DNA of 64,000 bases, from assembly GCA_956465555.1 (NCBI GenBank), contig OY101117.1:62001-126000 (forward strand), in the 5' to 3' direction. Below, piece after piece: positions 1 through 64,000 of this stretch; within the stretch, counting starts at the first letter, position 1, and every line of letters begins with the position of its first letter. The notes beneath the pieces were generated by a model. That model was not told the origin of the DNA. It searched no databases and saw only the letters and a program-made list of their open reading frames with translations. This stretch comes from Nitzschia sp. pyKryTriq1. Lineage: Eukaryota > Bacillariophyta > Bacillariophyceae > Bacillariales > Bacillariaceae. The position numbers were made by a program, and so were the translations under genes.

Positions 1-355
1 AGTTGTTGTTTTTATTTTTGTGTGCCGCGTCGTGGGAGAGCGAAAAGCAGCATGATGATGCGATCACAACACATCCGTCCCGCGGCGGGGGCCGCGGCCG
101 GGAGACGATTCATACGTACTACAAGTACATCCAGTAGTTGAGACAAGATACATCTGAAGAGCAGGACGGAATCTCTGGATGGATGACCGCTCGGTCTTGA
201 GGCGAGAGAGGACTCGTGACGTAGCTCCGGGTTACCCTTGTCTGCGTGAAAATAAGCCAAAATACGAGGGAAAAACGACCTCTGTGTGATTCAAGGCTAC
301 TGAAACTGGAATAAAGACTACCTTGCGGTCGGCACACCGTCTTGGGTAATTATGG
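1..355. other. Non-coding left edge
   Basis: 316-355 is the probable 3' UTR copy after exon B, similar to 805-852. I see no gene or further repeat unit in 1-315. Confidence 0.5.
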
Positions 356-409
356 TTACAACAAGGAGCAAGAAGCACCATCGCAAATGTAGGTAGACTG
401 GCATGTAAT
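356..409 (-). other. Terminal exon B, diverged second copy of the last exon
   Basis: It follows a CTTTAG acceptor at 410. Phase-0 translation gives 17 residues with Cys at positions 3, 9 and 14 and a TYIC core, then TAA at 358-356. It is preceded on the minus strand by one more microexon (TCC, 570-572, CAG acceptor, GTAAGT donor) and a repeat-type intron at 410-569. It could be an alternative C-terminus reached by skipping exon A, giving a 500-nt intron 573-1072, or a dead duplicate. Confidence 0.5.
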
Positions 410-852
410 CTAAAGGAACCGAGAGATTTGCATTGGAATCACAACAACAACCAGCCACGAGACGGATGAGTGTTTAGCAACGTCCAAGCAATCCCCTGCT
501 CCGTTCGTCCGTCCATTCGAACCGACATGAATAATCCAATCAATGAACTGTATATTGTATGGTACTTACGGACTGCGGAAGGAAAAAAGAGATTTGTATT
601 GGAATAACAACAACAAGGCAGGAGACGCGTGAGTGTTACTACGAGTACTACTACGAGTAGTAAATCAAGCTCTAATCCATTTTAAAGTTGAAGCCATCTT
701 GTTCGGGAACACACTTGGAGGATGGGACGGATAACACATGCTAATGCTAGCATCGTTCCCCGGGCCCTCCAACAACTAATATCTTTCTTTAAACAGAACT
801 GCTCGAACCGGATTAAAGACTGCCTTGCAGTCGGCACACCGTCTTCGGTAAT

Positions 853-909
853 TATACCGCCAAAGTGCATACTCCAGTAATGCAATTGTAGGTAACGTGG
901 CATTTATCC
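853..909 (-). other. Terminal exon A of the microexon gene
   Basis: It follows a CCTTTAG acceptor at 910 and, read in phase 0, encodes 18 residues with Cys at exon positions 3, 9 and 14 and a TYNC core, then TAA at 855-853. Exon B has the same Cys spacing. Downstream on the minus strand (about 852-805) is a segment with a close copy after exon B, probably shared 3' UTR. Confidence 0.6.
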
Positions 910-3900
910 TAAAGGAACCGAGAGATTTGCATTGGAATCAAAACAACAACGAGCAAGGAGACGGGTAAGTGTTTTGCAACGTGTAAGCATTCCCTTGCTC
1001 CTTGTATCCGTTTCATTTGACCCGACTCGACCCGAGACATCCAATCAATGAACGGTATCGTATTGTACTTACAGCCTAAAAGAAGGAACCGAGAGAATTG
1101 CATTCGAATAAAAACATAGAGCAAGGAGACGGGTAAGTGTTTCGCAACGTCAAAGCAATGAACTGTATTGTATTTTACTTACAGACTAAAAGAAGGAACC
1201 GAGAGAATTGCATTCGAATAAAAACATAGAGCAAGGAGACGGGTAAGTGTTTCGCAACGTCAAAGCAATCCCCTGCTCCGTTCGTCAGGAAAGTTTGACC
1301 CGAACTGTATTGTATTCTACTTACATTCTAAAAGGGAAGAAGAGAGATTTGCATTAATACAAACAACGATCCGGGAGACGGTGAGTGTTTCACAAAGTGA
1401 AAGCATTCCCTTGCTCCGTGCATTCGTTCATTTGACTAGACCCAAACCGAAAGTATTGTACTTACAATCTAGGAAAAGAAGATGAGAAATTTTGCATTTG
1501 AATAACAATACCGAGCCAGGAGACGGGTGTGCCTTTCTCCATCCATCCCTTTCATTTGACCCGACCCGACGAGAAACATCCAATCAATGAACCGTATAGT
1601 ATTTTACTTACAAGCTAAAAGAAGGAACCGAGAGAATTGCATTCGAATAAAAACATAGAGCAAGGAGACGGGTAAGTGTTTCGCAACGTCCAAGCAATCC
1701 CCTGTTTTGTGTACATCCGTCCACTTGATCCGATCCGAACCGAAACATTCAATCAATCTCTTATACTTACCACCTAGGGGGAGAAAAAAAGAGATTTGCA
1801 TTCGAAAGAAGGTTAAGTTTTTCGCAAGGTTAAAGCATCCCCCTGCCGCGTCTTGCATCCTCCGTCCATTTGATATGACTAGACCCAAGGGAGGTTATTG
1901 TATTGTACTTACAGACTAAAAGGGCAAGAAGAGAGATTTGCATTTGAATCAGAACAACGATCAAGGAGACTGGTGAGTGCGTCGCAGCGTGAAAGCATTC
2001 CCTTGCTCCGTGCATCCGTTCATTTGACCCGACCCGATCCAAAACATCGGATCGATGAACCGTATCGTATTTTACTTACACCCTAAAAGGGAAAGAAGAG
2101 AGATTTGCATTTGAATAACAACATAGCGCAGGGCGACGGGTGAGTGCGTCGCAGCGTGTAAGCATTCCCTTTCTCCATCCATCCCTTTCATTTGACCCGA
2201 CCCGATCCGAAACATCCAATCAATGAACCGTATTGTATTTTACTTACATCCTAAAAGGAAGAGAAAAGAGAATTGCATTCGAATAACAACATAGAGCAAG
2301 GAGACGGGTAAGTGTTTCGCAACGTCAAAGCAATCCCCTGCTCCGTTCGTCCGTCCATTCGAACCGACATGAATAATCCAATCAATGAACTGTATATTGT
2401 ATGGTACTTACAAACTGCGGAAGGGAAAAAGATATTTGTATTGGAATAACAACAACACGGCAGGAGACGCGTGAGTGTTTGGCAACGTGAAACCATTCCC
2501 TTACTCCGTGCATCCGTTCATTTGACCCGACCCGATCCGAAACATCCATCCAATCAATCAAATGTTATATATTGTACTTACATTCTGAAAGGGAAAGAAG
2601 AGAGATTTGAGTTAGAAAAGCAACAACCAGCCACGAGACGGATGAGTGTTCAGCAACGTCCAAGCAATCCCATCAATGAAGATTATTGTATTGTACTTAC
2701 AATCTAGGAAAAGAAGATGAGAGATTTGCATTTGAATAAAAATACCGAGCCAGGAGACGGGTGAGTTTGTCGCAACGTGTAAGCATTCCCTTGCTCCTTG
2801 TATCCGTTTCATTTGACCCGACCCGACGAGAAACATCCAATCAATGAACTGTATTGTATTTTACTTACAGACTAAAAGAAGGAACCGAGAGAATTGCATT
2901 CGAATAAAAACATAGAGCAAGGAGATGGGTAAGTGTTTCGCAACGTCAAAGCAATCCCCTGCTCCGTTCGTCAGGAAAGTTTGACCCGACTTGAAAAATC
3001 AAATCAATGAACTGTATTGTATTCTACTTACATTCTAAAAGGGAAGAAGAGAGATTTGCATTAATACAAACAACGATCCGGGAGACGCATGAGTGTTTCG
3101 CAAAGTGAAAGCATTCCCTTGCTCCGTGCATTCGTTCATTTGACTAGAGCCAAACCGAAACATTCAATCAATCTCATATACTTACGTTCTAGGGGGAGAA
3201 AAAAAGAGATTTGCATTCGAAAGAAGGTTGAGTTTTTCGCAACGTTAAAGCATCCCCCTGCCGCGTCTTGCATCCTCCGTCCATTTTATATGACTAGACC
3301 CAAGAGAGATTATTGTATTGTACTTACAAGCTAGGAAAAGAAGATGAGAGATTTGCATTTGAATCACAACAATGATCAAGGAGACTGGTGAGTGCGTCGC
3401 AGCGTGAAAGCATTCCCTTGCTCCGTGCATCCGTTCATTTGACCCGACCCGATACGAAACATCGGATCGATGAACCGTATCGTATTGTACTTACATCCTG
3501 AAAGGGAGAGAGGAGAGATTTGAGTTAGAAAAGCAACAACCAGCCAGGAGACGGGTAAGTGTTTGGTAACGTCAAAGTAATCTTCTGATACGTGTATTCT
3601 TCATTCGACAAGACCCGACCTAACCCAAAACATTCAATCAATGAAGTGTATTGTCTTGTTGTACTTACAAGCTTGGACAAGGAAAAGAGAGATTTGCATT
3701 TGAATAACAACAACGATCGAGGAGACGGGTGAGTGTTTTGCAACGTCAAAGTAATCTCCTGCTCCGTTCATCCGTCCATTTGATCCGACACGACCATCTG
3801 ATCAAGGAATTTTATTTTGTACTTACATCCTGTGGGAAGGGCCCGAACGATTTTTATTGTAATGTCAACAACGAACAGGTGTTTCGCAACGAAAGAGAAG

Positions 3901-4426
3901 GAAAAGAGAGATTGGCATTGAAGGGGGGAAAAGAGAGATTTTCATTTTCATCGCAAGAAAGAAAAAGGGGCAAGGCATCGGGTGAGGAGTGTTTTGCAAC
4001 GTCAAAGCATCGCCAATTGGAAGCAGAGCATACTATACGTACGATGCAAGAAATAGGAGGAGGCGGGCATTCCGGGCAAGTCACAACAGGTGCTGCAGTT
4101 GGTTGTGCAGTTGGTTCGCCCTTGCCCTTGCCCTTGCCCGCCTTGGCGCTGAACTTGGGAGTATTGGCACACAGCTTCCTGCTACCACGAGTGTAGACGT
4201 GTTTGTCGTCCTCAAACATCATTTGCTTCAATGCCTGTAGCTCATGCTTCAGCGCTTCGTTTTCATGCTTCAAGGCATCGATGATTGTGCTGTCGTCCGA
4301 CTCCAAAACAAGTTCGGAAGAAGAAGAGGAGAACGATGAAGACACTGGCGATTCTGCCGCAACAACAACAACGACAGAGGACGAGAAAGCCAACGCGAGT
4401 AGGAGTGTGGCGTTAACAACTTTCAT
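853..4426 (-). CDS. Small secreted Cys-rich protein built from 19 consecutive 3-nt microexons (predicted)
   Basis: Predicted spliced gene of 165 residues. Exon 1 is 4426-4043 and encodes 128 residues: a signal peptide (about 1-24), a Ser-rich stretch, a short heptad region (about 48-70, E/L/K rich), a GKGKGKG segment, then a Pro/Cys segment with C117, C120 and C127. It ends in an ATC codon followed by a GTACGTA donor at 4042. Next come nineteen 3-nt exons, each between a pyrimidine-rich AG acceptor and a GTAAGT donor, all phase 0. The terminal exon is 909-853, with C150, C156, C161 and a TAA stop. No known domain is recognised. If exon 1 is read without splicing, the frame stays open to 3854 and yields a tail made of intron repeat. 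That is the annotation a gene finder would give, and I think it is wrong. The start at 4426 was chosen because the signal peptide begins there; the upstream in-frame extension is not convincing. Splicing is inferred, not shown. Confidence 0.7.
1073..3829 (-). other. Array of nineteen 3-nt microexons
   Basis: Each unit reads, on the minus strand, pyrimidine tract, AG, three variable bases, GTAAGT. Microexons in transcript order: GAT 3827-3829; CTT 3669-3671; GAT 3495-3497; CTT 3328-3330; AAC 3186-3188; AAT 3032-3034; TCT 2869-2871; ATT 2701-2703; AAT 2582-2584; TTT 2412-2414; GAT 2248-2250; GGT 2080-2082; TCT 1913-1915; GTG 1771-1773; CTT 1612-1614; ATT 1466-1468; AAT 1325-1327; TCT 1183-1185; GCT 1073-1075. 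They encode DLDLNNSINFDGSVLINSA. All 19 donors are GTAAGT. Acceptors are TAG in 14 cases, CAG in four and AAG once (3672). Introns between microexons are 107-171 nt. The spacing of exactly three bases is kept in every unit although the bases themselves vary. Confidence 0.7.
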
Positions 4427-4615
4427 GGTGTTGTAATGATGCTTGGTGTTAGATTTTCCTTGCTTGTACAGTACCGGTATGGTGCTTCTGCTGATAATAA
4501 TGCGACGAGGAAACAGGGTCGATGGGAAATTGAAAGAGATGCGGTTCGGTATCATCGCCAGAGAAAGCGCGAGGAATTATTTCCAACACGGATGCATCGC
4601 GTATGGTAAAAGTCC

Positions 4616-4800
4616 CATTATTGATAGTAATATTTCTGACCTAATTCTGACGATCGTCAATGCCTTCTTCGGTTTCCGAAATTTACATAAGCCTCAGTAA
4701 AATCGCCGAGTTCTTGTGATGAAGTCGCAGAAGAAACAGTCATTATTGATGGTATTATTTCTGACCTAATTTCGACGATTGTTGATGCCTTCTTGGGGTT
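4616..4800. repeat. Imperfect direct repeat of about 60 bp in a gene-free stretch (4427-5182)
   Basis: Copies lie at about 4616-4675 and 4740-4800. They share ATTATTGAT, ATTTCTGACCTAATT and ATGCCTTCTT blocks. The rest of 4427-5182 holds the 5' flank of the microexon gene and the 3' flank of the dioxygenase-like gene, with no coding signal. Confidence 0.6.
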
Positions 4801-5182
4801 GTTATCCGGAGACGAGGTGTGGAAAGTAACTATTATTTCGTTAAGTAATGCAACCATCCGGCGGCCACGACGATCTAACAGCCATGAACAATGACCGTTC
4901 TAAATGTCAAAATGACCGTATTTTCCAGCTAATTTTTACAGCTACCACGGGTTGCAGTGTGTTAGTAGGGTAGGCAACGGGGCAGATCTAACAGTACGGC
5001 GAGGAAGCAGCCAAACGGAGGTCGGAGCTTCAGGTCTTGGTTTTATTCGTCACCAATCTGTGAGTTCGTACGTAACACTATTTCTTGGTTTGTGGAGTAA
5101 AACGAGTACGTAGGTACATACCAAGACTAACTACCGGTACGTGTAATTACTCTAGTAGTACTACTATTACTACTCTACTAGT

Positions 5183-8100
5183 CTACTCCATGCTCGGTGG
5201 AAGAGGCCGGATTTGATCTACCGGCACGCCAACAGCCGAGTCTCCATCGGCAAAGTCCACGTCGTAACCTCCTCCATTCTCATGAACGTGGACAATGGTC
5301 GCTGGAAACCATCCTGCTGCCGATGATGATTCTTCCTCGTCATCTTCTTGGTCGTCGTCGTTGAAAAAGGCCAGGACTTGTTGACCATGCATGTAGTAGG
5401 ACGAAACCTCTTCTTCTTCATCTTCACCGAGCGAGGGAGATGCCAACGTGCTGCTGCTGCTGCTGCTGGCGTCGTTTTGAGAAGAAGATGCTGATGGTGT
5501 GGTCCGTGTCGTGAACGATGACGATGACGATGACGACTTCATCATAAAATTACTCATCTTGATACTTGTGGTTCGGGCTTTTCCCTTGGGCTTCTTACCG
5601 CGTATCGACAAAGGCTTGATACGAGCCAGAGGGACATTATCTTCAAAGTCGCCACCCGCAAATTTCAAGGAATAGGTCGTGGTCGTTGTCGTCTTTTCCG
5701 CATTCTTCTTCTTCTTTGTAGTACTACTACTACTAGTAGTAGTAGTAGTAGTAGTATGGATCCGATGGATTCGAGCCGGGAACCATTGTCCCTCTCCATC
5801 ATACTGCGCTAGCACTCGGTCACCCTTTGCCAATGGATACGAGGGAGAATCGACCACAAGTGGGGGCGTGGCCGCTACTGCTGCTGCTGCTCCTGCTGCT
5901 GGATCCACCACATACGATGGCAATCGAATGAGCTCGGACGATAAGATTTCATCCGGAATATCATCGTCGTCGTCGTAGTCGATATAGCGAACAGTCACAT
6001 CTCCCAAAGGATGGACCGAGAGGATTTGTACCGTTAGCCATTCCGCATCCTCGTCATCCGCAGTGTCGACATTTTCGACTTGAGCCAAATCACCTTGTAC
6101 CAAACTGTAAAAGGGTCGAAGAGAATCCTTGGGGACGACGTGGGTAGCTCCCATGCCGCCTTCCATGGCATAATCGACACTGACCAGGTCATCATTGATA
6201 GCAATACCGACCGTAGCCTCCCAATACTCGCCACTTTCAAAGTAGGGTGCCATGACTCGATCGCCCTTGCGGACTACACGCAGCGTTGAACCCTTGGCAT
6301 TGCAAAAGATCAATAGGGATGGTGTTTTGGTAGAAACAGGGGATGACGATGCCAGAGTGGTCGGGAGTACATTCTTCTCGGAAAGGACCGAGTAGAGAGA
6401 GGCTGTCATCATCCTGCTCTTGTTGGTGGTGGACGGCTTGGTAGTAACGGTAGCAGTGGTCGCGTTTTCCTCCACTCCCTGGTCGTTTTTTGTGTGGACA
6501 TGCTTTCGATACAGTACCGATTGCCAATCCAAGACGATTTGGGAGGTAAACTTTCGCGCCATGATCGTTTCTCGTTGCCGCCCAAAGCGGGCATCGGCGA
6601 GTACAATCTTGAGATGTTCATCGAGGTGTCCCGTCAGGGAAAGACCACCATGCTTGCTGTTGTTGTTCTTCGTGTTCTTCTTTTTCTTGGCATGGACTTG
6701 ACGTGCGACAAACTCCGTCGCTTCTTCCTTGGTCATGAGACTCCAATATCCTGTTTGCCAATCCTGTTGCAAGAATCGAGGAGTAACACCTTGTACCGGT
6801 TGATTCATGTATGCCTGGATCAACAATGTTGATGTTGATGGTGTTGACGATGGACCGCCGCCACCAAAGGCTTGCAGTGCCTTTTGGAATTCGAGATTAC
6901 CAGGATGATAATCCAAAACATGATTGAAACTGGCAAGATACGGAGCATCGAATCGACTTCCGACCAAGACATCTTGACGGGTCGGAAAGGTAGTTCTGGT
7001 TGCGGTGGTTGCGGCGCCGCCGGTTGGTGTGGGTGGTTCCGGAAAGGGTTGCCGCCACGTATCCCGCATATGAATGCGTCTTCCCAAATACGAGACTTGG
7101 GTGACATAATGCCACAATCCCAGCCAAAACATGGCCGTGACGAGATATCGCACCAATACCTGCTTGACAAAGTATCCCGCTCCACGTTGCGTGACGGCAA
7201 TAATGGTGGTATGAATAATGACATACCATGCCAAGGCGATCCAATGAATTTGATCGGCCAGATCCTTGATGTTGGTAGCGAATTGAATGAGAAAGGATTC
7301 CCATTCCAATTCTTCGTCCTCTTCTTCTTGGGCGAGTTGTTCCAATTTCATCAATTCTCGGTGCTTCTTTTGGAGATTATTGTTATTGGGTTCCTTGTTG
7401 TCATTTTCGGCATTGGCCAATAATAATAAGTCTTTGGGGATGGATCGTCGTCGTCCTTGTAACCATCGAGGTACGTGAAGACTTTCATCGAGAAATTTCA
7501 AAAAGTCGCGCAATTCGTAATGGGAAAAGAAATCTTCGTCATTGGCCAATTGTCGGGCAAAATGTTCCAACCAGGGAATGCCCCATTTCGTGTGGGGCAG
7601 TTTCCAAATCCCCAAGGCCCGAAGCGCGGCAATGGGTTGTGTCATGCGGGTCGCGGCATGTTTCAAATCTTCATACGTATGTCCCCACATGTTCCATCGT
7701 TGATAATAATACGTTCCCAATCCTTGTTGCCGAACATCTCCGTTATTATTTTTCTTCTTCTTCAAGTAGTTGTTGGCATTGTTGTCATGTTCTTGTCGGG
7801 ATACAAATGTGACAATAAACATGACCCGATTCATGATACGATCCTTGTCAATATTTCGTGGACCACGATGCCATATATTTTGATTAAACATCATTCCATC
7901 TCCTTGATACAACAATCCGACATCACGCCCCGTTTGGCCATTGCTCGAGACTTCAAAGGCTTGATGAAAGGGCTGCTCGTCTTCTGTTGTTGTTGCTGTT
8001 GTTGTGGATACTGGAAGACAAATATCGGACAAGTCTTCATTGGCACACCATTGCGTTCCTGGACAGACGGTCGTGGCTCCCATTTTACTGGTCGTATCTT

Positions 8101-9170
8101 GGAGTGCCATAAAGAGCGTATAGGAATGCAAAAAGGTCCTCGAATACAAGAGCGACGAGGCAAAGTAATCGGAATCGGTATGAATGCCTGGTGATGGTGG
8201 AAGAATGGAGAAGTAAATTAGTATTAGTATAGTAGAAGTAGACGTGGAAACGTTCGAAAGTGATGAATGGTGGTGAGAAGCAGCGCAAAAAAGCAAAGCA
8301 ACGCAAAAAAGCAAAGCAAAGCAACGCCAATCCTTCATTTCAAAATAATAACAATATATCATATATCATATCATATCATATATCGTACTACGTACCTTGC
8401 ATTTGAGCTCCATGCAAGGTCGTCAGGGTACTAATTTCGACAATGGCAGGATCCGGTCCGACAATACCTTCCAGAGTCGTTCGTAATACCTCATGGGTTC
8501 CGACTTCTTGGAGGGCACGAGCAATAATCGTTGGATGATCATCGACTCCCAATCCCAACGACAATCGTCCAATATCACCCCAAAACTTTTCATGCCAGGG
8601 CAACTTGTCTTTGATCGCATGCCGTGTCTCGAGATATTCACGTAGTTGATAGGCCGTTTCATTCGATAACAAATTCCGAATCAATACCGCGCCATGAGTC
8701 ATCATGATCTCTCGGGCCTGTTGTTCCGGAGTAGTAGTACTTGTAGTACTAGTACTAGTACTAGTACTACCATCCAGTCGGGCATCGGGAACGATCAAAT
8801 CGTTGCTGTTGCTCGTGGTGATATCACGACCATCGCATTGGCGTCCATAGTACGTCATGTCGGGGATGAAATCGGTATAATATCCGAACGCATCGACGCT
8901 GTTGGGAGAACGACGAAAGGATTCAATCAAGGTTTGCAACGGCCCTACATACAAGGCGTGACTGAACCAAGTGGCGGCCCATACCGTCACCACAATCCAA
9001 AAGGGGAACTCCAACAAGATCCATCGAAGCGTAGACGCAACAGCAGAAGGAGAAGTAGAAGTAGAACCGGTCGACTTGGACTGCTTGGATTGGGAGGCAC
9101 TGCTTCCGCTTCCGTTAGCGCTACTGCTACCGCCAGCAGTGCTGATGGGGCTAGGATCTATTTTCAACAT
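5183..9170 (-). CDS. Membrane-anchored 2-oxoglutarate/Fe(II) dioxygenase-like (PhyH type) protein with Tudor-like C-terminal segments
   Basis: Two exons, 9170-8396 and 8187-5183, with a 208-nt GT-AG intron (8395-8188, donor GTACGT, acceptor CACCAG). The join is in frame and gives 1259 residues. The start at 9170 opens a Ser-rich N-terminus and a transmembrane segment at about 47-75; an upstream in-frame ATG at 9242 is possible. The dioxygenase part resembles phytanoyl-CoA dioxygenases. The splice creates G-I-H-T-D, the likely HxD iron site (H261, D263); the distal His is probably H365 (WHRGPRN), and R375 or R379 may bind 2-oxoglutarate. A second hydrophobic region lies at about 567-625. The C-terminal third has three or four Tudor/SGF29-like segments starting near 893, 950, 1044 and 1189, each with G-D-x-V or similar and a W-x-x-A core. 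The substrate is unknown. The family call is motif-based. Confidence 0.75.
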
Positions 9171-9987
9171 GATGAATGAGTGATACAATGCAAGGGAATG
9201 GAATGGAATGCAATCTAAGGCAATGCGATCGATCGATGACAAAGTGAAGTTGTGACGACTCTTGTGTCTTTTCCCTTCTTGCTATCTACTACTACTAGAG
9301 AGTAGCTAGATGCAAGCAGTGATGAGGATGAGGATGAGGATGCTGTATTTAGCTACCGCTTTATGATGTTTCTTCGTAGGGGTGCTGTTAGTTGGAGATG
9401 CATCATGGCGCTTTTCACGGTCGGTTCTTCGCCGTGTCATGCATGTGCATGTTCGCATTGTTGTTTCATGTATGTATGTTGTGCTCGTACTATTATGCAC
9501 GTGTACTTGTATGTGGTTCGAAAGATTTCCCCTGCCATTCAACGGTCGCGTCACTAGTCACTATGATGTGCGCGATACATACATGTGTGTACATACATAA
9601 CAGTACTGAAGATTCTTCTACTGTACATATCTACCTGCTACCTACCGGTACCAGGTACCCCAGGCGGGGTATGTAACACTGCAAGATCAGAAGCAAAGGA
9701 CGGACCGATGATGACATCACAAAAAGCAAAAAGATCTTTGATTCTTGATGATGATGATCGAGATCCAAAACAACAACGCATCATACAGTACATCATGATC
9801 ACAACATCATTCACGCATCATATCGCGGATCACATCACATCGCATCACATCACATCACATCGCATCCCACCAGACGTCTCAATAAACCCATCCATCCATC
9901 CATCCATCCATCCGCATCCATCCATCCGCATCCATCCATCCGCATCCATCCATCCATCCATCCATCCAACAACACAGCAGCAATACA
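9171..9987. other. Intergenic region with a CATC microsatellite
   Basis: Divergent spacer between the dioxygenase-like gene and the cyclophilin-like gene. About 9889-9969 is an interrupted (CATC)n tract that ends just before the cyclophilin-like ATG and probably lies in its 5' UTR. Short palindromic TACTAGTA-type runs lie near 9285-9300. I see no gene. Confidence 0.6.
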
Positions 9988-10123
9988 ATGTCGCGCACGC
10001 TGACTATTATGGTTCTATCATTGCTGCTTGCTGCCCTGGCGTCGTCGTGGAGTACGTGTAGCGCTTGGACGCCGCCACAACCAACACCACGACCACCACA
10101 ACCACGACCACCACAACCACCAC

Positions 10124-10158
<35 letters not shown>

Positions 10159-11553
10159 AAAGAACAAGAACAAGAACGGCACCACCACCACCAACAGCAG
10201 ATGAGAAGGAGTCGTCCTCAACAAGGTCCTCCTGCGGATACTACCGGTATTGCGGACGATGCTAGAAGAAAAACAACAAGACAAAGACCACAACGCACAG
10301 CTACTAGTAATACTGCTCGCAGCAGCAGCAGCAGCACCAGCACCAGCAGCACCAGCACCAGCACCAGCACCAGCACCAGAGCCTCCTCCATCAGAAGAAG
10401 CAGCCTCGGGGCATATACAGCTACGCGCCTACGGCAGCATAACAAGGAGGAGGAGGAGAGTACTAGTAGTAGTACTATTGCTGTTGGTACTACTACCAGA
10501 AGAGACCTCTTTCGATCATCGGTTTATTGTTCTGCTTCATCATTGCTGATGATGATACCGCTACTAGTCGTTCTATCACCCAGCTGGGCTACTTCTCCTG
10601 CTACTGCTACTGCTACTGCTACTGCAGCAGCTTCTGCTGCTGCCGCCGCCGAGAAGGAGGACGAGTATGTACAAACCACAACAACATCGTCAGAAGTAGT
10701 AGTAGTAGTAGCTCCGATTCCTCGAGTGACGAATGAAATTACTCATGTCGCGCAAATTACGTATTCGGTCGGAGAACGACGAGAAGAAATTGGCTTTCTT
10801 CGGATTGGATTGTACGGCAAGGATTGTCCCAACAGTGTGAAACAATTCTTGCAATTTTTGGGTAGTAGTACGGGATTGACGACACTGATGAGTGACGATC
10901 AACGACTACGTGATTCGATCGGTATGCGAACAGCACCGGTGGGATTGATTCAAGGAGGCATCGTTCCCAATATTTGTGCCGGAACGGCCGTCGAATGGGG
11001 CGTTCCATCCCAAGCCAAAGCGTATGCGGCTGCCCGAGGAATGCGTTCGGCCGGACCGGATTTTGTCCCTCAACCACGTCCTCCTAATCCTGCACTAATA
11101 TCCGATGAGATTTTCCCCCGACCTCATAATGTGGCCGGTCTCGTGTCGATCCCTGCCAAGGGTATTGGATACGGTAACGATGATGATGATGATAATGATG
11201 ATGATCAAGCCTATGCCTTGGCATTTCTTTTGACAGCCGATGCGATACCGTCCTTTGATGGCAACAATGGCAAGAATAGTACTGCCAGCACCAGCAGTAA
11301 CAAAAAGTCCTCGACGAAACAATCACCACCAAAGCGTCTTCGTCGACGAGTGATTGGACAAGTGATTGATGATGCCAGTATGAAGAATTTGGCTCGACTG
11401 GCCTCTCTTCCCATCCAAAAGAAGCAAAGTCTGACGGAGGGAGCCATGAGTGCAGCTGGTTTACGATCTAATAACAACAACATGGCTTCGGGACCACCAC
11501 TTCTCAAAGTGACCGTACAAGATATCGGAGTGCAAAAGGTACTCGTCCAATGA
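9988..11553 (+). CDS. Cyclophilin-like protein predicted for the thylakoid lumen
   Basis: 521 residues, one exon. A signal peptide ends CSA|W (W27), the diatom signature for import through the four-membrane plastid envelope. A Pro/Ala/His/Ser-rich low-complexity region follows, up to about 165. Then TTRRDLFRS (RR near 171-172) precedes a hydrophobic stretch and ATSPA, which looks like a twin-arginine lumen signal. From about 245 the sequence resembles a divergent cyclophilin fold (I-T-Y-S-V-G..., [18 protein letters not shown]). The typical active-site motif FHR is not visible, so isomerase activity is doubtful. A D/N-rich insert lies near 395-405. A role in photosystem or lumen assembly is inferred from targeting only. 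Confidence 0.65.
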
Positions 11554-12012
11554 AGGAATGAATGAATAGGAACAAGAAAAGGGTCAAGTCAGAGTACTAC
11601 TATTAGGAGGACTAGACTTACTACCGGTAGTAGCGAGCTACTAGCACAGTATTTCGAGTATTCGTAGCAACGACAAAACTTGTTATTTAGTATACTACCG
11701 GTGCTGCTTCTGCTTCTGCTGCTGCTGCTGCTTGACGAAGAAATATTACTACTAGCTAGTAGAAGTAGCTTTAGTAGCTACTACTTTTTCGCTGCTTTAC
11801 GATACATACTACTAGTAGAGTAGTAGACTCAAGCAAGTGCACATCCAGTCTACTATCGGTACTACTAGTAGTAGTAGCTAGCTAGAGACAGCATCAGTCC
11901 AAGAACATCTTCGTAATGTTACAGTATACAACATGTTGTATCATGATATACTATTACGTACTACTACGTGTGGCTAGTAGTGCATTGTATTGTATTGTAT
12001 TGTTTATTTTGA
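11554..12012. other. Intergenic region, TAG/CTA rich
   Basis: Convergent spacer. It is dominated by TACTAGTAG-type short palindromes and a GCTGCTGCTG run near 11715-11733. It holds a short copy (minus strand, about 11782-11804) of the dispersed block GTAAAGCAGCGAAAAAGT. No gene seen. Confidence 0.6.
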
Positions 12013-12831
12013 TTAAGATGGTGGCAAAATCTTGCGCAGTCGTCGGCTCGTGGTTTCCAGGAACGAACGAGCCTTGTCCTCTAGCAACTGAACAAGAACT
12101 TGCCGAGGACGAGGATGATGTCGAGGACTAGTAGGACTAGGAGGAGTCGTCGATCGTCCTCGACGCCGACGACGACGCGTCCGGCATTGAAAGTCGGCCT
12201 GCTTATTCTGCTTCTTGTTCTTGTTCTTGTTGTTCATGGACGAAGAATAAGCTTCTTGTTGTTGTTGAATTTCCGAGAGTGAAAACCCCGCTTGCAACAA
12301 CCGTTCTTCTCGATCGAATCGAGTCAACCGAAAGCAGTCCTCCCGTGAACATCTCGAATCGCATGAACGTTGTTGGTTTTGTTGTTGTTGTTGTTGTTGC
12401 CGTTGCCACAGTAGTAAATTCTTTTGGCATTCATAGGTTTGTAACGGGATGCCTTGTTTCAGCAGCAACACTTCTTTCTCGGGATCATCATGATCATCAT
12501 CACCTTTGACGATGCTGATGATGCAACGAGGAGCGAGAGCCACGGGGCATCCCTCTTGCACCTCGGGGTGATCGCCAATGATGGTGGCAAACTCGAGGAC
12601 TGTCACGGTACCAAAGCAGACGCGGGAGCTATTCAGCGGGAAGCAAGAGGATTGCTTCTTGTACCTTCTCCTGTTACTGTTACTGTTACTGCTGCTGCTG
12701 CTGCTGCTATGGTCGTTATGATTCCCTTGGATAATACTACGGATATCACTCGGAGCCACTTGTTGTTGGACATTAGAAATTACCATGGAGGAGGAGGGGG
12801 GTGAGGACGAGTTCATCTTCTTGCTTGACAT
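12013..12831 (-). CDS. GDHP-motif family protein, member 1
   Basis: 272 residues, one exon; function unknown. After a Ser/Asn-rich N-terminus there is a conserved core: C-F-G-T-V-T-V-L-E-F, then I-I-G-D-H-P, then G-C-P-V-A-L. Further on a second conserved block begins F-R-L-T-R-F-D-R-E-E-R-L-L-Q-A-G-F and is followed by basic C-terminal helices ending S-R-R-L-R-K-I. The same order of blocks appears in the genes at 17356-18210, 21911-22900 and 61518-62150, so this is a real family, probably alga-specific. A poly-Q run and a basic RRRRRRGR segment are present. The basic segments could act in nuclear import, but this is a guess. Alternative internal starts exist. Confidence 0.75.
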   Translation of the reverse strand: MSSKKMNSSSPPSSSMVISNVQQQVAPSDIRSIIQGNHNDHSSSSSSSNSNSNRRRYKKQSSCFPLNSSRVCFGTVTVLEFATIIGDHPEVQEGCPVALAPRCIISIVKGDDDHDDPEKEVLLLKQGIPLQTYECQKNLLLWQRQQQQQQQNQQRSCDSRCSREDCFRLTRFDREERLLQAGFSLSEIQQQQEAYSSSMNNKNKNKKQNKQADFQCRTRRRRRRGRSTTPPSPTSPRHHPRPRQVLVQLLEDKARSFLETTSRRLRKILPPS

Positions 12832-13861
12832 TGATTGACAGATAGTAGAATGATAAGAATGCGATAAGAATGATGAGAATGATGAGAATGGAACCGCGGC
12901 AAAATACTGTACAGTTTACTATTGCATTATTCTTACTTGATGTGATTATTTTTCTATATTATTATTACTCATTATTCTGGATGCGGCAGATGGTGCTTTA
13001 TTACGACGTGCGTGGCGTCTTGTACGGTACCCAAGGACTATTGCTTGATCCATAAGTAATAAGAAGTCGATTGTGAATTCTCCACAGCCCCTCTTTTGAA
13101 GTAGTTTGGCAGCAAGCTGGCTGGCTGGCGGGAGCATTATATCAAATAATAATATCATTGAAGTTCAATTCGCGCTCGCTCGCCGTGTTCAGAAAAATAA
13201 TACTACATCATTTCTGGGCGTGTTCTGCTGGAACCCGAATTCGAGAACTCTGGAGACGTTCCAGGAAGCTAGTGGGGGTTGGGGGATACCGGTATGGGAT
13301 AAAATGTATTGTCCGCTCCCCTCTCGCCCGTGCTGTTCTTAAATAGAAATACGTTTTCGTTAAATAAAGCAAACAACCCAAAAGGGTTGCTATTATTCGT
13401 ACCGACCATTTTCTTCCTACATACCTCCTCCCTGTTGCCGCCTGCTGTTGTCTCGTCTTGTGTTCGTTGTTGTCTTGCATTCCGCATCCCTAAAGTCTCC
13501 TTTTTTTATTGGCGTGCATTCGCTCGCATTCATCATGGTTCTCGCTAGCTCGAAGCATCACCACAAACAAGAATTCATCATCATGATACAACGGTAGAAA
13601 CTATGTACTTGTATGTTCAAGTACCGGTTACACTGTAATTGTACGGAACCGGGTACTGTTCCCGATAACCGGTACCCGGTACCCGATACCAAGGATACCG
13701 AACGGCGCACGGCAGCGCGCGCATCAAGAGGCAAAAACGCGCCGGGCGAGCCGAAGCGTTCGACGTTTGAGAAGCCCCATGTTGTTGTTGTTGTTGTTGT
13801 TTCATCATTCCGTCGTCAACCTACCCAATCCGAACTCCCGTACCCGGTATACCAAACTAGT

Positions 13862-13897
<36 letters not shown>

Positions 13898-14221
13898 CAC
13901 AACATTACACACCATGCATCATGCTAGCATCCATACTCGTATTTTTACCGGGCTTCGCATGCAATCCGCGATACTGATGGGAGAGATGTCATCCTCGTTG
14001 AGGACGCTTCGCATTCTTCAGCGACAACAACAACAACAACAACAACAACCCTAGTAAGTCCAGCATTAGCAGTGGCATAATCTGTGATCACGTCCAAAAA
14101 GTAAACAACGCACCAATCACACCAAACGCAATACACCAGAACTACTAAACAAGAACAGCATCTACTCTAGCTCCTATCATCCATACGAATACTCACTCCC
14201 ACCACCACCACCACCACCACC
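12832..14221. other. Intergenic region with CA and CCA microsatellites
   Basis: It contains (CA)n at about 13864-13892, a CAA run near 14025-14048 and a CCA run directly before the ATG at 14222, probably 5' UTR. Several ACCGGTAC-type palindromes lie at 13620-13690. The longest reading frames are under 105 codons and low in complexity; I do not call a gene. Confidence 0.55.
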
Positions 14222-14812
14222 ATGTCCATGCTATGTCCCCCCGCTAAAATCAACCACGGCGATCCGCTCTTTGAAGCCGCTACGGAACATTGCTTCCATT
14301 CACCTCCTCACAATGACCACAACGACAACGACAACAACAACAACAGCACTCATCAGGATCCCATTTTTATGGATCTCATGATTCATTGCCCCAAATCCGC
14401 ACTTCCGCTTCACAGTTATTATTCCGAATTTCGATTGGGTCAAGGCGATCCACTGATGAAAGCTGCCATGAAACGATGGCCGTTTACTACCATTTCGGAC
14501 GACGAGGATGAAGAAGAAGAAGAAGAAGAAGAAGAAGAAGCAGAAGAAAATAAAGAGATGATGATCATGATGATGGGCAACAACAAACGACCTCGCACAA
14601 GAGCACTCGCCATTCCACCTTGCCATGTCTTGTCGGATCCCTCGTTGATGAAGAAAACATCTCCTACTAAAAGTAGTACTATTCGACAAGAGATTTTACA
14701 TGTCGACAATGTGGGTCACGTCGAAGATGGAGGACGAGCGGCGGCGAATGTGGAACAAGAACGTCGATTTATCCTCATGAGTGAAGATCGTCGTTTTGTC
14801 CTGGTTGAATAG
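14222..14812 (+). CDS. Small acidic protein with a GDPL/F repeat, function unknown
   Basis: 196 residues, one exon, ATG in an ACCATGTC context after a CCA-rich leader. The N-terminal half carries two related motifs: G-D-P-L-F-E-A-A near residue 14 and G-D-P-L-M-K-A-A near residue 78. The middle is a long Asp/Glu run from a GAA microsatellite followed by a Met-rich patch. The last residues, R-R-F-I-L-M-S-E-D-R-R-F-V-L-V-E, look like a short beta hairpin. There is no signal peptide or membrane segment, and I do not recognise the family. Confidence 0.6.
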   Translation: MSMLCPPAKINHGDPLFEAATEHCFHSPPHNDHNDNDNNNNSTHQDPIFMDLMIHCPKSALPLHSYYSEFRLGQGDPLMKAAMKRWPFTTISDDEDEEEEEEEEEEAEENKEMMIMMMGNNKRPRTRALAIPPCHVLSDPSLMKKTSPTKSSTIRQEILHVDNVGHVEDGGRAAANVEQERRFILMSEDRRFVLVE

Positions 14813-15132
14813 TAGTACTAGTAGGCTACTAGTACTAATAGTAGATCATCATGATCATGATAAAAGTAAGAGTAAAATGAGGCACCAGCAAGAATAACAA
14901 AAGGAACAACAACAACAACAGTAACAACAACATGATGATGATCATGCGGCGGAAACAAACAACCACAATACTATGAAAACAGAGAAGTGGCAGGAGAAAG
15001 AAGAAGGCGGCCGAATCAATCGGTCCTCGTCTACTACTAGCTAGAGTACGCTACTACTACTATTTTGATATATCTTCTTCTTCTTGCGAGTAATTCCAAG
15101 AAGAAGACTACTACTTATTTGAACAATGCGGA

Positions 15133-15324
15133 GGAGGACCTCTGTCGTAGTACAGTACGAGGACTATTAGCTCGAGCGTGCATTGTAACCTTTAATAAAC
15201 ATGCTATTATTATTATCCTTGACTACTACTTCTACTAGTACTAGTAGCTAGTAGTCGTACTTGGAGGACCTCTGTCGTAGTACAGTACGAGGACTATTAG
15301 CTCGAGCGTGCATTGTAACCTTTA
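15133..15324. repeat. 62-bp perfect direct repeat at the 5' edge of the LINE remnant
   Basis: Copies at 15133-15194 and 15263-15324, 130 bp apart, with no mismatch seen. The second copy runs straight into the LINE-derived coding remnant. The surrounding 14813-15262 holds no gene, only TAG/CTA-rich and CAA-rich DNA. Confidence 0.8.
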
Positions 15325-16135
15325 CCACGCTGGAGACCGCCCCCAGAAACCCTCGAGACAAGACCTCGACATGATGACGGCAGAGCGCGTCGACCTGTAT
15401 CGGAAGCGGGACCCCCCGGGTGACCCAATTCCAATCCATCTTGACGCTCCCTTTCAGATACCCGACCATCCTGCGACGGAGGCAGAAGTTGAGAGGGCCG
15501 TTCAAGGCCTACCCCGTGGAAAATCCCCGGGGCCTTCAAAGATGAAGGCAGAACAACTCAAGCAGTGGAGAGCAGAAGCTTATCCGGATAGGGATGAGGA
15601 ACCAAACCGGACCCATTGGGACCCACTGGTGCAACTGGTGCAGCACGTTTTTCTGACGGGAGAAATCCCCCTGCAAGCGCGGCGCGGCCCGCCTACCACA
15701 GCGAAAGGCGAACGAAGAGGCCCGCCTAGCCCGAGAACAAGTGTTCACGATCTACGGCGACCCACTTCACTCGGTTACTGTGTTCAAGTACCTAGGTCGA
15801 CCACTCTCATCCACCGATGACGATTGGCCTGCCTTGTACCGAAACCTCTCCCGCGCTCGCCAGAGATGGGGACAGGTCCGCCGCGTGTTAACACGGGACG
15901 GCGCAACATCGAGAATCTCAGGGATGTTCTACAAAGCCATCGTACAGTCGGTCTTACTTTATGGGTGCGAGACGTGGACCATCACGCCGAGGATGTTGAA
16001 TGCCCTCCGGGGCTTTCACCATCAGGTAGCGCGCAGGATTGCGGTGCGCCTCCCGAACAAGCTCCGAGACGGTAGTTGGGACTACCCGAGGATCGAAGTT
16101 GCCCGTAGTGAAGCAGGGCTTTACACAAAATGTGT
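15325..16135 (+). pseudogene. Remnant of a non-LTR (LINE) retrotransposon reverse transcriptase
   Basis: The left part (frame of 15308-15680) resembles the start of a LINE reverse transcriptase: P-A-T-E-A-E-V-E-R-A-V...L-P-R-G-K-S-P-G-P-S-K-M-K-A-E-Q-L-K. The right part, in another frame (about 15700-16130), resembles the end of the same domain: V-F-K-Y-L-G-R-P-L-S, then Y-K-A-I-V-Q-S-V-L-L-Y-G-C-E-T-W and F-H-H-Q-V-A-R-R-I. The central catalytic palm, which should carry the F/Y-x-D-D motif, is missing; the break lies near 15680-15700. No endonuclease domain or poly-A tail is seen. The element is dead. Confidence 0.8.
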
Positions 16136-16452
16136 TTGCCAGCAGCAGGAGGGGGCCAAAGTCCACACTGTGCTGCTGCTGCATGCTGCTGCTGCTAATG
16201 CAGCATATTGTCGTGGAACAATGTAATGTTCTTCTTGTACCGGTAGTAGTACTAGTATGATGATGTTGTTGTTGTCTCCATGCATTATGCTGATAATGAT
16301 GATGATGACGATATGCTGATGAGCGATGCTACTACTACTTTATTTGCGTACTACGATCTTCCGATACTCTACTACTCTACTAGCTACTGGTAGTAGTAGT
16401 AGGTATTCTCGTAGTAGTCTAGTCTAGTAGCCTACTACCGTAGTAGAACAAG

Positions 16453-16922
16453 GCGATGATGACCTCATCATGCGTAATAATAATAATATGCGCTTCGGGG
16501 GAGTTCTACTTCGACGAAAGCCAGAAAGATTATTTAATGTTCGAAGTTGTTTCGGAACGCAGTCATCTGAACTAATATCAAAGGAAGTCAGTAAGTAGTG
16601 TTTCTGTTTTATAGGGCCTACTCGTAATTAGTATGTGATGGTTTGCGCCTCTACTTTAGTAGTAGTAGAAGTTGCATGCATGCATGTTTACTCTTCAAGT
16701 ACCACTTGTAGTAGTCTACTAGACTAGAAGGCGATGACCTCATCATGCGTAATATGCGCGTCGGCGGGGGACTGTTCTATCGTTACTACTTCCAAGAAAG
16801 CCAGAAAGAATATTTAATGTTAGACCTTGGCCGTTGGTGGTTCCAGATGCATGCATGCAGGGATGCAGTCATCAGAACAACAAGGAAGTCGGTGTTTCTG
16901 TTTTATAGGGCCTACTCGTACA
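16453..16922 (+). repeat. Imperfect direct repeat of about 180 bp in a gene-free stretch (16227-17355)
   Basis: Copies at about 16453-16617 and 16732-16915 share GATGACCTCATCATGCGTAA, GCCAGAAAGA-TATTTAATGTT and TGTTTCTGTTTTATAGGGCC blocks with small indels. It may be a short non-autonomous element, but clear terminal inverted repeats are not seen. The rest of the stretch is TAG-rich DNA plus a (TACTCC)/(TATACTCC) tract at about 17265-17335 just before the next gene. Confidence 0.6.
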
Positions 16923-17355
16923 CAACATCATGATGTTCGTGATCTCATTCGATCGTTCGAACATCTCGAAGTTCAATACACATAAGTCGTTCGCCTTTGA
17001 AGGCATTCTGCGCTAAAACGGGGCATATACAAATCAAGGTCAGAAGAGCTCGTCTTCTTCAATGAAACGGATTTTGCCATAAACAAAATCCGAACAGAGC
17101 GCTATTGGAGAGCACAAGCAACTCCACATTAGTACCGGTACATACAGTACGAGTTTTACTCTCATCAAACATCAAACCGCATCATCGAGGAAATAGTATT
17201 AGCATCACATAAATTACATGAAAAGAGCTAATACTCACAGTATTATATCCAGCGAGTACTGCTACTCCTACTCCTACTCCTACTCCTACTCCTATACTCC
17301 TATACTCCTATACTCCTATACTCCTATATTACTCCATCACCAATACGAATAAACC

Positions 17356-18210
17356 ATGGCGCCCCTTTCGTCGTACCAGCATGCTGATGGCTCCAAGTCG
17401 GACGGGTTCACGGTCCTCCCCAGCGCCGCCAGCAAGATGATATTAGAAACAATAACGCAACAACTCCGACCTGCACTGATGATGCGCGAAGATGCTGCTG
17501 ATGACTTTCGAAAACTCCAAAGAAAGAGTCGCCGAGCGGCAAGTAGTCGTCGGAATCGTTCCTGCTCACCATGGCAGAGTTCCGAGGTTAGCTTTGGAAC
17601 GGTCTCCATCGCCGAGTTCCCAACGATAATCGGGGACCACCCATGCTGCTCGTCAGACGGCGGTTGTCCGATCGCCTTGTCGCCTGTTGCTATCAAAGAA
17701 GTAACAGCCATCCCGGTTCAATTCTATGAATTTCAACGCTTATCATTATCATTATCATCATCATCCGCCAAGCCGGTGGTCGTGACGCAGCATCCCACCA
17801 CCAGACGAAAACAACATCAGGAAGTAGCGTTTAGACTGACGAGCCGCCAACGAGCCGATCGACTGACAAAAGCTGGGTTTTCCCACGAGGATATTCACCG
17901 AGCCGCTCAGGCAGCCTTTCAATGCCGAGCACAACGGGAGCGCTGCAATAAGCAAATGTCTTTGGATGGCGTTCACTCATTGCTCGAAAAGACCACCCGA
18001 AGGATTCGCAAAATAATCTTGTTGCCATCAGCATCCAGCAGCACCCCCAACAACCACAACAACAACAACAACAACAACAACAAAAGCTCCTGCAGCATGA
18101 TGATCCATCACAAGATCACCAGAAATTCACCACCACCACATCCACCACCACCTCACCAGAGTCGACATCATCATGGTCCTCAAAAGCAGATCACCAGTCG
18201 ATCTGCTTGA
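17356..18210 (+). CDS. GDHP-motif family protein, member 2
   Basis: 284 residues, one exon, ATG in an ACCATGGC context. It shares the family blocks with member 1: V-S-F-G-T-V-S-I-A-E-F, I-I-G-D-H-P, G-C-P-I-A-L, then F-R-L-T-S-R-Q-R-A-D-R-L-T-K-A-G-F and a basic helix ending T-T-R-R-I-R-K-I-I-L-L-P-S. The C-terminus is Asn/Pro/His rich from microsatellites. Member 1 is the closest relative in the window; they lie on opposite strands about 4.5 kb apart, with the LINE remnant between. Function unknown. Confidence 0.75.
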   Translation: MAPLSSYQHADGSKSDGFTVLPSAASKMILETITQQLRPALMMREDAADDFRKLQRKSRRAASSRRNRSCSPWQSSEVSFGTVSIAEFPTIIGDHPCCSSDGGCPIALSPVAIKEVTAIPVQFYEFQRLSLSLSSSSAKPVVVTQHPTTRRKQHQEVAFRLTSRQRADRLTKAGFSHEDIHRAAQAAFQCRAQRERCNKQMSLDGVHSLLEKTTRRIRKIILLPSASSSTPNNHNNNNNNNNKSSCSMMIHHKITRNSPPPHPPPPHQSRHHHGPQKQITSRSA

Positions 18211-18444
18211 CCACGGTACTACTAAACTCGTGGACTAGTACTACTATACAATGTTACTACTTCTAAAGTACACGTACCTACGAATATACACTATACTTTC
18301 AATACTACTAGTCTATAAATAGAAATGTCAATTTTGAATTATCAGCCATGTTACTACTTTGCATCGTATGGTAGTGAATCTACTGCTACTACTAGCTTGT
18401 AGAGTGCATACACTCACTTAGCCGCTCATGTTTCTACTTCTTCC

Positions 18445-20382
18445 TCATGCGGCTACTGCGTGTTCCTTTTGTTCTTCTTGTCGCTGTTGCTGTTGCTGTT
18501 GTTGTTGTTGTTGTTCTTGTTCTTCCAGTACATTTGGACATAGCTTGGCCGAAGATTTGGCCACTTGATGTCCCCATTCTTCTTGTTGATACAAGTATTG
18601 GCAAGAAGTGCCAGATATTTTCGCTCCAAAGGCCGCATAGTATCCAATCCCATAGACGACACAATGGGCATGAATGACCAACATGAGGTCGACAAAGGTA
18701 CTGTAATAGCTCGATGCCGGACGACCCTTTTGACGATCCAAATGGGCCGTCTCTTCCGAAACATCTCTGGCACGGATCCAATATCGCTGATCTTGTTGAT
18801 GGTGTTCATGTGGATGTTGATGATCTTGTTCATGTTGTGGTCGTGCTTGGTTACCGCCGCCGCCCCGTACCAACTGATACAAGGATTGATCCAATTCGCT
18901 TCGATTGGCTTGTACGAATTCATCGTCGGCCAATTCAAAAGCGACATGTCGGACCAAATCATTGGAATCACTCAAAAAGTAAACGGTAGTAGGTTCTTGC
19001 TGCTCACTTGTAGTACTACTGCTTATCAATCGACTGCAATTCAAAGCCGTCGTGGCGACATCCAAGGCAAATTGACGAGTGGGACCTTCCCATGGTAGCC
19101 CCGTCTTGTCGGCCGGATATTTGGCATTTTTGCCCACAACGTTCCATCCATGCGATGTCGCCTTGGGATGTCGGACCCGACAATGGACGGCCGTATAATA
19201 AGAATAATAATTCGGCTGTTGTGGTTGCAAATCCAAATCTTGGACCATAATCTTTTGCACCCATGCTTCGACGGGTGGACTGGGTCGAAAGAACAACCAA
19301 AAGATGCGTCCAAAATGAGGTGGACCATGGACATCCTCCATGGCTCCTCCCAGCACGCGATTCAATCGTTCTTGCAAGACGGTTTCTCCCAAATGACCCA
19401 AGATACGATGTCGCAATATCTTTTCCTTGGCAAATTTTGTTCCTGGCGTAGTGGCTCGTTCCAATGCTATATCGATATCATGATTCCAAAAGTCATCGGT
19501 AGGATGATCTTCTTCGCCCTTTAATCCTTCACCATCAAACAAGGCAGTAACATTCCTCACCCGCTTCATATCGTCAAATCCAAATTGAAATTCGGCCGGT
19601 ACCGTCCAATCCAATAGTGTTTCGGGATGATTGGGTATTAAAAAGTGTTCGAGAGAACGGGGACGTTGCCATGCCAATAAAATGACACGCCGGGTCGCAT
19701 TTCCCAAATACAAATCCCATGGCAATTGTCCTAATCGATCGTGCAATCCACCACAAATACCTAAACAGGTCCGAATCAATAAGGGTGGAGCGTCAGGATG
19801 GGTAAACAATTCCATTCCAGGAAACTGACGTCGCATTTGAGAATGCCATTGGACATAGTCTCGAATCCACGCTGGGAGGTTTTGTAACAGTTCGTCGGCC
19901 GATTCTTGATTGTAAAGAAAGGAAAATGATGATGAGGAAGAGGAAGAATAGTTCGAACTGTTGCTGCTGCTGCTGCTACTGTACTTCATTTCCTGGGGTG
20001 ATGGTCTCGTCGTCGTCGCAGTAGTTCTTGTAGTCGTCGACTCTAGCCGTAGCGACAAGGTGGTCGTGGTACTACTAGTACTAGTACTAGTAGTCGTGTC
20101 CTCCCCAACAGCAAGGTTGTTGCGCCTGATAGATGTAGATGTAGATGTAGATGTAGATGATATTATACCGGTACCGGTATTGGTACTGGTATTACTTTGA
20201 CTCCAAAAGAATAGTTGCAGTTGAAGGAAAGCCAGACCGACCACCAACACGACAAAGAAGCACATCATACAAAGTCTTATTCCCACCATCGTCACCATCA
20301 TCACCCTCACCCCTGATCCATCATCTCGTTTCTTCTTGTACAATTGCGGCCGGGCTTGTTGCTTTTGGTGGGGAGGAGCCAT
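18445..20382 (-). CDS. Type II membrane glycosyltransferase-like protein (fucosyltransferase-like)
   Basis: 645 residues, one exon. A short basic cytosolic tail and one transmembrane anchor (about 25-60), then a Ser/Thr-rich stem, as in Golgi glycosyltransferases. The lumenal part begins near residue 165. It carries G-I-C-G-G-L-H-D-R-L-G-Q-L-P-W, which resembles the G-G-x-x-D-R-L motif of GT-B fucosyltransferases. Further on are H-C-R-V-R-H-P, Y-F-L-S-D-S-N-D and a C-terminal V-D-L-M-L-V-I-H-A-H-C-V-V-Y-G-I-G-Y. Sequons such as N-A-T, N-V-T and N-C-S are present. A poly-Q run ends the protein. Donor and acceptor sugars cannot be read from the sequence; the fucosyltransferase label is a family-level inference. 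Confidence 0.6.
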   Translation of the reverse strand: MAPPHQKQQARPQLYKKKRDDGSGVRVMMVTMVGIRLCMMCFFVVLVVGLAFLQLQLFFWSQSNTSTNTGTGIISSTSTSTSTSIRRNNLAVGEDTTTSTSTSSTTTTLSLRLESTTTRTTATTTRPSPQEMKYSSSSSSNSSNYSSSSSSSFSFLYNQESADELLQNLPAWIRDYVQWHSQMRRQFPGMELFTHPDAPPLLIRTCLGICGGLHDRLGQLPWDLYLGNATRRVILLAWQRPRSLEHFLIPNHPETLLDWTVPAEFQFGFDDMKRVRNVTALFDGEGLKGEEDHPTDDFWNHDIDIALERATTPGTKFAKEKILRHRILGHLGETVLQERLNRVLGGAMEDVHGPPHFGRIFWLFFRPSPPVEAWVQKIMVQDLDLQPQQPNYYSYYTAVHCRVRHPKATSHGWNVVGKNAKYPADKTGLPWEGPTRQFALDVATTALNCSRLISSSTTSEQQEPTTVYFLSDSNDLVRHVAFELADDEFVQANRSELDQSLYQLVRGGGGNQARPQHEQDHQHPHEHHQQDQRYWIRARDVSEETAHLDRQKGRPASSYYSTFVDLMLVIHAHCVVYGIGYYAAFGAKISGTSCQYLYQQEEWGHQVAKSSAKLCPNVLEEQEQQQQQQQQQQRQEEQKEHAVAA

Positions 20383-21910
20383 CCTGCTGGATGATAGTTT
20401 ATCTATGTATGGGATGGATGTGCTCTTTCAAGTGTCAAGTCTTGATATTATATGTGATATGCTATTATCGCGTGATGGCCTCGTCGAATACGGTAGAATA
20501 TTATTAGCTACCGCAGTAGACTGACTAGTGGACTGACAACTCCAATACCGCAAAGTCAGCGAGTCCCATTCGTTCGCAATAGTAAAATAGAGGGTCTTCG
20601 TTCTAAGTCTATATATATACTCTGCGTGTTTCTCGCTGCTGCTCAATGCGGCTCGTACCGGTACTGTATTTCCTTCTTTCTTTGGCATTATTTTTTGGTG
20701 TCTTTGATGGTCATTGTCGTCGCGCGAGAGATGATCGTTCGATGATCGATCGCCGGCGCGCGCGGCTGCTGTGCATGCGCGCATGCTTGTGAAAATGAAT
20801 GATCTATTCGATGATTCGATCACTAACTCACTTACCCACATGGTCCTTCCCCCGCCCGTCCATTCTCCTCCTCCTCCCCTCCTCTCCGGATCCGGGAAGG
20901 CGGCGAAGCCAGTATTCAGTACTGTATTCATTCACGCTTACGTCAGTCCCCCAATCCCCAGCCAGCCAGCCAGCTTCTGAAAGTACAAGTATTGAGTACC
21001 AGTACAGCATCAGAGAACCATAGGTTAATAGTACGTAATGAATGAATGGACATCTATCATCCGATAATGGCATCGCCAATCGGCGGCGGCAAGACCACCC
21101 ACGCGACTGCCGCACTTTCTACGGGTACTTTACACATACATTAGTACCGGTAGTCACTACGGTATGTATGTACTAACTGTACCAGGTACTTCTTCTTGGA
21201 TCGAGCATATCATAGTCCGCTGGAAGAACAACAGAACTTGCTTCTTCAATAATATACAATACATGTACATGGTACATCCGGCGTCTACGGACTGGTCGGT
21301 TGGTTGGTTCAACACAACCTCATGTTGTACATACAACAACAATACCGGTAGCAGAATAATCGGAGTGGTTCTCAGGTTTTGCATTTTCCTCTTTCGCCCA
21401 ACTACCGTTGAAGTAGACTACAGTATGTATATCGTAAAAAGCAGCGTAGTAGTAGTAGTAGCTAGTTGTAGTAGTAGTAGTAGTAGTAGTAGTTGTAGAG
21501 AGCCAAGATGGTACAGCCGACGAAGAAGAAGCCACAACAACAAGAACTTGTTGACCAAAGGAGTGGTACTACTCTAGTAGCAGCGGGTAGTACTACTACA
21601 ACAAGTAGTAGTATCAACAGCAGTTGCTGTTTTAATAATGAAATGTACTACCTCTCCAGATCTAGGTAGTACGGTACTTGCGGGTAGAGCAACAGCAGCA
21701 GCAGCAGCAGCAGCAGCATTATCGTGATACTCGTCTACTACTAGTACTGCGGTAGAGCAGTCCTTTCCGTGTATTATTACTACAGTAGTAGTAGACTACG
21801 AGTAGTTGGTAGACGACTGACTCTTTGAAAAAATTGCGAGAAAAGGTTATAGTAATAATAATAATAAGCAGCAGTAGTAGTAGAGGTAGTAGTAGTACTG
21901 TTTCCTTCCT
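20383..21910. other. Intergenic region, TAG/CTA and CAG microsatellites
   Basis: It carries many TAGTAG and TACTAGTA runs (for example 21449-21497), a CAG run near 21690-21717, and a weak copy of the dispersed block near 21427-21447. Open frames here are low-complexity translations of microsatellites; no gene is called. Confidence 0.55.
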
Positions 21911-22450
21911 TTACTCTTGCGCTGTGGCTGTTGTTTCTGTTTCGGTTGTTTGTTCATCAGAAGCATCCGCAGTACTTGTTGTTGCTGCTGCTGTTGTTGT
22001 TGTTGTACTCCCGCCACCGCCGCCGCCGCCCAAAAAAAACTCCTTTTGCAATCGCTTTTGTTGTCGATGATTCATCAAACGAGTATCACAACATTGTCGA
22101 CGCCGGCAGGCTTTTCGGACTTCGGCTTCATTGTAGTGCGGTTGCGATTGAATAATCGCCAAGCGTTCTTCGGGTGTGAGCTTGTAGCACCACGAATTCT
22201 CACCACAACCAGTACTACTACTCGTACTGGTGTGGCTGTGGCTGCTATCATTGCAGGAGCGCGCGTCTGCGTCTGCGTCTGCTGCCGGCATGATCATTTC
22301 CACTTCTTCTTCTCGATTGTATTCCCACCCCAACTCCAAAGGACATCCTGTACTACAGTACGGATGATCACCGAGGACTTGGGGATAGACTCGTATCGAA
22401 GCGGTGGCCGAGAAGCGAACTTGTTTGGACGTAGACGTGGTAGACGTGGA

Positions 22451-22488
<38 letters not shown>

Positions 22489-22900
22489 GAGCGGCGCCCC
22501 GATCGTCCTCCTCTGTCTCGTTCTCTTCCAGATCCATAGAGTTGCTGTCCATACCGGCCAGGGTAGGACAGGAAGAGACGGAAGTGAGGTTCGATGCCGT
22601 CGACGCAGTGGAACGGTCGCTGTCCCATCGTTTCGTTGTCGTCGTCGTCGTCGATCGAGCCAACAGCTCTTCGTCATCGTCCACCGTTTGGTGTGGATGT
22701 ACTTGTACTTGTAGTTCTTGTTGTTGGTTCTTGCGGTTCTTCTCACACTGGGCGAGGAGCTGTGCTTCGGCTTCGGCCACCAGCATCACTTGCTGCTGAT
22801 GCTGATGCTGCTGTTGATAGTAGTTGGCATTGATACGAAGGGTAGTCAAACGTACCAGAGGACGAGTCCAACGGGGCGAAATGGGGAGGCGGCGTCCCAT
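21911..22900 (-). CDS. GDHP-motif family protein, member 3
   Basis: 329 residues, one exon. After Gln-, Thr- and Ala-rich stretches comes the family core: K-Q-V-R-F-S-A-T-A-S-I-R-V-Y-P, then V-L-G-D-H-P-Y-C-S-T-G-C-P-L-E-L-G-W. A second block follows: Y-K-L-T-P-E-E-R-L-A-I-I-Q-S-Q-P-H-Y-N-E-A-E-V-R-K. The C-terminus is basic and then Gly/Thr rich. It is more distant from members 1 and 2 than they are from each other. The Ala run near residue 145 comes from a CAG/GCA repeat likely to vary in length. Function unknown. Confidence 0.75.
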
Positions 22901-25159
22901 TTTGGAGGAGTAGTGTTGGAGTGTTGGGTTACTGTATTCTTCTTTCTTCTTGTTCTATCCGTTCGTCCGAGGTCATGAAAGGCAAGTAGAGTATCGTCAA
23001 GTATAGTCAAGTATAGTCACGTAATGGATGAATGAATGAATGAATGATGTTGAAATAGTAAATAATGTGACCAAGCAAACCAACAAACGATGGATCGATC
23101 GATCTATCGATCGTGGAAATGGAGAAATTCAAACTGCCGTTCTACTCGTATTCGTACTCGTACTCGTACTCGTACTTATCGTACTTGTATGTACTGTATC
23201 GCGAATTCACTACCGAAACAAAAATTCAATTGGCTTCCGATCGAGCGAGATGATCGAGAGCAGGCAGCGATACTGCACGTGTAGCGCGGGGGTTACCGAT
23301 GATTATTATTATTTCGCAGATTAGCGAAGATAAAGATAAACCGCAACAAGGGCCTTTCCTTTCGTGCCCACGTAGAAGACACTACAAACTCTACACGAAA
23401 GTGGTCGGAATTATTTCTCGTTGGCTCTTTCATTTTATTTTCATATGTCTCGCGAGCCGGACATTTACGTTCTTACGCACGCACGGTACATTCCGAATAG
23501 CAAGCAACACAATTTGAGAGGTCGTCCTTTTTATCATCTTGTATTTGGGTGGTGGCTGTGAAGGCATCCGCGAGAGAGAGCGAGAGCGAGGGGGCGACAT
23601 TCGCCGATTATGCTACTGTATTGCGTGCGTACCAGGTACAGTACTGTTCCGGTACAGTACTGTACAGTTTGTACGAACCAGTACACCAACCGCTTACCGC
23701 TAACTTTTTTTACTCGTGAGCTCGTATTACTCGTACACACGTTAGCATAATAATACGTGCGCACTATTGACGACGACGACGACGACGACGAACGACGAAA
23801 GACGACACACTTAACTTCTCTAACGGCCTTCCGTCGCAGTACAACTACAAATTCGGATTCGGATTCGTAACAACGTCAGACTAATTATTGTATGTATTGT
23901 AAATGTCCCAAAATGTCAATCCCATAAATGAAGTTCAACCTTACTTAACAGTTCATTCCCACCTACGGTAGTACAACATACAATGAGAATTTCAATGATG
24001 ACTGCTTTGGGACGAAACGACGTCATCATGTCTGCTATTGCCGGAAGTTTGAGAGGTCTATCTACGAGTACATACACACAGTAGTTGTACCAGCGGTACA
24101 AGTAGTAGTACCAGCCAGATACAGCAGAGAGCTCTCATTACTTGTACTGGCGTATGTAATGAGTTCTGGTCGTCTAAACATTGTCACTATGTGCCGTAGA
24201 CTATGTACGATCGCCAAAACGCACGACCATAATTACCGGTACCACGTACGAGTACTGCTGTATGTAACGCACGACTGCTGTGACGGTACCGCTACTACTA
24301 TGAACTTTCTTCGTCTCGACTTTGCTACTACTACTACCTACTACTCTACTAGCTAGTAGTAGTAGTAGCTAGAAAGTCTGCTCTCTCTACTCTCCGGTAG
24401 TAGGTAGTAGGTAGTAGTAGTAGAGCTGCTGCTACTACTACTACTACTACTATATCGTAAAGCAGCGAAAAAGTGGTGCGCTGTCTAATTTAGCTGCTAC
24501 CTTGACGGTCGAGAGCAATTAATCTCTCTCCCGCCGGAACGATACCATCCACTCCAGACAGTCCAATTGATTGACTCAATGGACTCTTTTCACCCGTACG
24601 GGATCATCAGCGCTAATCTGCACATCTACAGAGACGATGGAACCGGGTCCTGTGCTTGCATCCTTCGTCAAACTCGCTAGCTTTGTTCAACAAAAGATCG
24701 TCTCGCAAGAGAGATTCATAGTAGTAGTAGTAGTAGTAGTAGTAGTAGAGCTACTAGTACTACTACTCTAGCTAGTAGTAGAGTAGAAGCTCTACTCTCT
24801 CGTACTAGCTACTACTACTAGTAGTAGAGTAATAGTAGTACGGCGAAGTCTCCTCTACGGCTACTAGCTAGCTACTAGTAGTAGGAGTAGTAGCTCGAAG
24901 CATGATCTACTTGTAGTATGCCATGCTCTTGTAGTAACTCTCCTTTCTTTGTCCTTGTTGTTTTTCTCGAGGGAAGTCAGGAGTGATGCGTAATGCCATA
25001 GCCTTGCGGCTCTTCTCTACTACTACTATCTCGTAGCCTCTACTACTAGAGTACTTGTTAGCTCTCTACTAGCTAGTAGTAGCTCTTCTCTACTAGTAGT
25101 AGTAGTAGACGAGGAATAAGTAGCTGCTACTCTACTCTACTACCAGTAAGTAGAGTAGT
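22901..25159. other. Long intergenic region with dispersed repeat copy 1
   Basis: No gene is seen in 2.2 kb. Features: TCGTACTCGTACTCG runs near 23147-23185; a (GAC)n run at 23770-23790; an AAATGTCCCAAAATGTC motif near 23901; dense TAG/CTA palindromes at 24330-25150. The dispersed element lies at 24455-24595: block Y (24455-24492) and block X (about 24536-24595). Confidence 0.6.
24455..24595 (+). repeat. Dispersed intergenic element, copy 1
   Basis: Block Y contains GTAAAGCAGCGAAAAAGT and CTGTCTAATTTAG. Block X, read on the minus strand, contains GGGTGAAAAGAGTCCA and ATCGTTCC, with an internal hairpin formed by AGTCCA/TGGACT. Both blocks recur at 47026-47206. Confidence 0.7.
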
Positions 25160-27240
25160 CTATTCATCCATCAGTCCCATCGTCAGCATTCCACGAGGGG
25201 GAGTCGTCGCTTTACGAAGACCATGATGATGATGATGACTATGATGACGATTGGTCTGACCACCACCACCACCACCACCATCACCACGATTCCTGGTGCT
25301 TCCCCTCCTGCCTTTTCCTCGAGGCATTGTCGATAAAAAGGCAAATTCATTCTTGAGATGATCGACCTTGGCATGGGCACCCCAATCGTTGTAAAGCCAC
25401 ATGGCATTGGACAAGTAGCTTTGAGCACCACCAGCAGCAGCAGCACAAGAACCAGCATTCATCGTATCACCGCCACCGCCACTCGTCTTATGATGCTTTT
25501 CGAGTTCTTGTTCCAACAACATTCGACCACAATGTTCTTGCATCAAAGCTTCCAAATGCAACAAGTTACTTTCCGAACACGCGGCAATGGCTTCATCAAA
25601 GAATCCCTTCTTTCCGTTTTGCATCGCACGAAGACAATGATACAAAGGTTTTACATTGGGATTGCTAACGCTGCCGCTCCCGCCGCTGATTTGAAGCAAT
25701 TTGCGAGTCGTTTGGAGAATTTCCTTGCCAATGCCAAGCCATTGCTTGTCACGACGCTTGCGTCCTACGTACATGGCGGCCAGGCCATGAAACATGAGAC
25801 GTAAATGTTCGCGGACCAAGGATAAATCAAACAGGGGAACATCTTTCAAACGATCCATCATTCGGATCATGGCCTCTTCGTCTCCGACGAAAAGAGCCAG
25901 ACCTAATCGAAGAATCCCAAAGTCACGCAGAGTCATTGTGTAGGTGTTGCCCTTCATGTTTCTCAATATCTCTTCTTCGTCCATAATGTCGCCTTTGAGT
26001 TGCGTAGGATCAATGATCGTATGAGTTGTAGAAGTACTAGAATAAAACCGACTTGTTGATTTGCCTTGCAGATTCCGAATGAATTGTCGATAGCCCTTGA
26101 AAATGGCTTCAAAGCTGGGTCTGTTCAATTGTCGAGACTTGTCTTGAAACAATATCAGTTTGGGATCCAATAAAGAATTGTTCAAGGGAAGGCCAGTGAC
26201 AAAATACAAGAGAGGAAAATGCATGGCCGAGGACAATCCCATGTCGACATTGCCTCCCGCCAAATTCATTCGATACAGATTCAGCACGACATCGAGTGAC
26301 TCGTAAAAGGGTTCCCGAAGATGCAACACGCCACAATACAGGATAGTCTGACCCTTGGCATATTCTCCTCCGCCCCGATCTTCTGGAAAGCGGGCATACA
26401 GCCGGTTGACGACGGCCGCATAGGAAGACGCAATGGACAATTGACCCTTTTTGCGCAACGACACAGCGTAGGAAGTCAGCATCCGTGGTAAGTACTTGGT
26501 GACACCATGGCGTAATGAGAGTCTCAAGGCGCGTAGAGTCACCAATGCCGTCAGATCGATTTGCTGACTATAATTGGACAATAGACCAAGCTGGCATAAG
26601 AGTTTGATCTTCCAATCTTCCTTGGCCAGGGGAAGGTCGGCGACGGCAGAAATACCACGCGATCCCAAAGCCAATTGGAGTTTGAATTTTTCTCCCATGA
26701 GATCGGTCTTGGACGGATTGGAAGGAATGGAGAGTCCCATCCCGGCCAAGATTTTCACTGCTTCTTCAATTCCCGATCGAAAGTGTTGCTTTTCATTCGT
26801 TCCGACGGCCAAATTGACCTTGGTGAAATAGGCAGTACACTTGTCTTGATGGGAATGCGCATTGGCAAGGCATTCTTCGACGGCGGCCTTGCATTCCGTA
26901 AAGTTGCCTTGGGCAAACTCGGCTTCCATGGAATGGTTCGTCAGTGAGAGAAGTAAATCGTAGTGTTTTTCCCATTGTTCCTTTCGATGCTTGATCAACG
27001 TTGGTCGGTCAATGCGTTCCGCCCCTGGCAGTGCGTAAATGGCCGCGATACCGGCTCGTAATAACCGAACGGTTTGGTCGTAACTGGCCTTGGCCATGGA
27101 CATGTTGGCAACTCGTAGATTGAGCTCGGCCAACTGGACTGGATCGGAAACATATTCGGTCGGGACTTGATTCAAATGTTCGGCTGCCACGTATAGCATC
27201 CATTCGTCCTTGGTGTTTATGGTATTCTTCTTGCTGCTGC

Positions 27241-27274
<34 letters not shown>

Positions 27275-30037
27275 AGGAGTGGAAGCGCTACTACTACTAG
27301 CAGATGCTGCTACTTCTGGTGGACATGCCGTCATCAACAAGGCTTGGGATGTTTGAACGAGTAGTTTATGGCGTTGTTCACCCGGTGGAATGAGAGTATA
27401 GGCGGCTTCTTGAACTCGATCGTGAGCAAAGACGTAGTAGTAGGAAGAATCGCTGTCTTGTGCCTGTTGCTGTTGCTGCTGCTGTTGGTCGTGGTGGCGG
27501 TGGTGGTGGTGTTGATGCTTTGTCTTTTGGAGCAAAAGACCTTGTTCGACGCTATCGTCCAACAGGCGGTAAAGTTGCGATTTGAGAATGGCAGGATACT
27601 GAGGATGATCGTTTCGTTGATGATCGTTTTGTTGCACAACGGCGAGACACGCCAGAAGCGCAGGGACATCGAGTATGTACCGAATATAGGCGGCGACTAC
27701 CAGTACTCTTCGTTGTGGTTCCGGTAAGAGTTCGAGTTTGTGTTGAATCATTTCCACCACACTCTTGGAAAGCATGAAATCTTGTTTCTGAGTATTGCCA
27801 GTGCCACCGCCGCCGCCGCCACGGCCTGTCGCCAAAGTTAAATTGTCGGCCGCCAAGAGCGAAAAGGTCCACTGGAAACACACCACATCATAGTAGAGGA
27901 TATTTTGTCGTACCAGTTCTTCCACGGCTTGTTTGCAATAAAAGACATTCCCAAGAGTTTTGGAATAGATCAATTCGGAAAGAGGTTGAATCTCGGTCAA
28001 GGGTAGATCCAACGTCTCTCTCAAAAACTCCGAAACGTGTCTGGGAGCCAGTGTGGATATGTTGATGAGTATCGTTTGATCGGGAGGTCGTTGCTGTTGA
28101 CTGGTTTGCACCAATTGAAGAAGTCTTGGTTGCGATTCCAGTTCTTCACTTCGATAGCTTCCAATGAGAAGAAAGTGCTGTAATAGTGAAGAAGAAGAAT
28201 CCTCGAGAAGCAAGAGAGCTTCCAAAACCTCCAAGGATGCAACATCTGCCCATTGTAAGTCGTCCAAATAGAGAATCAAGGGTCGCTGCCCATGAGACAA
28301 GACTCCCAGAAACGACGCTAGAGTTCGACCCACTTGAGAGAGATCGGTAGTAGTCACGAATTTTTCGGGAAAGGAGTGGTGTTGGGGGCGGGAAGAAAGA
28401 GCTGCTGCTGCTGCTGCTGCTGCTGCTCGTGGTTGTGCATTCTTGGGCTTGTTGTTATTATCGTGATCTTGATCTTGCTCGTGATCTTGCGGTTGGAGTG
28501 TCTTTAAAATAGGAAAGACATCGAGCAATATTTGGGCATCGGGGGATCGCCAAAACACATCTAGGTCGTCCTTGTTGCTGATAATCGCTTGCTGTAAATA
28601 ATGCTGTGGCATGGTTGTTGTGGTTGTGGTTGTTGTGGTTGTGGTTGTTGTGGTTGTTGTTTGATGACCGCTTACTATTGAAGAGTAACAATCACCAGCA
28701 TCATCGAATTCCAAAGGAGCCGGAGCTTGTTGTTGTTGTTGTTCTTCTTCTTCTTGTTGTTGTTCGTCTTGTTGATCCGAAGACAATACAACTTCTTGCG
28801 TTTGATGATGTCGTATTAGCATACTCAATGCTTGGTTGATGGCACTCAAGGGTTCTCGTGTCATGGCACCTTGATCGTACTTTCCTCGACAAATCAAAAA
28901 CGAATCATGGGGTGGTAGTGATGATGATGATGATGATGATGATGCTGTTTGATTATATTTTTGTTGTTGTTGGCGTTCGAGACGTGACAGTGCCGTTTCA
29001 ATCAAGGATGACTTTCCCACACCACTCGGTCCACAAATCCAAAGGACTTTGTTCGTACTAGTAGTAGTAGTAGTAGTAGTAGTATTGTTGTTGTTGCTGT
29101 TGTCGTTCTGGTGCCCATCGCCACCAGCTTCAGCTTCAGCGTCAGCTCCTTCCATAGCTCTTGTACTTGTACTTGTTGTGGATATTGTTGATGTTGCTGT
29201 TGATGTTGATGTTGATGTTGTTGATTTTGTTGTTGATATTAACAATAAACTCCTTGCAATCCTCTCCAACTGTTCCAATTCCATTTCTCGTCCAAATAAT
29301 TTATCTTGTGGTGGAAATTTAATCGTTCCCTTGATCAGATCATCATCGGCATCACTTCGATCATCATAGTAGGCTTCATCTTCTTGATCATCATGATGAT
29401 GACGATGATGATGATGATGATCATCATCATCATCGTCGTCGTCGTGAGTGTTTCTACCCCCGGTAAGAACACCAGCAGGAAGCAGCATCCGCATCATCGA
29501 AGAGGAGGCAGCAGCAGCAGTAGAGGCAGCAGCAGTAGAGGCAGCATCACCAGCAATATTAGAGGGAGATGAAAGAAGGAAGCCCGTACTACTACTAATA
29601 CTATTCGCCGTGGTGTTTGACGTGATGCTGCTGGTAGCCACAGTACTATTGCAGGTGGTGGTGGTGGAAGAAATAGAGTGCGAGTTGTTGCTGTTGCTGC
29701 TACAGGCACCACCAGCCTTGCCAACACCACCACCAGCAGCAGCAGCACGTGCACTACCGATTCGTAACAAGCCCCTCTTGGAAACCCCCATGGCCAAAGA
29801 CATTGACGTCAAGGATAATAAAGGTGGTGGTTGTGCTGCTGCTGCTGGTGGTGGAGGACTACTATTAGTAGTAGTAGTAGTAGCAGCAGCAGTAGCAGTA
29901 GCAGTAGTAGTATCATTCGTCTCGTGCTGGATCATGATGGGCGCTGATGATGATGGAACGCCTAGTATTATTTCGTCGTCATCGCCATCGTCATCTTCCT
30001 CGTGGCTCATGCTCATGCTCATGCTCATCATTTGCAT
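25160..30037 (-). CDS. Large STAND/AAA-type signalling ATPase (AAA_16-like) with helical-repeat C-terminus
   Basis: 1625 residues, one exon. The first 240 residues are low complexity (Ser, Ala, Thr, Asp, His runs). The ATPase starts near 246 with F-G-R-E-x-E-L, the usual entry motif of AAA_16/Orc1-like STAND domains. Walker A is G-P-S-G-V-G-K-S-S-L (about 334-345); Walker B is L-I-L-Y-L-D-D-L-Q-W-A-D (about 585-597), followed by a sensor-like L-L-I-G-S-Y-R. Inserts of poly-T, poly-Q and poly-A split the domain, so it is longer than usual. From about 980 to 1560 the protein is helical and TPR-like, as in the bacterial and fungal proteins where this module sits beside a kinase or cyclase. No kinase, cyclase or DNA-binding domain is visible here. 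The partner and signal are unknown. Confidence 0.8.
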
Positions 30038-31373
30038 GCTCTTCTTCTTCTTCGTTTTCTTTGTGGATATGAGCTTTTAGACCAGTAGTGTAGTATATTA
30101 GTAGAGCGATAGGAGCTTCAATGATGACCTTGAAAGCGCATCTGCTTGTTTATCGTAGTAGTATTGTAGTAGTATTAGCTTGAATGCAAATATTGGGTTG
30201 GGTTGGGTTGGGTTGGGTTGGGTTGGGTTGGGTTGGGTTGGGTTGGGTTGGGTTGGGTTGGAATGACGATCGCAATGATAGTAGTATATGCAGAGAGAGA
30301 GAGAGAGAGAGGAGCGAGATGAAAGAGAGGAGAAAGGGGATGAAGAATAAGTCACTGGATCAGATGATCGCGATGAAAGATGAAAGGCGGAGCGCCTTTT
30401 CAGCCTTCCTGGCTGGCTGGCTGGCTGGCTGGCTGGATTATGCACACCACACAACGCACGCACGGAAGGATACTGGATACTGTACTGTGGTACTAGTACC
30501 GGTAGTAGTACTGTAGTAGTAAATAATAGTTGTGCCCGCGAGTGAATGATGCTGCACGCGCACACACGGCGGCGGCTACTCCTCGCTGGATGCATGCATG
30601 CATGCATTCATGGATGCATGCATGCAGCATGCAGGAAGTTTTAGGAACCTTTTGTATGGATTATTAGTGCCCTTTTCAACAACTTTGGGTGTACCGACCT
30701 GTGCATGTTGTGTTTAGGTACTGAAAGCCCGTACAACATGTCAAATAATAATTGCCCTGCATGCTTGTACCGGTATTATGTTGCCTGCCTGCCTGGCTGC
30801 CGGGAAGAAGAACAACCGATCGATTATTGTTCGTCGACCGACCGACGTCATGCATTCTTCCCTTACATACAAGCAAAAACGGTAATGAAATCGACACGTG
30901 CGTCATCACGAGAAGAAATGGTGGCAAGCTAAAACTAACTACAGTACGCACGGTCTACCGGCCGGTACCACTATTAACGCTTCGCTAGCTGCGTACTCAT
31001 ACGCACGGGGTCATTGACGAGGACGAGTGAATCGTCGTCGTCGTCCGAGGAGGAGGAGGAGCATAGTCGTTCGTCGTCATCAACAACACGCCGAGTGACA
31101 ACTGCGATATCGTCTGGAAGGAAGAGAGAGGAGAGCTGATTTTCGTTGTTGTTCTTCTTGGAGGTTGTTTACCCATGCTGGTGCGGTGTTTTTTTTGATT
31201 TTTCAAGTACTACTACTACTACTACTTGTTGCTGTTGGTGCTTGATGGTGCTTATTTTTTGCTACATGGTCATCATGAATGCAATGATCTTTCACGCCAG
31301 TACTACTATATAGTAGTAGTTGAACAAGAAGAAGAATGATGATGATCATGATCATGATCTAGTACTACTACCA
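30038..31373. other. Intergenic region with a (TTGGG)n tract and (GGCT)n
   Basis: About 30193-30260 is (TTGGG)n, roughly 13 units. A GA run is at 30294-30311 and (GGCT)n at about 30409-30436. ATGC-rich palindromes (GCATGCATGC) are at 30591-30632. No gene is seen. Confidence 0.65.
30193..30260 (+). repeat. (TTGGG)n pentanucleotide tract
   Basis: About 13 perfect units, some 155 bp upstream of the ATPase ATG on the opposite strand. Runs of three G spaced by TT can form G-quadruplexes. It differs from the TTAGGG telomere repeat. Confidence 0.9.
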
Positions 31374-33125
31374 CTATACTCGCTTGAAAGGAGACCGTCC
31401 ATGCTGGGTCACAATCGCTGCAAAGCAAACCATCAAACTTGGATCGACGCCAGGCCCAATCACCAAATCCCAGCAAGACTCGGTGATGATACTACTACTA
31501 CTACTACTACTGCCTGTAGTACGTGTAGTAGTACTAGTACCGGCAGTACCACCACATCCTGCTGCTGCGCGTTGGTTATTGTTGCCGCCACCAGTCGTCC
31601 TCGAAATCATGCAACTTTCGGTACCGGTGTCATTGTTCTTGCTCCTGCTGCTGGACGACGACGAAGAGGAAAATCCACCCGAACTCCTTCTTCGTTCTTG
31701 TTGTTCCATCATGATGGATGGCACGACGACCTTTTTGTTTTTGCTCAACGACGACCAAGACGAGACAAAATCCGTTGTATCAGCAGCAGCAGCATCAGCA
31801 GCATCCTGCATATGATCATCATCATCATCATCAACAACAACAACATCAATATCAACCACAACATTGTTATTCTTGTCCTCCTCCGGCCCCAAGATACTAG
31901 TACTCCTGCTAGCACTCTCCTCCTTTTCGCTTAATAACGCCATGATCGGATGATGATTGTCCTCAGCGTTGTCGATTCTCATTTGACAGCTCCCACCAAA
32001 GACGGGTCCACAGTATTGGAGACGATAAACAAGTTCATCTTTGTTGTTTTCGTCGTCGTGGTTGCTTGGATGGTTCTTGTTGCTGGTGCTGGTACGCTGC
32101 TGGTTGCCGAAAGAAGACGAAGAACAAGGAGCAGGTGGCAGCCAAAGAGTCATTTGATATTCGAGTGAATGAGGGATCTTGTGAACAGTACCCCAAGTAA
32201 ACCACATCTCCGTATCCTCCTCGTCGTTTTCGTCGCCGTTGTCGTCATGGTGATGACGACGACGATGATGATGATGATGATGATTTTTCTTTTCGCTTTT
32301 CGAAAGGCATGAACTTTCACTGAATGAATGCTCATTTTGATGGATGTTATGTTGAGGTCGAGGATGCTGCTGCTGTTGCTGTTGCTGCGGCTGGATGTGC
32401 TGTTGCTCGGGGGGAAGCGATGACCAAGAGGAACCGAGAGAAAATGCAGTGCTACTGGTGTTGGCGGTAGTTGTATTATCCACCATCACCACATGATCAT
32501 GGTGATGCCGTGTCAGTTGTTTCGGACACAAAATCTCGTAGTAAAAAGGAAAGGTTGGGTGAAACTTTGGCTTCATAACCGCACGTGCTTTGCCTTGACC
32601 ATTTCGTAGGACCATCCGTCCACGACGACGACGACGACCATTACTTTTTTCTTCCCACCAAGAAGAAGGACCATCAATATAAATTCCATCCCCAAATGGT
32701 GATACACCATCGTGATTGTCGGTTATTTCGATCCAGGATAATTTCGTAGTAGTAGTACCTCTTCTTTTACTACCCCCCGATGTCCATTCTCGTCGACTTT
32801 GGTGTTTGTTGTTTCGCTTCGGCCTTCCGCTCATGCCGGCCGGCTGCTTCTTCTCGTTCTTGTTATCTCGTTGTTGATGTTGATGTTGATGTTGATGTTG
32901 ATGTTGATGTTGTTCTTGTCCCCGTCGTCGTGCTGCTGGTTTGCTTACTGCTGCTATTGTTCTTGTTCGATGGGCGGTTTTGTGTTCCATACGGAGAGAA
33001 TAACACATTCCTGGATTTTCAATCCGTTCTACGGCTTCACACATGCACGAGAGGCGTCCCCTCGACGTGGGCAAGTGATAGAAATCTGCCGCGGTAGGGA
33101 TGGGGGATGAGTGTTGGCAGCCCAT
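31374..33125 (-). CDS. LURP-one-related / Tubby-like C2 domain protein, probably N-acylated
   Basis: 583 residues, one exon. It starts M-G-C-Q-H-S, a good N-myristoylation plus palmitoylation signal, so attachment to a membrane is likely. The Tubby-like (LOR) core is cut up by low-complexity inserts. Recognisable pieces are M-V-L-R-N-G-Q-G-K-A-R-A-V-M-K-P-K-F and F-P-F-Y-Y-E-I-L (about 170-205), a middle strand region with W-F-T-W-G-T-V-H-K, and the C-terminal W-D-L-V-I-G-P-G-V-D-P-S-L-M-V-C-F-A-A-I (about 554-573), the hallmark last helix of the fold. His-, Gln-, Asn- and Asp-rich inserts match CAT/CAA microsatellites. Molecular function is unknown; plant relatives are linked to defence and lipid binding. 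Confidence 0.65.
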   Translation of the reverse strand: MGCQHSSPIPTAADFYHLPTSRGRLSCMCEAVERIENPGMCYSLRMEHKTAHRTRTIAAVSKPAARRRGQEQHQHQHQHQHQHQQRDNKNEKKQPAGMSGRPKRNNKHQSRREWTSGGSKRRGTTTTKLSWIEITDNHDGVSPFGDGIYIDGPSSWWEEKSNGRRRRRGRMVLRNGQGKARAVMKPKFHPTFPFYYEILCPKQLTRHHHDHVVMVDNTTTANTSSTAFSLGSSWSSLPPEQQHIQPQQQQQQQHPRPQHNIHQNEHSFSESSCLSKSEKKNHHHHHHRRRHHHDDNGDENDEEDTEMWFTWGTVHKIPHSLEYQMTLWLPPAPCSSSSFGNQQRTSTSNKNHPSNHDDENNKDELVYRLQYCGPVFGGSCQMRIDNAEDNHHPIMALLSEKEESASRSTSILGPEEDKNNNVVVDIDVVVVDDDDDDHMQDAADAAAADTTDFVSSWSSLSKNKKVVVPSIMMEQQERRRSSGGFSSSSSSSSRSKNNDTGTESCMISRTTGGGNNNQRAAAGCGGTAGTSTTTRTTGSSSSSSSIITESCWDLVIGPGVDPSLMVCFAAIVTQHGRSPFKRV

Positions 33126-34072
33126 ACTGTACTACTAGTACAGTAGTAGATGATGACGATACTCGTAATAGTAGTATGTGATGGGGATTGTTGTTGTGTG
33201 GTTGTCAAAATAATGATGATGCTTGATATGATAAGATCATGGATCTTGACGCAGCAGGTCGACTGATATCTTAGTAGATGCGTAACCCTCGTCCGACGGA
33301 TGTATTTTGTGATGCACCGCAGGATGATGCAGAGTTTGTTGTGCACAGCAACAACTACGTAACAAAACCCATTACCGGTATCAGTCACATTTTCGGGACG
33401 ATTTCCCACGACAAGGGTCTTGGTTCGCCCAATGCTTTCGAAACAAAACCTCTAAATGAAAATGTCATGGCGACTACGTTTCTGTCGAGGATACAGATCT
33501 GAGAGTATCCTTTCTACGTACCGAAACACACGATTCCAATTCTGTTCGCCTCCACGAAAACACCAGTCAGATAGTCAGTCGTTGTGGTCGATCAGATCAT
33601 TACGCGCGCGCTTGGTATGCGCACAGGCTCGGCCTGCAGGCGGAAGGAGTAGAAATCAGTGAAAGTCAAGTCAAGCTGGTGAGCAAGCCTGCCGAGCCAC
33701 GTTCGAGCCACACAAACACTCCGACGATCCCACACAAACACAAACCACTGGAATCGAGAATGAGGAGATTCTCGTACACGAGTAGGCCAAGCGATAGTGA
33801 TGCTTCAACGGTTAGTTTTCATCCGATCGGATCGTGCCGATGATGATCGACCGATGTGGCAAAAACGATGACACAACTACTCGTACTTGTAATATATTCT
33901 CGCACAGTAGCACACGCCTCGAGTCTTCCCTTGTTTCTTCCTCTCTACCTTTTAGAAACGACGAGCTGCTTCTGTTGTTGTTATTCTTTTATTTTAAATG
34001 GTCGTGAGCAGCAATAACAAGAACGAGAACGACATATCCACTTCATCATCATTTCTTTCCAGTAGTATCCCC
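33126..34072. other. Divergent spacer
   Basis: Shared 5' region of the LURP-one-related gene (minus) and the Mpv17-like gene (plus). Apart from an in-frame upstream ATG at 33998 I see no motif worth naming, no gene and no long repeat. Confidence 0.5.
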
Positions 34073-34936
34073 ATGAAGATTTACATGTTATTGTTCTCCA
34101 CAACGACAATGTTGTCGTCGTTTTCCGTGTTATTAGTTTCGCTCATGGCCCTTCCAGCGACGAGCGAAGCATTCACTTCTCCGCCTGCCAAACAATTGCA
34201 GAGCAGCAACAATCCTCTTTTGGAACAGTACATGAAAGCGGCCCAGTTTCTTCCCGCCGCCTACTCGCATTGTCTGACACACCACCATTTGGCCACGGAA
34301 TGTGTGACGGCAGGATGCATGGCAGGGATTGGCGATTATTTGGCCCAACGCAAGTCGACCAAACCGTACCGGCCGAAACGAAGTCTTCATTTCGTCCTGA
34401 AAGGGCTCGGGGAAGGTCTCATGTGGAGTTTTTGGTACCACAAGGCCGATCGATGGGTCGCTTATTTGGTGCAAGCGGCACTGGCCAGCGGAATCCTCCC
34501 TCCGAGTATGGAACCGGTCTATCGAACATTCATGGCCGTCGCCTTGGACTTGATGATTGCCTGTCCTTTGATATATGGTCTTTGGGACATTCCCTTTCCC
34601 GCCTTGTTGTCGGGAGTTCCATTGCGACAAATTCCGCGTCAAGTCAAGGAGAAACTGGGTGAAATGATGCTGGCATCCATCAAACTCTGGACGCCCGTCA
34701 ATGTTCTTATTTACAACAGTCCATTGCAATACCGTGTTCTACTCATGTCGACTGCCGATGTCTTTTGGCAGAGTATTGTGTCGGCTATTGCGAGCCGTGA
34801 GATTTTGGGTACGGGAGACGAGATGACGACGACGATCTCCAACAATAATAATAATAAGGCGGGGGTGATGAATATTCCACCACCCAAATCAGCAGGAGGA
34901 GGACCCAGCTCACAACCAGTGCCGGCGGCTTCCTGA
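34073..34936 (+). CDS. Mpv17/PMP22-family membrane protein, plastid-targeted
   Basis: 287 residues, one exon. The start at 34073 is preferred because it opens a signal peptide ending S-E-A|F (F34), the diatom plastid import signature; an in-frame ATG at 33998 would put 25 polar residues in front of it. The mature protein matches the Mpv17/PMP22 family: A-G-x-x-A-G-I-G-D-Y-L-A-Q, then the transmembrane segments, and the C-terminal K-L-W-T-P-V-N-V-L-I-Y-N-S-P-L-Q-Y-R-V-L corresponding to the family W-P-x-x-N-F-x-x-V-P-x-x-x-R motif. Family members are thought to form small-molecule channels in organelle membranes. The exact plastid membrane cannot be told. An Asn run and a Pro/Ser tail are diatom-style additions. 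Confidence 0.8.
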   Translation: MKIYMLLFSTTTMLSSFSVLLVSLMALPATSEAFTSPPAKQLQSSNNPLLEQYMKAAQFLPAAYSHCLTHHHLATECVTAGCMAGIGDYLAQRKSTKPYRPKRSLHFVLKGLGEGLMWSFWYHKADRWVAYLVQAALASGILPPSMEPVYRTFMAVALDLMIACPLIYGLWDIPFPALLSGVPLRQIPRQVKEKLGEMMLASIKLWTPVNVLIYNSPLQYRVLLMSTADVFWQSIVSAIASREILGTGDEMTTTISNNNNNKAGVMNIPPPKSAGGGPSSQPVPAAS

Positions 34937-36980
34937 GATACGGCCAACGGTATGGAACGGGGTGTATTTATATTTATTGTATAGTAGTTCCATACTGTTG
35001 TTGTTGTTGTTGTTGTTGTTGTTGCGAATAAAATACTACTATTGCGTACGAGTAGATCATAGAGAAGAAGTTAACATACTACCGGTAGTAGTGGACACTT
35101 GCATGCATGCATGTTGTTTGCTATAGCAAATTTATGTCATGGTTACGGCTTCGATGATACGAGTAGCCTTGAGTTGAAGTAAGATCGAACGATCGATCGA
35201 TCGATCGATGGACCCATGTGGTTTAAATGAAGGAAGGTACTAACAGCCAGCAGCATAGCGGGTGCTGCAGGAAGAAGTACGCAGGGCTTCGATAGGAGCC
35301 TTGAGTTCAGATAATATTACAATAAGGAACTACTAGGATCGATTCAATAGTAGAAGGACTTCTCAATGGAAGCTCTGTACTTGCATCATGGCGCACTGCT
35401 GATGGTGGTGGTCGAAATCCGCATTTTTCCTCTGATTGTATGGTGCTGGTGGTAGTAGACTCGCGGATAGTAGTAGCCGAGAAGAAATGCTTGATTGATG
35501 CGTAATGAAACGCTATAAATCAGGATGGACTACTTGGTGGACCGAATATCCTCCTCGATTCTTGCTTGGCGGCCAAGAAGGACGACACGAGAAGCCCCCC
35601 CCCCCCCCCCCCCCCCCTATGATCATGGAACACAACAAGCTCCCATCGTTGACGAAAACATATCGCTGACTGTCAGTCTCAAGTTCCTGTTTTGAGATCA
35701 AAGCTAGGAGCGCTCGTAGTACAGTACTCAGTAGATGCCTGCCTGCCTGCCTGCCTGCCTCCCAACGACAGGCTCGTAGTGGCGCCTCGAAAAGTCCAAT
35801 GATGGATCAAGAACAAGAGGAATATCACCAGACGACGACCAGCAGGCTGCGCGTCCCAGCATCCTCATCCGACGGAGCATAATAATATAGCTCGAAACGC
35901 ATACTCTCATCACCATCAATCGACAGATCCATCTTGACCTGAGCTGGTGGCGGTCACGACCATGCCATATTCTCGAGGCTATACTGTCTCGCTCGTACCA
36001 TAACAGGGAATACTGCTACTGCGATGGCAGCTGGCGGGTGGCAAGGAGTACGAGGGGGGGAACAACGACAGGGCGCTCCATGATGATCGACAATGTATAC
36101 TGTATGCATCCATATCATCAAACCAGCATCAAAAGACATTGCTCAGCGTGTGCAGCTCATAGACACGTATAATACTGTTGATGAAACCAAAGAACAAAAG
36201 CGGTCGAAAGATGATATCCGCGGTACGAGTACGCGTCTGCGAAAGAAGAAGAAATGAAGCGAAAGAAGCGTGTTTGAGAAAAAGAAGTGTGTCCGTCCAT
36301 CCTCGGTTGTTAGTGAAGCCAATCCATGTATCATACTGTACATACCGGTATTCGTACAGTAGTCAAGATATATCCACGTGGAGGCAGCTCGAAATGAAGC
36401 GCAAACAACGCACGTACTTGGTGCGGCCACGCATGCACGCCGGCGGAGCAGGTCTGGAGATTCTCATTGGTCCAGCGCATGATGGCGTCACTGACGTACT
36501 TCCACAATACCCAAAATATAAAAAAATAATAATGCTCAAAAGTCGTGTCACACGACCAATGATCGCGATCTCTCGGGCGGCGGGGACAGGATTTTCGAAC
36601 GAAAAAGCTGGAGATAGAAAGCGGTACAAGTAGAGAGACCACGAGTACAGTACAAGCAGAATGCAATGCCCAGAGACGACTCCTCTCTCTCGACCGTAGA
36701 TTATTCATGAAACTAACGGTCAAGGTGATGGGTCCTTTTTGTTCTTTCAATATAAAACAGCTGATACTCTAGCTAGCTAGCATAGAAGAGTAGTCTAGTG
36801 CAGTATTTTGGTCTGGAGAAAATAGATGTTATTGTGGTCCTATCGGATGAGATGAAATAAATACCGATTAGTGTCGTAAGTCATTCAAGTAGTACAAGCA
36901 GTTAGTTGCAGCAGCAGCAAAGAAACATTGAGTTCCGCGTCCCCGGGAGATCGTTTATTCATTCAATATGTTGATATCAA
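34937..36980. other. Intergenic region, 2 kb without a gene
   Basis: It holds a (GTT)n run at about 34996-35025, (ATCG)n at 35189-35209, a 23-nt poly-C tract at 35595-35617, (GCCT)n at about 35737-35760, and two short GCCTTGAGTT echoes near 35165 and 35299. Reading frames at 36143-36750 overlap each other on both strands and show no codon bias or domain; not called. Confidence 0.55.
35595..35617 (+). repeat. Poly-C tract, 23 nt
   Basis: Uninterrupted run of C. Such tracts are unstable and error-prone in sequencing, so the true length may differ. Confidence 0.9.
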
Positions 36981-37922
36981 TTAACGGTCCAAGAAGAAAA
37001 AGCTGTTGGCGGACTCATCCCAGTCTCGGTTGTAGTCCGAGTTGTAGTTTTCTCTGCCGGGCTCGACGGCATAAGGTTCGACCCAAGCGGTCAGCGGGAA
37101 CTCGACGGTGGCAGTATTGACAATACGCACAACGTTTCCAGTTCCGGGGGTCTCGAGGATGACAAACAGCGGTCGCTCCATACCGTCTTCGGTGTAGACT
37201 TCCATGACTTGCTTGTTGTTATTGGGACCTTGGAGAAGCTCAATTCGGGCATTCAACGGACGTCCGTCGGTCTTGAGGAGACATTGCACGGACGAGACAG
37301 CGGGGGAGAAGGGGATGGTGTGGATGGCTCCTCCTTGGATGGTCTTGGGTCGCTTCATGTCAGAGCCAACGAATCCAGCGGCACCGTTACCGATGGAGTC
37401 GTCGACGTCGGCCTCAACGCAGGCATCGAGGGGGAACTCCAGGTGTCCAGTGTTGCGGATGGCGATAGCGTTGGAGCCTCGGGGGGTCTCGATGATGCAG
37501 TTGAAGGGGCGGAAGTTTCCGTCTTCAATGTAGATTCCCATCTTCTGCGGGGTGTTGTCGGGTCCTTGCCACAACTCGACGTTCGCGTTCAACGGACGTC
37601 CATCGGTCTTCATCAGCACTTGCACACGCTCGACGTAGGGAGAGTCCAACGACCAGGTGCGGAGCGATCCTCCCTGCACCTTGGTGGGGATCTTGCCTTC
37701 CCACGAGGGTCGGATGGCTCCGGTGTCGTAGTTCGAGGCGGACCTTCGCATAGCTCCTCCGGCGCCGGGTCCGGGGGAGATGGTCGCATCACCTACATCA
37801 CCTCCTTCGGAAAGGTAGGAGAACGAGTTCAACCCAGTGGAAGTGCGGCCCGATTGCTGGACGCTGAAAGCAGAGGCACCTTCCAAGAGGGCAAAGACGG
37901 CCAAGACGTTGCAGATCTTCAT
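36981..37922 (-). CDS. Two-repeat plastid protein, candidate pyrenoid shell protein (PyShell-like)
   Basis: 313 residues, one exon. The signal peptide ends G-A-S-A|F (F19), a textbook diatom plastid motif. The mature protein has two homologous repeats of about 90 residues (82-171 and 194-285). Each runs V-x-V/C-L-x-K-T-D-G-R-P-L-N-A-x-x-E-L, Q-G-P-x-N, Y-x-E-D-G, then I-x-E-T-P and E-F-P-L. As I recall them, diatom PyShell proteins, which coat the Rubisco-filled pyrenoid, also have two beta-rich domains in pseudo-twofold arrangement; I base the call on this and on resemblance of the repeat motif. C/G-ending codons dominate, more than in neighbouring genes, as expected for a highly expressed gene. 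The Asp/Asn-rich C-terminal tail ends in S-F-F-F-L-D-R. If the PyShell call is wrong, it is still a stromal two-repeat beta protein. Confidence 0.6.
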   Translation of the reverse strand: MKICNVLAVFALLEGASAFSVQQSGRTSTGLNSFSYLSEGGDVGDATISPGPGAGGAMRRSASNYDTGAIRPSWEGKIPTKVQGGSLRTWSLDSPYVERVQVLMKTDGRPLNANVELWQGPDNTPQKMGIYIEDGNFRPFNCIIETPRGSNAIAIRNTGHLEFPLDACVEADVDDSIGNGAAGFVGSDMKRPKTIQGGAIHTIPFSPAVSSVQCLLKTDGRPLNARIELLQGPNNNKQVMEVYTEDGMERPLFVILETPGTGNVVRIVNTATVEFPLTAWVEPYAVEPGRENYNSDYNRDWDESANSFFFLDR

Positions 37923-40307
37923 GGTCAGTTATTCAAATACTTGTACTGTGAAAAAGGAGCGGGTGCTTGATTTGTGGACGAGGGATACGCAACACAAACA
38001 ACAAGTTGAAATGTGGGCAAGACGGGATATGTATTTTGTACGAGATCGATCGCCTTTTCGGCGAGTATTGTGGACCGACGTGGCGGCAGCTTTACGTAGT
38101 GGTATCGGTAAGGAAATAACGATGACGCACGCAGATTGGCTAAATTTGGTTTTCAAAAATGGATTGCCCATCTGATTGGTGCCAAACCCGCGCTGGCCGC
38201 CCAAATCCGTTGTCCGTCGAAAGACATAGCCCTGATCGTACCACGTAGTTTTCATTGGGCAATCTCAGCTTGCAAATTGGGTTTCTCAGCAGATGTGATT
38301 TTTGTTCTTTCTGTTGTTCTTTCTATTCGTCGCGAATCGTCGTCAGGAATGACGTTTGATTACGATTGGTTATTTTCACCACGTCAGTCTTTCAGACACG
38401 TCAACCCGCCAATTAGAAAGAGTTGAACCAGCTGTGCACACGTCATATCATTTTTTCGGCTATTTCGATAAGTAGAAAAAGGGCAACGAACACTGACGTT
38501 CACATTACGCATATGCCTATTTACTTAACGAATGTATTGTACGACATCAGAAACCCTGTCCCACATTTTGACACTAACTAGACTATTTTGTGTCTTTGAC
38601 CCATCATCCATCATCCTCCTTCGATCGTCATTCCTCGTCATCCAACATCATTTGGCTTCTCAATTCTCGGATGCAGACGAAAGTTGTCGTTGACGTTTCG
38701 TCTCTCTACGACCGACGACCAGTAGCTATCCGGAGTAGAGTGGATCCTTCTTCTCGTCTATCGTGGTTTGTCTTTCGAAAGAGTAGGAACTAGATGAAAG
38801 TACTCTTCTACTCGTACTACTACTCCAAGAAAAAATAATGATGGAAGTCAGGTTCGAGGCGTTTCATCGGCGCCTATTCGTGTTTCTCGTGACCACGACG
38901 GCTGTGACAGTTTTGAGTGATTTAAAATGGAAGAGTCGAAAGATGGCGGCAGTTGGAAGGAGACTCTATGGGGATGCCGCGTCGGGCTTGCGGAATGATG
39001 TGCTACTTCCGTTGATGTTTCTTCATGCTGCTGCAGGAGCGATTTAACCTAATGGAAGAAACAGTCGGTGGAGCGATTCATTCATTTATTCGGACGACGA
39101 ATTCATAATTGTTTCGACGAGGACTCCTATTAAGAAGAATTGGATCATCCGAGCCGCAGGTTTGGTCATCTTGCTTTGCTTGCTGCTCCTGCCAACATCT
39201 TGGCGACGCCGACAAGGGTTGCTATCTATGTTCTTACAACGACGACGTCGTCGAGGATGACATGTTGTTGTTGTTGTTGGAATTGTGCTGCAAGCACGCA
39301 ATCAGCACTTGCCAAGGATTTCATACTTCATGCTCTTTGCTGAAGAATACCAGTACTTCTGCTACTGCGCCGGTCGTGCTGGCTCAACAAGGGAAATACT
39401 ACTAGTCGTCTTGGCGCAAGACATTTGATTTGGTGTATGGCTGTTTGCTCCTTTTACGACATCCTCAGGCATGAAATCTGCTGCGCCATCACCACCTTGC
39501 AAAGATCGATTCCCTTGAATGGGGAATCGCCATGGCTCTCCCTTAATAAAGCCAAGGGGCTGGGACTGGAACTGCACATTTGCAAGTCCTTTGTCAAAAG
39601 ACTGACTGCCGATGTCCACAGTACTGCAGTCTACCGATCCCAAGTGGTTGGATTGTGTAGTAGCGGTCCAACAAGGTACCGGATCACCTCTCGTCCTGAG
39701 TCACGACAAGAAGAAGGCCAAGGGGACTAATTGCCGACGTCCGAGATTGTCATTCAAATGCTCAGCCGACTATGGGCAGTTCTGTACTATAAAAAGCAGT
39801 TCATTTCGATGATGCCGACGTCCAGCAAGCCATGAAGCGACAATTCGATTCTATCACGTTCCAAGGAGGTCAAGGCGACAAGTACAGTACGGAGCGATCG
39901 AATTCAATTTCACTCCCCAGTACGACCATCCTATGACTTGTATCGACGATCAGCAAAAGGATAAGTTCCACACCAAAGATACTTTCAGCATATGATTTCC
40001 AGAACTTTTGCCGATTTTCCACTTGTGGGGTGCAGCCTGCGCCACACTGCCTCTCCCCTCTATATAGAGAGGCCCCACTCTTCGGAGTGCCCATCATAGC
40101 CAGGAGCGTAATCCTCGTGCCATGCCAGGAGGATGGTGCCCGAGCCGGGTTCTGGTAATAAAGAGGCCCGTGCCGGATACAATTGACTTTATTTTTTTAA
40201 GACGATGGACCGGTCAAGATATTGGAAATACTGTCCACCTACTAGTAGTCTACCCTCAGGCTCACCTCCAAGCTATCGGTCACAGTATACTCGCACAAAA
40301 AACAGTC
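37923..40307. other. Intergenic region, possible decayed coding DNA at 39050-39870
   Basis: 37923-38830 shows no gene. A 69-codon frame at 38838-39047 is weak. From 39050 to about 39870 short stretches look protein-like in changing frames (for example K-K-N-W-I-I-R-A-A-G-L-V-I-L-L near 39132 and F-D-S-I-T-F-Q-G-G-Q-G-D-K near 39845), with stops between. I cannot assign them to a family. Confidence 0.35.
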
Positions 40308-41198
40308 TCATGATTCAATTTTTCGTTTCTTGTCATTCATTCCATGACTTCGAGAATACGTGCTCACCTCGGATGGTTTCCATCCGGCTTGGGCCAAAAA
40401 GCCCTCGGATAGTTCGTATACTTCCGCCTTGAGTGGATAGACAACTGGTTCACCTCCTCCACCACACGCCATACTGACATCTCCTTGGGGACAGGTCGAT
40501 GCCGACACTCGCAGATCCGTTTCGGCGAGAAACTCCAAATAGTCTCCCACATCGACCGGACTGGGTTTGGTAAAATATTGATGGGTATCTTTGGTAAATC
40601 CGGTACACATGAATACATTCAAAACATCATGGACATGCGATTCTTCGAGTCCATCTCGAGTGCATTGCCGGGTCAAATTGGAATGACAGCACACATGACT
40701 TTCCTCGCCAGTCATTAATTTGTGAGTGTACGGATCGCATCTCGACCCAATCACATCATGAACTCCCGCTCCATCCTCGTCCCACCCATACGCGATGGTA
40801 TCATTGGTGATGGTCGCCAAAGGTCGCATATACGGCATATTGCTCCATAATCGATCTCCGGTGGAAAGATGAGTGGCGTGAATTTGACGCGTTTTGCTGG
40901 TGTAAAAGTGTTCGGAAGGATTGTCCAGACTCCAACAGTTCATATCCGCCACTTGCGGTCCCTTGTGACAACAGATCCGCCACATCTGACCCGCCTTGAC
41001 GACCCACGAGGCGGCATCTCGGGGAGGAATTTCCACTTCCTGCACCAACGTGGCCTTGCCCGACTCGACGGCGGACGCCAATGATCGGTACAGCTCTTCC
41101 CCTCCTAGTTTAGCAGGGATTTGCTCGACCGCGTAGCAAGGAATGGGTTTGGTGGATCGAGCCAAAGCGCGACGGGTCGAATTATTGATGGAAGCCAT
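40308..41198 (-). CDS. Urea carboxylase-associated family protein (DUF1989)
   Basis: 296 residues, one exon. The start is the ATG at 41198; eight in-frame codons further upstream begin with GTG and are not used. The whole length fits the DUF1989 family found beside urea amidolyase genes in bacteria: G-Q-M-W-R-I-C-C-H-K-G-P-Q-V-A-D-M-N, K-T-R-Q-I-H-A-T-H, G-D-R-L-W-S-N-M-P, G-W-D-E-D-G-A-G-V-H-D-V-I-G-S-R-C-D-P-Y and H-D-V-L-N-V-F-M-C-T-G-F. The conserved Cys and His residues probably bind a metal. No targeting peptide is evident. Bacterial relatives are implicated in urea or guanidine-linked nitrogen metabolism; the enzyme activity here is not known. It lies head to head with the peroxiredoxin gene, 691 bp apart. 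Confidence 0.85.
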   Translation of the reverse strand: MASINNSTRRALARSTKPIPCYAVEQIPAKLGGEELYRSLASAVESGKATLVQEVEIPPRDAASWVVKAGQMWRICCHKGPQVADMNCWSLDNPSEHFYTSKTRQIHATHLSTGDRLWSNMPYMRPLATITNDTIAYGWDEDGAGVHDVIGSRCDPYTHKLMTGEESHVCCHSNLTRQCTRDGLEESHVHDVLNVFMCTGFTKDTHQYFTKPSPVDVGDYLEFLAETDLRVSASTCPQGDVSMACGGGGEPVVYPLKAEVYELSEGFLAQAGWKPSEVSTYSRSHGMNDKKRKIES

Positions 41199-41889
41199 GA
41201 TCGTGGTGGTGTTGGTGTTCACGAGATGTTGATCCGATCCGATCGGAACGAAACGAAACGACCTCTATTACTACTATCGGTAGTAATAGAGATCCGATGA
41301 GAGCGGTTTGTTTGAAGGTCGGAGGTTGGATGCGATGAGTTGGCGCCTGGAGAGACACAAAGTTCGCTCATCTCGAAACGTCTCTACTATAGCACGAACT
41401 CGGAAAGATTTTCCGTGCGCAGCAATAGTAAGTACGTCAGTCCACCCAAGGACCAAAGAGAGAGAATGAATCAAGAATCAACACGTCATTCCGAGCAACC
41501 TCAATGTCGTTACGACACGGCCATTCCCTTGAATGTTAATTGTTTTTCATAATTACAGTATTGCATGCAAGCGAATTCGAATTCTCATAGCGTAGCGTTA
41601 GTGTTCACTACGAGTGCATAATAGCAAAAAACGACGTGTTAGTGTTAATTCCAAAACTCTCATTTTTGGCTCGGAAGCAAATTCCGTCATTAACCCAACT
41701 GCCCATTACTCGATCGGAAGAGATCTTTTGGAATCTACTACCCCTGCGTCATCGATCTGGATCATCGACCGACCGATCGATCGATCGATCGATGCAACAT
41801 CGTCATTTTCTTCGATCGTCGTCGAATAGTATTATAATACAACTTTCTTGGACACCAACACACTGACACACTCACTCACTCACGCCATC
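41199..41889. promoter_or_regulatory. Divergent promoter region
   Basis: Spacer shared by the DUF1989 gene and the peroxiredoxin gene. It contains a (GATC)-type run near 41772-41793 and TTGAATTC-like palindromic stretches near 41570-41585. No specific factor site is recognised. Confidence 0.35.
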
Positions 41890-43124
41890 ATGATGAACCG
41901 AATTGCTGGACAAACCTTGTTGAAGAAGAACTTGTTGGCTTCTTGTTGTTTCAGTCAACAAGCCAGTCGTCGCGGCGTTCTTCTTCTAAAGAACAATGCT
42001 GCTGCTGCTGCTTCTGCTTCTCCTCTTGTCGCCGTCGTCCAACGCGCCTCGTACTCGAGCTCGTCGGTGGTCAACATGGCCGCTGGTATGGACGACTTGA
42101 AGACGGGAACTTCGGCATACATGGATTTGTATCCCGAAAAGTCCACCGATGGAAGCTTGCGTCTAGGAAATATTATTCCTGATTTCTCGGCCGAGACCAC
42201 TCATGGAAAGTGGGAGTCTTTTCATGAATGGAAAAAGGGAAAGGTACGTACATTGTTCATCCAGAAATAAATGTACGAATAATATCAAGAAGATCTAACA
42301 ATATCTTCTCCATCGTGCTGGTCCTCCTCGTCCCCCCCCTTCGTTCAATTTCAAAGTGGGCGATCCTTTTCTCCCACCCAGCCGGTGAGTACTACTGCTA
42401 CTACTAGAACGTCCGTCGATCATCAGAAATCAAGACTCTACGGTGTCGTGTATTGTGCATTTCGTTTCTCACTTGGTTTGGTTTCAATTTTTGTTTCGCC
42501 CTTCTTTCTTGTTACTACTAAGATTTCACTCCCGTCTGTACTACTGAAATTGGACGTTTGGCAATGAAGTATGACAAGCTTCAAGAATTGGACTGTTTGG
42601 TGGCCACCTTGAGCGTCGACCCCGTCAAGTCTCACGAAGAATGGCTTCGCGATGTCGTGGCGCACTGCGAAAATGAAATTGAAGTCAAATTCCCCATTAT
42701 CGGAGATGCTGACCGCAGTATCAGTACCGCATTCGGCATGTTGGATGCCGGGACCTCGGACGAGCAAGCTTTGCCCTTGACGATTCGTGCCGTCTTTATC
42801 ATCAACCCCGAAAACAAGCTCATGTTGGCCTTGAATTATCCTGCCTGTGTCGGACGCAACATGGACGAAATCGTCCGTTGTGTCGAAGCCTTGCAGCTCA
42901 GCTACGAAAAGTCGATTGCCACTCCGGCCAACTGGCCCAACAATCACGAAGATATTCTCATGCCCGACGGATCTCGTTCGACCGAATTTAAGGGAAGCGT
43001 CTTTTTGCTCCCCACCGTATCGGCAGAAGAAGCCGATGAACGCTACCCCGGTTACCACACTTGTGATGTCCCCTCCAAGATCCCATACCTTCGCTTGGTC
43101 AAGCAAGAGGTTGTCAGCAAATAA
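41890..43124 (+). CDS. 1-Cys peroxiredoxin (Prx6 type), probably mitochondrial
   Basis: Three exons: 41890-42243, 42356-42383 and 42523-43124, joined in frame to 327 residues. Exon 2 is only 28 nt and encodes W-A-I-L-F-S-H-P-A plus one base; with exon 3 it rebuilds the family motif H-P-A-D-F-T-P-V-C-T-T-E-I-G. The Cys of P-V-C-T-T-E is the peroxidatic residue. Introns are 42244-42355 (GTACGT...AAAG) and 42384-42522 (GTGAGT...TAAG). Prx6 features include P-x-x-x-G-R-N-x-D-E-I-x-R, A-T-P-A-N-W and the long C-terminal domain for dimer contact. Residues 1-70 are basic, Ser/Ala-rich and lack acids, fitting a mitochondrial presequence. The first ATG (41890) is followed at once by a second. The enzyme reduces H2O2 and organic or phospholipid peroxides. 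Confidence 0.9.
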
Positions 43125-44503
43125 TAAGTCACGACTCCAACACCACCACCAGCATGTGCTGTGCGCGAGCGCCGACGATGGTGCTGATCATGATTGACCT
43201 TTTTTGCTTCTTGTTATTCGTCCTTGTTGCTGGTTGTGGTGCTTTGGAGGAACAGTAACACGTCGTCCATCACCAGTCTTCGCATTTTGTTGGGGACGTG
43301 CGTGTTGTTGTTCTTGTGTTTCTTTTCCATACTAGCTCTAGAGAAAGAACAAGTTTTCAGCTTATTGTAAAACGTTTTTTGTTGCCCCTTTTATGGCGTC
43401 TCCAACTAGTACAGCTACAGCACTAACCGAGTATCTCTCTCTTCTCTATTAGCTAGTAGTATTAGTATTAGAGAGGTACCGGCAATACTGTAGACGAATC
43501 GAATCTAGTAGTGCACTTCCGACGACTTCTCCGACTTCACGATCGTCTTCAGCTTAGCCTTCGTTCTTCGCGCCGCTACTCTTGTACCGGCACGTACTGG
43601 TACCTACGGTGGAGTACGCGAGAGCGCTAAAAGATACGGTCTGTCGGCCTGTACGATACCCAATGACGATCGAGCGAACCAACCAACGAGGGACAAAAAA
43701 GAGTGCGATCGATCGTGCGCTAGCTCCTTGCTTCGAATAAATAAGCCCTTTTCAAATCGCGAGGAATGTTAGTATGCATTTACAATGCCTTACACATGAA
43801 TAGTCACTTAACCTATGAATGTCTTGAGGAACGTTTAGTCATCATGATGGCTTAAATCTGAGTCCCTCACACGTACGCTTTTACTACTATCGAGCAGGAA
43901 GCATTAGTTGTTTCTACTAAGTAAGCCCAGGGTAGGTGGGTCATTGTTTTTTATTTTTTTATTGCGGTCATCCTGCCAGACAGAAGGGCAGAGCACACGC
44001 GCTAACTACGGATACTCTACGTATTACAGTACCGGTATGATACACCGTACCTGGGGAAAAAAAGATGATCCGGTCGGTGATGTGCTCGTAATGTAGAAGA
44101 GCGAAGGACACCCAATGACCGAGACAAGAGGATATTGTCCTTTCCTCTCTGATATTACTCCGACTGTACCTTGTACTCCACTTTACCAAAGTTGGCGGTA
44201 CCCGCAGGGTCTATTACTCCCAGCTTGCTTGTTATTGTTGCAGCAGTACAGTAAAAGAAGAGGAAGCACTGCAGTTCCAAAGAGTAGTGTATCGACGATA
44301 AGAGCAGGTCTTTGGTGTCATTTTGCCCCCAAAGTGCATGCGTGCTGCGCCCATATTCTGCCCATATTCTGCGCATAGTCTGCCCATATATCCTTGGGAA
44401 AAAACAAGGATCGCCGCAACGCTCATCGTTGCTGTAGCTGTAAGGGAATCGTCATCATCATCCGCACGTCTTTCAAAACAACCCACGTTTACGTTAAGCA
44501 ATC
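43125..44503. other. Intergenic region
   Basis: No gene is seen in about 1.4 kb. Near 44352-44392 there is a short imperfect tandem repeat of GCCCATATTCTG ahead of the next gene, possibly regulatory. Confidence 0.5.
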
Positions 44504-46915
44504 ATGGTGGTGGAAACTACGAAAAAGGTCCCGCCCAAGAAAAAGAAACCCGCGGCCGCCGCGGGTGACGGTGCGCCCCCCAAACCCAAATCCATCAAGA
44601 AAAAGAAAAAGGCCGTCGCCAATGATGGTGATGCTGGCGGTGGAGATGCACCCGCCAAACCGAAATCTGTCAAAAAGAAAAAGGCAGCAGCAACAGCAAC
44701 AGCACCTGCAAAGCCGAAATCGGTCAAAAAGAAAACGCCCGTCGTCTCGACCACGAAAAATCTCAACATCAGTACCACGAACGGTGGAACATCATCAGCA
44801 GGTCTTCCACCCAAGGTTCCGGCCTCACCCAAGCCAGCGTCCGTCACCAAAATGAGCCCCGTTCCGGCCTCGCCGGTTCCTCAAAGTCCCCTTATTTCAC
44901 GACGAGGTGTGAGCCCAGGAGCTTCCTCTCCTGGTGGAGCTCCCGGAGGACGTGGTAATCCTTCAACTGCTACCATGAATGGGCATGGGAATGGGAACGG
45001 GAATAGGAATGCTGCTGCTGCTGCTGGCAGAAGTTTTCGGGGTGTGGGACCTGGACGGGGAAGGGGAGCGCCATCCAGCCGCAACATAGGACGAAATGCC
45101 AGTTATGATGGCGCTCCTGGCAGTATGGGCAATATTGCGGCACCTCGTCGGCCCCAAAGCATGGCACAACTTCCTGGAGTTCCCCCCGTGGCCGCTGCTA
45201 GTAGACCGCAGAGTATGAGAATGGGAATGGGACAAAAACAAGGCAGTTTCGTTATGAATGGGGGTAGAGCTCCTGGAAGGGGTAATATGGGCAAAGTACT
45301 AGGACGAAACGCTCAGAGCAATCGAAACTTACCGCCTCCGCCAGGGACCCGAGGCAAATCGAAACGAAATTTGTTCGGCTCGTCTCATCATCGTCCCGCA
45401 AGTACTCATGGAAAGCTGCCGACCTCGAGCCGAGGTTTCAATCACTCGGAATCTCCCGAATTAGACAATGACGACGACGACGACGATGATGATGATGAAT
45501 TTGCCACGGATGCTCCGGGTGATGAGGAGGAGGGTCAATATGGAACTCGACCAGCCTCAATTCTCCGTCGGGGACCGAGTACAAGCAAGCGAATGAATCC
45601 CGATGGTACGATTTCCATGTCCGTCTCGGCACATTCCACAGCCTTTTCGATAGATGAAGACGAGGATTACGCGGACGAAGAAGATTCTAACGAAGCCAAG
45701 CCCATGGTCAGTCGAATGCCAAGTACGAAGAGATCTGGCAGAGTGCAACGGCCGGGGTTGGGTGCGAATGATACCGACAAATCTATGAGAGCCTGGACGC
45801 AATCTTTCAAATGGACCCCGAATCGAGGAATGAAGGCGAACAACAACAACAACAACAGTAGCAACAACGGCAACAATCAGGAGAATGGCGATCGAAGGGC
45901 AATGATGAATGACCTTTCGACCAGCAAATCAGTCCGATCTTTACTAACAGTCGACATGGAATTTGAGGAGGAGCCTCTCTGGAAGACGTTCCTTCGCTAC
46001 ATACGAATCTTGCCGCCACATCCTGACGAAAAACCCATCAAACGAAATATTCGGGTCTTTACCTGGGTCGCGTTGTTTTTGGACTTATGTACGGCCGTTG
46101 TTTCCATTACAACCTTCGATGACGTGTCGTATTGCTGCGGGAAGCCCGTCTTGTCGATTGCGGGAGATATTGACTGGCACTTGGCCATTCAAGTGACGGT
46201 CTATCTATATGTGGTTTTGATCTTTGCCGAGATTCTTCCCGTCATGCGAGAAGGCTTGCCCTTCAACTTGCTCAATCCATTCATGGGATTTCTCATTACT
46301 TTTGGTATGTTTTTCGATGATCGAATCCTTGCGGCTGTCATCATGTGGATCATCGAAGCAAGTGCGGTGCTCTGTGAATACTACGTCTACCGTCTCAGGG
46401 TTCGATGGCACAATCAACGACAAGAGAGATTGGAAAAGACCGAAAACGATATCAAAGCACTCAAGAAGGAGAGAAAACGTCGCAAACTGAGTAGTAGCAC
46501 TCATAGCATGGATAGTATCTCGAGCGACCTGAGCATGGAAGAGAGCAGCTTTCACGACGAAAGTGCCAACTCGAATATTACTCAAGAACTTGTCCGTCCT
46601 AAGGATGTTAGCCAAATCCGAGAAACAAGGTTGCTCCGGGAACGACGTCTGTTACGTCAAGCTCAATCCGAGGACGTTAAGCACCTGCGCTATCACTTTA
46701 TGGGAGTGGCATTCAATATCGGCTTGGTCGTCTTTTCTCTTCTGCTAATTTCCATGGTGGGTCGTAGTGGAGGCTTGTGTATTGTTGATATGACCCCCCC
46801 GAATATTTTCAAGACGGATCAGCTTGAAAGATGCTTTGAATGCCAAGGTACCGAAGGAGAGTGCGAAATTTGCCGAGACGACGGAACCTCCCAATGTTAT
46901 TTTCCTTACTACTAA
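44504..46915 (+). CDS. Multi-pass membrane protein with Lys-rich disordered N-terminus, tandem paralogue A
   Basis: 803 residues, one exon; family not recognised. Residues 1-485 are disordered and basic: repeated P-K-S-V/I-K-K-K units, Ser-Pro motifs, Gly/Arg-rich and poly-Asp stretches. The conserved part starts near 490 with W-K-T-F-L-R-Y-I-R-I-L-P-P. It has about four membrane segments (from 516), including a loop L-P-F-N-L-L-N-P-F-M-G-F and F-F-D-D-R-I. A charged coiled region, a final membrane segment (around 730-755) and a Cys-rich tail (C-F-E-C...C-E-I-C...C-Y) follow. The same blueprint occurs in the gene at 48009-50549. The paired C-x-x-C motifs could bind a metal or form disulphides. 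Location and function are unknown. Confidence 0.7.
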   Translation: MVVETTKKVPPKKKKPAAAAGDGAPPKPKSIKKKKKAVANDGDAGGGDAPAKPKSVKKKKAAATATAPAKPKSVKKKTPVVSTTKNLNISTTNGGTSSAGLPPKVPASPKPASVTKMSPVPASPVPQSPLISRRGVSPGASSPGGAPGGRGNPSTATMNGHGNGNGNRNAAAAAGRSFRGVGPGRGRGAPSSRNIGRNASYDGAPGSMGNIAAPRRPQSMAQLPGVPPVAAASRPQSMRMGMGQKQGSFVMNGGRAPGRGNMGKVLGRNAQSNRNLPPPPGTRGKSKRNLFGSSHHRPASTHGKLPTSSRGFNHSESPELDNDDDDDDDDDEFATDAPGDEEEGQYGTRPASILRRGPSTSKRMNPDGTISMSVSAHSTAFSIDEDEDYADEEDSNEAKPMVSRMPSTKRSGRVQRPGLGANDTDKSMRAWTQSFKWTPNRGMKANNNNNNSSNNGNNQENGDRRAMMNDLSTSKSVRSLLTVDMEFEEEPLWKTFLRYIRILPPHPDEKPIKRNIRVFTWVALFLDLCTAVVSITTFDDVSYCCGKPVLSIAGDIDWHLAIQVTVYLYVVLIFAEILPVMREGLPFNLLNPFMGFLITFGMFFDDRILAAVIMWIIEASAVLCEYYVYRLRVRWHNQRQERLEKTENDIKALKKERKRRKLSSSTHSMDSISSDLSMEESSFHDESANSNITQELVRPKDVSQIRETRLLRERRLLRQAQSEDVKHLRYHFMGVAFNIGLVVFSLLLISMVGRSGGLCIVDMTPPNIFKTDQLERCFECQGTEGECEICRDDGTSQCYFPYY

Positions 46916-48008
46916 CAAATCGGCTACTACTACTACTAGAGAGAGTACAACGATAGTCAAACATTTGTCTAGCTACTATTAGAGAGTATCAGATGCTTGC
47001 GTACAGTCCAACTCTCCAAAGTTAACGGGTGAAAAGAGTCCACTTTAGTCAATCAGTGGACTGTCTGGCGTGGTTACTATCGTTCCATAGTCGCTCTACA
47101 AGTAATAGTAGAGACTCTACGACTGTAGTAGAGTAGATCGTACAGGAGTTCTACTACTAGTAGTAGTAGATCGTAAAGCAGCGAAAAAGTGCACTGTCTA
47201 ATTTAGTAGTAGTAGATCTTTGGACTGGCCTGCTGCGCCGTCTGCCGTCTGCCGTCTGCCGCCTCCACCCGCCCGCGTGTTGTGTGCTATACAGTAGCGC
47301 TATCGGTACTTGTATCTGTTACTGTAACCGTACCGAGGTACAGGACTGTAGTCATACGTGTGCACCGGTACAAAACGTCTGCTGTACAGTCCAAGTACTT
47401 TGTACCGGTACTGTACGAGTACATACCGTACAAGGTACGGTACAAGTATTGTACGGCACAAGAAGTAGTTGCGAACCGACCGCTTGGCTCGCTCGGGATC
47501 GCCAGTGCACGCAGTCAGGTACTCGCACCGGTACTGGGTACAAGTTCCTCAATCGCTTTGGGTCATTCTGTTAAATGTTGGATGATGTCAAAGGCATTCC
47601 CCAGGAATGGGATCGCTCGCTTCGTCGCTTGGTCGTCGCACCCGCGATATTTCATTCATACATTCATGTTCTGATGTTCTGATGTTCTTCGACCCTCAAG
47701 TGCAACAGAGTATTCTTCGACGACGACCACACGATGCGGATGGATGTTCTACTCTAGTAGTAGAGGTAGCTACGTACCGGTAGTAATATCCGCGTACTGG
47801 TGACGAATGCCAGCGCAATAATAACCCAAGGAAAAAATAAAAGCACGTAGTGCACAAAATAATATTCGTACTCGCATACTCGCGTATTACGCTCTTTTTC
47901 CTATTTTATCTGCATGCATTGAATGGAACCGCATCCTCCTCCGCAAAGTAATAACCAAACACACAAGTCTAGTACAACGATACAAATAGTAGTACTACAA
48001 GCAGTGTC
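46916..48008. other. Intergenic spacer with dispersed repeat copy 2
   Basis: Contains block X at 47026-47087 and block Y at 47170-47206, and a cluster of GTAC-rich palindromes at 47320-47465. No gene is seen. Confidence 0.6.
47026..47206 (+). repeat. Dispersed intergenic element, copy 2
   Basis: Block X reads GGGTGAAAAGAGTCCA..., with a 7-bp hairpin stem AGTCCAC/GTGGACT, then CTGTCTGG and ATCGTTCC. Block Y reads GTAAAGCAGCGAAAAAGT and CTGTCTAATTTAG. Compared with copy 1, block Y is in the same orientation and block X is inverted. Confidence 0.7.
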
Positions 48009-50549
48009 ATGGCACCCCCGGATGATTCTTCGGGACCGTCATCATCCTCGGCGGCGGTAAAGAAGAAGAACAAGAATAAGCCAGCAGCAGTCAAGAAAAA
48101 GCTAGTAGTCCTACCGCCGGCGACGACGACAACGACATCCTCCTCCCAAACTACTAGTACGACAAAAGTCGTCAAGAAGAATAAGAAGAACTCTTTGGAA
48201 TCGTCCATTGCTTCGCTATCTGCAGATGATCTGTTGAATAATGAAGCTCCCAAGAAGAAGAAAGTCAAGAATCAATCACATAATAAGCTGATGGTGGACA
48301 GCAAAGCTGCTGCTGGCCAAGACAGTGCCAGCAGCAGCTTGAACGCTTCCATCAGTAAGGGCAGCAGTAATATTAGCGTCGGTAAAAAGACAAAGGCGGC
48401 ACCATCATCCGCCTCGAAAAAGATCCCGGTTCCGTTGCCACCAGCAGGGACGCCCGTGAAAAAGAAAAATCCGCCCAAAAAGCAAGCAGCGGACAAGAAA
48501 ACTACTACTACCACCACTGCTACTACTACTACTACTACTAGCAGCGGCCGAATCAGTCCCAAGTCTAATAATAATATTGCTGAGGATGATGCTGCTGCTG
48601 CTGCTGCTGCGGCGGCGGCACCGAAAATAAGTCCCAAATCCCCACAGAAAAAGACAATGTCCAAATTTCTTAGCCCCAAGACGACGACTCCGGTGAATAA
48701 ACGACCTACCTTGGGACAACGTGCCCAGTCAATTCCGAATCTATCGAGCCCGACGAAGCAACTAGCCTCTCCAAAACGAACTATTGGAAAACTACTCAAT
48801 AATAGCAGTAGTAGTGGTGGTGGTGGTGGTGGTGGTGGAATATCTCGCCCAGAATCTCCAAGGGTTCCCCGACGCGGAACTAGGCTGGGCTTTGAATCCA
48901 TGCGAGAGTCGTACCTCCAGAACGCATCCACAACTCAGTCTTCCAACATTAAAAAACCAAACATTGGCCGACAACTCCCTTCACGAGCGAAATCTTCAGA
49001 TTTGGAAGTCCTGGGATCTGCTCAACGAAAACAACCGCCACTACCACTCACCGGCAGCAGCAGCAGCAGCAGCAGGCGACAGGTCGTACGAAGCAAATCC
49101 GGGGATCTCGAATGTCTGGCTGGAAGCAGCATGCATGATCGGACGGACATTCCGACTCCTCCTTCCATTTTGCGCAACAGCACCCACAATGGTGGACCAG
49201 GTATTTTAAAGAACTCGAGTCATCATGTACCCGGTACCATGACAACAAGTACTCCGACTCGAACTCGGTTTGGAGGTGCGTCCTCGGACGATGACGACGA
49301 TTCTTCCTACTCTATTGACGAAGAAACCATCAAGTTCGACGATGATCCCAAGCCGCCGGCCAAACCAAGATCGGCCAGGCCGGGTTTGGGAGGAGGCCGA
49401 CCAGGTCTACCGGCGAAATCCAAAAGTTTATCCAGCTTCTCGGGCCATAACTTCTCAAAGTCCACCCGGTCCATTATGAGCACCGACGATGAAATCGTAC
49501 ATTACCCCGACGACAAACGTTGGCAAAAGGTTTTGCGTTATATTCGCATCCTTCCACCATATCCAAATGAAAAGTTGGAAAAGAAACGCATTCGGCAATA
49601 CATCTGGACAACTTTATTCCTAGATTTCATTGCCGCCCTGGTATCCATCACCACCTACCATGGCGTGACGACATGCTGTGGCGTACCAATCTTTTCCTTG
49701 ACCTTTATCAATTTTAATTGGAACAAGGCCATCCGCATCACGACCTACATTTATCTTGCGATGATTTTCGCCGAAATCATTCCCGTGGTTCGAAGAGGAT
49801 TGCCATTTAATCTCATCAACCCAATGGTAGGATTCACCATTACGTTTGCCATGTTCTTTGATGATCGGATCACTGAAGCCATTTTCATGTGGTTCATCGA
49901 AGCGGGCGCCATTTTCTTCGAATTCTTGGTCTATCGCCTTCAGCGGAAGCTGTACCATGACCGATACGACAAACTTGATGCGGTCCAAAAAGATTTGACA
50001 CCCTACATCAGCAGACGCAAGCTTTTGAGCAGCTCCCACCACAAGCGTGGTGGTGGCCGTTCGACTTCCCAGTCGAGGTCACTTGGCAACAGTTCCGATC
50101 ACAGCAGTGGGGGCTTCTCAGGTGCTGGTGGAAGTGACGCAGAATCTGTATCAGGTCACAGCTTTGGCGACGAAGACGATGTCGAAGATCCAGCAGTACT
50201 TGCTGCCAATATCGCTCTACCATCAAGTACCAACCACAAGCTTCGTGAAGCTCGTTTGTTGCGAGAGCGTCGTATCCTTCGCGAAAAGCAAAAGATTGAA
50301 CGGACTCAGCTCCACTATCATTTGGCAGGAGTGGTCATCAACTTTGGCTTGATTTGCATATCCTTCCTTTTAATTGTGGTGATTGCTTCGAGTGGAGGAC
50401 TTTGTGTCCGAAGCGACATGCGGACCGTCGTCTTTGACATGAATCAACTGGACAAATGCAGCGACTGTCGTGGCCAGATCGTCGATGGGCTGTGTGAGAT
50501 TTGTGGGGAAGACGGCGAAACAATGCAATGCTATTATGAATATATCTAA
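48009..50549 (+). CDS. Multi-pass membrane protein with Lys-rich disordered N-terminus, tandem paralogue B
   Basis: 846 residues, one exon, 1.1 kb downstream of paralogue A and in the same orientation. The same design: a disordered Lys/Ser/Pro-rich region to about 500 with Thr, Ala and Gly runs, then V-L-R-Y-I-R-I-L-P-P (about 507) and roughly four membrane segments (from about 527) with L-P-F-N-L-I-N-P-M-V-G-F and F-F-D-D-R-I. Then R-E-A-R-L-L-R-E-R-R-I-L-R, a last membrane segment and the Cys-rich tail C-S-D-C...C-E-I-C...C-Y-Y-E-Y. The membrane domain and tail are well conserved with A, whereas the N-termini share composition rather than sequence. Unknown function, possibly surface or vesicle related. 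Confidence 0.7.
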   Translation: MAPPDDSSGPSSSSAAVKKKNKNKPAAVKKKLVVLPPATTTTTSSSQTTSTTKVVKKNKKNSLESSIASLSADDLLNNEAPKKKKVKNQSHNKLMVDSKAAAGQDSASSSLNASISKGSSNISVGKKTKAAPSSASKKIPVPLPPAGTPVKKKNPPKKQAADKKTTTTTTATTTTTTSSGRISPKSNNNIAEDDAAAAAAAAAAPKISPKSPQKKTMSKFLSPKTTTPVNKRPTLGQRAQSIPNLSSPTKQLASPKRTIGKLLNNSSSSGGGGGGGGISRPESPRVPRRGTRLGFESMRESYLQNASTTQSSNIKKPNIGRQLPSRAKSSDLEVLGSAQRKQPPLPLTGSSSSSSRRQVVRSKSGDLECLAGSSMHDRTDIPTPPSILRNSTHNGGPGILKNSSHHVPGTMTTSTPTRTRFGGASSDDDDDSSYSIDEETIKFDDDPKPPAKPRSARPGLGGGRPGLPAKSKSLSSFSGHNFSKSTRSIMSTDDEIVHYPDDKRWQKVLRYIRILPPYPNEKLEKKRIRQYIWTTLFLDFIAALVSITTYHGVTTCCGVPIFSLTFINFNWNKAIRITTYIYLAMIFAEIIPVVRRGLPFNLINPMVGFTITFAMFFDDRITEAIFMWFIEAGAIFFEFLVYRLQRKLYHDRYDKLDAVQKDLTPYISRRKLLSSSHHKRGGGRSTSQSRSLGNSSDHSSGGFSGAGGSDAESVSGHSFGDEDDVEDPAVLAANIALPSSTNHKLREARLLRERRILREKQKIERTQLHYHLAGVVINFGLICISFLLIVVIASSGGLCVRSDMRTVVFDMNQLDKCSDCRGQIVDGLCEICGEDGETMQCYYEYI

Positions 50550-51621
50550 GCCACTGCGACTCTATGGCCAATACGTAGCTGGATAGTCTAATAATACATT
50601 TCTCTCGAATGATTACTGCTAGCTAGCTCTTTAGAGTGAGTAGGTAGTCGAGCTTCGAATACGAAAAACAGATCCCAGAGCAAGGAAGGAGGGAGTCGAG
50701 TCAGTCAGTGGGGAGGATAGGAGATAGTTACTCGCGAGTCTCGAGTCGCGAGTCCTCCCCGTCCGTCCTTCGTTCTTCTCTGACGAACTGCATACGAGGT
50801 CTCGAGGTCTCCAACCATCACCCGGGCGCCTCGCGCTCTTATTCCCTCACAATTTGCTATCTCGCGCTTCGGCGTTGCAAAAGTTGCAACCCATGCCATT
50901 GCTGCTTGGGCAGCTTTGGGAAGAATACCTGGTCTGTCGACTTTATCAAAGTGCTCAGGAAGCCTTCGACATGCATGGCATACATACCTGTTGTAATGTT
51001 GTTTGTTCTATTATGTTTTATATTATGATACGATTGATGATGCTCGGGCTACATCATTCTTCTTCTCCCCATTCTCCTCCCCGCCGCATACCCCCAACGA
51101 CCACCGACCATTTCCTTTTGATGCATATGCGATGATCATGATAAATATGAATCATAATATGGACGCATAGTTCCCAGGCATGAAGAATCCACCAGAAGCA
51201 AATGAAATAGATTTATGGATCCAACGACATGAGAAGCCTATCGGGTTCCACAGTCAATCTCCGAAATTGCTCGGGAAGTGTCGGGGGCTATTATCGACAA
51301 AACTAGGAGGGATTGCGAGAACAATCGGGGTTTTCCAAGAACAATGAAGCTCCTAATAAAAAGCAGACGAGACAATAATTACCCAGGTAGAATTATGTCG
51401 TTGCTGCCTGAACAGTATTGCTATTTGACACGACCCTTTGTTCGTTGGCGAGGATTCATTTATTCCCATGCATATCCTCCTACCCGTACCGTACCGTAGC
51501 TAGTAGTAGTAGCGAGTAAAACAAAATCTCCACCATCTTTCAAAGTTCTCATAATTTCAGTTTTCGACACTGTTTCATCTACAGAACTACTACCCGCAAT
51601 CAGAAATCACGAACCACCATC
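50550..51621. other. Intergenic region
   Basis: No gene is seen. 50725-50770 holds an inverted CTCGCGAGTCTCGAGTCGCGAG palindromic stretch. The region before 51622 is the 5' flank of the surface-protein gene. Confidence 0.5.
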
Positions 51622-53181
51622 ATGATGTTGTCCTCGTTTCCTTCTTCTTCCATCTCGCTCTTCTGCGTCTCCTCGATCATGATGATGATGATGATCCCGT
51701 TGGCTCATGGCCTGGGATCGGATTATCTGGATCCACTCGTTGCTCCAATGACCGTGTACGAGGATACCATTAACAAGAATCCTCAAAACATGGATTTTGA
51801 CACGGATCAAAACATGTTTGTCGCTCATTCGGGCTGGTATCAAGATCATTTGATCCATTACTACAAGTTCCGTATGTTTACTCCCGACACGTATCCCGGA
51901 GTCTTGGCTCCAGGTGTGACGAGCGCTGCCGTACCGCGCCAAAATGTGTACTTTGTCACTGAAACGGGCGACTTTTCCGGAGTTGTCGGCAAGCCCATTA
52001 TCGAGTATCATATTACTCCCGATGGCGTCATGTATTCCGACTTTATGGTCGTGAACTTTGTGACCGCCCCGACGGGGTATGTCGCCGACACGTTCAAGAG
52101 CGTCGGAGATATTATGGAAGATTCGTCCATTATGGTCGAAACCACCAACATTGTCTTGAACATGCCCGTCGTTCCAACTGGATCGACTCTTCAAGACCCC
52201 ATGAACAAGACTGGCGGAATGATCGCGCCCATTGACCCAGTCCCTGTCTTTTACAAGGGTGTCGAAGTCTGGACGTATGTCTTTGAAGTCACGGATCAGT
52301 CGGCTGCCGACTATCTTGGACCCATGACTCGTACCACCAGTACTTCGACAGATATTTCTCCCGAGCGTGCTGCGGTGGTCGACTCCTTGTCCATGATGAT
52401 GACGACTGGCTTTGAAATCACAGTCTTGCCAAACTTTGCCACTGCCGATTTTGTGGCTGCCATTCCGATTTGGCATGTGAATCAATTCAGCCGTGGTGTT
52501 ACCATTGAAAACGCCAATGGAGGTGGCCCGAATCCCATGGGGATGCGCAATGTGATTGATATGGATCGTCCCGATCCGGGATATTCTCCCTTGTGGCAAA
52601 TCTATTGGGCGACCGAAATGCCCATTGACTATACTGCCGATGAACTCTCGAATGCCATGGGCGCCAGCATGGAAGAGAATGGCTTTATGTTTGTCGAAGA
52701 CGCCCCGATGTATGTCAACTGTCCCAATATTGGTCTCGTGGGTACCACGATGAATCCCATGAAGAAGGAGAAATTCCAGACCATGATTGATGCTTCCAAG
52801 ATCGGTATTACCGATGGCATGATGTCGTCCTTTGCCGTGATTGGATCGCATGCTAGTTTGATCATGCAAGGAGGAGTTCCCATTAAGTTCATGTCCGATG
52901 ATGGAACCGTAGTGGGTACCACCGAGACGAACATGATGGGTGGATATGAAGCCGAACTCATGGCCTCTGCCATTCCTGCCGATGCCAAGGAAATCAACGT
53001 CCTCGTTGCCAAGGAAGGGGAAGAAGTCATGACTATCCGCACCATCAAAGTTGGTATGGTGATGGACAGCATGGGCAGCACTAATGACGACTCCTCTTCG
53101 GCTGCCGGCGGACTTATTGCATCGATTCCCGCCAAGATGCTCGGAGCCGCCTTGTTCTTGTTCTTTGGACTCTACTACTAG
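51622..53181 (+). CDS. Secreted, probably GPI-anchored surface protein, function unknown
   Basis: 519 residues, one exon. Residues 1-30 form a signal peptide with a Met run ending near A-H-G. The mature part is beta-rich, low in Cys (a single one near residue 374), and rich in Met, Asp and Thr. Blocks include H-S-G-W-Y-Q-D-H-L-I-H-Y-Y-K-F-R-M-F, V-Y-F-V-T-E-T-G-D-F and D-R-P-D-P-G-Y-S-P-L-W-Q-I-Y-W. The C-terminus has a small-residue patch (D-D-S-S-S-A-A-G-G) and a hydrophobic tail ending L-F-L-F-F-G-L-Y-Y with no charged residue after it, as in GPI-anchor signals. I do not recognise the domain. Two start ATGs are close together; the first (51622) is used. Confidence 0.7.
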   Translation: MMLSSFPSSSISLFCVSSIMMMMMIPLAHGLGSDYLDPLVAPMTVYEDTINKNPQNMDFDTDQNMFVAHSGWYQDHLIHYYKFRMFTPDTYPGVLAPGVTSAAVPRQNVYFVTETGDFSGVVGKPIIEYHITPDGVMYSDFMVVNFVTAPTGYVADTFKSVGDIMEDSSIMVETTNIVLNMPVVPTGSTLQDPMNKTGGMIAPIDPVPVFYKGVEVWTYVFEVTDQSAADYLGPMTRTTSTSTDISPERAAVVDSLSMMMTTGFEITVLPNFATADFVAAIPIWHVNQFSRGVTIENANGGGPNPMGMRNVIDMDRPDPGYSPLWQIYWATEMPIDYTADELSNAMGASMEENGFMFVEDAPMYVNCPNIGLVGTTMNPMKKEKFQTMIDASKIGITDGMMSSFAVIGSHASLIMQGGVPIKFMSDDGTVVGTTETNMMGGYEAELMASAIPADAKEINVLVAKEGEEVMTIRTIKVGMVMDSMGSTNDDSSSAAGGLIASIPAKMLGAALFLFFGLYY

Positions 53182-54521
53182 GAGTATAGTAGAATGCTGA
53201 ATACGGGTAGGAGGCAGCAGAGGAGAGGAGTCGAGTCGCTCCGATGCTGATATATTACCACACCACTCATGGATTCATTCGTTCATTCATTGATTCATTC
53301 GTTCTTAGTACTTCGGTGCCCATCACGCATATGCGCAAGGTTCGATGCGTTCTTCCGTTTCGTTTCGTTTCTATAAACTAAACGATTATTACTGTACGAC
53401 TCTAATATCATACGAATATTATAGTGAGTGAGAGAGAGTTTTTTGTCGCGGGTCTCCCATCTTTTCGCACTATTCCGTATTACTCACCCGTACAGTATAC
53501 ATATATTATATACAGTATAATACCAGTACTTCCTCAGTCATTCTTCTATATATGCTGGTATAGGAGATAGACATGGAAAGGGGAAGCAAGCAAGCAAGCA
53601 AGCAAGCAGATAAGATGATAATGATGAAGCTTCAGAGTACATCAGCACTATCCATATTAACGCGTCGATCGCGTCAATCCATCACGCATTTTGTTGTGCA
53701 TTTGCGATGATGCGAGATGCGAGATGTGAGCGCCGAGCGCTGCTGAGCGCCATGGTCAAAAATTGCGAACTGCCATTCCATATTACGACCCGTACGTGTA
53801 GTCTTCCAGATCTTCTCTCTACCGTAGATCCACGTGGATGCATACTGGTACAAGTACTGTACCTGGTACCGGTACGTAGGAGGCCAGGACACGAAAAACG
53901 TGCGCCTGCGAGAGGGAAAGGCAGGATGGATCTACAGTATGTACTCGCTCGTACATACTGTGTGTACTGTAGGTACGAAGCGCATCATGACGTCACCCAC
54001 ATTCCCCTTTCTTTTTCAGCGCGCCGGAACAGCCAATGCCAGTACTGTACTGTCGTACTAACAACTGTGCGGTATGATGCTGTACTAAAGCAAGATGTGC
54101 AGGCAGGCAGGCGGGGAATGAATGTCTCTATTTCGCCGCTTTTCGCCAAAGTCAAGAAGACAACGAAGTCAGTCGTCGTCGTCGTCCCACGCGCACCGCC
54201 GGCCACTCCTTTCTTTGTATCTTATTGCGTGTTTTTCTTGTGCAAAACACAAAACACAAAACACAAAAGTATTTTGTAGGTTATGCTATGTTGCTGGTAT
54301 ATTAATAGACTAATACAACAAACTCAAACAAGTGCAAGAGTACCAGTACAAGTACCATCAATCTGATAAACTGAACTGAAGCAATAATTGAAGTAACGTT
54401 ACGAAAGAGAGCAGCAACAACGCAGTCAACAGTCAAAAGTCAAGCGGAGGAGTGTATGCTTGCAAGTTTTCTGGATTGGAAAGAAAGAAAGGAACGCGAA
54501 CAGTCAGTAATATTATTTATT
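53182..54521. other. Intergenic region
   Basis: Short tandem tracts only: (AGCA) at about 53585-53608, ACAAAAC repeats at 54245-54268, GTAC-palindrome clusters near 53840-53875. An upstream ATG at 54456 is in frame with the DUF6824 gene but is probably leader. Confidence 0.5.
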
Positions 54522-55313
54522 ATGGCCAAGTCCACCAATCACAAGTCCAGTAAGAAGTCCAAGTCCTCCACGTCCAGCACTGTCAAGACGACAAAGGCCA
54601 TTAGCAGCAAGAAGCAGGGAGCTTCGTCCGCTTCCTCGGCCTCCTCCTCGGCATTGCCGCCACCACCACCACCACTACCACCACCACCGAAAGTTGTCAA
54701 AGGCAGCAGCAGCAGGAGCAGTGGCAGAAGCAGCGGCGCCTCTCCAACAGCACCAACAGCAGCAGCACCAAATCGGAATCAGAACGCAGCTGCTGGCATC
54801 ACATCCTCTGCGGCTAATGCTAATAATATCTTGGCCTTGGCTCAGCATCAGCAACAGCAGCGAGCTGGCGCCATCATGGCCAATGCGAATATCAACCTGA
54901 ACATGAACATGAACATGAACATGAACATGAATCATCATAGTCATCATCATCCAAATCATCCACATCCCTTCTTGCTCATGGCGGCGGCGTCAGCGGCAAC
55001 ATTCTATCCCCAACAACATCCGTTGTACGCCTCCGCCGCCGCCTCCGCCGCCGCCAGCACGGGTGTTGCTGTTGGTCCGCCACCGCCACCACCACGACAA
55101 CCAGGAGCCATGGCAGCAGCAACAGCATCAGTGACGGGAGCACCAACATCAGCATCGACATCAACACCAACAACAACACAACCGCTAGGTTTTCCAAGAA
55201 CCGGTACAGGGACAGTACCAGGGACAGTACCAGGGACAGTATCAGGAACATCCACAACGGTCAACACCAATATGGCGTTACTCATGAATTATCATCATCA
55301 TCAACATCTGCAA

Positions 55314-55348
<35 letters not shown>

Positions 55349-56753
55349 AAGACTCTTATGGAACACGAGCAATGCTACAGCGCAACAACAACAACAACAA
55401 CAACAACAACATGCTCAACAACAACAACAACAACAACAACAACAAGAACATTTGCAGCACGTCTTGCATTCCCCCTATTTTCAAGCAGCCGCGGGAGCAA
55501 AAGCTTCTACTTCTACTACTACTTCTACGGCAGCAACGGGATCAGCAGCAGCATTATCATCATTATCTTCATCATCATTTCTTCCCATTCCGGTAGGAAT
55601 CGCCAAACATCCCTTGCATCCCATGGATGTCTTGGTCCAAAAGGGAAGAGGTCCACATGAAAATCGTCCTGGAAATCGATTGTATCGTAAACTCATTGAA
55701 CATTATCGTCCCTTTTATCACAAGACGACAACGACAACCACAACGACAACGACAACGACCAGCAAAATTGGTAGTGGCAATACTACTACTACTCCTACTA
55801 CTACGATTGGACGATCCGATATGATTACAGCGATTGAAATTGCCATTAAGCAACAAGGAGGATGGTTTGTCGAACCAAATAATAACAACAACAAAGAGCC
55901 AGAAGGAACTGGAACTGGAACTGGAACTGGAATAGGAGGAGGTACGTATCTCAGTGAAGACAAGGTTCGAAAAAAGTTGAGCGATGATTTGATGCGAGCA
56001 GCACGACGACCCCGAGAACGACGAACCATTGAAATGGATCGGAAACGGGCTCTACGACGGCAAGAACAACAAAGCAGAACCACAAGCACCACAACCACAA
56101 CCACAAGCACAACAACGAGACGACGACGACGTAATATACAAGGAATCAATATGAATGATATGAATGATGATGTGAATATGAATATGAATATGAATAGGAT
56201 CTACACCCGATACAACAACAACAACAACAACAACAACTTCAATATTCATCATGACAACAACCACAACCACCACAACAACAACCACAGCAACACAAATCAA
56301 GAACAGCAACAGCAACAACGGGAAGGACCACTTCCATCCAAGGGGGATAGGGGTGCCGACGTCAGCACGAGCAGTGCTGGTGGTGCTGGTGGTGGTGGTG
56401 GTGGACTTCAAGAATTGGCCATTGTGGCCATGAACGCGGCGTCAACTACAACTACTGCTTTCACTACTTCTACTACTATTAGTAGTACTTCTACGGCGAC
56501 GAAAAAGAGGAAAGAGCAACAACCCGACGACGACTCCTCTTTGTGCAAGAAGAAGAAGAAAAATAAGAAGAAAGCCAAGAAGAATGACAAGGACACCACC
56601 ATCACCACCACCACCAATCACGGGGACGACAACAACAACAACAACAACAACAAGAATAGTACTACTACTAGTAGTCCTTGCGAGGAGGACGATCCCAAGG
56701 AAAATCGAGCACACGCCTCGATCGTACCGGTGGTACAAACCAATTCAAAATAA
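54522..56753 (+). CDS. DUF6824-domain protein with extreme low-complexity tracts
   Basis: 743 residues from the ATG at 54522 (M-A-K-S-T-N); an in-frame ATG at 54456 would add 22 residues. The recognisable part begins near 364: H-P-M-D-V-L-V-Q-K-G-R-G-P-H-E-N-R-P-G-N-R-L-Y-R-K-L-I-E-H-Y-R-P-F-Y, the D-V-L-x-G-R-G...H-P-G-N core of DUF6824, a family expanded in diatoms. It continues through I-K-Q-Q-G-G-W-F-V-E and ends with K-V-R-K-K-L-S-D-D-L (about 480-490), then a basic helix. The core is split by poly-Thr and Gly-Thr inserts. The flanks are poly-Q, Asn, Ala and Met-Asn repeats, and the C-terminus has a Lys-rich nuclear-type signal. A nuclear regulatory role is guessed from composition and not shown. 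Confidence 0.75.
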
Positions 56754-57327
56754 GAGAATAAAAGTAGTAACAATAATAATAATAAGAATAATAATACTTA
56801 TAATAGAAATCCACACATACAGTAGTATGATACACCGACAGGGGCACTTTAATTCGAGGACGACGGACTCCTCCATCCAGTCTAGTCTACTAGTAGTAGA
56901 TGTTACGAATCGTCTTTAGAATCATGGGAAACAACAATAAAGTGAGCAAGGAGCAAGCACGGCGGCGAAAAAAGTAGTGGTGCTGTTGGTCGTAAGAATA
57001 CTACGGCTTTGCTGGAAATCGACAATCGGTACTAGCAGTAGTACTAGCTAGACTTACTTACTTGTAATGATGCTGCGAAACATAAACTCTACCACTCTAG
57101 AGTGCTAGTAGAGAGAAGTCTCAAGTCCTCACCGACAACGATTCTACGAATAGTCCTACAATGAAGGAGCAGTCCTTTGAATAAACGAAAAGAACGTAGT
57201 AATGAATTGGATTGCTGTTAGAGAGTTGTTATCATATGTACCGGTACTACTGCAGAATAATGGTCGTGTGGGCTTTGTTTGCGAATAAGAAAGAAGAAAG
57301 AGAGACACAGCAGATCCTTGCTGCTGC
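56754..57327. other. Intergenic region
   Basis: Convergent spacer with an AAT-rich stretch at 56768-56800 and TACTAG-type palindromes. No gene seen. Confidence 0.5.
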
Positions 57328-57819
57328 TTAGGACGCGGCGATCTCAATGGAGAGGCCGTTTGGAAGATCATTTAGCATCTTGTCCAACTCAACTTCTGTA
57401 TTAGTCACATCACAATCGACTATTTCAAGAATCTTGAGTCCAGGATTGTTGCTCAAGGCGTCCCGGAACTTGTCAAAGTCGGACGGCACGCCTTGCAAGG
57501 TGCATCCTTCCAGACGCAGTTCGTTCAGCTTCTTGGCATCGTTGATCAGGTTGACGACACAGACACCAATCATCAAGAGACTTCCTTTCAAAACCACGCG
57601 TTCCACATTGGGTAGTCGTCCCACGCTGGAAACAACGATGGCACGATCCTTGGCGAACAGGCAGCCCACAAACCCTGCGTCAAAAATGACCGTGTCAATA
57701 CTTGTATTGGCGTCCATGGCATCGGCAAAATCTTGGGGATTGCCAAAGTAGTCTTCGGGGTCGTTGGTGAGATGCAACTCTTCAATAGAATTGTTCTTGA
57801 TGTCATCGATGATACCCAT
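57328..57819 (-). CDS. Small LRR-like protein, tandem copy 1
   Basis: 163 residues, one exon, starting M-G-I-I-D-D-I. It has no signal peptide. It shows leucine-rich-repeat-like strands: I-E-E-L-H-L-T-N, I-D-T-V-I-F-D, V-E-R-V-V-L-K-G, L-N-E-L-R-L-E-G-C-T-L and L-K-I-L-E-I-V-D-C, spaced about 25-35 residues apart as in ribonuclease-inhibitor-type LRRs. The fold would be a short arc for protein binding; no catalytic motif is seen. Copy 2 at 59672-60163 is very similar (about nine residues in ten), so the duplication is recent. Confidence 0.7.
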   Translation of the reverse strand: MGIIDDIKNNSIEELHLTNDPEDYFGNPQDFADAMDANTSIDTVIFDAGFVGCLFAKDRAIVVSSVGRLPNVERVVLKGSLLMIGVCVVNLINDAKKLNELRLEGCTLQGVPSDFDKFRDALSNNPGLKILEIVDCDVTNTEVELDKMLNDLPNGLSIEIAAS

Positions 57820-59671
57820 GATTATAGTAGTTGCTGTATGGTGTGAAGAAAGAAGAGGAAGATTGAATCGATCGAAACGACGACGACGAAAAGTGTCTAA
57901 AATGAAAATTATGAGACTGTTTTGTCGTCCAAAGTTGGATGTTTCGTCAAGAGGAAAGTGTGAAGAAGCAAGATTCGTCGCGTCAGGCCCAAGGAGTCTT
58001 GGTTGTTGAAGAAGGAGTCTTCGCTGGACATGCTATGCATAGGATGAGGAACATCAAATAATACCGGTATTGTTATGTTCTGGTACTAGTACTAGTGGAC
58101 ATAGTTTCCTTTCCATGATCTGTGTGATTCGCGTTCTGCTTCTTGCGTGATGTTTTCAAATAAAAGTACCTGGTAGTATTTCCTAAGATTGTTTCTCTAG
58201 CTTGCTGGGAACGAATTCTGAGACATTCTAGGCATTGTAGACATTTCAGGGCACTAGTTATTTTGTCATTTTGGTCGTAACGAACCTTTCTTCTCTTCTG
58301 TGACATTTTGAACGATTAAGTACAAAATGTCAAGATGGACGCTTCGGCGGAAAGTTCAACCTGACTCTTTGATCAACATTAAATCCGAAATGTCATTCTC
58401 TGTAATTCGTTCAAACTTACCTTCAACAAAGAGCATATGACAAAATGTCTATGAAGTATGACCATCACAAATGATATTTCAGAACCAGTCTGCTGTATGT
58501 CTACTACTAGTACGCACAAACTCGTCAGAATGTCATGTTCTGAAAGCAGAAAGACTACCACGAGGCTCGTTCTTTCATAGCAGCGGCTCGCATTGGATAA
58601 TAGATTTTTATAACAAATACTATCAACAAGAGACCGAAGAAGAGAAGAAACGTTCCTTACGATCAAAATGTCCAAATAACTACTCGTACTAATTTCGGTA
58701 GAATGTACTCGTACTATAGAATGTCTCGCAATTCTGCTTCTAGTAGTACTGTAGTAAAAAAGCGATGGGCCGTCCGAAAGAATCATCTTGCGAATCTCTA
58801 TCCGAAAACATAGAATGCGAATTGCAGACATCTTGGAAACTATCTAGAGGCAGGAGGTCATATTTGATGTTGCATAGCATGTCCAGCGATTCCTTCTTCA
58901 ACCATGTCTTGGGCCTGACGCGACGGATCTTTCTTCTTCTTCACACAATCTCGTCCTCGTATCGAACTTTGGACAACAATAATATGATCTCATAATTTTC
59001 ATTTCTGCCCATTTTTGTCTTCGTCCTCGTCTCCTCTATCGAGGTGTCTTCCTCTTCTTTGGCAGCGTTGACTACTAGCTACTAGCAGCAATACTCCTGC
59101 TGCTGCTGCGACTACTACTAAGACTTCGCACCAGATGCAGCAGTTCGCTGACATCGACGACGAAAAAGAGACACGAGCAGCCGCATCGTCAGCTCCAAGA
59201 GCATCAAGAAGAAGAAGAAGAAGAAGATGAACGATGGCAGCAACAGTGGAAATAATACTGGTCGGGATGATCCCAAGGAAGAAAATCACACAGCAAGAAT
59301 GACAACAACAACAACAACAACAACTCCGCACTCTGGAAAAGAATAGGAAAGAACAACCAACAGGCCACGACCATCGGTCGTAGCATATAATGCCGGGTGT
59401 GTGGTTTCGACAATCAATGACGTCATCCAGTCTACATTGCCAAGCCAGAATACTATATTCAAGAAAGGGAGTGAAGAAGAAGCCCTGGATAAGAATGATG
59501 ATGGTTACTATTATCTCAGACAAGAAGAAGAATGATATTGGGGAAGAATCATCATCATCATGATCATCATGATATACTGTATAGCTCGGTCGAGTAAGTA
59601 TCTGCGTTTTGTTTGCGGGGAAAAGGACGACGAAAGGAATAAAAGAAGACACGGCAGAATGCTGCTTGCCT
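57820..59671. other. Spacer between LRR-like genes, with an inverted copy of their upstream region
   Basis: 57845-58045 is the upstream region of copy 1. 58861-59045 is a diverged copy of the same sequence in the opposite orientation, facing plus-strand DNA with no LRR reading frame. 58235-58730 contains many AAATGTC/GACATTT heptamers on both strands. Confidence 0.6.
58861..59045 (+). repeat. Inverted third copy of the LRR-gene upstream region
   Basis: It shares GCATAGCATGTCCAGCGA, TTGGGCCTGACGCGACG, AACTTTGGAC and CATAATTTTCATTT with the reverse complement of 57870-58040. The related region upstream of copy 2 lies at about 60190-60400. Confidence 0.75.
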
Positions 59672-60163
59672 TTAGGACGCGGCGATCTCAATGGAGAGGC
59701 CGTTTGGAAGATCATTCAGCACCTTGTCCAATTCCACTTCCGTATTGGTCGCTTCACAATCGACTATTTCAAGAACCTTGATACCAGGGTTTTGGCTCAA
59801 GGCATCCCGGAGCAAGTCAAAGTCGGACGGTACGCCTTGCAAGGTGCATCCTTCCAGACGCAGTTCGTTCAGCTTCTTGGCGTCGTTGATCAGGTTGACG
59901 ACACAGACACCAATCATCAAGAGACTCCCTTTCAAAACCACGCGTTGCACATTGGGTAGTCGTCCCACGCTGGAAACAACAATGGCACGATCCTTGGCGA
60001 ACAGGCAGCCCACAAAGCCCTCGTCGAAAATGACCGTTTCGATACTTGTATTGGCGTCCATAGCATCGGCGAAATCTTGGGCTTTGCCGAAATAGTCGTC
60101 GGGGTCGTTGGTGAGGTGCAACTCTGTAATAGAATTGCTCTTGATGTCATCGATGATACCCAT
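59672..60163 (-). CDS. Small LRR-like protein, tandem copy 2
   Basis: 163 residues; the start is the ATG at 60163 (M-G-I-I-D-D-I), not the longer open frame that reaches 60379, because the aligned paralogue starts there and the extra part is promoter homology. It is the same LRR-like protein as copy 1 with conservative changes (for example N-S-I-T-E-L, Y-F-G-K-A-Q, D-E-G-F). The central block from V-G-C-L-F-A-K-D-R to L-E-G-C-T-L-Q-G-V-P-S-D-F-D is nearly unchanged. Function unknown. Confidence 0.7.
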   Translation of the reverse strand: MGIIDDIKSNSITELHLTNDPDDYFGKAQDFADAMDANTSIETVIFDEGFVGCLFAKDRAIVVSSVGRLPNVQRVVLKGSLLMIGVCVVNLINDAKKLNELRLEGCTLQGVPSDFDLLRDALSQNPGIKVLEIVDCEATNTEVELDKVLNDLPNGLSIEIAAS

Positions 60164-61517
60164 GATTATAGTTGTTTTGTGTGTATTTGTTCGTGGAAAA
60201 AGAGGAGGAAGATTGACTGATCGATCGAGGAGACGACGACGACGACGACGAAAAGGAAAAATATGAGATCGTTTATCGTCGAAAGTTCGATGTCTGAAGA
60301 GGAATTTGGTGTCAAGCAAAATGAAAGAATGACCCGTCAGGCCCAAGGCTCGGTTGCAGAAGGAATAATCCCCGGGCATGCTTGGTATCTGGTTGAAGAA
60401 CAGCTATTAGATGATGATCTCTGTGATTCGCGTTCTGCTTCTTGAATATTTTCAAATAGTGATTCTCAGTTTTCGAGACATTCTATACAAAATGGACATT
60501 TCAGGGCAATAACTATAGATAGACATTATGGTCATAGCGCACGTTACTCCTCTTCTTCGATTTCTTCTCGCTATCTTTTTCGTCGATCGTTCTCAATTTT
60601 AATTAACATCTCCCCTCCTCCTAAAATGTCTTTTACCAAGTATTCATTTGTTCTATTGCGAAGCATAAACATAAAATGTCAAGAAGGACCAAACAATGTG
60701 ACAGGTTGTCGAGCTATCGAGCGAAGCAGCAGGCATTGTTGCCGACCGATGTCTACTCGCCGTCCTATGTACGTACGTACCGGTACGTATCGCTGTCCCG
60801 CGAAGCATGAATGAAAGAGGCCCACCGCGCTTTTTTGCAGCGATCCATCGCCACAACTTGATTTTGTTCTCGCTCCTCCGTCCATGCATTGTCTCCATGT
60901 TGGCAGTTGGTGGCGGCAGCTACCGGATTGGAGAACTCATGCACAGCAGGCGGCAGCGGCGTGAGATTGCTACAGCACATACCGTACCAGGCACCGTATC
61001 ATAGCCTCATCCGTTCGATGAATGAAGGGAACTTGTGAACTTCAAGTTGGCTCTTCAAGCATCTACGTACCACTGTACGAGTACAGTGCTGTAAAGCACG
61101 GACGGACTGAAGGATGTCCCTGGCGGCTGTGCCGCGTCACTGGAATCATCTCTCTCTATCTTTGAAACGCACGATGATAAAATAATGCTGCTTTCTGCCT
61201 TTTGAATGCTTAGATAAGCCCTCAAATCGGTTTTGTTAAATAAATTCACGATCAATCATTGATACCACCGTGCGTGTGCGTGCGTGCGTGGGGAAGCCAG
61301 CTCAGTTCTGTTCTGCGTGATGATCCATGCTGTGCTGGTACTAACTGTACTACAGGTACTGTACCTGTACCAGGACACGAGTACTGTAGAGAGTTGAAGC
61401 AAGGTTGAAGAGTTGAAGATGAACGAAGAAGAAGAATATACTTCTGCATACAAGTGGCGATATACCTTTCCTGTTGCTATCTTACAAATATTGATACCGG
61501 TACAAACAAACTCCACC
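60164..61517. other. Intergenic region
   Basis: The upstream copy of the LRR-gene region (60190-60400) is followed by further AAATGTC/GACATT motifs (60476-60680) and GTAC palindromes at 60770-60790. An ATG at 61419 is in frame with the next gene and may belong to it. No other gene. Confidence 0.5.
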
Positions 61518-62150
61518 ATGCCAAACGCAATCCAGTCTCCTCCGACCAAACCTATTCTCAAGAAGGCGCACAGCGACAGTGGTACCACACTATTTGGTAT
61601 GGACGACGAGTCTTCCTCCACGAGGACGCCTGCTGCTGATGCTGCTGCTTCTTCTTCTTCCGAATACAAAAAAGTTTGGTTCGACACCGTCGCCATCAAT
61701 TACCACAAGATTGTAGCGGGTGACAATCCTGCTGTTTCTCAAGGAGTGCCGATTACGATTGGTTGGAAGGCGCACGATCATGAGATTGTGGATCTCGAAT
61801 GTTTCGAAGCCACCAAGAAACCCAAGAAGAATAACAATAACAGCAACAAACGATTCTCTTCCGGTAACCACATGAAGGTTCCAGTCCAAGATCGAGCCGC
61901 GATTCTATTACGAAATGGATATTCCATTGATCAACTGGCCCAGATTACACAGGATATGGAAACGATCCAACGACAGCGTGCGGAATCCTCACAGGGTACC
62001 AAGTGGGAGAAACTCGCGGAAACGTCTGGCAAGCTCTTGGGCCGACTGAAACGATTGCCACTTGTGACATCATCATCATCACTATCATCATCAAAGAACG
62101 GCACCAGCAATACCATTGTCAAGACCATCAAGGTGAATCCAGCGGCATAG
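61518..62150 (+). CDS. GDHP-motif family protein, member 4 (diverged, GDNP)
   Basis: 210 residues from the ATG at 61518 in an ACCATGCC context; an in-frame ATG at 61419 would add 33 residues. Family blocks: K-K-V-W-F-D-T-V-A-I-N-Y-H-K-I-V-A-G-D-N-P-A-V-S-Q-G-V-P-I-T-I-G-W-K, then V-Q-D-R-A-A-I-L-L-R-N-G-Y-S-I-D-Q-L and a basic C-terminal helix (G-K-L-L-G-R-L-K-R-L-P). GDNP replaces GDHP and the Cys residues are absent. The short P-T-K-P-I-L-K-K segment near the start may be a docking motif, but this is speculative. Function unknown. Confidence 0.7.
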   Translation: MPNAIQSPPTKPILKKAHSDSGTTLFGMDDESSSTRTPAADAAASSSSEYKKVWFDTVAINYHKIVAGDNPAVSQGVPITIGWKAHDHEIVDLECFEATKKPKKNNNNSNKRFSSGNHMKVPVQDRAAILLRNGYSIDQLAQITQDMETIQRQRAESSQGTKWEKLAETSGKLLGRLKRLPLVTSSSSLSSSKNGTSNTIVKTIKVNPAA

Positions 62151-63145
62151 TAGAATACTCGTTCTTCTTTCTACTAATAGCTAGTAGAGAGAGAGCGCGC
62201 AGAAGACTATAGTATAACCAGCAGCAGAAGTACTATCAGCACAGTGATACAGTACACGTACTAGTACTGTTGCTCCCTTTCCCTTTATATATAAATATAT
62301 AATACAACACTAAATTTTGAATAGAAACTACCATACAACACTAAATTTTGAATAGAAACTACCCTATCCGACAAGTGCACTCGTAGTACCTGTAATAGTT
62401 CTTGTTTGCACTCCAGCAACAGAAGAATCATGAATCATCATCTATCGTATGAGTGACTTCGGCTTCGCTCTCTACTACGCTAGTAGTAGTAGCTAGTAGA
62501 AGACATCATAGCGTATCAGCAGCCTCTAGTATGAATAACTAGAAGTTCCCCACCTACTGGAGTACTAGCTTTAGTCTATCGTACTGCGTGTCGTTTGTTG
62601 TACTCGAGAATCTCGTCGTATAGTGGTGTCTTCGGCGGCTTTGCTCTCTACGTAGTGTATCAACATCATCTACTAGTAGTACCGGTATATACTTTACTAC
62701 TCTAGCTCGTCTCTACTCTACTAGAGTCTATGCTTTCACGACGATTCTAGCGAGACCACTCGCCTCACGACTGTCAAGGTAATTGTTAATTTAGACAGTG
62801 CACTTTTACGCTGCTTTACCTTAGCTTACTCTACTACTAGTAGATAGTAGAGCTAGTAGAGTAAATACTACTAGTCGAGCTGAATCTCTCGGTAGTCTAC
62901 TAGTAAAGTATACTGCTGCCACTGTGGTACTATTAGTAGAAGCTTCTACACGATAGAGTAGCTTTCTTGTCCTGTACCACGATGAACCAGCAACGGAGGA
63001 TGCAGTGTTATTGGTGTACCTTTATGTAGTAGTATGGTCGGGATACATATTATAGTAATATATCAAAATGAGCCCACCCGACGAACGCCGTACCAAGCCA
63101 GGGCTCTCGGTTACAAACTACTCCTACCTGTACTGCCATCATACT
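62151..63145. other. Intergenic region with a 31-bp tandem duplication and dispersed repeat copy 3
   Basis: At about 62303-62364 the unit TACAACACTAAATTTTGAAT... (31 bp) occurs twice in a row. A minus-strand copy of dispersed block Y with its flank is at about 62766-62819. TAG/CTA palindromes are dense. No gene seen. Confidence 0.6.
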
Positions 63146-64000
63146 TTAATGCTTAATGGGCTTATCTGGCGGTCCAAAAAACCCGAACCACTTGTCATTC
63201 CCCTCGGGAACCAATGGACATTGCTGTTTTCCTGGTCGAGCAATATCACTCACGATATTCATGCGCCTTCGATTGGCCCCACTGCATGGCACAAAATACA
63301 CTTCACAAACGGCTTCTTCGCACATGGCGGAAGTGACCATATCTGGACCCACTGCAAAATTTCCCAGATTGTTAATGATCCAGCCCTGCATTTGAATGAA
63401 ACTGCAATACTCAATGGCACACTGTTCGACTGCCACCCAACATTCACTGCAAGGGGTATCAAAGCCAATAGTATCCAAATGACATTGCAAGGACTTCTCG
63501 ACGCCTCCGAAAACGATTTTCTTGGCACACCTTTCGGACAAAATGGCAAGATTGTAGCGAGTGGTCCACTGCAATTCCAAGTTTTGCCAGGTCGAGCAAG
63601 CAGCACACGCTCCACAATGAGCAATGGTATAGTTGGCATCGTAGGCGGCTTGAGCATTCACAAACGTTTGAGTCAATTCATCCTCAAACGGTTCGAGATA
63701 CGCACAGACGGGTCCGAATTCTTGTCCCTCATATAGAATACCATCTACGGTAGGAAAGAGTTCCTTGGCGTAGATTCCTTGTTGAGTCGCTCCAATATTG
63801 ATAATGGTCGCATAGATACAGAGACCGTGCCCGACAAACCGAACGAACCACTTGGCCGAGATGGCAATCTTTCCTTTGGTATTCAATTTGGAAAAGGTTC
63901 CTCGTTCGGACCAGCCACAGGGAGCACAGCAGCACTTGCAACAGCGCATTTTCGAAAGACAGAGACTCGAAAAGGAAGGGTCCTGTTCTTGCTCCGAGGC
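63146..64000 (-). CDS. Cys-rich membrane protein, 5' end possibly beyond the window
   Basis: At least 267 residues from an ATG at 63949. The frame stays open through all 17 codons up to the window edge and those codons look coding (A-S-E-Q-E-Q-D-P...), so the true start may lie outside. It begins with a C-C-K-C-C-C-A-P-C cluster, likely palmitoylated or metal-binding, then one membrane segment (about 30-50). The outer part has many Cys: H-C-G-A-C-A-A-C-S-T-W, E-R-C-A-K-K, P-C-S-E-C-W, E-Q-C-A-I-E-Y-C. These fit a disulphide-rich extracellular domain. The family is not recognised. The C-terminus ends G-P-P-D-K-P-I-K-H. Confidence 0.6.
   Translation of the reverse strand, partial: ASEQEQDPSFSSLCLSKMRCCKCCCAPCGWSERGTFSKLNTKGKIAISAKWFVRFVGHGLCIYATIINIGATQQGIYAKELFPTVDGILYEGQEFGPVCAYLEPFEDELTQTFVNAQAAYDANYTIAHCGACAACSTWQNLELQWTTRYNLAILSERCAKKIVFGGVEKSLQCHLDTIGFDTPCSECWVAVEQCAIEYCSFIQMQGWIINNLGNFAVGPDMVTSAMCEEAVCEVYFVPCSGANRRRMNIVSDIARPGKQQCPLVPEGNDKWFGFFGPPDKPIKH

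Follow-up and report, generated by a model that had tools for sequence, protein, structure and literature searches.

A diatom gene with an apparent run of nineteen single-codon exons

Introduction

The question raised by this locus is whether a gene can be assembled, over much of its length, from exons of one codon each. Exon definition and the steric limits between neighbouring splice sites belong to the core of splicing theory, and exons as small as 3 nt pose a steric problem, a point against such an arrangement. The window analysed here is the whole stretch of 64,000 nucleotides from contig OY101117.1 of Nitzschia sp. pyKryTriq1, and on its minus strand lies a gene whose array introns are about fifty times the length of the one-codon exons that they would separate. 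When the 8000 best candidates were scored, one window protein had 17 relatives, among them one from Nitzschia sp. Nitz4 at 54%, in keeping with a pennate diatom. Judged from sequence comparison, it is very probable that the C-terminal part of this gene consists of 19 genuine 3-nt, phase-0 exons placed between exon 1 and a Cys-rich terminal exon; we infer a stepwise mode of splicing and an origin by duplication of codon-plus-intron cassettes.

Anatomy of the window gene

Each of the 19 GTAAGT sites of the array is preceded by an AG at a distance of exactly 3 nt, which gives units of the form AG-NNN-GTAAGT (Table 1); the initial annotation had reported this fixed three-base spacing, and a recount returned the same figure. 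Across the whole window the nearest AG lies at 3 nt in 21 of the 25 minus-strand GTAAGT sites, namely the 19 array units, a TCC unit and one site elsewhere. The array codons read, in order, DLDLNNSINFDGSVLINSA, just as they were first noted, and exon 1 does end on a codon boundary before a GTACGT donor, while joining the exons yields the 165-residue product that had been proposed. The terminal exon is in frame, with three Cys and a stop, as previously described, although its borders fall at 908 and 852 rather than at 909 and 853. Inspected by eye, exon 1 has a hydrophobic N-terminus, coiled-coil-like heptads, an R-K-L motif and a G/K-rich linker.

Seventeen of the 19 array codons are of NNT form. 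Since stop codons are never of this form, the absence of stops from the array is almost no evidence; it had been put forward as weak evidence, and it is weaker still than was then thought. Coding on the plus strand was considered and set aside: a repeated GTAAGT/GTGAGT motif is present there, but by eye neither the would-be acceptors nor the would-be donors keep one form across the units.

Table 1. Predicted features of the window gene and of its candidate second 3′ end (positions in the window)
Feature	Position	Strand	Remarks
Exon 1	4043..4426	-	128 codons, phase 0 end, donor GTACGT (before GTACGTA)
Intron 1	3830..4042	-	213 nt, GTACGT...CAG
Array	1073..3829	-	19 single-codon exons and 18 introns of 107-171 nt
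Array exons 1-5	3829-3827, 3671-3669, 3497-3495, 3330-3328, 3188-3186	-	GAT, CTT, GAT, CTT, AAC
Array exons 6-10	3034-3032, 2871-2869, 2703-2701, 2584-2582, 2414-2412	-	AAT, TCT, ATT, AAT, TTT
Array exons 11-15	2250-2248, 2082-2080, 1915-1913, 1773-1771, 1614-1612	-	GAT, GGT, TCT, GTG, CTT
Array exons 16-19	1468-1466, 1327-1325, 1185-1183, 1075-1073	-	ATT, AAT, TCT, GCT
Last intron	909..1072	-	164 nt, GTAAGT...TAG
First terminal exon	852..908	-	DKCHVTYNCITGVCTLAV, then stop; three Cys; aligns with its counterparts in L025 and P0002
Candidate 20th single-codon exon (TCC)	570..572	-	past the first stop; AG-TCC-GTAAGT at 574-564
Intron from TCC exon to second terminal exon (candidate)	410..569	-
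Second, alternative terminal exon (candidate)	356..409	-	ITCQSTYICDGASCSLL, then stop; in frame with the gene

A paralog with 24 units and a related transcript protein

Exon 1 of the window gene is homologous to exon 1 of L025, a paralog on contig C11, and to P0002, a protein of a relative. L025 has the same anatomy, an exon 1 followed by 24 units, each AG-NNN-GTAAGT (24/24), and then a terminal exon, with every junction in phase 0; its exon 1 is 37% identical to that of the window gene in an alignment that started from an internal Met (a separate search gave E 1.4e-6). When both arrays are pooled, an AG lies exactly 3 nt upstream of 43 of 43 GTAAGT sites, and this spacing is constant although intron length between units varies over 107-178 nt. 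Every single-codon exon is followed by a GTAAGT donor, and the two genes together have 45 introns, all of them GT-AG and 99-213 nt long (107-213 nt for the 20 of the window gene). Retention of any one intron would cause a frameshift or introduce a stop (45/45, including 20/20 in the window gene). The sequence CTNAY occurs within 90 nt of the intron 3′ end in 17/20 introns of the window gene and 25/25 of the paralog, and pyrimidine runs at the 3′ ends are apparent by eye in both genes.

P0002 is a single protein record derived from an MMETSP transcript, and the gene structure behind it is possibly intronless. It is 82% identical to exon 1 of the C11 paralog and at the position of the array reads ...PPTLPSCN-PTDFSGIPSGIGRLTDL-IECALTVTYSC..., where the exons of the paralog read YPTDFLNTPTIPTFLGRLTDLDAY. 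The 17 residues concerned sit between homologs of the paralog's exon 1 and terminal exon, and include PTDF and GRLTDL in the order of the paralog exons. The P0002 tail aligns to the paralog codons with a score of 57, against 45.5 at best when the order of the paralog codons is shuffled (0/20,000 as good). Between PTDF and GRLTDL, seven P0002 residues share only IP with ten codons of the paralog, and overall 17 residues stand against 24 exons. All 17 residues are NNT-encodable, which is weak evidence (about 0.007 by the protein's own composition). In a genome search with P0002, residues 1-121, the exon-1 part, matched at C11 and the tail had no match there; other weak matches were on C10, C11 (two) and C6, with E values of 0.02-1.4.

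The 19 codons of the window gene score 17 against P0002 and 16 against the C11 paralog, chance-like values beside the 57 of the paralog-P0002 pair, and two protein searches returned no homologs of these codons. For the window gene itself, the reading as one-codon exons would follow by analogy with the C11 paralog.

An intronless paralog and a crotonase intron

A further paralog, on contig C2, is intronless and carries a tail of 28 codons, of which 24 are NNT, compared to 17 of the 97 codons before the tail; alignment of this tail with the C11 codons scored 17 and gave no signal of kinship. Related proteins that lack the segment, which the initial annotation had named as a finding against its reading, were not encountered: 17 residues occupy that place in the transcript protein and 28 in the intronless paralog.

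One intron of the array type also occurs in an unrelated crotonase gene, in phase 0, between KWGLVP and DMSAA. Its borders, as set by protein homology, are the same as those of the array introns: the solved chain 4og1 aligns gap-free across the junction (KWGLVP followed by DM), and the second-best chain, 3g64, has a one-residue gap beside it. Features expected of spliceosomal introns are thus present, i.e. GT-AG borders, a pyrimidine-rich 3′ end and, for the crotonase copy, a continuous protein after removal (4og1). Together with the 24-exon paralog and the transcript protein of the relative, this intron with independently set borders lends support to the single-codon interpretation first offered for the locus.

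Evolution of the arrays

When columns with at most 30% gaps are counted, variability is highest at codon positions 1 and 2, which rank 1 and 2 of 154 in the window array and of 156 in the C11 array, and position 3 is T in 17/19 and 24/24 codons, respectively (41/43). Mean intron identity is 75% within the window array and 81% within the C11 array, and codon positions 1 and 2 look unrelated. Among near-identical unit pairs (at most one difference across the 25 nt upstream), which are non-independent, sites 1 and 2 of the codon differ in 65% of comparisons in the window (10 pairs) and in 42% in C11 (12 pairs). After duplication, these two positions would appear to have changed far faster than the introns, which probably reflects diversifying selection.

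With the crotonase intron as the root of the tree, the 20 introns of the window gene group in one clade (support 0.93) and the 25 of the C11 paralog in another (0.79), and in C11 several close unit pairs have the same codon and nearly the same flank (2 and 9, CCT; 3 and 10, ACT; 6 and 21, CTT). Each array may thus have grown within its own gene, independently of the other, by tandem duplication of a codon-plus-intron cassette.

Genome-wide searches

With a gap of 140-170 nt the unit pattern gave 34 matches, 32 of them inside the two arrays; a gap of 109-139 nt gave nine (seven inside), and one of 60-90 nt gave five, none inside. A looser pattern, with an exon of 0-30 nt and a gap of 140-170 nt, gave 123 matches. 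The reversed control produced more matches than the real pattern (453 vs 23, forward; 22 vs 11, reverse), and because the raw counts are lower than this control, it is the clustering that carries the case. Three genome DNA searches for a dispersed intron family returned, as lower bounds, the two arrays and the one crotonase intron, which is a relative of the array introns and not itself a member of an array. Weak protein matches on C4 and C1 had no array in the surrounding 6 kb.

Splicing and competing explanations

Because simultaneous occupation of an acceptor and a donor separated by 3 nt is improbable, the spliceosome would probably move along the array step by step, starting at the 5′ end, each splice adding one codon to the upstream exon and exposing the next GTAAGTA donor. 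Such a process would amount to recursive splicing of the ratchet-point kind, except that the codon is kept. A point against the one-codon exons is that T as the last base of an exon is an unusual donor context.

A very improbable alternative is that the array is a minisatellite within one large intron, exon 1 being joined directly to the terminal exon, with the AG-NNN-GTAAGT units as decoys, intermediate recursive sites or relics. The units are indeed tandem repeats, skipping them would keep the frame since all exons are phase 0, and in Drosophila a cryptic exon lying at an intronic ratchet point is invariably skipped (PMC8605326). A junk repeat, however, leaves unexplained why, in either array, no column varies more than codon positions 1 and 2; the 17 residues of P0002 match paralog codons in order, and the intronless paralog has an NNT-rich tail at the same place. 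It is this variability of positions 1 and 2, and the inclusion of the codons in a transcript protein, that led us to reject the minisatellite as the main reading. The remaining two alternatives accept the exons as real. That introns were inserted singly into contiguous coding sequence, by introner-like or reverse-splicing gain, so that the codons are older and the intronless C2 gene represents the old state, is distinctly unlikely. It would accommodate introns that resemble one another around unrelated-looking codon positions 1 and 2, as well as the existence of an intronless paralog, and the intron family can evidently reach new places, given its copy in the crotonase gene; but it does not explain the strict phase-0 placement at every third base, the close C11 unit pairs with shared codon and flank are what cassette duplication predicts, and beyond the crotonase intron the three genome DNA searches, whose counts are lower bounds, gave no dispersed family.

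A somewhat unlikely variant, compatible with the main explanation, is that the exons are included in varying subsets, each gene producing a combinatorial family of tails. Any skip would be in frame, each exon being one whole codon, there is a candidate second terminal exon, and P0002 has 17 residues to the 24 exons of the paralog; that length is nonetheless no firm guide to skipping, because P0002 is a different gene copy (82% in exon 1) with residues absent from the paralog array, and the same GTAAGT donor after every single-codon exon speaks against selective inclusion. Returning to one-codon exons spliced stepwise, a broader proposal is conceivable, though we lean slightly against it: the spliceosome would read such genes codon by codon, intron-plus-codon cassettes could be duplicated, reordered, swapped or skipped in frame, and the result would be a secreted protein with a tail modular to the single residue, possibly with many isoforms per gene.

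Relation to known systems

Microexon genes are already known, but the structure described here would be more extreme than any in the literature searched; as the initial annotation had supposed, no run of one-codon exons was found there. The exons of aphid bicycle genes are longer than 3 nt. These fast-evolving putative effectors contain many microexons, more than 100 in one gene, and almost all of their internal exons are of phase 2, with no single-codon run found in the accessible text (PMC9168663), whereas the exons here are of phase 0. In schistosomes, the MEG genes encode secreted proteins from many very short exons in succession, whose lengths are mostly divisible by three and lie at 6-81 bp (3-81 bp in the abstract), most often 15 bp, and their introns measure 0.1-5 kbp (PMC10526429); here all array exons are 3 nt, below the 6-81 bp range, and the introns form a single tandem family, about 155 nt in length, their 99-213 nt overlapping only the low end of the MEG range. 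Exons of 3 nt occur elsewhere one to a gene, as with exon 8 of Drosophila homothorax, a microexon spliced into mRNA (PMC7392893), and human RPS24, where three consecutive microexons measure 3, 18 and 22 bp (PMC12686416), in contrast to the 19 or 24 consecutive ones here. At ratchet points, known from Drosophila Ubx and other genes, the acceptor adjoins the donor and splicing regenerates a donor (PMC8605326), so that AG and GT touch, while here 3 nt lie between them in 43/43 cases and, in our reading, the codon is retained. Introners are families of similar introns within one genome (PMC9860276), but as dispersed copies in unrelated genes, whereas the copies found here are, but for one dispersed intron, confined to two tandem arrays (lower bounds); the main text of that report makes no mention of diatoms, stramenopiles or a tandem arrangement.

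If the interpretation is true, a spliceosome can cope with an acceptor and a donor 3 nt from each other about twenty times in a single transcript, and such genes will escape gene predictors that require exons of a minimum length. With two arrays, an intronless paralog and a crotonase copy, the origin of introns and tiny exons could be tested directly in a small genome.

The product and a second 3′ end

The encoded protein would be secreted, combining a coiled coil, an RXL-type site and a Lys-rich stretch with a variable tail encoded by NNT codons. One R.L match is present in each of the four family members, and PMC4557024 treats RXL as a likely processing motif; going by this short motif, the protein is perhaps a cell-wall or biosilica protein. 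Pfam scans of three family members gave only matches below the curated cut-offs (HALZ, DUF3972, AP3D1, LCD1). Single-sequence structure prediction for P0002 had a mean pLDDT of 57.8, with one confident helix within residues 41-79 and low values in the array part. Beyond the first stop of the window gene, where the candidate TCC exon and second terminal exon are located, a BLAST comparison matched the 3′ regions 569-304 and 1072-806 to each other at 77% over 272 columns.

Anatomy of the array gene and its paralog

The initial annotation had claimed 19 units with a constant three-base spacing and a spliced product of 165 residues, and both claims were borne out: all 19 units of the window gene read AG, three bases, GTAAGT on the minus strand, and its joined exons encode a protein of that length, the array part of which is DLDLNNSINFDGSVLINSA. 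The 20 introns are all GT–AG and 107–213 nt long, and retention of any one of them (20/20) results in a frameshift or a stop. Past the first stop the 3′ part of the gene is partly repeated, with the microexon TCC, an intron and a terminal exon, possibly as an alternative 3′ end. On the plus strand, over the whole window, the nearest AG is 4 nt upstream of GTAAGT in 8 of 15 cases.

Features of the window, the intronless paralog and the crotonase intron
Feature	Position	Strand	Remarks
Exon 1, window gene	4426–4043	-	128 codons
Terminal exon, window gene	908–852	-	closes with a stop
20th unit, TCC	572–570	-	past first stop of window gene
Second terminal exon, in frame	409–356	-	past first stop of window gene; ITCQSTYICDGASCSLL, then stop
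Partial second copy of 3′ part	356–572	-	
Antisense of array units	964–3750	+	repeated GTAAGTG/GTGAGTG motif
Long ORF adjoining array gene	5183–8362	-	1059 aa
TTGGG array	30193–30261		perfect, 13.8 copies
31-bp repeat	62302–62363		perfect, two copies
Intronless paralog	L033:4999–5376 (C2)		unbroken 125-codon gene of the family
Single array-type intron, crotonase gene	L044:5146–5321 = C4:1638146–1638321		176 nt; DNA search with C11 unit

A search of the genome (40.65 Mb, 20 contigs; window at C3:62001–126000) for the pattern GTAAGT, 140–170 nt, AG, 3 nt, GTAAGT gave 34 matches, of which 11 fall in the window array, 21 in a single stretch of contig C11 and two elsewhere. The reversed control pattern matched more often (453 forward and 22 reverse, compared to 23 and 11 for the real pattern), probably owing to simple repeats, so the count by itself is little evidence and it is the clustering that matters. 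In the C11 paralog (L025), exon 1 comprises 121 codons and its end is in phase 0; it is followed by an array of 24 units whose codons read YPTDFLNTPTIPTFLGRLTDLDAY, and by a terminal exon, PACAFSVTYTCPPDKYGYCVGQIVSV and a stop, in which the C-VTY-C pattern matches CHVTYNC of the window gene. AG lies exactly 3 nt 5′ of GTAAGT at 43/43 sites in the two arrays.

Evidence for codon-like triplets

Alignment of the intron-plus-exon units within each array (18 in the window, 23 in C11; columns with ≤30% gaps) revealed that codon positions 1 and 2 rank first and second in diversity, at 0.78 and 0.73 among 154 columns in the window and 0.76 and 0.73 among 156 columns in C11, against column means of 0.25 and 0.20, respectively. 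Diversity at position 3 is 0.22 in the window and 0.0 in C11, T being found there in 17/19 and 24/24 array codons, versus 40/146 and 39/147 in the non-array coding parts of the two genes. Among close unit pairs (≤1 mismatch over the 25 nt that precede the acceptor; pairs not independent), codon sites 1–2 differ at 65% in the window array with the TCC unit (10/190 pairs) and at 42% in C11 (12/276 pairs). Window units 5 and 14, for example, differ at 3/3 codon bases, with 0/25 differences upstream and 1/25 downstream, while the C11 close pairs 2 and 9, 3 and 10, and 6 and 21 retain the same codon. Both kinds of pair would be accounted for if cassettes of codon plus intron were duplicated and positions 1–2 then changed fast. 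Judged from their variation, the triplets behave like codons.

A profile search against 5.8 billion proteins, with the joined products of both array genes and the intronless paralog as query, returned two matches, P0001 and P0002, and a second protein search found nothing beyond these. P0001 is identical to the intronless paralog, starting at an inner Met. P0002 is a complete 162-residue protein of a relative, derived from a transcript of MMETSP, a transcriptome project. Its residues 1–121 match C11 exon 1 at 82%, followed at the array position by PTDFSGIPSGIGRLTDL and then by a part homologous to the terminal exon of the C11 gene. Within this segment PTDF and GRLTDL follow the order of C11 exons 2–5 and 16–21, with only IP in common between them; the segment scores 57 against the C11 codons, a value equalled by 0/20,000 order shuffles (best 45.5). 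A genome search with P0002 found its exon-1 part at C11, the tail being unmatched there. The C11 triplets are therefore homologous to translated codons, whether or not the gene of P0002 itself has introns. The window's own codons matched neither P0002 (score 17) nor the C11 codons (score 16).

Origin of the array introns and of the intronless paralog

With a C11 unit as DNA query, 23 matches were obtained in C11 and a single one on C4, the only dispersed copy among the matches found, which sits at phase 0 in a crotonase gene and has a mean identity of 72% to C11 introns and 66% to window introns. The joined crotonase aligns gap-free across KWGLVP|DM with the solved enoyl-CoA hydratase/isomerase 4og1, and with a one-residue gap beside the junction with the next chain, 3g64; this alignment across the junction fixes the intron borders as GTAAGT and TAG, which are also those of 40/45 introns of the two array genes. 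Its candidate branch-point motif, CTTAC, starts 62 nt before the 3′ end, and CTNAY has the same starting distance in 12/20 introns of the window gene; in 16/25 introns of the C11 gene it starts at 65 nt. Thus, the array unit is related to a bona fide spliceosomal intron. In a tree rooted on the crotonase intron, window and C11 introns form separate clades (support 0.93 and 0.79), indicating that each array expanded or was homogenised within its own gene.

The intronless paralog (L033) reads ...PPTPPTPIYC before a 28-codon tail in which 24/28 codons are NNT, versus 17/97 before the tail. Past the stop, window positions 734–682 share 85% identity over 53 nt with this paralog and, in part, 78% over 46 nt with the C11 gene. 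Such a structure would be expected of a copy made from spliced mRNA, the alternative being an ancestral intronless gene.

Splicing and comparison with other microexon genes

The array most likely works by stepwise splicing from the 5′ end, in which each step would append a single codon to the upstream exon and make the next GTAAGTA donor usable, so avoiding the difficulty that successive 3-nt exons pose if acceptor and donor have to be bound jointly. Ratchet points, as described in PMC8605326, similarly make the next donor usable through a splice step, whereas the array units would additionally keep a codon. Anatomy, conservation pattern, homologous transcript protein and intron kinship are read directly from sequence; we infer the order of splicing, the inclusion of all 19 codons in the mRNA of Nitzschia sp. 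pyKryTriq1 and diversifying selection on the array codons.

Schistosome MEG exons measure 6–81 bp in the text of one paper and 3–81 in its abstract, aphid bicycle genes have many microexons (>100 in one gene), a 3-nt exon is known in Drosophila homothorax, and in human RPS24 microexons of 3, 18 and 22 bp follow one another. A run of one-codon exons was not found among the papers listed by searches of mostly open literature for diatom microexons, 3-nt exons and arrays of them, and by the literature searched the array gene is therefore a new and extreme variant of microexon gene.

The encoded protein and neighbouring features

By eye, the N-terminus suggests a secreted protein. No Pfam match above cut-offs was obtained for the three family members scanned, and the predicted structure of P0002 has a confident helix within residues 41–79. 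An R-K-L or R-M-L motif occurs in 4/4 family members (a count without chance control), and the protein has a Lys-rich stretch; RXL motifs and lysine clusters are likewise described for silica-associated diatom precursors in PMC4557024, and a cell-wall or silica role may be guessed at.

In the 1059-aa ORF beside the array gene, an Agenet domain scores 40.1 bits against a cut-off of 27, whereas the SGF29 Tudor match is marginal (24.1 against 23.8). Among 17 relatives of one protein encoded in the window (8000 best candidates scored), the one with an organism name is from Nitzschia sp. Nitz4, at 54% identity, which makes a pennate diatom the likely source. Elsewhere in the genome, closely similar sequence lies near the starts of three contigs among the matches listed (C4:894–1168, C9:765–1039 and C10:944–1114), and looks like a subtelomeric repeat.
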